A stretch of 36,210 nt of DNA, from positions 1-36,210 of the IMG/VR virus record IMGVR_UViG_3300010885_031536, one strand, 5' to 3'. Shown here piece by piece: positions 1 to 36,210 of the stretch. Both the position numbers and the translations under genes were made by a program. Positions within the stretch are counted from its first letter, which is position 1. Every line of letters starts with the position of its first letter. A model generated the notes under the pieces. It made no database searches. It had not been told where the DNA came from and saw only the letters and a list, made by a program, of their open reading frames with translations. The stretch is from a virus.

Positions 1-8
1 TATTTATA
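1..8 (+). promoter_or_regulatory. Candidate late-promoter motif TATTTATA
   Basis: The window opens with TATTTATA eight bases before the endonuclease ATG. The same octamer precedes several structural genes in this window. The copy is at the window edge, so upstream context cannot be judged. Confidence 0.25.
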
Positions 9-15
9 TGATAAT

Positions 16-678
16 ATGCGAACTATGACTCATTATGTTTATAAATTAGAGAATCCGAATACATTTGAGTTTTATATCGGAGTACGGACTTGTAATGGAA
101 ATGCGGTTGATGATACTGAGTATATGGGGTCTATGGCAACTTGGAATCCAGATAAATCTAAGTTAGTAAAAACCATATTAGATGATACATTTAGTACACG
201 ATATGATGCAAATTTAAAAGAGATTGAATTACTACAAGAATATATAGATAATCCACTCAATCGTAACTACCATATACCAAGTGTCGGGTTCTGCTGTTTA
301 GGTTTGCCAAAATCGGAAGAACATAGAGAGAATCTAAGTAAATCTCGTAAGTTATTATTTCAGTTAAATCCTACATTGATAGAAGAAAATCGAATAATAC
401 AAAAAAAGAGATGGGAATCAGATGAAGTTCGAAATGAGCAACGCAAACGTATGACTTTAATTAACTCTACCGATGAATATCGTGAAAAGCAAAGAAATTC
501 TGCAAAAGATAAGTGTAAACCAGTATTACAATTTAGTAAATCGGGAGAGTTTATAGCAGAATATGAAAGTATACACTCAGCAGGTAGAACGTTGAATGTA
601 GATAAGACATGTATATCCCGTAATTGTAATAATAGATATAAATCAGCGTTTGGTTATGTTTGGAAATACAAGAGTTAG
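16..678 (+). CDS. GIY-YIG homing endonuclease with NUMOD domains
   Basis: Likely a free-standing homing endonuclease of the GIY-YIG type (T4 Seg-like), which cuts DNA and spreads itself between phage genomes. The N-terminus carries a YVYKL...FYIGVRT stretch (about residues 6-25) that fits the GIY-YIG core. GLPKSEEHRENLSKSRK (about 97-113) is a NUMOD3-type DNA-binding motif. The last 50 residues, from VLQFSKSGEFIAEYESIHSA onward with a helix-turn-helix-like TCISR stretch, fit NUMOD1. An alternative start is the ATG at 25 (MTHYVYKL), which would place the GIY motif nearer the N-terminus. It lies between an unseen upstream gene and the baseplate block. No intron was seen in the flanking sequence. 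Family assignment is solid; the cleavage site is unknown. Confidence 0.8.
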   Translation: MRTMTHYVYKLENPNTFEFYIGVRTCNGNAVDDTEYMGSMATWNPDKSKLVKTILDDTFSTRYDANLKEIELLQEYIDNPLNRNYHIPSVGFCCLGLPKSEEHRENLSKSRKLLFQLNPTLIEENRIIQKKRWESDEVRNEQRKRMTLINSTDEYREKQRNSAKDKCKPVLQFSKSGEFIAEYESIHSAGRTLNVDKTCISRNCNNRYKSAFGYVWKYKS

Positions 679-699
679 ATTGATTTTTTTATTTTTGTA

Positions 700-707
700 T
701 ATTTATA
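700..707 (+). promoter_or_regulatory. Candidate late promoter TATTTATA upstream of the gp26-like gene
   Basis: TATTTATA lies 30 bases before the ATG at 738 in a very AT-rich gap. A TTG occurs only 15 bases upstream of the extended TATATTTA, so the standard -33 spacing is not met. The motif recurs before 1808, 5059 and 11598. Confidence 0.4.
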
Positions 708-737
708 TTAAATCATTAAGTTATAACTAATATTATT

Positions 738-1553
738 ATGAGCCAAGAACCAGAACAATCAGTTACAAGAGGGTTAGGAGCAACTCCAACTCAAACTCAA
801 AAAAATTACCCATTCCAAACAGAAGTTATCAGTTTACCATCGGCAGGATTAGTATATCCAGAATCAAGTCCATTAGCAAGTGGTGAAATTACAATTAAGT
901 TGATGACCGCAAAGGAAGAAGATATCCTAACATCGACGAATCTTATCAGAAAAGGTATAGTATTGGATAAACTATTAGAATCAATTATAGTTGATAGTAA
1001 AATCAATATCAATGATATCGTAATTGGTGATAAAAACGCAATTCTAATTTCATCAAGGATATTGGCATTCGGTCCTGAGTATAAGGTAACGGTAACAGAC
1101 CCAACCGAAAACGAACAAGTTGATGTAACGGTTGATATTTCCAAATTGAACGTCAAAGAGATTGATACTACGAGATTGAATCGTAATAATGAATATGATT
1201 TCGTATTACCAAAAACAAATGTTCCTATTAAGTTTAAGATAATGACGCATGGTGATGAATTAGCAGTATCGAAAGATGTAGAAGCTAGTGAAAAGATATC
1301 TAAACAAGGAAATGAGATACAAGCAAGATACAGACGTTTGATTATTGAAGTTAATGGTAATAGAGAATTGGGTTACATCAGTAATTTTATATCAAATCAA
1401 CTATTGGCAGCAGATTCTAAATCACTTAGGAAGTATATTTCAGAATTAACACCCGATATTGATTTAATGTTTGATTACACATCACCATTTACCGGCGAAG
1501 TGGAGGCGCTGAGAGTACCCATAGGGGTTGACTTTTTTTACCCTGCCGAGTAA
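738..1553 (+). CDS. T4 gp26-like baseplate hub/tail assembly chaperone
   Basis: A 271-residue protein resembling the T4 baseplate protein gp26 family (PF12322). The segment with LPSAGLVYP near residue 33 and the LMTAKEEDILTSTNLIRKG stretch (about 55-73) are typical of this family and of tail-assembly chaperones generally. It probably helps assemble the baseplate hub and tail and is not expected in the mature virion. It heads the tail operon, behind a TATTTATA motif. The 3' end overlaps an ORF in the +1 frame, with a run of seven T at 1533-1539 in the overlap, as in programmed-frameshift chaperone pairs of other tailed phages. No Shine-Dalgarno sequence precedes the start. Confidence 0.7.
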   Translation: MSQEPEQSVTRGLGATPTQTQKNYPFQTEVISLPSAGLVYPESSPLASGEITIKLMTAKEEDILTSTNLIRKGIVLDKLLESIIVDSKININDIVIGDKNAILISSRILAFGPEYKVTVTDPTENEQVDVTVDISKLNVKEIDTTRLNRNNEYDFVLPKTNVPIKFKIMTHGDELAVSKDVEASEKISKQGNEIQARYRRLIIEVNGNRELGYISNFISNQLLAADSKSLRKYISELTPDIDLMFDYTSPFTGEVEALRVPIGVDFFYPAE

Positions 1554-1764
1554 CTACGGGTCTTTTTTACATAAAAAAATATTTAGTATGATATACTCAT
1601 CTAACGGTGGGTTTAACTGGTCTGACGTATATTATATGCCTACTAAATTACGAGAGTTTTATTGGAATGAGTTATTAACTGCAAAAGATGCGGAAAGACA
1701 GAGTTATGAGAAAGTAACCAATAAGAGTAAAACTCCAGCACCATCAATGGCGAAAAGAAGATAA
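1540..1764 (+). CDS. Downstream (+1 frame) chaperone segment, gp51-like position
   Basis: This reading frame is open from 1525 (after TAG at 1522-1524) to a stop at 1762-1764. It encodes YSSNGGFNWSDVYYMPTKLR followed by EFYWNELLTAKDAERQSYEK, a pattern I associate with the small gp51-type or GT-type partner that follows gp26-like chaperones. It could be made as a C-terminal extension by +1 frameshifting at TTT TTT TAC (1533-1541), giving a fusion of about 341 residues. It could also start independently at ATG 1588 (58 residues), behind an A-rich stretch. A TTG at 1528 is a third, less likely start. The coordinates given are the portion that would be read after the shift. It is a real coding region by composition; how it is translated is uncertain. 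Confidence 0.65.
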   Translation, partial: TLPSNYGSFLHKKIFSMIYSSNGGFNWSDVYYMPTKLREFYWNELLTAKDAERQSYEKVTNKSKTPAPSMAKRR

Positions 1765-1778
1765 ACCAAACTTTCTTA

Positions 1779-1786
1779 TATTTATA
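1779..1786 (+). promoter_or_regulatory. Candidate late promoter TATTTATA upstream of 1808
   Basis: TATTTATA lies 21 bases before the ATG at 1808 in a short intergenic gap. No TTG occurs at -33. Spacing to the start matches the copies before 5059 and 11598. Confidence 0.45.
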
Positions 1787-1807
1787 TAAAATATAAAAGA
1801 TATTATC

Positions 1808-2059
1808 ATGCCAAAATTATTATTAGAAAGAAGCTCTTTTCAGAAATTGTTGGATTTGTTTTTCAAAGCAAAATCAGAAGATAAAGCAGATGAGTTTGTA
1901 GACAAATTAACGTATACTGATCCAGAATTGGGGAAAGCATTCGATACACTTCATAAATCACTAATAAAAAGTGCATTACTTACTAAAGCTGCATTAGAAA
2001 AACAAGGACTTGATACGAAGGGAATTGATGCGAATTTGCAACATCTATATAACTTATAA
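1808..2059 (+). CDS. Small helical protein of the tail operon, unknown function
   Basis: An 83-residue protein I do not recognise. It appears wholly alpha-helical, with charged heptad-like stretches (LLDLFFKAKSEDKADEFVDK at about 14-33), and has no cysteine. It sits between the chaperone pair and the tape-measure gene and ends seven bases before the latter, so it is likely co-transcribed and involved in tail assembly or baseplate structure. It has its own candidate TATTTATA promoter. Function is inferred from position only. Confidence 0.7.
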   Translation: MPKLLLERSSFQKLLDLFFKAKSEDKADEFVDKLTYTDPELGKAFDTLHKSLIKSALLTKAALEKQGLDTKGIDANLQHLYNL

Positions 2060-2066
2060 CTAATCG

Positions 2067-5015
2067 ATGGCTAGGCAAACTGTAGACCAATTAAAACAAA
2101 GAAGTGATACGTTAAAAGCGCAATCCCAAATAACTGATGCAGAGCGGATAACAATCGAACGTATTGATAAACTCATTACTGCTCGTCTTAAAGCTGAGCA
2201 GCAGATTTCTAAAGAAATTGAAAATCAATCGAATAGCGCAAAGGATTATGAATCCGCTTTAACCAGTATTGAAAAATCATTAGGTAAGGGCAATAAGTTA
2301 TATAAAGAATCTGCCATATTGATGGAAAGTAATTTTGAGGCTACCAAAGGCATTGCTCAACAATTAAAAACATCAACTACAATATCCGACAGACAGAAAA
2401 AATCAATATTAGCTATAAATAAGGGATACAAAGGAACAACTACTTCTTTGGCAGGCGCATTTGCGCAATTAGTTAAAAACAAAAATGCAAATGTTGATAT
2501 TAAAGCGTTAGTTGATAAGCAAATAGCATCGCATACTAAAGTAATAGCATCCATTACCAAACAGGATGCGGCATCTCAATCACTAAAACAACAATTAGAA
2601 GCTCAGTTAGAAACCTTAAAAGCTATGGGTGATGCAGGCGAAAAAGCGGCAGAAAACATAAAACATATGGGGGAAGCAAGCGAAATGTTTGCAAGTACCG
2701 GTATGGGAAAAGGTATAGATAAATTATTGGCATTTAGTAAGGGTGTTGGTATAACTGGAAAAAATGGACCTGGTAGTATTGCAGATATTACAAAAGGAAT
2801 CGCAGGTAAAGCAGCGGGGGGTGCTCTTGGTGGTGAAGCCGCTGGTGGTGGATTGGGTGGTATGTTAAGTGGTGTTGGTAAATATTTGGGCCCGATTGGA
2901 ATAGCAGCAGGAGCAATTTATGCAGCAGCTGAGTTTTTCGATAGTGGTGGTGCAGCAAAGATGGCAATTTCGATGGCAGCCATGACCGGTGGAGATGTAA
3001 CAACGGCGGGAAAAGAACTCTTTAAGCAAACCAAGCAGTATAGGGAAATGATTGCCGATTATAACTATGTAGAACCACTACGTGAACAACAGGCACGAGA
3101 AATGGATATGCTAAACTATAAGATTGGTTTAGATAAAGATGCATTTCATTTTGAACAAGGATTGGTTAAGGATTCAATCCAATTTGAAATGGATTTACGA
3201 AGTAATGCAATCAATGCCGAAACTGCTCAACGTAAAACATTATATATGACAAGTATGGCCGATGCGAAGAGCGCAATCGGTGTATCTGAAGTAGTTCTTA
3301 ATGCAATGGGGTCATCTACTCAGGCAATATTAGATACCGTAAAGAATGTAGGAACAACTATGGGTGTGGCTCTAAAAGACCAAATCCAATTAACAACTGC
3401 GGCAGCCGGTATGGCAGCAGTATATGGTTCTTCTGCAGATGATGTATTAAAATTAAGTAATACATTCCGTTTGATGGGTAAAACATCAGCAACATCTGGA
3501 GCAGGTATGGTAGCCGGATTGGCAGATTTTGCTAAAAAGAATGGAATGTCACCTGCTCAGTTATATAAGGTAATGGCAGATTCTCAAGAAGAGATATTGA
3601 ATTATTCAAATCTAACCGGAGATGCGTATGCCAGACAGGCGGTTCAACTTTCCAATATGAATACATCGATGTCTGATATGTTAAAGGCATCTAACTCAAT
3701 GGTTCTTAATTATAAGGATAGTATCAAAGCCGAAATGAACTTATCGGCAATGCTTGGTAAGAATGTAAATCTATCAGAAGTTAGAGCCAGATTAATGGCA
3801 GGTGATGAAGCAGGTGGTGCTAGGGCATTAAAATCATCATTGGGAGGAATGGATATCGGTAAGATGAATGCATTCCAAAAGCAAGCACTTAGCCAGGCAA
3901 CTGGAATGGGTATAGATAAACTAATGTCGTTAACGCAATCTACAGGTGGTGGAAACGTTGAAGGAACGTTGCAAGAAAAGAATGCAGTTAAAACTGGGCA
4001 AGATATAGCAAAAGGAGCATACGATACTGATATAGCTAATAAAAAGACATTATTAGATTTTGAACAGAGTAAGAGAGCCGCAATGCTACTGGAAGAACAA
4101 ATGTTCAGATTGAAGGGTATTCAAAATGAATGGAAATACCAACAAGAATTAGCAAAGGCAAAAACTGAGCAAGATATTGCAATGGCTAATCGAAATATGG
4201 TGAAAGAGCAAATGTCTGGTCAATTGATGTCAGTATTAGGTGTAGTGGGTAGTGGGTTAAATATGCGACAAGAAGGTGAATCTGATTCAACATTCAATAA
4301 TAGAGTAGGTGGTAACCTTGCCAATTCATATGCTAATGGAACTATGACTGATGATGATTTTAAAAAGTTGGTATTAGCTCAAGCTTCTGTAAAAGCCGGT
4401 AGTGCAGTTGATATGAACAAACTTGGGTTGAGTGATTCATTTATGAAACAGATGGCAAAAGACAAAGCAGACCAACAAGCGGCATCCGATGCAGCAGCTA
4501 AAAAGAAAGCCGATTACGATAAGTTAAATGCCGGATTATCTCCCGAATTAATAAAAGCATATCAGAATTATACACCAGGCCAAACTGATCCAAACTACGG
4601 AACTACGGGCCGTAGTTCTTTATCAGGTGCAGATAAAGCGGCAGGAGCAACCGATGCAGCAGCCAAAGCATATTTGGCACAGGCACAAGCAATTGGTATA
4701 GTTCCAGATAAACAACAAACTGATGTAAATAATCAGAATATTGCAAAGACAGCAGAGGGTATTGATAAAATGACGGCAAACCTTAACCCAGATGGTACAA
4801 CTAAAGCAAAAGCAATTGAAAATGACCCACAAACTACAATTTTAGGAGACCAATTAAATCTGATGATAATTATGGCAGGATTTTTAGAGGCAATAGAACA
4901 GCATACTTCAAACGCACTTGATTTCACAGATGTAAAAATAGATGGTACAAGTTTAAATAAAAAATTGCTTGCAGTAGCACATAAATCGTATGGAGTGGCA
5001 ACATCAAAACCATAA
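2067..5015 (+). CDS. Tail length tape-measure protein (T4 gp29 position)
   Basis: A 982-residue protein with the layout of a tape measure. The N-terminal 220 residues are rich in K, E, Q and A and are coiled-coil-like. A glycine/alanine-rich hydrophobic stretch follows at about 245-310 (GGLGGMLSGVGKYLGPIGIA), the kind of potential membrane segment seen in tape measures. A long A-, M-, K- and Q-rich helical region comes next, and the C-terminal 150 residues look more globular. The protein would set tail length and be ejected with the DNA. It follows the gp26/gp51-like pair and precedes the gp48/54-like gene, matching the T4 order 29-48-54. Sequence similarity to T4 gp29 itself cannot be judged by eye; the role comes from length, composition and position. 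Confidence 0.75.
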   Translation: MARQTVDQLKQRSDTLKAQSQITDAERITIERIDKLITARLKAEQQISKEIENQSNSAKDYESALTSIEKSLGKGNKLYKESAILMESNFEATKGIAQQLKTSTTISDRQKKSILAINKGYKGTTTSLAGAFAQLVKNKNANVDIKALVDKQIASHTKVIASITKQDAASQSLKQQLEAQLETLKAMGDAGEKAAENIKHMGEASEMFASTGMGKGIDKLLAFSKGVGITGKNGPGSIADITKGIAGKAAGGALGGEAAGGGLGGMLSGVGKYLGPIGIAAGAIYAAAEFFDSGGAAKMAISMAAMTGGDVTTAGKELFKQTKQYREMIADYNYVEPLREQQAREMDMLNYKIGLDKDAFHFEQGLVKDSIQFEMDLRSNAINAETAQRKTLYMTSMADAKSAIGVSEVVLNAMGSSTQAILDTVKNVGTTMGVALKDQIQLTTAAAGMAAVYGSSADDVLKLSNTFRLMGKTSATSGAGMVAGLADFAKKNGMSPAQLYKVMADSQEEILNYSNLTGDAYARQAVQLSNMNTSMSDMLKASNSMVLNYKDSIKAEMNLSAMLGKNVNLSEVRARLMAGDEAGGARALKSSLGGMDIGKMNAFQKQALSQATGMGIDKLMSLTQSTGGGNVEGTLQEKNAVKTGQDIAKGAYDTDIANKKTLLDFEQSKRAAMLLEEQMFRLKGIQNEWKYQQELAKAKTEQDIAMANRNMVKEQMSGQLMSVLGVVGSGLNMRQEGESDSTFNNRVGGNLANSYANGTMTDDDFKKLVLAQASVKAGSAVDMNKLGLSDSFMKQMAKDKADQQAASDAAAKKKADYDKLNAGLSPELIKAYQNYTPGQTDPNYGTTGRSSLSGADKAAGATDAAAKAYLAQAQAIGIVPDKQQTDVNNQNIAKTAEGIDKMTANLNPDGTTKAKAIENDPQTTILGDQLNLMIIMAGFLEAIEQHTSNALDFTDVKIDGTSLNKKLLAVAHKSYGVATSKP

Positions 5016-5029
5016 TTTCGAATACCCGA

Positions 5030-5037
5030 TATTTATA
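5030..5037 (+). promoter_or_regulatory. Candidate late promoter TATTTATA upstream of 5059
   Basis: TATTTATA lies 21 bases before the ATG at 5059, in the 43-base gap after the tape-measure gene. There is no TTG at -33. Confidence 0.45.
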
Positions 5038-5058
5038 ATAAAAGTATAAAGCTATACT

Positions 5059-6594
5059 ATGGCAACTATTAAAGACCTATTTAAGCAAAAAGAAAACGAT
5101 TTATACGGAACTACCGATATGATTCGTATAGAAACACATGGTTTAGTTAATATACCACGTGGTGCAGCTCTATTAGCATCTTCGCCAGATACTATTGGTG
5201 ATTTAATAGGTACACAAGTTGTAGGAATAATAAAGGGTACTGCTAATAGGCCATCCGATACGATTTTTAGAAATGATGGATTCTTTGCTAAACCAATTTC
5301 ATTAGGACAAACTCAAGTTGGATTACAAAGGGCAGCGGATGATATTGGTTCTGCATTTGTAAAAGAACACCCAGCACCAGCATCGTTAATAGCAAAAATA
5401 AAACAAGGTGGTTCTTCTCCAGCTGGAGTTGCCACTAATGTAGCAATTAGTACACTAAATAAGTTTGGTAGTAAAAAAGGACATAGTAGGACTGGTGGAA
5501 GTTTATTAGGACAATCATTGGGAATTGGACTGCAGGATAAACAAGATGCATATGGTGTAAAATATGGGCGTAGTGGTATTGGAAACAAACCAAACCCAAC
5601 TGATAAAAAGTTTAGTGATTATAGGGAGGTATGGGCTATTAACTCATCTGAAAAACCAAGATATACTGATGATGGCTATAGTGATAAAACTCTTTCAAAA
5701 AGAAATAAAGATGGAAATTGGGATAATGCAAATAATGAAATCAACAAAACCACAGACTTAAAAAAATGGAAAGAGCAACATAGTGGTACGGATTTAAACG
5801 ATAAGTACAAACTTGCAAACCAAATAATGGTAACATTCCAAAAATACGGAAATACAGCAGTTGTACCATTTGTAGGAACGATAAGTGGAATTAGTGAAGA
5901 TATTACACCAGAATGGTCTGATTTAAAATATATAGGTTCTCCGTTTAAGGTACATAGGTATGGTGGTGTAAGTCGTAGTTTGAAGTTTGAATTGAAATTA
6001 TACTATACTAATTCAGTTGAAAGAGAAGCTATGATTAAAAAGATAAATTATCTTAAATCATTGGCATTCCCATATGATAATATATCTACTATAAAAGTAG
6101 GAGAATCGGCATCGCAATATGCATTCGCACCTAATTTAGTATATTTGACAATTGGTGATTTATATAAAAATATGTTTGGGTTTATTGATACCTTATCATT
6201 TAGTATAGATGATAATACCGCGTGGTCTAATTTCAATGTAAACGCAGATGATAGTACATCTAATATGCTATACCCATCTGTAATAACGGTATCTACTGGA
6301 TTAAAAATAATAGAAAATCATGGTACGAATACTACTACCGGTATAACGCAATATAAATATGATTTTGATGGATTGAATCCGTCTGAATATTATACAATAG
6401 CAGATGGAGACGATAAATCTCAAAAAATAAAATCATTGGTAGCAGTTAGCTCAGAAGTTACATCAAATCTACCAAATTCGGCAAACCAATTACAAGTTAG
6501 TAAACCTGCCAGCACACCGGCATACACAACTTCACCGGAAGGATTTAATAGTGATAGCAAATACCTATCAGTCGGAAACAGAACGTTTAAATAG
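5059..6594 (+). CDS. Baseplate tail-tube junction protein, gp48/gp54-like
   Basis: A 511-residue structural protein. Its C-terminal half has features of tube-initiator proteins of the gp48/gp54 kind: SPFKVHRYGGVSRSLKFELK, then a segment with YLTIGDLYKNMFGFIDTLSF, then AWSNFNV and a final YPSVITVSTGLKIIENH, a common signature in proteins that cap the baseplate and nucleate the tail tube. The first 220 residues are glycine- and lysine-rich and less conserved-looking. Its place directly after the tape measure matches T4 gene 48. The 3' end carries a tandem duplication: 6547-6581 is repeated imperfectly at 6590-6625, and the stop falls within the second copy. Whether it corresponds to gp48 or gp54 cannot be decided here. 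Confidence 0.65.
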   Translation: MATIKDLFKQKENDLYGTTDMIRIETHGLVNIPRGAALLASSPDTIGDLIGTQVVGIIKGTANRPSDTIFRNDGFFAKPISLGQTQVGLQRAADDIGSAFVKEHPAPASLIAKIKQGGSSPAGVATNVAISTLNKFGSKKGHSRTGGSLLGQSLGIGLQDKQDAYGVKYGRSGIGNKPNPTDKKFSDYREVWAINSSEKPRYTDDGYSDKTLSKRNKDGNWDNANNEINKTTDLKKWKEQHSGTDLNDKYKLANQIMVTFQKYGNTAVVPFVGTISGISEDITPEWSDLKYIGSPFKVHRYGGVSRSLKFELKLYYTNSVEREAMIKKINYLKSLAFPYDNISTIKVGESASQYAFAPNLVYLTIGDLYKNMFGFIDTLSFSIDDNTAWSNFNVNADDSTSNMLYPSVITVSTGLKIIENHGTNTTTGITQYKYDFDGLNPSEYYTIADGDDKSQKIKSLVAVSSEVTSNLPNSANQLQVSKPASTPAYTTSPEGFNSDSKYLSVGNRTFK

Positions 6595-6625
6595 TGATAG
6601 TACATACTCATCAGTCAGAAAATAA
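6547..6625 (+). repeat. Imperfect tandem duplication across the stop codon of the gp48/54-like gene
   Basis: The segment beginning AATAGTGATAGCAAATACCT at 6547 recurs, diverged, at 6590 (AATAGTGATAGTACATACTC). The offset is 43 bases. Copy 1 reads NSDSKYLSVGN in the gene frame. Copy 2 would read NSDSTYSSVRK and a stop in the shifted frame, but the gene stops at TAG 6592-6594. The offset is not a multiple of three, so the duplication probably changed the protein C-terminus. Confidence 0.7.
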
Positions 6626-6640
6626 GAATAATATTATAAA

Positions 6641-6943
6641 ATGGCAGGAAGATACGCATATAGTAGAAGTTTACAAACATCAGATACTAAACGTAATTAT
6701 TTAGAATCTACCATATATCCAAAAGTAAAATCAAACGATAATGATATGTATATTATTTCGGAGGAAGGTGATAGATTGGATATATTGGCAAGTAAATATT
6801 ACGGAGATACATCATTGTGGTGGATTATTGCGGTTGCAAATAACTTAAACGATGCATCTTTCTATCCAGAAGCGGGATTGCAATTACGCATTCCATCCAA
6901 TATGTCAGCAATATTGAATGATTTCCAAAAAATAAATAAATAA
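6641..6943 (+). CDS. LysM-domain baseplate protein, gp53-like
   Basis: A 100-residue protein whose centre is a LysM-type domain: the stretch from EEGDRLDILASKYYGDTSLW through WIIAVANN, ending QLRIPSN (about 41-88). Small LysM proteins of this type link parts of contractile-tail baseplates. T4 gp53, a wedge component, is the closest named counterpart, and related adaptors occur in other contractile injection systems. It lies between the tube-junction gene and the hub gene, and the next gene starts five bases after its stop, so the two are probably co-translated. It is shorter than T4 gp53, so only the LysM core may be conserved. Confidence 0.7.
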   Translation: MAGRYAYSRSLQTSDTKRNYLESTIYPKVKSNDNDMYIISEEGDRLDILASKYYGDTSLWWIIAVANNLNDASFYPEAGLQLRIPSNMSAILNDFQKINK

Positions 6944-6947
6944 AGTT

Positions 6948-9317
6948 ATGTCAAGTGGATTACCATTTCTAGCACCATTGAAAGATTGGGTTAAAACCAA
7001 ATTAGAAACACGTGAAAAAAATACTCAATTATCATCACGTTTATCTCCGTTTATAATATTAAGTTCGGCAGCAGTTGTATTAAACGATACTCCAAAAGGA
7101 GATGGTAAATCAGATGGTGCGGATTACAATGGTGTAAAAGAGGCAATAAAATCTCTTGTTAAAGATGGGAAGTATAGTGGTGTAAAGTATTATGGATGCA
7201 TTGTTGCAAATACTACTGATACCAACAAACTATATCAAACTGCCAACACAATAGTTGGATATGATTTAAATGGAAAAGCCATTACAGTGGATGGTGAAAC
7301 TAACAGAAGAGTATCTGTTCCGATTATAACAAGTTTAGAAATAGATACGCAAGGTGGAAACAATACCGTAAAAACTGCAAGATTGGATATTATGGTATTT
7401 ACATTGAAGCAATTGGAAATGCTTGAATTATTCTTTTTACGTCCTGGTATGAATGTTGTTTTGGAATATGGTAATAACGCAGATATAACTACACATACTA
7501 ATGAAATAAATAGTCGTTTGTTTGCAAATAAAAACTATGAAAACTATAAAACGGCATATACTAATTTGTTTACACATGGTGCGGATTTAACAATAGATAA
7601 CCCATACAAAAACGCAAAAGAATCATATTTAAAAACATTAAAACAAACCGATGGTAATTATGATTTTATGGCAGGCAAGGTCGCAAACTTTAGATTATCA
7701 CCAGATGCAAGTGGTGCATATAAAGTTAACTTAGAAATATCAGCCGGAAACGAATTACAATTATGGATGCCACTTCGTCAATCTGAAGATAAATCAACGG
7801 TTGATAGAAAATCCAAAAAAGATACACCATTAGCTACATATGGTTCTTGGGTTAGTAAAATTGCATCGGATTTTGGATTACCTGTACTTTTCAAAGAACT
7901 GCCAGAATCAAAGTGGAAAAACGAGTTTTTTAATTGGGGTATTGTAGTTGGTAAGGATGCAAAAGGACCAACGTTTTCCAAAGAACCATATATCTCAATG
8001 AGATTGATTATAGAGTTGATAAATCACTTTCAGGTATTTAAAACGAATAATCATTTAATAACCGTACCATATTATACCAACAAAGATAAAAAAGAATCAT
8101 TCATACCTATAAGTTCTAATAAATATATAATGTCATCGTCCGATGATATAATATTTCCTGGGTTTTTACCATCTATAAAGGTATCAACTGCAAAAGAAAC
8201 AAAAGACCAAATAATCATAGATAAAAAAGAAAAACATATAGATGCAAGGATAAATGGATATTCATTTTCAGTATCAGCAGATGTAATACCAAAAGAGTAT
8301 CCACTAATAGACCAAAATGGTAATCAAACAACAATAGATGCAAGTGGAATAGTTTCATTAAATGGTGATGCAAAAAATGTACCATCTACCGTTGGTAATT
8401 TATTAAATGTATTTATAAAATATAGTACATTTTTACAAATGTATGATGAATCATATGTACAGGCAGACCTTTTAAATAAATTATTGGATTTGATAAATGA
8501 TAGTATCTATGGATTAGCCAGCTTGGAGTTATCAAAACCATCTGATACTCCTGGTAATGAACCATTGACAATAATTGATACAAAAATATCAGCGCATAAA
8601 CCAAATAATATTGATAAAAATAGCATATACAGATTTAAGATAGGACCTATCGGTTCTATTATACAAGATTTTAACTTTAATATGGAGTTAAGTTCGTTAA
8701 TGCAAGCACAAGCATTATATTCATCACAACTGGCATTAAACTCATTGGTTGCTGATGGAAGTTTTGTATCCGGATCGGTAGTTGCAAATACATCACCAAT
8801 TACTGGAGCAGATTTTTCTTACCAAACCAATTCCGATGGATATTATTCCATAAATACAATAGAATTGGCAATTGTAAAAGATGCGGCAGAATTGAACAAT
8901 AAACAGATAAAGGATAAACCAGGCATTGTTACTAAAGAAGAAGTAGCTAAAGATGCGAATGGTAAACCAATTGTTATGAGTGATGTTCTTCAAAAGAAGT
9001 TTACACGATTTAGAAACTCAAGTATTACAGATAAAAACGGAGTAGCAATGATATACGATGGGCAGGCTTTAATTTTAAATGCTCTTGAAATAAAAACAGA
9101 TGATACTGTATCTGCATTAACTCAATTTGATATAACTATCGGAATAGACGGGTTGGCGGGATTGAGTTGTGGTGAGTTTTTCTATATAGATGGGGTTCCT
9201 GAAATATATAATAAGAATGGATATTTTCAAATAACAAATGTTAAGCATGGTATAAGTGATGCTGGTTGGAAAACTACAATAGAAGCCGGTTATAGAATTG
9301 ACCATACCGTAAAGTAA
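6948..9317 (+). CDS. Large baseplate hub protein, gp27-like
   Basis: A 789-residue protein. The N-terminal third contains the motif VPIITSLEIDTQGG and then ARLDIMVFTLKQLEMLELFF leading to LRPGMNVVLEYG, typical of phage hub proteins. The C-terminus GYFQITNVKHGISDAGWKTT followed by IEAGYR is a strong hallmark of gp27/VgrG-type hub domains (ligand or structure, then H-x-I-x-x-x-G-W-x-T-x-I-x-A). It should form the central baseplate hub around the tail tube and spike. No lysozyme domain is visible, unlike T4 gp5. It follows the LysM gene by five bases and precedes a small structural-type ORF by eight. Length exceeds T4 gp27, so it may combine hub and other roles. Confidence 0.7.
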   Translation: MSSGLPFLAPLKDWVKTKLETREKNTQLSSRLSPFIILSSAAVVLNDTPKGDGKSDGADYNGVKEAIKSLVKDGKYSGVKYYGCIVANTTDTNKLYQTANTIVGYDLNGKAITVDGETNRRVSVPIITSLEIDTQGGNNTVKTARLDIMVFTLKQLEMLELFFLRPGMNVVLEYGNNADITTHTNEINSRLFANKNYENYKTAYTNLFTHGADLTIDNPYKNAKESYLKTLKQTDGNYDFMAGKVANFRLSPDASGAYKVNLEISAGNELQLWMPLRQSEDKSTVDRKSKKDTPLATYGSWVSKIASDFGLPVLFKELPESKWKNEFFNWGIVVGKDAKGPTFSKEPYISMRLIIELINHFQVFKTNNHLITVPYYTNKDKKESFIPISSNKYIMSSSDDIIFPGFLPSIKVSTAKETKDQIIIDKKEKHIDARINGYSFSVSADVIPKEYPLIDQNGNQTTIDASGIVSLNGDAKNVPSTVGNLLNVFIKYSTFLQMYDESYVQADLLNKLLDLINDSIYGLASLELSKPSDTPGNEPLTIIDTKISAHKPNNIDKNSIYRFKIGPIGSIIQDFNFNMELSSLMQAQALYSSQLALNSLVADGSFVSGSVVANTSPITGADFSYQTNSDGYYSINTIELAIVKDAAELNNKQIKDKPGIVTKEEVAKDANGKPIVMSDVLQKKFTRFRNSSITDKNGVAMIYDGQALILNALEIKTDDTVSALTQFDITIGIDGLAGLSCGEFFYIDGVPEIYNKNGYFQITNVKHGISDAGWKTTIEAGYRIDHTVK

Positions 9318-9324
9318 TATAATA

Positions 9325-9702
9325 ATGTATAAAGATTTAATTAAAGATAAAAATATATATTCATTACATTTGCCAACTACAATTGTGCCATCTCCAACTA
9401 AATTGGATTATACAAATGGTAGTATTCGTAGATATTTTACACAAAGGGTAAATGATACTAATGGGTTTGTATTCGAAATAGATTCGGATATATATCAGAT
9501 ATTGATAATGAATCCACATTGGAAAACATTAGATATGAAATGGAGAATCGCAGGACCGGCAGATATGGTATACGATTCCAATGGAGCAGTTTCTGATATG
9601 GGTGTTATAGCATCTAATAAAGCATCAATTGGTATAGCATCGACTACAATAAAAAATATATCATTATATTTACCAAATCTTTTACAATTTTACATCAAAT
9701 AA
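9325..9702 (+). CDS. Small tail-operon protein, unknown
   Basis: A 125-residue protein, mostly beta-strand by composition, with the motif SIRRYFTQRVNDTNGFVFEI and PHWKTLDMKWRIAGP. I do not recognise a named family, though short proteins of this look occur near baseplate genes in other T4-like phages. It starts eight bases after the hub gene, which implies co-transcription and a role in the baseplate or tail. It is the last gene of the structural block; a new promoter of a different class follows. Confidence 0.65.
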   Translation: MYKDLIKDKNIYSLHLPTTIVPSPTKLDYTNGSIRRYFTQRVNDTNGFVFEIDSDIYQILIMNPHWKTLDMKWRIAGPADMVYDSNGAVSDMGVIASNKASIGIASTTIKNISLYLPNLLQFYIK

Positions 9703-9703
9703 T

Positions 9704-9734
9704 TTGGAAATTCGGAAATTAATTCGTACATTTG
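9704..9734 (+). promoter_or_regulatory. Bacteroidota-type promoter for the PolA-like gene
   Basis: TTG (9704-9706), 20 bases, TACATTTG (9727-9734), matching TTG-N~20-TAnnTTTG. The ATG at 9741 is only seven bases beyond the -7 element, so the transcript should be leaderless or nearly so. Confidence 0.7.
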
Positions 9735-9740
9735 AATTGT

Positions 9741-11027
9741 ATGAATATAATAGAAGAGATAGAACAACTACGATTACTTAAAAGTGATAACGTAGAATTA
9801 ATAATCCCAATCTGGAGTTCTCCTAAAGGACACGAGTTGGGATTTCCTATTAGTTTTGCATATATCCGAACAACCGATTCGGACTACATTATAAACTTCA
9901 CCCACATAGATGCAAATAAGGTACAACCATTCCCATTGGGCAAGTTAGCAAACGAAAATACATTAGTTTTGGGCAATAGGTATATAAACTCAATAGGAAT
10001 CGATTTTGAGTGGGTTTACTTTGAAGAGTATGGTAAACCATTCATATTCAATGAGTTCGTAGAATCTCTTTATAAGTGGTATAGAAACGATTTTACTGAG
10101 TTAAATGAGTGTATACCCTTGATGAAATGGTATGAGTTACTGAAAACTATCCCAATCATCAGAAATAGAAAAAGTTGGTACAAAAAATATTCAGATAGTA
10201 TCACACAATTGGGAAGGCTGGAAGGGGCTGGGGTAGCAGTCGATGTGGAAAAATTTATTGATAGATTTAATTTCCAACGTAGATATATGTCACTTCTGCC
10301 AGAACCACAGGAAACGGCATTAGTTAGCACGAAGTACAATCCATATACGGTAACCGGTCGACCATCGAATCATCATCTAAATGTGAATTGGAGTGCTCTA
10401 AATAAATCCGATGGGACTCGTAATCTAATTCGTAGCCGGTTTGTAGGAGGTAAGTTGGTTATGTTTGATTATGAGGCATACCATCTACGCATTATATCTG
10501 CACTTATCGGATACAAACTTCCATTGGGAGAAAGTGTTCACCAACATCTTGCCGAATTATACGGAGTGGATTATGAAACCGGTAAGGGTATTACGTTTAA
10601 GTATCTGTACGGAGGGTTAGATGAAACTGCACGAACGATTCCGTTTTTTGCTAAAGTAGAATCGTATATTAGAGAGTTATATGTAAAGGTGATGGGTGAA
10701 GGTGTTTTAACTACACCAATACTGAAGAGAGAAATACCATTGGATAGAATTGATAAACCAAACGAACAAAAGATATTTAATTATCTATTACAGGCGCTGG
10801 AAACCGAGATTAACTATACGAAGATGCCTGCTATGTTAGATTGGTTTGTTGGTAAGGAATCGAAATTGGTTTTATATACCTATGATGCGTATCTAATAGA
10901 TTGCCATCCGAATGAGATACAATCGGTAGTGGATGAGTTACCAAAGTTAATGGAACGAGGTGGTTTTCCGGTCAAAGGGTATTCCGGTGATACTTATGGT
11001 GATTTAACATCTTTTAACATTTTTTAA
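9741..11027 (+). CDS. Reduced family A DNA polymerase-like protein
   Basis: A 428-residue protein with the polymerase core of family A (Pol I). TVTGRPSN (about 203-210) matches the TGRLSS element. FDYEAYHLRIISALIG (about 242-257) is motif A with its catalytic Asp at about 243. GKGITFKYLYGG (about 281-292) is motif B, keeping the Lys, Phe, Tyr and Gly of the O-helix. YTYDAYLID (about 379-387) is motif C with its Asp kept. Odd points: the HDE triad of motif C is YDA, and the O-helix Arg four before the Lys is replaced. No clear 3'-5' exonuclease motifs are visible in the first 160 residues. The phage also encodes a complete family B polymerase, so this one may be accessory (repair or priming) or non-replicative. 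Start ATG 9741 is chosen over the TTG at 9732, which overlaps the promoter. Confidence 0.75.
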   Translation: MNIIEEIEQLRLLKSDNVELIIPIWSSPKGHELGFPISFAYIRTTDSDYIINFTHIDANKVQPFPLGKLANENTLVLGNRYINSIGIDFEWVYFEEYGKPFIFNEFVESLYKWYRNDFTELNECIPLMKWYELLKTIPIIRNRKSWYKKYSDSITQLGRLEGAGVAVDVEKFIDRFNFQRRYMSLLPEPQETALVSTKYNPYTVTGRPSNHHLNVNWSALNKSDGTRNLIRSRFVGGKLVMFDYEAYHLRIISALIGYKLPLGESVHQHLAELYGVDYETGKGITFKYLYGGLDETARTIPFFAKVESYIRELYVKVMGEGVLTTPILKREIPLDRIDKPNEQKIFNYLLQALETEINYTKMPAMLDWFVGKESKLVLYTYDAYLIDCHPNEIQSVVDELPKLMERGGFPVKGYSGDTYGDLTSFNIF

Positions 11028-11043
11028 CTAAAAGGATTTGGCA
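11013..11043 (+). repeat. 31-nt promoter-associated repeat, copy 1
   Basis: TTTAACATTTTTTAACTAAA followed by A, then GG and ATTTGGCA. The same 31 bases with two mismatches occur at 28001-28031. In both places the last bases supply the -33 TTG of a promoter. Upstream there are three TTTAAC units at about ten-base spacing (11003-11032). The element overlaps the 3' end of the PolA-like gene. Confidence 0.7.
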
Positions 11044-11068
11044 GTCTGGCGTAGAATTGTTATCTTTA
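11038..11068 (+). promoter_or_regulatory. Bacteroidota-type promoter for the 39-residue peptide gene
   Basis: TTG (11038-11040), 20 bases, TATCTTTA (11061-11068). It is preceded by the 31-nt repeat and followed by a 46-base leader ending in AAAAATAAAAAGTT before ATG 11115. Confidence 0.6.
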
Positions 11069-11114
11069 TGTATTGAGTTTAGAGAGAGTTATCAATCATT
11101 AAAAATAAAAAGTT

Positions 11115-11234
11115 ATGAAAAATGGAGACAGTGATCAGGACAGATCTGTTCTATTAGTTGGAGCAGTAATTGGGTTTTTACTCATAGGCATAATCACAGG
11201 CGTATATGCGCTGGTAATTAATTTAACAAGATAG
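11115..11234 (+). CDS. 39-residue single-pass membrane peptide
   Basis: A short ORF: MKNGDSDQDRSVLLVGAVIG then FLLIGIITGVYALVINLTR. The first 11 residues are polar; residues 12-37 form one convincing transmembrane helix with small residues (G, A) along it; the end is basic. It has its own promoter (11038-11068) and a leader AAAAATAAAAAGTT directly before the ATG, matching other start sites in this genome, so it is very likely expressed. Candidate roles for such peptides in phages include holin-like, superinfection-exclusion or envelope-remodelling activity; none can be chosen from sequence. It lies before a 95-codon ORF that lacks a start. Confidence 0.6.
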   Translation: MKNGDSDQDRSVLLVGAVIGFLLIGIITGVYALVINLTR

Positions 11235-11242
11235 AGGTATGA

Positions 11243-11530
11243 TCAACCGGTCCTCAATGGAAATCGGCACTTGAAGTATTCAAATCATTTAAGAAAGGTG
11301 CGTTACATACCATAGAGTTTAAGACTGAAGGGTCTGACACTTGGTTAAACGTATTTGCCCGAAAAGGAAACAAAATCGTTCTTATGGACACTCAGTTATT
11401 TGAAGATATGAAAGTTGGTGATATCAATCAGGATTGGTCTAACACTAACCTATACAACTACCAACAATACAAAGCAGTTAACGCTAAGAATTGGGCTTCT
11501 AACGCTTTCGTTATTAACGAAGGTAATTAA
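11243..11530 (+). CDS. 95-codon ORF with no usable start codon (start frameshifted or non-standard)
   Basis: The frame is open from a TGA at 11240-11242 to TAA at 11528-11530 and reads like a real protein: STGPQWKSALEVFKSFKKGA at its beginning, then IEFKTEGSDTWLNVFARKGN, ending NWASNAFVINEGN. There is no ATG, GTG or TTG near the beginning; the first in-frame ATG (11384) is internal. An ATG at 11239 is one base out of frame (ATG A TCA ACC), so a single inserted A would explain it: MSTGPQWKS... Codon use favours AAC and GCT, unlike most neighbours but like the start of the SSB gene, suggesting high expression. It could be a sequencing error, a real frameshift mutation or an unusual start. I do not recognise the family. 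Confidence 0.5.
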   Translation, partial: STGPQWKSALEVFKSFKKGALHTIEFKTEGSDTWLNVFARKGNKIVLMDTQLFEDMKVGDINQDWSNTNLYNYQQYKAVNAKNWASNAFVINEGN

Positions 11531-11560
11531 TCGGTTCAATATTGTTGGATTTACTAAAAT

Positions 11561-11576
11561 GTTATATATTTATAAC
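11561..11576. promoter_or_regulatory. Late-type TATTTATA motif inside a palindrome, upstream of 11598
   Basis: GTTATA-TATT-TATAAC is a perfect 6-bp inverted repeat with a 4-base centre, and it contains TATTTATA (11567-11574). The ATG at 11598 is 23 bases beyond the motif. A TTG lies upstream with 17-base spacing to TATATTTA, so a weak housekeeping promoter is also possible. The palindrome could be an operator. Confidence 0.4.
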
Positions 11577-11597
11577 ATATACTTATAATTAAACATT

Positions 11598-11816
11598 ATG
11601 AAGCTAAAATTGCTTATAACCCAATCTAATACCATTGTTCCTAAAAAATCTTTGAACGAAGGTGTTAACAATACTATGATTTTGGATACGGTAGAATCTA
11701 TACAAAATGCTATTAAAGTATTGAAGCGTGATAATACGTTACCTAAATCGGAAACTGATAAATTATTCACAGCAGCATCACCATTAGTAAAAATATTACT
11801 AAAATTAGTAAAATAA
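11598..11816 (+). CDS. 72-residue protein, possible internal (capsid-targeted) protein
   Basis: A small, lysine-rich helical protein of unknown family. The N-terminus MKLKLLITQSNTIVPKKSLN is followed by E-G at 21-22. LNE^G fits the hydrophobic-x-E^small-residue pattern cut by T4 prohead protease gp21 from internal proteins. It heads a run of genes with similar N-termini (11843, 12524, 14334) and is preceded by a TATTTATA motif. A virion-internal role is inference from this pattern only. Confidence 0.6.
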   Translation: MKLKLLITQSNTIVPKKSLNEGVNNTMILDTVESIQNAIKVLKRDNTLPKSETDKLFTAASPLVKILLKLVK

Positions 11817-11842
11817 ACAATTAAAAACAAAAACTTGAAATT

Positions 11843-12481
11843 ATGAAATTAAGAGAATTTAAAGAAATACTTCGTGAAGAAGTTCGTAAGGCATTGCAAG
11901 AGATGGAGTTTGCAAATCAAAAAAACTTTGATGCTTATAATAAAGCACATACGCTTCGTCCAACTACCAAAGTAACCATTGCAGGTAAATCAACAACGGC
12001 AGGACAAGCAGCTGGTAAATCAGTATCATCTAACCAACCAGTTAAAGGAGCTAATTTGTTTAAGCAGAATGCTGATAGTGGATTAGGATGGGGACCTGAA
12101 AATGACAGAACATCTGTTACTCAACTTCCAAAGAAAGCATCTGATTTAGATGATTCACATGCGGATGTAATATCAAAAGCGATGAAGAATGATGCGGGAA
12201 TTAAAGGAACTACCGATATTGATGATAATAGTGGAGCTATCAGATTCACTTCAGGTGATGGTGATGAACCAACCTATACGTTATATTTTGGAGCTAATGA
12301 TGACTATGGCAAACCAGATGAATTTAGAGTAACGTTAGAGCCCACTTATGGTAATGATCCAGCTAACTTAGATGGAAAATACGATAAAGCATTTAAATCA
12401 CCAAAAGATGCTATGAGTTATATGATTACAGTTGCTAAAAAACATCGTAAGGAACTACAAATGGATGATTCTGATAATTAG
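11843..12481 (+). CDS. 212-residue protein, possible internal virion protein
   Basis: Unknown family. The N-terminus MKLREFKEILREEVRKALQE is an amphipathic helix reminiscent of capsid-targeting or scaffold-interacting peptides. Residues 30-100 are S-, T-, G- and Q-rich and probably disordered. From about 100 there is a compact acidic domain (IRFTSGDGDEPTYTLYFGAN), and the C-terminus is helical and charged. No cysteine is present. The leader AATTAAAAACAAAAACTTGAAATT before the ATG matches the genome's A-rich start context. It lies 26 bases after the preceding gene and 42 before the next, so the set is likely one operon. Function not known. Confidence 0.65.
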   Translation: MKLREFKEILREEVRKALQEMEFANQKNFDAYNKAHTLRPTTKVTIAGKSTTAGQAAGKSVSSNQPVKGANLFKQNADSGLGWGPENDRTSVTQLPKKASDLDDSHADVISKAMKNDAGIKGTTDIDDNSGAIRFTSGDGDEPTYTLYFGANDDYGKPDEFRVTLEPTYGNDPANLDGKYDKAFKSPKDAMSYMITVAKKHRKELQMDDSDN

Positions 12482-12523
12482 AAAGCAAAATATAAAATTA
12501 AAGTATAACTAAAAAATAGATAA

Positions 12524-14308
12524 ATGTTTCCAAACTTTGAAGAAATCTTATTGGAACTAAGTTACAGAACAGACAACGGTATCGTTGATTTGAGTAAACC
12601 TGCCCATGTATCACAATTGATTCGGATTCTGGAAGAATACAACATCCCTAATCCGAATCAACTTGCAGAATCGGCTAGTCACATTTGGAATAGTTTAAAT
12701 GAAGCCGATGAATTTAAAGCTCTAAATAAGAATGGTACGGTATCCACATTTGGTTCGGCAAAAGCTAGAGATACTGCCATAAAGAGTGGTAGTCATACTA
12801 CAATTAAAACAAATGGTGGTAAACCAAAAAATGAACCCGTAGTTAAACAAAACATATTCCCAACGGCAAATACTAAACAGTCGGATATTTCCAATGATAA
12901 AGTAATTAATGGTAGAAGTAAAGAGTTGAATAATACTAATCCATTATCAACCGATGAGTATACTAAGGATTTAGAGCCAGATGATGCTGAGTTTGCTATT
13001 AAGAATAAAAAGTTTGCAAACCCAATACCACCACAACCATTTAAATTACCAGATTCAATTCGTAATAATCCAAAATATCCAAAAAAATATGTAAAACTTT
13101 TGGAAAGAATGATGAATACGCAACAAACTGGTAATGCTACGAAATTATCACATTATTCCGATCTTAAAGGCGGACAAGGTAAACTACCAGCACAGGCCGG
13201 TGAACTTATGGCTATGATGGGAGTTACTATGAATGATAATGAGTTTAAAGAATTTAAAAATTCGATTTCATCACATATAGATTCACTAACAAAACCTAAA
13301 AAATTAGTAAGTGATAGTTCTAGAATAGTTACTAAATCGTGGTTAACATCTGCCGAAGCTCAACGAAAAGGTATTCTAAAAAGAATATCAAAACAATATC
13401 CCGGATATCAGGTAGCAGCATCGGCATGGGATACGAAATCCGATGTAGAAGCATTGGGTATGGATGATTATTCAAATAAAGGATTTTCTACGGATATCTT
13501 TTTAAGATTAGAAAATTCGAAAGGTGAACCAATTTTGGATGAAATATCTTTGAAAAAAGATTTAAATGTAAACTTACTAAATTCAGGAACAGGTAAATTC
13601 TTTGAATGGATTGGTAAAGATAATGTACCTGATAACATAAATCCTCAAAAGTTTGCAAAATCCGAAAGAGATACCTTATCAAAATTCTGTAAAGATAACG
13701 CAGATAGTATTAAAAAATTAGTTAAATCAGACCCACAATTACAACGTGTAATGCAAGAAAAGGGTATCGATTTTGAAACAGCATTAGATGATACATTTAA
13801 TGGTAAGGGTAATCGTCATAAGACAAAAGTTCTTCTCGAATCCGTAAGGTCTTTACAACGAAATGGAGATACTAATGCAGATAATCTAATTTCTGGTATG
13901 GATAAGGCACATGCGGATTATGTTTCAAATTGTATTACTGCAATAACTACAAATGATAAGTTAAAAGAAGGTATGTTGAATGAGATTAAATCAGAATTCC
14001 CACTAAAATCTGTTGCTGATAACGAAGAAAGTGTTGTGTTGGGTGAATATGTTCTTGATAAGAGCACTATGAAACATATATTTGGAACAAGTGATTTTGA
14101 TGAATTTAAACAAGGATTAATATCAGAATCAGGTCCACCACCATTCATTGCATACCGTGTTAAGGTTGGTGGTAGAGTTATACCAATTGCTAATATTGAT
14201 GTTAGAGAAGATGGTAGAAACTATGGTGGTCAGTTTAAATTTGAAATGTCACTCAATAAAGAGTTCTCTTCGGAAATTATGAAAGCAAATAAAGAAATTT
14301 ACGGATAA
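12524..14308 (+). CDS. 594-residue putative virion-associated protein with nuclease-like segment
   Basis: Unknown as a whole. The first 65 residues (LLELSYRTDNGIVDLSKPAH then LIRILEEYNIPNPNQLAE) resemble a short helical module that I associate with other T4-like phage proteins. SLNE^AD near residue 65 fits a gp21-type processing site. A low-complexity linker follows (70-160). The central part contains GFSTDIFLRL (about 324-333) and then DEISLKKD (about 343-350) followed by NLLNSGTGKF. This D...(E)xSxK layout is compatible with a PD-(D/E)XK nuclease core, though I cannot confirm it. The remaining 200 residues are helical. If it is packaged and ejected, it would be a candidate effector acting on host DNA. 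Confidence is high for the gene and low for the function. Confidence 0.6.
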   Translation: MFPNFEEILLELSYRTDNGIVDLSKPAHVSQLIRILEEYNIPNPNQLAESASHIWNSLNEADEFKALNKNGTVSTFGSAKARDTAIKSGSHTTIKTNGGKPKNEPVVKQNIFPTANTKQSDISNDKVINGRSKELNNTNPLSTDEYTKDLEPDDAEFAIKNKKFANPIPPQPFKLPDSIRNNPKYPKKYVKLLERMMNTQQTGNATKLSHYSDLKGGQGKLPAQAGELMAMMGVTMNDNEFKEFKNSISSHIDSLTKPKKLVSDSSRIVTKSWLTSAEAQRKGILKRISKQYPGYQVAASAWDTKSDVEALGMDDYSNKGFSTDIFLRLENSKGEPILDEISLKKDLNVNLLNSGTGKFFEWIGKDNVPDNINPQKFAKSERDTLSKFCKDNADSIKKLVKSDPQLQRVMQEKGIDFETALDDTFNGKGNRHKTKVLLESVRSLQRNGDTNADNLISGMDKAHADYVSNCITAITTNDKLKEGMLNEIKSEFPLKSVADNEESVVLGEYVLDKSTMKHIFGTSDFDEFKQGLISESGPPPFIAYRVKVGGRVIPIANIDVREDGRNYGGQFKFEMSLNKEFSSEIMKANKEIYG

Positions 14309-14333
14309 TAACCCATAATTAATAACTAAACCT

Positions 14334-14420
14334 ATGATTAAATTAGCATCGTTAATCGCAGAAGGCAAACCACCTAAACAAAAACCAAAGGGTGGAAAGA
14401 AGCCAAAAGTTAGAACATAG
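14334..14420 (+). CDS. 28-residue basic peptide with capsid-targeting-like N-terminus
   Basis: A very short ORF: MIKLASLIAE then GKPPKQKPKGGKKPKVRT. The first ten residues resemble the T4 capsid-targeting peptide (MKTYQEFIAE), and IAE^G fits gp21-type cleavage. The rest is a lysine/proline-rich tail that would bind DNA, as do T4 internal peptides. It follows the 594-residue gene by 25 bases and is closed by an inverted repeat at 14434-14470. It may be a real internal peptide or a decayed remnant of a longer gene. Confidence 0.4.
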   Translation: MIKLASLIAEGKPPKQKPKGGKKPKVRT

Positions 14421-14433
14421 TGGTATATTAACA

Positions 14434-14470
14434 AAATAAGTATGTTTTAAAATAAATTCAATACTTATTT
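14434..14470. terminator. AT-rich 10-bp inverted repeat after the internal-protein operon
   Basis: AAATAAGTAT (14434-14443) pairs perfectly with ATACTTATTT (14461-14470) around a 17-base loop. It sits after the 28-residue ORF and before the gene at 14502. No long T-run follows, so it may be a weak terminator, an mRNA-stabilising hairpin or an operator. Confidence 0.35.
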
Positions 14471-14501
14471 AGAGTTGATAATAACATAATATACCTAATA
14501 T

Positions 14502-14918
14502 ATGACAACACAGTTATTATGTCTTTTTACTTTTAAAGAAGATTTAGATAGGTCACTCGACTTTATATTGAATAACTATACCTTAATGAACCCAAATATT
14601 TTTATTTTGGAGAGCAAGGTTAGACCGGAAGAAGCATTTATTACATTCAACGTAGAAAAAGGTTCAGCACCGATAATGTCCGAATGGAAAACGATATTAG
14701 TTCATCGTAAAAAACAATCAAATACAATATATACAATCAATGCACTTAATGAGGTAGTTAAATCCAGAACAGGTGGACAAACTGATAATACCTTTATGAT
14801 TGATTGGGATGATTTTAAAAATTGTATATTGATTACTTCAAATAGTGGTTATAAGACAATCCCAACATTAGTTTTAAGAAACATCAATACAAGCAAAACC
14901 ACCGCAGAAGATTTTTAG
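14502..14918 (+). CDS. 138-residue conserved-looking phage protein, unknown function
   Basis: A protein with the segment TILVHRKKQSNTIYTINALN followed by EVVKSRTGG, a stretch I associate with uncharacterised proteins in other large T4-like phages. The N-terminal half appears alpha/beta, with a hydrophobic MTTQLLCLFTF start and IFILESKV strand; the C-terminus (ILITSNSGYKTIPTLVL) is beta-rich. No catalytic motif stands out. It lies between the putative internal-protein operon and the promoter at 14927-14957. Confidence 0.65.
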   Translation: MTTQLLCLFTFKEDLDRSLDFILNNYTLMNPNIFILESKVRPEEAFITFNVEKGSAPIMSEWKTILVHRKKQSNTIYTINALNEVVKSRTGGQTDNTFMIDWDDFKNCILITSNSGYKTIPTLVLRNINTSKTTAEDF

Positions 14919-14926
14919 ATATAAGT

Positions 14927-14957
14927 TTGGATATTACAAATAATTTTTGTATATTTG
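14927..14957 (+). promoter_or_regulatory. Bacteroidota-type promoter for 14962
   Basis: TTG (14927-14929), 20 bases, TATATTTG (14950-14957). The ATG at 14962 is only four bases past the -7 element, so the mRNA should start at or near the start codon. Confidence 0.75.
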
Positions 14958-14961
14958 TTAA

Positions 14962-15282
14962 ATGAAAAATAGACTTGTATTAGAAACCGATGATCCCGAT
15001 GAAATATTCTATAAGTATAAATATGCTATCTCAAGAGCATTAATCAAAGGTATAGAATGGTCACTTAGATATAAAAAGAACAATGTAACATTTGTTGAAA
15101 TATATGTAAATGATATGATTGTAATAGACCTCACACTATACGAAGAAGATTTTATGGATGCATTGAATGCCAACCTAGAAACATTAATTGAATGCGAGGA
15201 TTATGAAACATGTGCATTGGTTATTAAACTTAAAAATAAATTAAATGAAAAAGTTATTAAAAAAGCTGGAACGTTGGTTTGA
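14962..15282 (+). CDS. 106-residue unknown protein, leaderless mRNA expected
   Basis: A charged protein of unknown family, with an alternating strand/helix pattern (VTFVEIYVNDMIVIDLTLYE at about 47-66) and a C-terminal helical segment (LETLIECEDYETCALVIKLK) that looks like a small protein-interaction helix pair. It is the first gene of the 14962-16367 run. Its 3' end overlaps the next gene by 38 bases, implying translational coupling. Early or middle expression is inferred from the housekeeping-type promoter. Confidence 0.6.
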   Translation: MKNRLVLETDDPDEIFYKYKYAISRALIKGIEWSLRYKKNNVTFVEIYVNDMIVIDLTLYEEDFMDALNANLETLIECEDYETCALVIKLKNKLNEKVIKKAGTLV

Positions 15283-15613
15283 TTTTAACATTGCGTATTA
15301 CACTTACAATGGTAATAAATTAGACGGGTATTATGATTACATCGAACGGAAGTATGGAACACTTACACCTGAAATTTCATTTAGGGATAGAATTAAAGAG
15401 ATTAATCCAGAAGCAATCCTATGGGATGATTTGGATAATGCAATCGTAGGTATTACTGAAGAAGGGTGTGTGGTATATAGTGTTGAATTGATGCAAGCCG
15501 AACTTGCTAAGTTAAACATTTGGACACCAGATGAAGCATTTGAATGGATTGAGTATAATATCTTATCAGCAAAAGTAGGTGATTATACACCTGTGCATGT
15601 TTGGGGTATCTAA
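15245..15613 (+). CDS. 122-residue unknown protein
   Basis: Starts inside the end of the preceding gene. The start MKKLLKKLERWFDFNIAYYT is basic and amphipathic. The rest is acidic, with EAILWDDLDNAIVGITEEGC, then VVYSVELM and the closing stretch EAFEWIEYNILSAKVGDYTP VHVWGI; this end looks conserved but I cannot name a family. The first methionine (15245) gives a 38-base overlap with the gene before; there is no nearby alternative. The DUF3310 gene follows after 14 bases. Confidence 0.6.
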   Translation: MKKLLKKLERWFDFNIAYYTYNGNKLDGYYDYIERKYGTLTPEISFRDRIKEINPEAILWDDLDNAIVGITEEGCVVYSVELMQAELAKLNIWTPDEAFEWIEYNILSAKVGDYTPVHVWGI

Positions 15614-15627
15614 TTAAATAAAGTTAT

Positions 15628-15915
15628 ATGAGTGCAGAATTTGATGATTTTATGAAAGGGGTAAGAGAAACCGAAGAATTGCCGTTTCCAACAAAAGAAA
15701 TGGTAAACAATCCATCACACTATGGTGGTGGTGATAATACATACGAAGTAATAAAGGTATGTGAAGCATGGGGATTAGATAACGATGCTTACTTATTCAA
15801 TGTGGTAAAATATGTTGCAAGAGCCGGTAAAAAGGATTCCAATTCAGAACTGCAAGACTTAAAGAAAGCAGAATGGTATCTACAAAGAAGAATCAGTAGA
15901 TTACAATCGTTATGA
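15628..15915 (+). CDS. DUF3310 protein (T7 gp1.7-like)
   Basis: A 95-residue protein with the DUF3310 signature: VNNPSHYGGG (about 26-35), YEVIKVCEAWGL, FNVVKYVARAGKK and DLKKAEWYLQRRI. The T7 member gp1.7 is described as a nucleotide kinase; for most phage members the role is only inferred to be nucleotide-related. Its position next to dCMP deaminase, with an ATGA overlap (15912-15915), supports a place in nucleotide metabolism. Confidence 0.85.
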   Translation: MSAEFDDFMKGVRETEELPFPTKEMVNNPSHYGGGDNTYEVIKVCEAWGLDNDAYLFNVVKYVARAGKKDSNSELQDLKKAEWYLQRRISRLQSL

Positions 15916-16367
15916 GTTTACAATGGCATGAATATTTCAGAAACATTGTCCACCAAATAAAAACAAAATCCAAAGATAGAAATACTCAAATTGGTGCAAT
16001 CATAGTTGGTGTAGACAATGAGATAGTTTCTACCGGTTACAATTCATTTCCACGAGGTATAGATGATACATTGGATGAAAGACAAGAAAGACCCGAAAAG
16101 TATTATTGGTTTGTACATGCTGAGATTAATAGTATAATCAATGCAGCTCGTAATGGAGTATCTACTAAAGGTTGTACGATGTATATGTCTTGTGGATTAC
16201 CTTGTACAGATTGTATGAAATCAATAATTAATGCCGGTATTACTACCATAGTGTGTGAAGATAATGGTATGGGAGCAGTTGGAGATATTTGGAAAGAACA
16301 TAGTATCAGAAGTTTACAGATGTTGAAAGAAGCCGGTGTAAAAATAAAATATTATTCCGAATTTTAA
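15912..16367 (+). CDS. cd: Deoxycytidylate (dCMP) deaminase
   Basis: Converts dCMP to dUMP, feeding thymidylate synthesis in an AT-rich genome. The zinc-binding and catalytic motif HAEIN has His69 and Glu71, and PCTDC supplies Cys98 and Cys101. At 151 residues it is slightly shorter than the T4 enzyme. It starts by a four-base ATGA overlap with DUF3310, so the two are translationally coupled. The SSB promoter follows immediately. The Zn motif leaves little doubt about the deaminase family; dCMP rather than another cytidine substrate is inferred from the phage context and overall similarity. Confidence 0.9.
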   Translation: MSLQWHEYFRNIVHQIKTKSKDRNTQIGAIIVGVDNEIVSTGYNSFPRGIDDTLDERQERPEKYYWFVHAEINSIINAARNGVSTKGCTMYMSCGLPCTDCMKSIINAGITTIVCEDNGMGAVGDIWKEHSIRSLQMLKEAGVKIKYYSEF

Positions 16368-16368
16368 T

Positions 16369-16399
16369 TTGGAAAATACGAAAAAAAGTTGTATATTTA
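16369..16399 (+). promoter_or_regulatory. Promoter of the SSB gene, with overlapping palindrome
   Basis: TTG (16369-16371), 20 bases, TATATTTA (16392-16399). GTTGTA (16388-16393) and TACAAC (16401-16406) form a 6-bp inverted repeat spanning the -7 element, which could be an operator. A leader of about 90 bases follows. Confidence 0.65.
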
Positions 16400-16416
16400 T
16401 TACAACAAAAAGAAAA

Positions 16417-16452
16417 AAGGTTATATTTAGATATAGGGATATATCAAACCTT
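16417..16452 (+). promoter_or_regulatory. Hairpin in the SSB mRNA leader, candidate autoregulatory operator
   Basis: AAGGTT (16417-16422) pairs with AACCTT (16447-16452). Inside, GATATA (16430-16435) pairs with TATATC (16440-16445) around a GGGA loop, which fits the GNRA tetraloop pattern. After it come 43 bases of nearly pure A/T up to ATG 16496. T4 gene 32 has the same plan, a structured element followed by an unstructured A/U-rich start region bound by gp32 itself. Function here is inference. Confidence 0.5.
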
Positions 16453-16495
16453 GAACTTTAAAAACAATTAATTTAAATTTTAAAAACAAAAAAGC

Positions 16496-17347
16496 ATGGA
16501 CATTTCATTAGCAATGAAGCGCTTCTCTAGCCTTCAAAACACTTCAAAAAAGTCTGACTCATTATTTAAGCCAGCAAACGGAAAATCTCAAGTTAGAATC
16601 GTTCCTTACAAATTCAACAAAGACCTTCCATTCATTGAGTTGTATTTTCACTACAACATTAACAACAAAACTTATTTAAGTCCAATGTCATTTGGCAGAC
16701 CTGACCCTATCGTTGAGTTCGCTGAAAAACTTAAAAGAACTGGTGATACTGACGACTGGAAAGCAGGTAAGAAAATGGAGCCAAAATTGCGCACATTTGT
16801 ACCCGTAGTAGTTCGTGGAAAAGAATCAGAAGGAGTTAAGTATTGGGGATTCGGTAAAACCGTATACCAAGACATTTTAGGTTATATTTCTGATCCAGAT
16901 TATGGTGATATTTCAGACCCACTTAGTGGTAGAGATATCGTATTAGATGTAGTTCCAGCGGAAGAATCAAATCTATCGTATCCAACTACTACTATTCGTG
17001 TAAAACCGGCAGTAACTAAGTTGCACGAAGATGCAGAAACAATCAAATCTCTATTGGATAACCAAAAGGAAATTACTGAATTGTATTCTGAGTTATCTTA
17101 CGCAGAATTGAAAGGTATTTTGGAAACTTGGTTGAATCCATCAGCAGCAGTAACCGATAATGGTGATATCGTTGATGAGTTGGAAGCACCAAAACCAAAG
17201 ACAGTACCCGTAGTTGAAACTCCTATGGCTGCTAGAAAACCAATCGAAGCCGAAGGAATGGGTGACCTACCTTGGGAAAAAGATGAAGTAAAGCCAGCAG
17301 TAAAGGATGATGTGGCATCGGCATTCGATGACCTCTTTAATAATTAA
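16496..17347 (+). CDS. 32: Single-stranded DNA-binding protein, gp32-like
   Basis: Coats single-stranded DNA during replication and recombination. The 283-residue length and layout fit T4 gp32: a basic N-terminus (MDISLAMKRFSSLQNTSKKS), an OB-like core with VRIVPYKFNKDLPFIELYFH and VKYWGFGKTVYQDILGYI, and a proline/acidic linker ending in DDVASAFDDLFNN, the acidic tail that contacts partner proteins. The zinc-binding cysteines of T4 gp32 are absent, as the protein has no Cys. Early codons use AAC and CTT more than neighbours, consistent with high expression. It heads the replication run and has a long structured leader. UvsX starts 13 bases downstream. Confidence 0.85.
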   Translation: MDISLAMKRFSSLQNTSKKSDSLFKPANGKSQVRIVPYKFNKDLPFIELYFHYNINNKTYLSPMSFGRPDPIVEFAEKLKRTGDTDDWKAGKKMEPKLRTFVPVVVRGKESEGVKYWGFGKTVYQDILGYISDPDYGDISDPLSGRDIVLDVVPAEESNLSYPTTTIRVKPAVTKLHEDAETIKSLLDNQKEITELYSELSYAELKGILETWLNPSAAVTDNGDIVDELEAPKPKTVPVVETPMAARKPIEAEGMGDLPWEKDEVKPAVKDDVASAFDDLFNN

Positions 17348-17360
17348 TTAAGTTATTTTA

Positions 17361-18467
17361 ATGGCAAAAACAGAAGATTTAGCAAGTATTCTTGCTGATT
17401 CTCTTAACAAACAGCATAAAGACGGTAAAATTGCATATTTTCTAACAGATGAAGGTGGAGATGCACCTACAAATGTAAAGGATTGGTTATCTACGGGTAA
17501 CGCAATGTTAGATGTAGCAATTTCTAACCGTCTTTATGGTGGTTTGCCAGTAGGACGTATCACAGAGATTACTGGGCTGGAACAAAGTGGAAAATCTTTG
17601 TTGGCAGCTCATCTTCTTGCTGAAACACAACGTAAGGGTGGTGTGGCAGTAATGATTGATACGGAAACGGCAGTTAGTAGAGAATTTTTAGAAGCAATTG
17701 GGGTAGATATTTCAAAACTCCTATATGTTTCAGTAGATACGGTAGAAGGTATCTTCGAAGCATGTGAAACAATAATTGAAAAAGTAAGAATTGGTGATAA
17801 GACTCGTTTAGTTACTATCGTAGTTGACTCGGTAGCAGCAGCATCAACATTGAAAGAGTTGGAAGCCGATTATGGTAAAGATGGATACGCAACTGATAAA
17901 GCCATTATTATCTCCAAAGCAATGCGTAAGATTACCAATATGATTGGTAGACAAAGTATCGCATTGATATTCACAAATCAATTAAGACAGAAGATGAATG
18001 CTATGGCATTTTCAGACCCGTGGACAACGAGTGGTGGAAAAGCATTGGCATTCCATAGTTCGGTTAGATTACGTTTGAAGAATATGGGACAGATAAAAGT
18101 AGCTGATAGAATCGTTGGTATTAAGGTCAGAGCACAGGTTATCAAAAACCGAATGGGACCACCATTAAGACATGCTGATTTTGAAATTTATTTCGATAGA
18201 GGTATTGATAACTATGGTGCATGGTTAACCGTTATGAAAGATAACAAAATGGTTAAGCAAGGCGGGGCTTGGTATGAGTATGTTGATACTGAAACCGGTG
18301 AGGTATATAAATTCCAATCTAAAGATTTTGCTAAGTTATTAGCAGATAATGCGGAATTGAAAGACCAAATCTATCGTAAGATATGCGAAGAAACCATTTT
18401 ATTGTATAAGAATTTTAATTCGGATGAAGTTGAAATTACAACGGACGGAGCAAATGAGTCAGATTAA
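17361..18467 (+). CDS. uvsX: UvsX/RecA-family recombinase
   Basis: Forms filaments on single-stranded DNA and catalyses strand exchange for recombination-dependent replication and repair. Walker A GLEQSGKS is at 72-79, and Walker B VTIVVDS at about 151-157. The segment with GRQSIALIFTNQLRQKMNA and WTTSGGKALAFHSSVRLRLK (about 196-240) contains loop regions typical of RecA/UvsX. At 368 residues it is close to T4 UvsX. It follows the SSB gene directly, as expected for partners that compete and cooperate on ssDNA. Its 3' end overlaps the next gene. Confidence 0.9.
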   Translation: MAKTEDLASILADSLNKQHKDGKIAYFLTDEGGDAPTNVKDWLSTGNAMLDVAISNRLYGGLPVGRITEITGLEQSGKSLLAAHLLAETQRKGGVAVMIDTETAVSREFLEAIGVDISKLLYVSVDTVEGIFEACETIIEKVRIGDKTRLVTIVVDSVAAASTLKELEADYGKDGYATDKAIIISKAMRKITNMIGRQSIALIFTNQLRQKMNAMAFSDPWTTSGGKALAFHSSVRLRLKNMGQIKVADRIVGIKVRAQVIKNRMGPPLRHADFEIYFDRGIDNYGAWLTVMKDNKMVKQGGAWYEYVDTETGEVYKFQSKDFAKLLADNAELKDQIYRKICEETILLYKNFNSDEVEITTDGANESD

Positions 18468-19512
18468 CAAAAAGTATTTAGATATATTAAAAGAGATTGA
18501 CGAAGAACACAAGAATTTTGGAGATTTACAAAGAAACTCTAAAATATTGGTTATTGATGGACTTAATACGTTTATCCGTTCTTGGTCAACAGCGCCTAAT
18601 CTTGATGATAATGGCGATCATATCGGTGGCGTAGTTGGAGCTCTAAAGAGCATCGGCTACGCTATCCGACTTTTGAACCCTACTCGAACCGTAATTGTGT
18701 TCGATGGTAAGGGTGGTTCTAAGAGTAGACAAGAAGTTTACGCCGGTTACAAAGCAGATAGAGGTAAGAATAAGATTAAGATGCGATTAAATAGAGCCGC
18801 ATCCGTTGAAATGAACCCAGAAGAAGAAAGTGTTTCTATGAAACGCCAGATTACTGCGTTGGGTGAGTTGTTAAGTTCATTACCTGTATCAATTATGATG
18901 TATGATAGCATTGAAGCAGATGATGTAATCGGATATATAACCTGTCAACTTCGGAAGGAGAATGAGAAAGTTGTAATAATGAGTTCAGATAAGGACTTTT
19001 TACAATTAGTTAATAAAGATGTAAGTGTATATTCTCCATCAAAAAAGAAGATTTACAATATCAATGAAGTAGTTGAAGAGTTTGGTATTCATCCGCACAA
19101 CTTTATCAACTTCAGAATGATGGATGGTGATAAATCAGATAGTATCGAAGGTATAACTGGGGTAGGATTAAAAACCATTATTAAAAACTTCCCAATGTTA
19201 ACAGAAGAAACAACATATGTTACTGAGAATTTGGTAGAATATGTTAATTCTTTACCCAGTAAAACAAAAGCACAAAATTTATTCCTAAATAATTTGGAAA
19301 TTTGCGAAAGAAATCGTAAATTGATGCAATTATCAGAACCGGATTTTAGTGGTAACTTGCGTATGAAGATAATGGATAGGTTTAATGAACCACCCGTTAA
19401 GTTTGATAAGCAAGGATTCCTAAGATTAGGAGTAAAGCATCGTATATTAGATTCGTTTCCAAACCTAATGGATTGGATGCAGAGTACATTTTCACATTTA
19501 GCAAAATTTTAA
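18454..19512 (+). CDS. rnh: 5'-3' exonuclease / RNase H of the FEN family
   Basis: A flap-endonuclease-fold nuclease like T4 RNase H, which removes RNA primers from lagging-strand fragments. The metal-binding acidic residues appear in order: VIDGLNTFIRSW, VFDGKGGSKSRQEVYAGYKA, EADDVIGY, SSDKDFLQL and MDGDKSDSIEGITGVGLKT (the last including the H3TH DNA-binding motif). Length about 352 residues, against about 305 in T4. I prefer ATG 18454 (MSQINKK), which overlaps the UvsX stop by 14 bases; an in-frame ATG at 18424 would add ten basic residues. The GroES gene follows after 13 bases. Confidence 0.85.
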   Translation: MSQINKKYLDILKEIDEEHKNFGDLQRNSKILVIDGLNTFIRSWSTAPNLDDNGDHIGGVVGALKSIGYAIRLLNPTRTVIVFDGKGGSKSRQEVYAGYKADRGKNKIKMRLNRAASVEMNPEEESVSMKRQITALGELLSSLPVSIMMYDSIEADDVIGYITCQLRKENEKVVIMSSDKDFLQLVNKDVSVYSPSKKKIYNINEVVEEFGIHPHNFINFRMMDGDKSDSIEGITGVGLKTIIKNFPMLTEETTYVTENLVEYVNSLPSKTKAQNLFLNNLEICERNRKLMQLSEPDFSGNLRMKIMDRFNEPPVKFDKQGFLRLGVKHRILDSFPNLMDWMQSTFSHLAKF

Positions 19513-19525
19513 TTAAAAATAGATT

Positions 19526-19816
19526 ATGACACAGAAACCATTAGGAGATAGAGTAGTTCTCCGAGAAATTGAAGCAAAGGAAGAAGTAATTCGTAATATT
19601 ATAATTCCAGATAGTGCAAAAACAGATGATACAAAACATGCCATCGTAGAAGCAGTAGGACCGGGTATTTACACACAATCGGGTGTATTGATTCCTATGA
19701 GTGTTGCCGTTGGAGATGAGGTAATTATACCACCATATCATCAAGGAACTGAGATAAAAGTAGATGGACAGAAGTATATTCTTCTCAGAGAATCAGATAT
19801 TTTAATGATTGTTTAA
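19526..19816 (+). CDS. groES: GroES-type co-chaperonin
   Basis: A 96-residue co-chaperonin that should cap the host GroEL during folding of phage proteins, the role gp31 plays for the T4 capsid protein. It is a recognisable canonical GroES: KPLGDRVVLREIEAKEEVIR at the start, a mobile loop with NIIIPDSAK, AIVEAVGPG, VGDEVIIPPYHQGTEIKVDG and the typical end KYILLRESDILMIV. T4 gp31 is much more divergent, so this gene may have been acquired from a bacterium, though base composition looks like the neighbours. It sits inside the replication block rather than next to head genes. Confidence 0.92.
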   Translation: MTQKPLGDRVVLREIEAKEEVIRNIIIPDSAKTDDTKHAIVEAVGPGIYTQSGVLIPMSVAVGDEVIIPPYHQGTEIKVDGQKYILLRESDILMIV

Positions 19817-19834
19817 TAAATAAAAGAAAAGCAA

Positions 19835-20101
19835 ATGAAGTGTATACAAAGTGTAGAAATGGATGCGATTAAAAGAGTAGTTGATACTGAAGCGCATACA
19901 AAAGTAAGTAGTGGTGAGTGGAAATATGTTGCAAAATCCATATGGAAAGCATCAGTTAGAACACCAAACAAAAAATCAACGCAAACCACTGTTACAGAGG
20001 ATTCTGAAGAGGTTGTGGCAGTGAAGGTTACAAAGACACCTAAGAAGAAAAAAGAACGTATTATCGAAGAAAAACAAAAAGGAAAGAAGCGAGGTAAGTA
20101 A
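19835..20101 (+). CDS. Small basic-tailed protein, unknown
   Basis: An 88-residue protein. The first 45 residues (MKCIQSVEMDAIKRVVDTEA then VSSGEWKYVAKSIWKASVR) look like a small folded unit seen in other phage small proteins. The rest is a lysine-rich disordered tail (KKKKERIIEEKQKGKKRGK) likely to bind nucleic acid. The stop shares its last base with the helicase start (TAATG), so the two are translationally coupled. A replication-accessory role, for example helicase loading, is possible but unsupported beyond position. Confidence 0.6.
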   Translation: MKCIQSVEMDAIKRVVDTEAHTKVSSGEWKYVAKSIWKASVRTPNKKSTQTTVTEDSEEVVAVKVTKTPKKKKERIIEEKQKGKKRGK

Positions 20102-21522
20102 TGGAAGCAGTAGACACGCTAATAAAGTTTGGCTCGTCGTATCAATCTAAGGTTGTTGCTTCTCTTATTACAGATGTAAAGTTTCTTGAACAGGTACATG
20201 AAATAACTAAACCTGAATTCTTTGAATCCGATGCAAATAGATGGATAATTGAATCAGTATTGGACTACTTTAATGAGTTTAAAGCAGTACCAACAATGGA
20301 GGTTTTTAAAATCAAAGTTGGAGGTATTGAAGATAAAGCATTAAAACAAACAATAGTTGACCAATTAAAGAATGTATTTATACAAGTAGGTTCTGAAGAT
20401 TTACCATTTGTAAAGAAAGAGTATCTTATATTTGCGAAGAATCAAAAGGTTAAGGAAGCACTTCTTAAATCTGTTGATTATTTAAAGCAAGGTAGATATG
20501 AGCTCATTATAGATACGATGACAGCCGCATCTAAAGTTGGTGTAGAATCGGATTTAGGAATGGATTACATTGTTGAGTTCGAAGATATAATGGAAGATGT
20601 AAAACGTAATTCAGTAGCTACCGGTTGGAATGTAGTTGATGAGTTAATGGATGGTGGATTAGGACCTGGCGAATTAGGAGTAGTAATGGCACCGTCTGGC
20701 ATTGGTAAAACTTGGTTTTTATCGAAATTAGTATGTTCGGCAATGCAAGCAGGATTAAATGTATTACATTATACATTGGAATTATCCGAAAGTTATGTTG
20801 GGCAGAGGTATACTACAATTCTGACAGGAATACAAACATCAGACCATAAGAATAGAAAATCTGATATTATTCATAAAATCAGAAGTGTTCCAGGTAGAGT
20901 TCGTATTAAATACTATCCACCACAATTCGCATCAGCAAAAACACTAGCAGCACATATTGAAAAGGTAAAAGCAGTTGGGTTTAATCCAGACCTGATTATT
21001 ATCGATTATGCTGATTTGTTAAAATCATCGGATAGAGGTAAGGATGGATTATACGCTGAGTTGGGTGGTATCTATGAAGAATTACGAGGATTGAGTGGTA
21101 TGACCGGTATTCCAATTTGGACAGCAACTCAAACGAATAGAGCAGCGATTGACCACGATGTTATCCAAGCTGATTCAGTTGGTGATTCATATAAGAAAGT
21201 TCAAACTGCGGATTTCATTATGAGTGTGAGTAGAAAAACTAAGGATAAGTTAGCAAACACAGGCCGTATTCATATTGTGAAAAACCGATTCGGACCAGAT
21301 GGTATTACGTTTCCTGCTAAGATTGATACGTTTCATGGGATTATGGATGTATATGCGGCAGATTCGGCAGATGGTATCATATCGCAAAAGGAAAGTAGAA
21401 GTGGAGAAGGATTAGAAAAGAAACTTTTACATAAAAAGTATGTAGAGAATATGGGGATTATTTTATTATTTGCCAACATATGTGCATATACCTACCCACT
21501 AATTAGTAGTGTATTCTTATAG
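20101..21522 (+). CDS. 41: Replicative DNA helicase, DnaB/gp41-like
   Basis: Unwinds the replication fork as a hexamer. The N-terminal 150 residues are helical, like the DnaB N-domain. The RecA-like motor starts at about 170 with Walker A APSGIGKT (197-204), then HYTLELSESYVGQR, Walker B LIIIDYADLL (about 298-307), WTATQTNRAA and VKNRFGPDGITFP (about 397-409, with the arginine-finger region). The 473-residue length is near T4 gp41 (475). The final 20 residues (IILLFANICAYTYPLISSVF) are unusually hydrophobic for this family end. No primase gene was found nearby. It overlaps the stop of the preceding gene by one base. Confidence 0.88.
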   Translation: MEAVDTLIKFGSSYQSKVVASLITDVKFLEQVHEITKPEFFESDANRWIIESVLDYFNEFKAVPTMEVFKIKVGGIEDKALKQTIVDQLKNVFIQVGSEDLPFVKKEYLIFAKNQKVKEALLKSVDYLKQGRYELIIDTMTAASKVGVESDLGMDYIVEFEDIMEDVKRNSVATGWNVVDELMDGGLGPGELGVVMAPSGIGKTWFLSKLVCSAMQAGLNVLHYTLELSESYVGQRYTTILTGIQTSDHKNRKSDIIHKIRSVPGRVRIKYYPPQFASAKTLAAHIEKVKAVGFNPDLIIIDYADLLKSSDRGKDGLYAELGGIYEELRGLSGMTGIPIWTATQTNRAAIDHDVIQADSVGDSYKKVQTADFIMSVSRKTKDKLANTGRIHIVKNRFGPDGITFPAKIDTFHGIMDVYAADSADGIISQKESRSGEGLEKKLLHKKYVENMGIILLFANICAYTYPLISSVFL

Positions 21523-21580
21523 TAAAATAAGGTTCATAAGTATTAAAAAAACAAAAAAGTGAATAATAAATATTTTCGTT

Positions 21581-21656
21581 AAAACACCGAAATAGTTTAA
21601 GAAAAGTGATACCATTATAGTCGGACACTATATTTATCGTTACCTTTCGGTGTTTT
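21581..21656 (+). ncRNA. Long structured leader upstream of the class II RNR gene
   Basis: AAAACACCGAAA (21581-21592) pairs perfectly with TTTCGGTGTTTT (21645-21656). Inside, AGTGATA (21605-21611) can pair with TATCGTT (21635-21641, two G-T pairs), and TATAGT (21616-21621) pairs with ACTATA (21627-21632) around a CGGAC loop. The three helices stack into one interrupted hairpin 45 bases before the RNR ATG. It may be a riboswitch-like or protein-binding leader, or a terminator for the upstream operon. No B12-box sequence was seen. Confidence 0.45.
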
Positions 21657-21701
21657 TCCGAATTATTTATTATTTACCAATTATTAAAAAATCAAAAAAG
21701 T

Positions 21702-23558
21702 ATGGACATTTCAACAAAGATTTTGTCGGATATTACGGTTTACATGAAATATGCAAAGTATATCCCAGAATTACAACGTAGAGAGACGTGGAATGAGTTA
21801 GTAACTCGTAATATGCAGATGCATATCAAACGTTATCCACAATTAGAAGAAGAGATTAGAGAAAATTATGAGTTCGTATATGGTAAGAAAGTTCTACCAT
21901 CAATGCGTTCAATGCAGTTTGCAGGAAAACCAATTGAAATTAGTCCAAATCGTATATACAATTGCGCATTTGCTCCAATCGATGATTACAGAGTATTTGC
22001 AGAAATTATGTTTCTATTATTAGGTGGAACTGGAGTAGGTTATTCAGTTCAACAACATCATATTGACCAATTGCCTGAGATTCGTAAACCATCCGCTGAT
22101 AAAACTCGTAGGTTTTTAGTTGGTGATTCTATTGAAGGTTGGGCAGATTCGATATCGGTATTGGTAAAAGCATATTTCTTAGGTGGAAGTAAACCAGTAT
22201 TTGATTTCAGAGATATTAGAGCAAAAGGAGCTCGTTTAATTACAAGTGGAGGTAAAGCACCAGGTCCACAACCATTGAAAGAGTGTTTAATAAAATTAGA
22301 AGGTATTTTTGATGCTAAGAAAAACGGAGATAAATTAAAACCAATCGAAGTTCACGATATTGTTTGTCATATTGCAGATGCAGTATTAGCAGGTGGTATC
22401 CGTAGAGCAGCACTTATTTCACTATTTTCTGCAACCGATGAGAATATGATTAGTTGTAAGAGTGGTGCATGGTGGGAAAGTAATCCACAGAGGGGTAGAG
22501 CAAATAACTCAGCAGTTCTGATGAGACATAAGATTACAAAAGAGTATTTCTTAGACCTTTGGAAACGTATTGAAGCAAGTGGTGCAGGAGAACCTGGAAT
22601 CTACTTATCGAATGATAAAGATTGGGGCACTAATCCATGTTGCGAGATTGCACTACGTCCTTATCAGTTCTGTAATCTATGTGAGGTAAATGTATCAGAT
22701 GTAGTTGACCAAGATGATTTGAATAAAAGAGTTAAAGCAGCGGCATTCATTGGAACATTACAAGCAAGCTATACCGATTTCCATTATCTTCGTCCAATTT
22801 GGCAGAGAACAACTGAGAAAGATGCACTTATTGGTGTTTCTATGACAGGAATCGGAAGTGGTGCAGTATTGAACTTAGATATGAAAACTGCAGCAAAGGG
22901 AGTTAAGGAAGAAAATAAAAGAGTAGCAGAAATACTAAAGATAAATAGTTCAGCAAGATGTACTACGGTTAAACCAGCAGGAACAACTTCATTAGCATTA
23001 GGAACTTCATCCGGAATTCACGCTTGGCATAACCAATATTATATTCGTAGAGTAAGAGTTGGTAAGAATGAGGCAATTTATTCTCACTTAGCAGCAAACC
23101 ATCCCGAATTGGTAGAAGATGAATACTTCAGACCACATGATACTGCTGTGATTGGTATTCCACAAAAAGCACCAGAAACTGCAATCTTCAGAACTGAATC
23201 ACCAATTCAATTATTGGAACGAGTTAAGAAAGTACATAGTGAGTGGGTTAAACCTGGACATAGAACGGGAAGTAACACACATAATGTATCGGCAACTATT
23301 TCGGTAAGAGAGCATGAGTGGAAAGCAGTTGGAGAATGGATGTGGGAAAATAAAGAGTTTTACAATGGCCTTTCGGTACTACCATTCGATGGTGGCAGTT
23401 ATATCCAAGCACCTTTTGAGGATTGCACAAAGGAACGTTATGATGAGTTAATGAAAACGTTACATGATGTTGATTTGAGTAAGATTTTGGAAATAGAAGA
23501 TACAACCGATTTAAGTGGTGAGATTGCGTGTGGCGCAGATGGGTGCGAAGTGAAGTGA
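21702..23558 (+). CDS. nrdJ: Adenosylcobalamin-dependent (class II) ribonucleotide reductase
   Basis: Reduces ribonucleotides to deoxyribonucleotides using adenosylcobalamin; it resembles the monomeric ribonucleoside-triphosphate reductase of Lactobacillus. Cys88 in NRIYNCAFAP is the first redox Cys. NPCCEI holds the thiyl-radical Cys313 and Glu315. Cys324 lies 11 residues further, the same spacing as in the Lactobacillus enzyme. The C-terminal CGADGC (610-615) is the swinging redox pair. The usual Gly in NPCGEI is replaced by a second Cys (314). At 618 residues it is shorter than the 739-residue Lactobacillus enzyme. It works with no second subunit, and B12 must come from the host or environment. 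A structured leader precedes it. Confidence 0.9.
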   Translation: MDISTKILSDITVYMKYAKYIPELQRRETWNELVTRNMQMHIKRYPQLEEEIRENYEFVYGKKVLPSMRSMQFAGKPIEISPNRIYNCAFAPIDDYRVFAEIMFLLLGGTGVGYSVQQHHIDQLPEIRKPSADKTRRFLVGDSIEGWADSISVLVKAYFLGGSKPVFDFRDIRAKGARLITSGGKAPGPQPLKECLIKLEGIFDAKKNGDKLKPIEVHDIVCHIADAVLAGGIRRAALISLFSATDENMISCKSGAWWESNPQRGRANNSAVLMRHKITKEYFLDLWKRIEASGAGEPGIYLSNDKDWGTNPCCEIALRPYQFCNLCEVNVSDVVDQDDLNKRVKAAAFIGTLQASYTDFHYLRPIWQRTTEKDALIGVSMTGIGSGAVLNLDMKTAAKGVKEENKRVAEILKINSSARCTTVKPAGTTSLALGTSSGIHAWHNQYYIRRVRVGKNEAIYSHLAANHPELVEDEYFRPHDTAVIGIPQKAPETAIFRTESPIQLLERVKKVHSEWVKPGHRTGSNTHNVSATISVREHEWKAVGEWMWENKEFYNGLSVLPFDGGSYIQAPFEDCTKERYDELMKTLHDVDLSKILEIEDTTDLSGEIACGADGCEVK

Positions 23559-23564
23559 TAGAAT

Positions 23565-23592
23565 CGTAACATTAATGTAACGATACTGTAAC
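23565..23592 (+). promoter_or_regulatory. Pho-box-like array of three 11-bp repeats
   Basis: CGTAAC (23565-23570), TGTAAC (23576-23581) and TGTAAC (23587-23592) begin exactly 11 bases apart, with AT-rich spacers. Enterobacterial Pho boxes are direct repeats related to TGTCA with the same 11-bp period. The array lies 53 bases before the porin ATG and directly upstream of the phosphate porin and pstS genes, so binding by a host PhoB-like regulator is a strong inference. Confidence 0.65.
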
Positions 23593-23645
23593 CAATTTAA
23601 GAAGACAATTACATAGTTATTACAAAACCATTTAAAAACAAATTT

Positions 23646-24995
23646 ATGAGAAAATTAAGATTATTATTATTTCTATTGATTTCAGTTATTGCATTTAACT
23701 CAAATGCACAACAACAAACTACAAATGAAAAATTAACCGAAGTAAATGAAAAGGTTAATGGGATATTGGAAAGATTATCAACATCTGACGCAGACCTTTC
23801 CAAACTTACTAAGATTAAAGTATCGGGATATATTCAAACCCAATATCAGAACTTCGAAAGTGTTTCATTACTTTCCAAATCACAAAACTATTTTTCTATT
23901 AGAAGAGCTAGGGTTAAGTTTACTTACGAAGCAACCGATGGGATTAAGTTTGTGTTACAACCGGATTTTGCTCCAGGTAGCCTTTCATTGAAAGATGCGT
24001 ATGTTGTAGTAAATGACCATTGGACAAAACAATTTAGTTTATGGACAGGTAAGTTCAACCGACCCAATTATGAAGTTGAATATTCTTCAAGTCAGAGAGA
24101 GTTACCAGAACGTTCATTAGTTATCAGAACACTATATCCAGGAGAACGTGCTATTGGTGCAAAATTGGAATACAATCCAACGGTTTTACCACTACACATC
24201 CAATTGGCTGTTTTTAATGGCAACGATGGATTATCCGTTGTCAATAGTGCCGGAGTTAACGTTAACGCAACTGATAACATAGATTACGATAATTTCAAAG
24301 ATATTATGGTAAGAGCAACTTACAATTTGAGATTGGGTAACTTTGGTGGATTGGATTTTGGTGGACATGGTTATTTCGGAGCATTGAAATCAACTACAAC
24401 CAAAACATTAGGAAGTAACTATACAACACTTACCGATATCAAGGTTGGTAATCCAATTGAACGTAATTGGGTAGGTGGAGAGTTTCAGTTATTCGCAGAT
24501 GTATTGGGTGGGTTCTCAGTAAAAGGTGAGTATATAGCCGGTAAAAATGCAACTGCAGGATATGTGGCAGCAACTGGAGTAGTTGGAGTTCCAAACTTCC
24601 AAAACAACTTTAGTGGTGAATACATTTACTTTATTAAGAACTTAGGTAAACGAAACCAATTTGCTTTCCGATACGATTACTATGACCCAAATACGGATAT
24701 CATTGGTAAGGATGTAGCAATCACAGGGTTTGCAAGCACAGATGCTACTATAAAATCAAAGACAAGTGGTAAAGCAGACCTTGCAACAACTACATACGGA
24801 GTTGCATTCCACCACTATTTTGATGACAACATTCGTATTACAATTGGATACGATGTAGTTCAGAACGAAAAAGTTGGAACACTCAATAAAGTAGTTGATA
24901 GTTATACTACCGCTGTCGGAGTTCCAATCAAAGTTGACTGGAATAGTGTTGTTAATCAGAATGTATTTATTGTAAGAATCCAAGCCAAATTCTAA
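23646..24995 (+). CDS. Phosphate-selective porin, OprO/OprP family
   Basis: An outer-membrane channel expected to admit phosphate or other anions. It begins with a signal peptide (MRKLRLLLFLLISVIAFNSN, cleaved near AQ^QQ), followed by a short coiled-coil (TNEKLTEVNEKVNGILERLS) and a beta-barrel typical of porin O/P: KVSGYIQTQYQNF, FSIRRARVKFTYEATDGIKF, LKDAYVVVNDHW, WTGKFNRPNYEVEYSSSQRE. It ends in IVRIQAKF, with the terminal Phe used for barrel insertion. At 449 residues it is of usual length. It is followed 13 bases later by pstS and preceded by a Pho-box-like array. A host-derived auxiliary metabolic gene; substrate is inferred from family and partner. Confidence 0.85.
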   Translation: MRKLRLLLFLLISVIAFNSNAQQQTTNEKLTEVNEKVNGILERLSTSDADLSKLTKIKVSGYIQTQYQNFESVSLLSKSQNYFSIRRARVKFTYEATDGIKFVLQPDFAPGSLSLKDAYVVVNDHWTKQFSLWTGKFNRPNYEVEYSSSQRELPERSLVIRTLYPGERAIGAKLEYNPTVLPLHIQLAVFNGNDGLSVVNSAGVNVNATDNIDYDNFKDIMVRATYNLRLGNFGGLDFGGHGYFGALKSTTTKTLGSNYTTLTDIKVGNPIERNWVGGEFQLFADVLGGFSVKGEYIAGKNATAGYVAATGVVGVPNFQNNFSGEYIYFIKNLGKRNQFAFRYDYYDPNTDIIGKDVAITGFASTDATIKSKTSGKADLATTTYGVAFHHYFDDNIRITIGYDVVQNEKVGTLNKVVDSYTTAVGVPIKVDWNSVVNQNVFIVRIQAKF

Positions 24996-25008
24996 AAAAT
25001 ATTATAAT

Positions 25009-25848
25009 ATGAAAAATCTAAAATTCTTCAAAGTATCGGTAATCGCAGCATTACTATTTATCACAGCAGTAGCATTCGTTGCAGCTCCAGAACGTATCAC
25101 TATTAAAGGTTCTGATACAATGGTTATCTTAGCACAACGGTGGGCAGAAGTATATATGAAAACAAACACTAACGCCGCTATCCAAGTTACGGGTGGCGGT
25201 AGTGGTGTTGGCATTTCGGCATTAATCAATGGTTCTACGGATGTTGCAAACGCAAGCCGTAAGATGAAACAAACTGAAAAGGATAAGTTAAAACAACGTT
25301 ATAATACATTAGGAGTTGAAGTAGCTTGTGCGAAAGATGGTATTACAATCTATCTTAATCCAGCAAACAAAGTTACTGAGTTAACAATCAAACAACTTAG
25401 TGATATCTACAAAGGTGTAATTACCAATTGGAAAGAAGTTGGAGGTGCTGACCAATCAATCAAACTATATGGTAGAGAGAATAGTTCAGGTACTTATGTA
25501 TTCTTCCAAGAGAATGTTGTAAAGGGTGATTACGCTACGAGTTGTCAAACTCTACCAGGTACTGCCGCAGTTGTAAATGCAGTTAAGAAAGATGCATATG
25601 GTATTGGATATGGTGGAGCAGCATACGCAGAAGGTATTGTTATTTGCAAAGTTAAACGAGATGATAAGAGTATTGGTTCTATCCCAACTGCCGAAACAAT
25701 TAAGACTGGTGAATATCCTATTACCCGATATTTATATATGTACCTACGAAACAGACCAACCGGTGAAACAAAGAAGTATATCGATTGGATTTTGAGTTCA
25801 GAAGGACAAAAATTAGTAGTAGAGTTGGGATATTTCCCAGTAAAATAA
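25009..25848 (+). CDS. pstS: Periplasmic phosphate-binding protein PstS
   Basis: Captures phosphate in the periplasm and passes it to the host PstCAB transporter. A signal peptide (MKNLKFFKVSVIAALLFITA, ending near VAA) lacks a lipobox Cys, so the product is soluble. Phosphate-site motifs are present: IKGSDTM, TGGGSGVGISALINGSTDVA, NASRKMK and GRENSSGTYVFF. The 279-residue length is typical. No pstC, pstA or pstB was seen, so it must serve host components. PstS is a known auxiliary gene in cyanophages. Here it is paired with an outer-membrane porin, giving both steps of phosphate capture. Confidence 0.93.
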   Translation: MKNLKFFKVSVIAALLFITAVAFVAAPERITIKGSDTMVILAQRWAEVYMKTNTNAAIQVTGGGSGVGISALINGSTDVANASRKMKQTEKDKLKQRYNTLGVEVACAKDGITIYLNPANKVTELTIKQLSDIYKGVITNWKEVGGADQSIKLYGRENSSGTYVFFQENVVKGDYATSCQTLPGTAAVVNAVKKDAYGIGYGGAAYAEGIVICKVKRDDKSIGSIPTAETIKTGEYPITRYLYMYLRNRPTGETKKYIDWILSSEGQKLVVELGYFPVK

Positions 25849-25863
25849 TAAATAAATAGAATT

Positions 25864-26130
25864 ATGCTAACTGTAAAGAAATTTTATGGCACATTTTGCC
25901 AACCATGTAAAGTATTAGCACCCATTATGAATGAAGTTAAGGGTAATTTTCCAAATGTTCGTTTTGAAGATTATGATGTAGACGAGTACGAAAATATGGC
26001 AGCAAAATATGGAGTTCGTTCAGTACCAACGGTTGTTATAGAAAACAATGGTAAGGAAGTTGGTAGACTGACAGGAGTTCAATCTAAAATGACTTATGTT
26101 AATATTTTAAATGAAAATTTGACACGATAA
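25864..26130 (+). CDS. Thioredoxin-like protein
   Basis: An 88-residue thioredoxin fold, close to the minimal size for the family. The active site is FCQPC with Cys12 and Cys15 (WCGPC in classic thioredoxin), and the cis-proline loop is SVPTVV. The aspartate-rich VRFEDYDVDEYENMAAKYGV stretch is typical. It could reduce the C-terminal Cys pair of the class II RNR encoded upstream, as T4 thioredoxin does for its RNR. It starts 15 bases after pstS, so it may be co-transcribed with the phosphate operon. Confidence 0.88.
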   Translation: MLTVKKFYGTFCQPCKVLAPIMNEVKGNFPNVRFEDYDVDEYENMAAKYGVRSVPTVVIENNGKEVGRLTGVQSKMTYVNILNENLTR

Positions 26131-26132
26131 AT

Positions 26133-26163
26133 TTGGAATTGTCAAATAAATTGGTTATATTTG
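26133..26163 (+). promoter_or_regulatory. Bacteroidota-type promoter for the HTH-mom operon
   Basis: TTG (26133-26135), 20 bases, TATATTTG (26156-26163). ATG 26168 is four bases beyond, so a leaderless mRNA is expected. Confidence 0.75.
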
Positions 26164-26167
26164 TTAT

Positions 26168-26368
26168 ATGAAATTAGTTGGTGAATTACATCCAATGCAT
26201 AAATTGACAGAAGTTCAAGTTATGCAAATACGAGACCTGTGGAAAATTGGACATAGGAACGTTAAAGTGTTAGCAAGGAATAATGGAGTTTCTACTACTA
26301 ATATTAAAAAGATAGTTAGAAACGAAACGTGGACTCATATTCTCAGATGGCCATATGAAAGAGCTTAA
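26168..26368 (+). CDS. Small helix-turn-helix DNA-binding protein overlapping mom
   Basis: A 66-residue protein. HKLTEVQVMQIRDLWKIGHR is followed by NVKVLARNNGVSTTNIKKIV and RNETWTHI: a helix-turn-helix of the kind found in resolvases and at the end of HNH homing endonucleases. No nuclease domain is attached. The gene overlaps the first Mom-family gene by 14 bases. This arrangement recalls com-mom of phage Mu, where the small Com protein controls translation of the overlapping mom gene. Com itself is a zinc protein, so the similarity is in layout, not sequence. It could also be a decayed homing-endonuclease remnant. Confidence 0.6.
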   Translation: MKLVGELHPMHKLTEVQVMQIRDLWKIGHRNVKVLARNNGVSTTNIKKIVRNETWTHILRWPYERA

Positions 26369-27116
26369 TAAGTTATATTGCGATACTTCAACGTTTTCAA
26401 TTAGACCGATTACCAAAGATATAGCTAAGAACATAATTGTGAACAACCATTATAGCGGAATATGGACGAAAGTATCATACGCTATTGGGTTGTTTCACGT
26501 TTCAAATGATGAGCATAAATTCTTTGGTGGTATAAATGAAAAGTTAGTTGGAGTTGCATGTTATGGTGACCCAGTTGGTAGAAATTCAGGCGCATCTATT
26601 AATGAATCATTAGATAGAACTGAAGTATTAGAACTTACTCGTTTATTTGTATTTGATGGGTATGGTAGTAATATTGAAAGTTGGTTTGTTGGTAAAACAT
26701 TTCAATGGTTAAGAGAGAATGCACCACACATCAAAGCACTAATATCATATTCAGACCCAAAAGCCGGTCACTTAGGTACTGTATACCAAGCTACCAATTG
26801 GATTTATCAAGGAAATGGTATTCGATGGAGTGATAGTTGGTTGTTTCAATTAACAGAAGGCGGAGAATGGCAGCATGGTAGAACTATATTCCCATATTAT
26901 GGAACTAATGATCCAGCTAAAATTAGAGAGCAGATAAGTTCTCCAATTTGGATTAAAAAAGAACTTCGGAAACACCGATATGTTTATTTTTTAGTAAACG
27001 GAAAAGAACGGAAGCAGTTATTAAAAGGATTAAAGCATCCACAATTACCATACCCAAAGGTAAAACAAACATTTACAGAAGAAATACATAAATTAGAACC
27101 AATTGAAAGAGATTAA
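26355..27116 (+). CDS. mom: Mom-family DNA adenine modification protein, copy 1
   Basis: Member of the Mom-type acetyltransferase-fold family; Mu Mom converts adenine in DNA to an N6-carbamoylmethyl form that blocks restriction. Typical stretches: NNHYSGIWTKVSYAIGLF (about 30-47), LVGVACYGDPVG, EVLELTRLFVFDGYGSNIES and KALISYSDPKAGHLGTVYQA then TNWIYQG. The His-Tyr pair and the S-x-S/A-D element are shared with copy 2. At 253 residues it is close to Mu Mom (231). The C-terminal KHRYVYFLVNGKERKQLLKG stretch is shared with copy 2. It overlaps the HTH ORF by 14 bases. The actual base change in this phage is not known. Confidence 0.8.
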   Translation: MKELNKLYCDTSTFSIRPITKDIAKNIIVNNHYSGIWTKVSYAIGLFHVSNDEHKFFGGINEKLVGVACYGDPVGRNSGASINESLDRTEVLELTRLFVFDGYGSNIESWFVGKTFQWLRENAPHIKALISYSDPKAGHLGTVYQATNWIYQGNGIRWSDSWLFQLTEGGEWQHGRTIFPYYGTNDPAKIREQISSPIWIKKELRKHRYVYFLVNGKERKQLLKGLKHPQLPYPKVKQTFTEEIHKLEPIERD

Positions 27117-27124
27117 TAACCAGT

Positions 27125-27205
27125 ATGGATGGAAACGACTACTATATGGTAGCGGTGAAAGTAAGGGATGGGTTGTTATTAAAAAATAAATATTATGAAA
27201 ATTGA
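27125..27205 (+). CDS. Possible 26-residue peptide between the two mom genes
   Basis: ATG 27125 opens a short frame, MDGNDYYMVAVKVRDGLLLK then NKYYEN, which ends in TGA 27203-27205 inside the start of mom copy 2, overlapping it by 11 bases. It fills almost the whole intergenic gap and could couple translation to copy 2, as the HTH ORF does for copy 1. Being so short, it may be chance. Confidence 0.3.
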   Translation: MDGNDYYMVAVKVRDGLLLKNKYYEN

Positions 27206-27998
27206 TGGAAAAAGTTATTGTGATACTTCTCGTGTAAATCTTGCACTCATATCAAAATCCACAGCTAAAAATATGATTATTAAATATCATTATACACATG
27301 CTTGGACTGCTGCGAGATATTGTTTAGGGATATATTATCGTATGGATGAAATGGATGCTTTTGGAAATTATGAAAAACTAATTGGGTGTCTTATATATGG
27401 ATTTCCCGTAGGAGCAAAAGCACCAACATCGGTATGTGAGGGTCTTACTAAAGATAACATATTAGAACTTACTCGTCTTTATTGTGATGATGGGTATGGT
27501 TCTAATATTGAATCATTCGCATTAGGACAATCATTTAAGTGGTTAAAGGAAAACGATAAAGCAATTAAGATATTGATATCATATGCTGATAACGGACAGG
27601 AACACTTAGGTAAGATTTATCAGGCAACCAATTGGATTTACGAAGGATTAAATACTGATATTGCATTGATGCCGAATTATGGTATTTCATTAAAGAGTAA
27701 TCCGTATAAGTGGATTCATAGCAGGACAGTATTTTCAAACTGGGGAAGTAACAATTTGGAACATCTTAGACGAGAAATCGGTAAAGATGGTTACAAAGAA
27801 TTTTGGAGACGAGAAGAACCACCAAAGCATCGTTATATTCAGATATTGGCAGCTGATAAGAAAGAAAAGAAAGAATTGATAAAAGCATTAAAACACGAAG
27901 AAAAACCATACCCAAAAAGCACTCGTGATTTTAATAAGGAAGTGCAAAATATTATTACAATCTCACCCGAAGATGAATTGGCAAATAAGTTTTGGTAA
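27195..27998 (+). CDS. Mom-family DNA adenine modification protein, copy 2
   Basis: A 267-residue paralogue of the gene just upstream. Shared positions include YCDTS near the N-terminus, KYHYTHAWTAARYCLGIYYR, LELTRLYCDDGYGSNIESFA, ILISYAD and EHLGKIYQATNWIYEG. The GHLG of copy 1 is EHLG here, and an extra segment (NTDIALMPNYGISLKSNPYK) lies after the ATNW motif. The C-terminus again has KHRY and a lysine-rich stretch. Two diverged copies in tandem suggest different sequence targets, a heteromeric enzyme, or two modification steps. The pair is separated by 78 bases. Confidence 0.78.
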   Translation: MKIDGKSYCDTSRVNLALISKSTAKNMIIKYHYTHAWTAARYCLGIYYRMDEMDAFGNYEKLIGCLIYGFPVGAKAPTSVCEGLTKDNILELTRLYCDDGYGSNIESFALGQSFKWLKENDKAIKILISYADNGQEHLGKIYQATNWIYEGLNTDIALMPNYGISLKSNPYKWIHSRTVFSNWGSNNLEHLRREIGKDGYKEFWRREEPPKHRYIQILAADKKEKKELIKALKHEEKPYPKSTRDFNKEVQNIITISPEDELANKFW

Positions 27999-28000
27999 AA

Positions 28001-28031
28001 TTTAACATTTTTTAACTAAAATAATTTGGCA
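28001..28031 (+). repeat. 31-nt promoter-associated repeat, copy 2
   Basis: Matches 11013-11043 at 29 of 31 positions: TTTAACATTTTTTAACTAAA, then A, two differing bases, ATTTGGCA. It starts three bases after the stop of mom copy 2 and leads into the promoter of the 593-residue gene. Confidence 0.7.
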
Positions 28032-28056
28032 ATTATAACGATTATTTGTATATTTG
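28026..28056 (+). promoter_or_regulatory. Bacteroidota-type promoter for 28094
   Basis: TTG (28026-28028), 20 bases, TATATTTG (28049-28056). A 37-base A-rich leader ends in CCTTAAAAACAAAAAGTT before the ATG. Confidence 0.75.
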
Positions 28057-28093
28057 AATATTAAAAATAATTAAACCTTAAAAACAAAAAGTT

Positions 28094-29875
28094 ATGAAGT
28101 TAAAAGAAGCTATATTACACGTCGTAGATAATAAACAATTAGCAGCAGTTTTTGCTAAAAAGATTGGCGTAGCCACCTTTGCAGAATGTAGACCATTGAT
28201 TGAAGATGGTATATTAGATAATGGTTCTAATAGAGATGAGGATTTAGATACGCCGATTAAATATTGGGGTAAATTACATCACTTAATTAGATACCTTATG
28301 GGTATTTCTGAAAAAGGTCAATTACTTATTTCGGTATTACGAGATACTACGGATAAAGTTGGATTTATTCGTGATAATGGTACAATGTTTTCACTTGTAT
28401 TTGGCACGTATTATAATCAAAAAGTATTGACGGGACATGAGTGGTTGGCGATATGTGATGATATTGTAGATGCATATGATATCAATGAAGAGCAAGATAA
28501 AGAACTTACTAACTTAATTGTTAATCATTTAAATTCATTGCCAATTGAACAACTCGATTTAAAATATTCAGTTAAAGATATATTTACTACATCTGAACGA
28601 TTGACTGAAATTTATGATGGATGCCAAATATCATTCGTAGTTAATTTGCATACGAGTAAGCAATTTGCAAAAGATATGATTAATTGTAATAGACAGACTA
28701 ATCCTTGGATTGCTTACAATTTCTATATGACTCCTTTAAAACGAACAATCGAATATAAAACTACATTCCTTGGTAAGGATTTAATTGAATATTTTGAGAA
28801 CGCTGAAGGAGCACATATTTTTAGAAAAGGTGAAATAATCAATGGGCATAAAACATTAGCTGAAAAACATAAGGTAGCTCGTATGATACCAATTTTACAA
28901 TCTTATATTGGTTCTCGTTATTGTAATACATTGGAGGAATTTAAAAAATTCAATGAAATGGTAATGGCATTTGAAAGTGGTACAGAAGATGGTACGGAGA
29001 ATGGTTATTGGTCTGATATGTTTAAGAAAGTAGTACGTGAAGCATCATATCAAAACATTATTGATTTTTATAACGATGAGTATTTAAAAGTATTTAAATC
29101 GACACGATGGAGTGATATAACCACATCTATTACAAGCATCAAAGAGAATAATAATTGGAAATCGATGCCAACAGCTTTAAGTGACTTACATATTAAAAAA
29201 TATCATACGGGTATTTTAATTTTAACATTTGTATTGTATTTCAAAAAATTAAAATCAAAAGGATGGGATAAAACTATTAATACAATAGTTGATGAATATA
29301 TTAGATTGATGGAATCCGATGTAATCGATGATGGTAAATCAGTACCAGTTCATCAATTTTTTGGAACTGAAGCTGGCGTATATGGTTCTACTAGTGGATA
29401 TGTTAGATGGGATAAAATATTCCAATTTGTGTTCAAAAATGTCACAAATACATTCAATAATCGTTCTAAGGATAGAAACTTAGAATCTGAATATAGAGCA
29501 CAGGTTTTGAGTAGAATTGGTAATTTTATGGATAACGAAGAACTTATTCCACGTATGAAATTATATCCAATACATAGTGATGTTCCATCTGTTATCAATT
29601 GGAAAAAGGGTGATGGGTTGCATTGGTTGCATAAAAATCCACATGATAGTGGTGGAGATGCCAAAGATGGGTTTTTAGGTATGATTGATGATAATCTCGG
29701 TGCATTAACTAAACAAGCTAATTGGAGTTGTACACCCAATGAATATGTAGTTTTATTGGCTGAAAGAAATGAGTTAATTTTAGAAACATTATCAGAAGGA
29801 CGTGAAAAGAAAGCTCTTAAAAATGCAATTGAAACATTATATCAATTAACTGAATCAATCAATTTAGGAGTATAA
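28094..29875 (+). CDS. 593-residue protein of unknown function in the modification island
   Basis: I do not recognise this protein with confidence. The N-terminal 130 residues are helical (LKEAILHVVDNKQLAAVFAK; HHLIRYLMGISEKGQLLISV). A middle part has IYDGCQISFVVNLHTSKQFA then KDMINCNRQTNPWIAYN, which faintly recalls the ParB-like/DUF262 layout of a D-x-Q element followed by an N-x-x-x-x-x-W/L helix. The C-terminal stretch GDGLHWLHKNPHDSGGDAKD then FLGMIDDN faintly recalls an HNH nuclease (H-x-x-P-x-x-x-GG...N). If both are right it would be GmrSD-like, but the canonical DGQQR motif is missing. It has its own promoter, lies between mom copy 2 and a glycosyltransferase, and is abundantly charged. 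Function stays open. Confidence 0.6.
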   Translation: MKLKEAILHVVDNKQLAAVFAKKIGVATFAECRPLIEDGILDNGSNRDEDLDTPIKYWGKLHHLIRYLMGISEKGQLLISVLRDTTDKVGFIRDNGTMFSLVFGTYYNQKVLTGHEWLAICDDIVDAYDINEEQDKELTNLIVNHLNSLPIEQLDLKYSVKDIFTTSERLTEIYDGCQISFVVNLHTSKQFAKDMINCNRQTNPWIAYNFYMTPLKRTIEYKTTFLGKDLIEYFENAEGAHIFRKGEIINGHKTLAEKHKVARMIPILQSYIGSRYCNTLEEFKKFNEMVMAFESGTEDGTENGYWSDMFKKVVREASYQNIIDFYNDEYLKVFKSTRWSDITTSITSIKENNNWKSMPTALSDLHIKKYHTGILILTFVLYFKKLKSKGWDKTINTIVDEYIRLMESDVIDDGKSVPVHQFFGTEAGVYGSTSGYVRWDKIFQFVFKNVTNTFNNRSKDRNLESEYRAQVLSRIGNFMDNEELIPRMKLYPIHSDVPSVINWKKGDGLHWLHKNPHDSGGDAKDGFLGMIDDNLGALTKQANWSCTPNEYVVLLAERNELILETLSEGREKKALKNAIETLYQLTESINLGV

Positions 29876-29897
29876 ATTATAAAATATTAAATAATAT

Positions 29898-31001
29898 ATG
29901 AACAAATTTTGGGATTCAGACATTGGTACATTTGAAAAAAAAGTTTTAATTGTACCAAACTACACTCACTTTGGTGAAGGTAAAAACATTAACGCAGATT
30001 CATTTGTATTAGTAATGAAATCGTTTTTAGATAACACTAATTACGATAATCTACAATTCATAATTCCATATCCTAATGGAAGTATGCTTACTGATTTTAT
30101 GAAATATAAAAATGTAAAACTCATTAATATGGGTAACATTTCTACATTTCCACCATTAATGCGTATTCAATTTCCGGATTCGGCATTTAAGAAGATATTC
30201 TCAGAAGAGGGTATCGATATTATTTGGTCGCATCTACCTGAGTGGACTAATCAACTTTTGATTGTTCGGAGATATAATACCGTTACACAGAAAATTGTAG
30301 GGTATTGTCATTGGTGGGAGATACCCGAAAATGGTGCATATAACCATAATTCATTCTGGACTAATATACAAGGTATGCTCAAAATGGAGACATGTGGTGT
30401 AAACTCACAATGGGTTAAGAATTTAGTTCTTAAAAGAGCTGGTGGATTTCTTAATAATGAACAATTGGATAAATTAGAAAAAATTGTTCAACCTTGGTAT
30501 TTGGGGTGTGATGAATGGGTAGAAGGTGTTGTTAAACCAAAGACTATATTATTCAATCACAGAGCCGATGGTTATACGGGAGCTGAGTGGTTCTTCGAAG
30601 AAATGGATAAGTTATGGGAAAAAAGACAGGATTTCAAAGTTCTTACATCAATTGCAAGTGTTATAAAACCATACACCGAATCAATCAGACATCCTAATAG
30701 GGAACACTATAAAAATAATGTAGGTAGTGCAGATGTTGGTGTTGGGTGTTTTACTAAATATTCCGCTTGGAGTATGAGTACAACCGATGGGTTAAGTATG
30801 AATGTTCCTTACATTTTACCAAAAGGATTATGCTACGAAGAGATGGTGGGTGATAATTACCCATTAATGTATAGTGGTAAGAAAGAATTTGTAAAAACAT
30901 TGGTTGATTATTTGGATGGTAAAATTGAAAGACCTAATACAAAAGAAATAGCAGAAAAACTATATTGGAAACATAGTTTAAAGAATTGGAAAATTGATTA
31001 A
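29898..31001 (+). CDS. GT-B type glycosyltransferase-like protein
   Basis: A 367-residue protein with the two-lobed look of GT-B glycosyltransferases. The N-lobe has KVLIVPNYTHFGEGKNINAD, IIWSHLPEW, VGYCHWWEIPENGAY and CGVNSQWVK, the last being the usual NS-x-x-x hinge. The C-lobe has TILFNHRADGYTGAEWFFEE, a SADVGVGCFTKYSAWSMSTT stretch followed by DGLSMNVPYILPKGLCYEEM, matching the donor-site E-a-x-a-x-G-x-P-x-x region. Targets could be DNA bases, as with T4 glucosyltransferases, or surface sugars. Its place after mom and before DNA polymerase favours DNA modification, but no hydroxymethylase was seen. Start is ATG 29898. Confidence 0.65.
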   Translation: MNKFWDSDIGTFEKKVLIVPNYTHFGEGKNINADSFVLVMKSFLDNTNYDNLQFIIPYPNGSMLTDFMKYKNVKLINMGNISTFPPLMRIQFPDSAFKKIFSEEGIDIIWSHLPEWTNQLLIVRRYNTVTQKIVGYCHWWEIPENGAYNHNSFWTNIQGMLKMETCGVNSQWVKNLVLKRAGGFLNNEQLDKLEKIVQPWYLGCDEWVEGVVKPKTILFNHRADGYTGAEWFFEEMDKLWEKRQDFKVLTSIASVIKPYTESIRHPNREHYKNNVGSADVGVGCFTKYSAWSMSTTDGLSMNVPYILPKGLCYEEMVGDNYPLMYSGKKEFVKTLVDYLDGKIERPNTKEIAEKLYWKHSLKNWKID

Positions 31002-31016
31002 TTTTTAGTATATTTG
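30986..31016 (+). promoter_or_regulatory. Bacteroidota-type promoter for the DruA-like/PolB operon
   Basis: TTG (30986-30988), 20 bases, TATATTTG (31009-31016), overlapping the 3' end of the glycosyltransferase. ATG 31020 is four bases past it, so the mRNA is expected to be leaderless. Confidence 0.75.
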
Positions 31017-31019
31017 TAT

Positions 31020-32252
31020 ATGAAATTTTGGGAAACAGAAGAAGATAGTAAAGCTGAAGAGTTCAATTACGCCGAGATGAAGCAGAAATTCATCGATAAT
31101 ATGGAGTATTTAAAAACAATGTCAGTAGAAGAACAAACTCTATATAAAAAGTGGATAGAGTGGAATGCCGATATGCTGACTAATATGAAACGATTGCCGG
31201 TATTACAATCTCATTATGATTCTTTATGGAAACCCACGGATATTACCGATAGGGATATTACTATTGCCGAAATTCAAGCTTTAGAACCATATGTGGAGAT
31301 AGTAGATGATAATGCGGCTGAAGCAACACGTTGGACTGAGATTCGTAAGTTGATTCACACAATGGAGTTCTCAGCAAATCCAGGCCGTAATGTTAAGTGT
31401 TATGTAAAGGATAGAGTTACTAAAAAGATATTAGGACAGATTTGTTTGGGTTCTGATATTACTTCATTGGGAGTAAGAGATGCATTTATTGGTTGGGTTA
31501 AAGAAGATAAGTTTAAGAAAGGAAAGCTGAATAACACAACTATTGCAACAACATTGGTATCTGTTCAACCATTTGGGTATAACTTCTTAGGTGGTAAGTT
31601 AATTGCGGCATTAGCAACATCTCCTGAAATTAGAGATTATTGGAAGAAGAAATACAATAACATTCTTATCGGAGTTGGGACTACATCATTATATGGTGTA
31701 AATTCTCAGTATAATGGTATTCCGCATTTTAAAACATTGGGTGAAAGTAAAGGTATGATTTCTACTAAACCAGATGATTCAGTATATAACCCATGGCATC
31801 AATGGATAAAAGAAAATCGTTCAGAATGGTATACAAACAATATCACAAATGAACGAATCCGAAATGGTGAGAATATGGGAACTGGCGCAGGTGCGAGTGG
31901 ACCTGTTAGTGGTATTAAACAAAAGATTATCCAATCCATTTTCAAAGAGTTAGGTATTAAAGGTAATGCTTATAATCACGGGTTTGCAAGAGGTGTATAC
32001 TTTGCACAAATGTATGAGAATGGTAATGATTATCTTTGTTCTAAAATAGAAGAAGATGCATTAGTTCTGAAAGATAGATTTAAGCAAGGTAATCAGTATA
32101 GTATTGATTGGTGGAAAAAGAAAGCCATTAAGCGATATGAAACATTATACAATGATAATAGGATAAAGCCAGAAGTTTTATTTTATAGTCCAATAATCGG
32201 AATGAGTTGGGAACAAGCTAAAGAAAGTTACTTAAAGGAGGTAGGACGTTAA
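31020..32252 (+). CDS. DruA-like (DUF4338) protein
   Basis: A 410-residue protein containing a DUF4338-type core, the domain of the Druantia defence protein DruA. Visible elements: RWTEIRKLIHTMEFSANPGR, VKCYVKDRVTKKILGQICLG, RDAFIGWVKEDKFKKGKLNN, QPFGYNFLGGKLIAALATSP, YWKKKYNNILIGVGTTSLYG. The first 90 residues are helical and probably specific. DruA-like proteins are also found outside Druantia, in phages, with unknown function; other Druantia components were not seen. It shares one base with the PolB start (TAATG), so the two are co-translated, which hints at a link to replication. Start ATG 31020 is chosen over TTG 31014, which lies in the -7 element. Confidence 0.7.
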   Translation: MKFWETEEDSKAEEFNYAEMKQKFIDNMEYLKTMSVEEQTLYKKWIEWNADMLTNMKRLPVLQSHYDSLWKPTDITDRDITIAEIQALEPYVEIVDDNAAEATRWTEIRKLIHTMEFSANPGRNVKCYVKDRVTKKILGQICLGSDITSLGVRDAFIGWVKEDKFKKGKLNNTTIATTLVSVQPFGYNFLGGKLIAALATSPEIRDYWKKKYNNILIGVGTTSLYGVNSQYNGIPHFKTLGESKGMISTKPDDSVYNPWHQWIKENRSEWYTNNITNERIRNGENMGTGAGASGPVSGIKQKIIQSIFKELGIKGNAYNHGFARGVYFAQMYENGNDYLCSKIEEDALVLKDRFKQGNQYSIDWWKKKAIKRYETLYNDNRIKPEVLFYSPIIGMSWEQAKESYLKEVGR

Positions 32253-34810
32253 TGGCATATCAAAATATATTTTTAGAAAGAGGTAAGAATACGATTCACG
32301 TATGGGATGATACAACGGGACACTCAACGTTTCCATATAGAAAGTATGCGTATATTAAAGACCCACATGGTGAATATGAATCTATGCATGGTGATAGGTT
32401 AAGAAAGATATCCAGTTGGGAAAAAGAAGATGCTGATGATTTATTTGAATCGGATGTACCGGAAACCACACGAGTTCTGATTGATATGTATAATTCCGAT
32501 ATCCCATCTACCGGTCACATTACTATGACATTTGATATTGAGGTAGAGATGAATTCGGGGTTACCAAGCACATTGGAAGCCGAGAATGAAATAACTACCA
32601 TAGCAGCGCATGATAGTGTTACGAAACAATATGAAGTATTTGTATTGGATTCGGAAAGAAAGATGCGAGATAATAATAAATCGTTCAGTAAAGATGGTAG
32701 AGAAGTAAAGGTGCATGTGTTTGATAATGAAAAGAATCTACTACTTGCATTTCTTAATTACTATGAAGAGATTGGACCGACTATATTAAGTGGCTGGAAT
32801 GTGGATTTCTTTGATATACCATACCTATACAACCGTATGAAGAATGTAGTTGGAGCTAAGAATGCAAAAAGATTATCACCAATTGGACAATCATTCTATT
32901 CACCATATACACAGAAATGGCGTTTTGGTGGTGTGAGTGTATTGGATTACCTTAACTTATATAAGACATACACATATTCATTGGATAGTAGTTATACATT
33001 GAATCATATCGCAACTAAGGAGTTGGGTAGAGGTAAGTTGGAATATGAAGGTAACTTAGATACATTATTCGAAACTGATATTGAAAAGTTTATAGAGTAT
33101 AATATCACCGATGTGGAATTAGTAGTTGCAATGGATGATAAGTTAAAGTTTATAGATTTATGTAGAGCAGTTTGCCACGCTGGATATGTTCCATATGAAG
33201 ATTATGTGTTTTCATCGAAGTGGTTAGAAGGAGCATGTTTGGCATATCTTAAAACCAAAGGGTTAGTTTCGACTAACAAACCAAAGGATAGAAAAGAACG
33301 GATGCAAGCTCTCCGAGATAATAACCAAGAGAAGTTCATTGGTGCATATGTTAAAGAACCGATTGTTGGTAAGTATGATTGGATTTATGATTTGGATTTA
33401 ACATCTCTATATCCATCAATTATTATGACACTTAATATCAGTCCGGAAACAAAGGTTGGTAAGATTCAGAATTGGGATCCAGAGCAATGGATTAAAGGAG
33501 TAGAAACTACATACAAATTGGTGGGTAAAGGTGGTGATACTTACGAATATAACAACAAAGAACTATCCGAAGTAATAAAAGATAGTAACTTAGGTGTTGC
33601 AGCTAATGGAGTTCTTTATACACAAGATAAACCTGGTTTAATCGCAGACATTCTAAACAACTGGTTTGCAACACGTGTTGAGTTTCGTAAGTTGGAAAAA
33701 CAATACGGAGAAGCAGGTGATACGGACAAATATGAGTTCTATGCAAAACGCCAATTAGTTCAGAAGATTCTACTTAACTCAATGTACGGTGTGCTTGGGT
33801 TGCCAGCATTTCGTTATTATGATATTGATAATGCAGAAGCTGTAACAATTACGGGGCAGACTGTAATTAAGAAAACGGCTGAGATGGCTAATCTAAAGTA
33901 TCAAAAGGAATTGAATACTAAGGAAGATTACAATGTGTATATTGATACGGATTCCATTTATATGATGGCAGAACCATTGGTAAAACATAGATATCCGGAA
34001 TACAAAGGATTTGACCAAGAAAGAATGGCAGTTGAAGTTAATGTAATAGCAGATGAAACTCAACTATTTCTAAATAAGTTTTATGATATATTCGCTGAGA
34101 AGTTCTTCTTTATTCCAAAAGAGAAACATCGTTTGGAGATTAAGAAAGAGTATATCAGTAAAGCAGGATTTTGGGTAGCAAAGAAGAGATATGCACAATG
34201 GATGATTCTGAAGAATGGAATTAAGTGTGATAAGATTGATGTTAAAGGACTCGATGTAGTTCGTTCATCTTTCCCAGCAGCATATCAAAAGTTTATGTCT
34301 ACAATGCTAAAAGATATCCTGATGAGTAAATCAAATGAATATATCGATGATGCATTTCTTAAATTTAAGAGAGAGATGGATAGTGTTCCCGTAAATAAAG
34401 TAGCAAAGGGTGGAGCTATTAAGGAGTTAAGTAAATACGATGATGGTACTTGGCGAGTTGGTGGTAAGATTGCATTGTTTGTAGGAGGAACACCGGCGCA
34501 CGTTAAAGCCGGAATAACATATAATAGATTATTACAATTCTATAAATGTCCGTTTAAGTTCGAACCAATTCGGAATGGTGATAAAGTGAAATGGGTATAT
34601 CTTAAAAATAATCCACTTGGTTTAGAAACATTGGCATTTAAGAATTATAATGACCCACCTGAGATTGTTGAGTTCTTAGAACAATATGTTGATAAGGGGG
34701 AATTGTATATGGCTGAGTTAGAAAATAAGATTATTGATTTCTACAAAGCATTAAAATGGGAAAAACCGTCAGAAGAGAAGAAAAATGCAAAGAAATTCTT
34801 TGATTTCTAA
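32252..34810 (+). CDS. 43: Family B DNA polymerase, gp43-like
   Basis: The replicative polymerase. The 3'-5' exonuclease is complete: Exo I FDIEVE (about 94-99), Exo II GWNVDFFDIPYLYNRM and Exo III YNITDVELV. Polymerase motifs: DLDLTSLYPSIIMTLNISPE (motif A), KRQLVQKILLNSMYGVLG (motif B) and YIDTDSIYM (motif C, DTD). The KKRYAQWMI element of the thumb region is present. At 852 residues it is slightly shorter than T4 gp43. The C-terminus KKFFDF is a likely sliding-clamp contact. It overlaps the DruA-like gene by one base and is followed by a promoter and the clamp gene. Confidence 0.95.
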   Translation: MAYQNIFLERGKNTIHVWDDTTGHSTFPYRKYAYIKDPHGEYESMHGDRLRKISSWEKEDADDLFESDVPETTRVLIDMYNSDIPSTGHITMTFDIEVEMNSGLPSTLEAENEITTIAAHDSVTKQYEVFVLDSERKMRDNNKSFSKDGREVKVHVFDNEKNLLLAFLNYYEEIGPTILSGWNVDFFDIPYLYNRMKNVVGAKNAKRLSPIGQSFYSPYTQKWRFGGVSVLDYLNLYKTYTYSLDSSYTLNHIATKELGRGKLEYEGNLDTLFETDIEKFIEYNITDVELVVAMDDKLKFIDLCRAVCHAGYVPYEDYVFSSKWLEGACLAYLKTKGLVSTNKPKDRKERMQALRDNNQEKFIGAYVKEPIVGKYDWIYDLDLTSLYPSIIMTLNISPETKVGKIQNWDPEQWIKGVETTYKLVGKGGDTYEYNNKELSEVIKDSNLGVAANGVLYTQDKPGLIADILNNWFATRVEFRKLEKQYGEAGDTDKYEFYAKRQLVQKILLNSMYGVLGLPAFRYYDIDNAEAVTITGQTVIKKTAEMANLKYQKELNTKEDYNVYIDTDSIYMMAEPLVKHRYPEYKGFDQERMAVEVNVIADETQLFLNKFYDIFAEKFFFIPKEKHRLEIKKEYISKAGFWVAKKRYAQWMILKNGIKCDKIDVKGLDVVRSSFPAAYQKFMSTMLKDILMSKSNEYIDDAFLKFKREMDSVPVNKVAKGGAIKELSKYDDGTWRVGGKIALFVGGTPAHVKAGITYNRLLQFYKCPFKFEPIRNGDKVKWVYLKNNPLGLETLAFKNYNDPPEIVEFLEQYVDKGELYMAELENKIIDFYKALKWEKPSEEKKNAKKFFDF

Positions 34811-34829
34811 AATATTTTTCGTATATTTA
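34800..34829 (+). promoter_or_regulatory. Bacteroidota-type promoter for the sliding-clamp operon
   Basis: TTG (34800-34802), 19 bases, TATATTTA (34822-34829), overlapping the end of the polymerase gene. A 34-base leader ends in CATTAAAAACAATT before ATG 34864. Confidence 0.65.
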
Positions 34830-34863
34830 CACAAATAATTAAAATTTAACATTAAAAACAATT

Positions 34864-35577
34864 ATGAACAAGAACAATTTATTAAGATTTATTCAAAAGT
34901 ATTCACTTGGTGGAGTTATTGAATCGGTAGCATGGAACGCAGAAGGTAATAATCTATCTGTAAGATTTATTTCAGATGATAAAACAATGTTAGGCGAAGT
35001 GGGATTTGATGGATTTACATCTACTCCATTCAACATTGGTATTTACACAACATCTTTATTAAAAAATCTAACAAGCATTTTAGATAATGATTTATCGTTG
35101 GAGGTTGAAACAGTTGGAGGCAAAGCAGCAGTTCTTAAATTAAAATCAGATGAAACAGAATCATCGTATCAATTGGCAGATTTAGGTGTAATTCCATCTG
35201 TTCCAGATTTGAAAACATTACCTGAGTTTAGTGTTAGTATTGATATGAGTGGAGCGTTGATTGATAAGTTTATCAAAGCAAAGGGAGCATTGAGTGATAT
35301 TGATACATTTACGGTATTCACAGAAGGTGGAGATTTGAAGATGGCAATCGGTTATTCAACAATCTCAACAAACAGAGTAACATTTAATGTACAAAAAGCA
35401 TTTGATGGGGTAGTTACACCGATTTCATTCTCAGCAAAATATCTTAAAGAGATTTTAACTGCTAATAAAGAAGCAACATCGGCAATCTTAAAAGTATCTA
35501 AAGATGGATTAGCATATATTGAATTCCAAATTGATGCATTTATTTGTAAATATTATTTAGTAGAGATTTCTAACTAA
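34864..35577 (+). CDS. 45: Sliding clamp, gp45-like
   Basis: A 237-residue processivity clamp (T4 gp45 is 228) that would encircle DNA as a trimer and hold the polymerase. Recognisable parts: the start NNLLRFIQKYSLGGVIESVA, VRFISDDKTMLGEVGFDGF, the strand-rich IYTTSLLKNLTSILDNDLSL, MAIGYSTISTNRVTFNV and the end ISFSAKYLKEILTANKEATS then IEFQIDAFICKYYLVE. Next come a small ORF and the clamp-loader gene, echoing the T4 order 45-44. In T4 the clamp also activates late transcription, which matters for the TATTTATA motif proposed here. Confidence 0.9.
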   Translation: MNKNNLLRFIQKYSLGGVIESVAWNAEGNNLSVRFISDDKTMLGEVGFDGFTSTPFNIGIYTTSLLKNLTSILDNDLSLEVETVGGKAAVLKLKSDETESSYQLADLGVIPSVPDLKTLPEFSVSIDMSGALIDKFIKAKGALSDIDTFTVFTEGGDLKMAIGYSTISTNRVTFNVQKAFDGVVTPISFSAKYLKEILTANKEATSAILKVSKDGLAYIEFQIDAFICKYYLVEISN

Positions 35578-35579
35578 TT

Positions 35580-35876
35580 ATGGAAGATACGCAAATGGAA
35601 TTATTTTCAGAAGCAGAGATGGGAGGAAGCACCGAGCAAATTGAATGGTGCTTCCAATTCTTCAATGCAGAACCTACGATATTTGCATGGACTAAGGAAG
35701 GTACTACACCGACTAATCTTGTTATAGATGTAGAACCATCCGAAGATAAGGGAATATCGTTTCGTAAAGATGGAATGACATTTAGTATCTTTGGTAGACC
35801 CATCACAGAAGAAGGAAAAAAGTTAAGAGATGAATCAAATCAATTAAAGAAAGAGAATACAAATGAGTTATTTTGA
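35580..35876 (+). CDS. 98-residue protein between clamp and clamp loader, with clamp-binding-like ends
   Basis: Unknown family. The N-terminus MEDTQMELFSEAE contains QMELF, close to the bacterial clamp-binding consensus QL(S/D)LF, and the C-terminus ends NTNELF. The middle (WCFQFFNAEPTIFAWTKEGT; GISFRKDGMTFSIFGRPI) looks like a small beta domain. It starts three bases after the clamp stop and overlaps the gp44-like gene by 14 bases, so all three are co-translated. It could be a clamp-associated factor such as a loader subunit or a late-transcription co-activator; this is inference from position and motifs. Confidence 0.6.
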   Translation: MEDTQMELFSEAEMGGSTEQIEWCFQFFNAEPTIFAWTKEGTTPTNLVIDVEPSEDKGISFRKDGMTFSIFGRPITEEGKKLRDESNQLKKENTNELF

Positions 35877-36210
35877 AAATCATAAAGAAGATAGGAATAC
35901 ATTGTGGGTAGAGCACTACCGTCCAAAGGTATTAACTGAGTATGTTGGTAATGAGATTGTTAAGGAAACCATTCAGCAGTATTTGGATTCCAATGATATT
36001 CCTCATCTTCTATTTTATGGTAAGCCGGGAACTGGCAAAACCACACTTGCGAAGCTAATTGTAAACACAATCAAATGTGATTACATGCTTATCAACGCAT
36101 CGGACGAGAATAATGTAGATACGGTTCGTAATAAGGTAAAGAACTTCGCATCATCGGTTGGATTTGCAGGTTTCAAAGTAATCATATTAGATGAGTTTGA
36201 TTATATGACA
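35863..36210 (+). CDS. 44: Clamp loader ATPase subunit, gp44-like (partial, runs off the window)
   Basis: The first 116 codons of an AAA+ clamp loader. NTLWVEHYRPKVLTEYVGNE is the classic clamp-loader/RFC start. Walker A GKPGTGKTT and Walker B VIILDEFDYM are present, with NASDEN and a VRNKVKNFA stretch between them. It would open and load the sliding clamp encoded upstream. The start ATG 35863 overlaps the preceding ORF by 14 bases. The gene continues past position 36210. Confidence 0.92.
   Translation, partial: MSYFENHKEDRNTLWVEHYRPKVLTEYVGNEIVKETIQQYLDSNDIPHLLFYGKPGTGKTTLAKLIVNTIKCDYMLINASDENNVDTVRNKVKNFASSVGFAGFKVIILDEFDYMT

Follow-up and report, generated by a model that had tools for sequence, protein, structure and literature searches.

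The question raised by this locus was whether a phage can carry phosphate-capture genes for the outer membrane and the periplasm behind a control site that is read by the phosphate regulator of its host. The window, meaning the whole stretch of DNA that was analysed, was the IMG/VR virus record IMGVR_UViG_3300010885_031536 (36,210 bases). The results make it quite probable that the window comes from a T4-like phage infecting a freshwater host of Bacteroidales type, and that this phage has captured a host Pho box with the first two genes of the pst operon (porin and pstS), as a phosphate supply under the control of host PhoB.

Gene content of the window

The porin and pstS genes were located within a phage genome, with phage genes on both flanks. 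Phage genes of the window included T4_baseplate, a UvsX-like recombinase, a DnaB-like helicase, a phage DNA polymerase, a clamp loader and a ribonucleotide reductase. The order was reductase gene, three-hexamer array, porin gene, pstS and thioredoxin gene, with the following features:

21702..23558, + strand: ribonucleotide reductase, phage type (phrog_367), neighbour upstream of the array, outside the cassette
23565..23570, + strand: putative Pho-box repeat 1, CGTAAC (exact sequence and host-trained matrix)
23576..23581, + strand: putative Pho-box repeat 2, TGTAAC, 11 bp after repeat 1
23587..23592, + strand: putative Pho-box repeat 3, TGTAAC, 11 bp after repeat 2
23608..23624, − strand (reads 23624 to 23608): inverted pair TGTAAT-N5-TGTAAT, second-best matrix match in the window
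23646..24995, + strand: outer-membrane porin, Porin_O_P (PF07396), predicted fold nearest OprP/OprO
25009..25848, + strand: PstS-type periplasmic phosphate-binding protein (PF12849) with GSDT, GGGSGVG and RENSSGT motifs
25864..26130, + strand: thioredoxin, 15 bp downstream of pstS

The earlier note on this DNA had described three hexamers starting exactly 11 bp apart directly before a porin O/P gene and pstS, and all three elements were confirmed. CGTAAC, TGTAAC and TGTAAC started at 23565, 23576 and 23587, direct repeats at an 11-bp period; repeat 1 started 7 bp past the last base (23558) of the reductase gene, and the array stood 81 bp upstream of the porin gene, with pstS next. The pattern YGTAAC-N5-YGTAAC occurred in the window at this site alone, as two overlapping matches (0.01 expected), a count reached in 0 of 100 shuffles. 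With a position matrix trained on host promoters only, the pre-porin array ranked first among 72,366 window positions (both strands). The inverted pair in the same gap, which the earlier note did not mention, was the sole other exact TGTMAY-N5-TGTMAY pair across the 36 kb and was absent from the 44 upstream regions examined, host promoters among them; it could act as a second operator or have arisen by chance.

The porin scored 37.9 bits against PF07396 (gathering cut-off 20.9). Its structure model, built from 36 sequences (pLDDT 80.9), was a beta barrel with an N-terminal helix, and its best matches among solved structures were OprP (Z 26.8) and OprO (Z 26.7 and 26.6), a small margin over other porins (at most 24.6). 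The model supports an OprP/OprO-type porin, although a barrel fold is no proof of phosphate selectivity. The porin profile found no solved structure related by sequence among PDB sequences, and tblastn of the porin against GenBank phages gave no match. In Flavobacterium johnsoniae, phosphate depletion did not induce the OprP-type porin encoded in the PhoBR operon (PMC8115612). A role other than phosphate capture, with the porin changing the cell surface (for instance by replacing or masking a receptor, to prevent superinfection) or with PstS damping down Pho signalling, is very unlikely: the uncertain selectivity of the barrel, the lack of a sequence relative among solved structures and the occurrence of other porins in phage sequences would allow it, but the model was nearest OprP/OprO, and in all three phages with this porin (see below) the layout was that of the host pst operon, with pstS and an array of Pho type alongside.

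The protein encoded next to the porin gene matched PF12849 (E 7e-42) and was similar to solved phosphate-binding proteins. In alignment, it carried GSDT, GGGSGVG, SR and RENSSGT, corresponding to the published list of PstS phosphate-binding motifs (T, gSgxg, S/D, RxxxSgT; PMC10987575). No PstCAB was encoded in the window, nor were phoU, phoB or phoR. The proposal of a complete two-membrane module thus stood for the outer membrane (porin) and the periplasm (PstS) and failed for the inner membrane, where transport must be the host's. The thioredoxin gene possibly shares the pstS transcript; judged from gene order, it is outside the captured cassette, since it was not beside the cassette in the other two phages or in hosts.

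Bacteroidota-type promoters, mostly TTGGA-N-TATATTTG, were found at window positions 9704, 14927, 26133, 28026 and 30986, directly before genes starting at 9732, 14962, 26168, 28094 and 31014, respectively. The pattern had 6 matches on the + strand of the window vs. 1.9 expected, so ordinary host promoters appear to be used for other phage genes. The window also encoded a GroES co-chaperonin homologue (19526-19816) and two neighbouring paralogues of the Mom DNA-modification family (PF25680; 26355-27116 and 27195-27998).

Host operons and their promoters

The closest cellular relatives of PstS (best 89% identity) were from Bacteroidota, mostly lake Bacteroidia and Prolixibacteraceae MAGs, and at most of these loci the same porin was encoded directly upstream of pstS. 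With the closest cellular porins also from lake Bacteroidales/Prolixibacteraceae MAGs, and with Bacteroidota-type promoters before other window genes, the Bacteroidota host suggested earlier was supported. The host operon ran porin-pstS-pstC-pstA-pstB-phoU, with genes for a response regulator and histidine kinase next in several loci.

Three TGTMAY repeats at 11 bp were present upstream of the host porin in four loci (L005, L006, L008 and L011), and a second host group had GTTAAC-AATTA-TTTAAC-N5-GGTAAY in many upstream regions. The array score was at least 16/18 in 20 of 58 porin-pstS upstream regions (two phages included); among 1,797 random windows, some possibly with genuine boxes of their own, the share was 0.8%. 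In Flavobacterium porin operons, this consensus gave no clear array upstream.

Across 12 host genomes, the three-repeat pattern had 19 matches vs. 0 for the reversed control. The genes behind these matches were mostly Pho-regulon genes (porin-pstS, a second PstS, PhoU, and PiT, a PHO4-type phosphate transporter); some matches preceded SusC-type TonB receptors, and a few had no clear target. Because of the 19 vs. 0 matches and the Pho-type genes downstream, the array very probably serves these Bacteroidales hosts as their Pho box, and the box upstream of the phage porin equalled it. The earlier note had named the absence of such repeats before host Pho genes as evidence against its reading; the repeats were found in Bacteroidales chromosomes. 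A scan of host genomes for the second type of box gave 9 matches and 0 in the control; this pattern was derived from the same promoters and probably re-found mostly them. No description of a Bacteroidota Pho box was found in the literature searched.

The SusC-type TonB receptors behind three-repeat boxes in host genomes (L209, L212 and L213) are candidates for phosphate-related uptake.

With TAnnTTTG taken as the −7 element of the Bacteroidota core promoter, hosts had TTTG about 14 bp downstream of the array. In the window and in the second phage described below, this element was degenerate, and their core promoter is therefore not typical.

Other phages with the cassette

In the IMG/VR scans, this porin-PstS pair turned up on two more contigs. 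The second phage (IMGVR_UViG_3300027749_000051, 125 kb) had a porin 77% and a PstS 82% identical to those of the window, quite different gene neighbours and the array TGTCAC-AATAA-TGTAAT-TGTTT-TGTAAT before the porin. The third (IMGVR_UViG_3300029286_000145, 34 kb), with terminase genes, had a porin of 47% identity and, ahead of porin-pstS, four TTTAAY repeats with an 11-bp period, resembling the second host group. With the host-trained matrix, the pre-porin array ranked first of 249,622 positions in the second phage and first of 34,742 positions at the locus of the third. By blastp (17 kb around the cassette for the third phage), essentially only the porin and PstS were common to the three phages, the rest being weak thioredoxin, ATPase or HNH-type matches. 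The DNA polymerase of the window had no match in the second phage.

Under one alternative, which is unlikely, the cassette works but owes its expression to phage read-through transcription or to a different phage promoter, and the Pho box is a relic of capture with little effect. The short distance from the end of the reductase gene to the array, the placement of all genes on the same strand and the degenerate −7 element in the window and the second phage fit this alternative. Against it, the array was still top-scoring in two diverged phages and in an independently derived third while the rest of the upstream region had diverged, and the changes within phage arrays were mostly ones also used by hosts.

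Strict TGTAAC arrays were found in viral contigs in at least 120 stretches vs. 43 for the reversed motif, and among the loci examined by eye no phosphate gene was found downstream. A TGTAAC array alone is thus not diagnostic of Pho control in phages, and the case for the phage array comes from the orthologous host promoters and the two other phages. The claim of a matching Pho operator accordingly held as to the match with orthologous host promoters, and did not hold if the array is taken by itself as Pho-specific. It is highly improbable that the array is a phage iteron (a packaging or replication site) that stands before the porin by chance. Arrays of TGTAAC-N5 do occur in many viral contigs, some before genes resembling small terminase subunits, but the same array was present in host chromosomal promoters, the second and third phages carried host-type degenerate versions (TGTCAC/TGTAAT and TTTAAT), and the window and the second phage held a single array each.

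Two further observations were made on viral contigs. In other phages, 11-bp TGTAAC repeats preceded genes resembling small terminase subunits (L098, L099, L127, L191, L184 and L204). On a 303-kb phage contig (L280), a pstS gene standing alone (48% identical) was preceded at about 7910-7944 by two TGTAAC repeats with 11-bp spacing; ending only 14 bp from the ATG, they are too near it for an ordinary activator site.

Origin and selection

In the porin tree, the window phage (phage 1 in trees and dN/dS comparisons) and phage 2 were sisters (100/98) within lake Bacteroidia/Prolixibacteraceae, and phage 3 was on another branch. Well-supported branches forced at least two changes, read as at least two captures of the cassette by phages. 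The PstS tree gave the same donor group, with phages 1 and 2 not firmly joined (70/44). The gap between porin and pstS was 6-13 bp in phages vs. 30-110 bp in the hosts measured. By sequence comparison, the cassette is of host origin.

Among phage 1, phage 2 and the nearest hosts, dN was about one tenth of dS or less. Between phages 1 and 2, dN was 0.134 and dS 1.5 for the porin, and dN was 0.113 and dS 1.9 for PstS, with dS near saturation. These ratios place the cassette genes under purifying selection.

That the contig is a chimera or contains host contamination has a negligible chance. It is a metagenome assembly and its nearest proteins are cellular, but phage genes directly flanked the cassette on both sides, two other contigs held the porin-pstS pair in phage contexts, and the gap between the two genes was shortened in phages.

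Discussion

Capture of a host Pho box with porin and pstS would work as follows. At low phosphate, host PhoB becomes phosphorylated and would bind the three 11-bp repeats of the phage array, switching on porin and pstS during infection. The porin, if selective, would bring more phosphate across the outer membrane into the periplasm, where PstS would hand it to the host's own PstCAB. The phosphate gained could supply phage DNA synthesis, to the presumed benefit of the phage. The phage thus probably boosts phosphate uptake in a starved host. In cyanophages without pstS, lysis was delayed in starved hosts (PMC10976474), which by analogy suggests a benefit of the cassette.

The closest known system is cyanophage pstS under host PhoBR (P-SSM2 and S-SM1; PMC10976474), with the same logic in another phylum. 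Both have a T4-like phage, a host-derived pstS, a host-matching Pho box and more than one acquisition from hosts. The present case differs in its Bacteroidota host, in the porin alongside pstS (a porin is not mentioned for cyanophage pstS in PMC10976474), in the captured unit, which takes in the host promoter and the two genes that open the host operon, and in the Pho box itself (TGTAAC/TTTAAC, 11 bp). The cassette shares with the chromosomal porin-pstSCAB-phoU-phoBR operon of Bacteroidales/Prolixibacteraceae an orthologous porin, an orthologous PstS with up to 89% identity, the order of the first two genes and the array; unlike that operon, the phage is without pstCAB, phoU, phoB and phoR and has a shortened gap between porin and pstS. 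Phosphorus-acquisition auxiliary genes of soil phages likewise include pstS (PMC10987575), and the main text of that study is without porin, Pho box or Bacteroidota. A porin O/P also occurs in another viral record (A0A8S5S2G8 in BFVD, 'Phosphate-selective porin O and P', Siphoviridae sp. ctBLh2), with 15% identity to the window porin. No phage phosphate porin was found in the literature searched.

A wider proposal is tentative, and somewhat more apt to fail than to hold. It states that unrelated Bacteroidota phages have repeatedly captured a Pho box with porin and pstS, the type of box following the donor clade, that the phosphate sensor of the host switches on a virus-borne capture route from the outer membrane to the periplasm, and that the inverted pair in the window is a PhoB operator that adds tuning or limits expression.

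Host-controlled phosphate genes of phages have so far come mainly from marine cyanophages, and the capture of a Pho box with porin and pstS would extend the principle to another phylum and add an outer-membrane step to phage phosphate capture. The host promoters also gave a candidate Pho-box consensus for Bacteroidales. On at least two separate occasions, captured genes appear to have brought their regulatory DNA along, which makes the idea that phages sense the nutrient state of the host via the host regulator testable by comparison.
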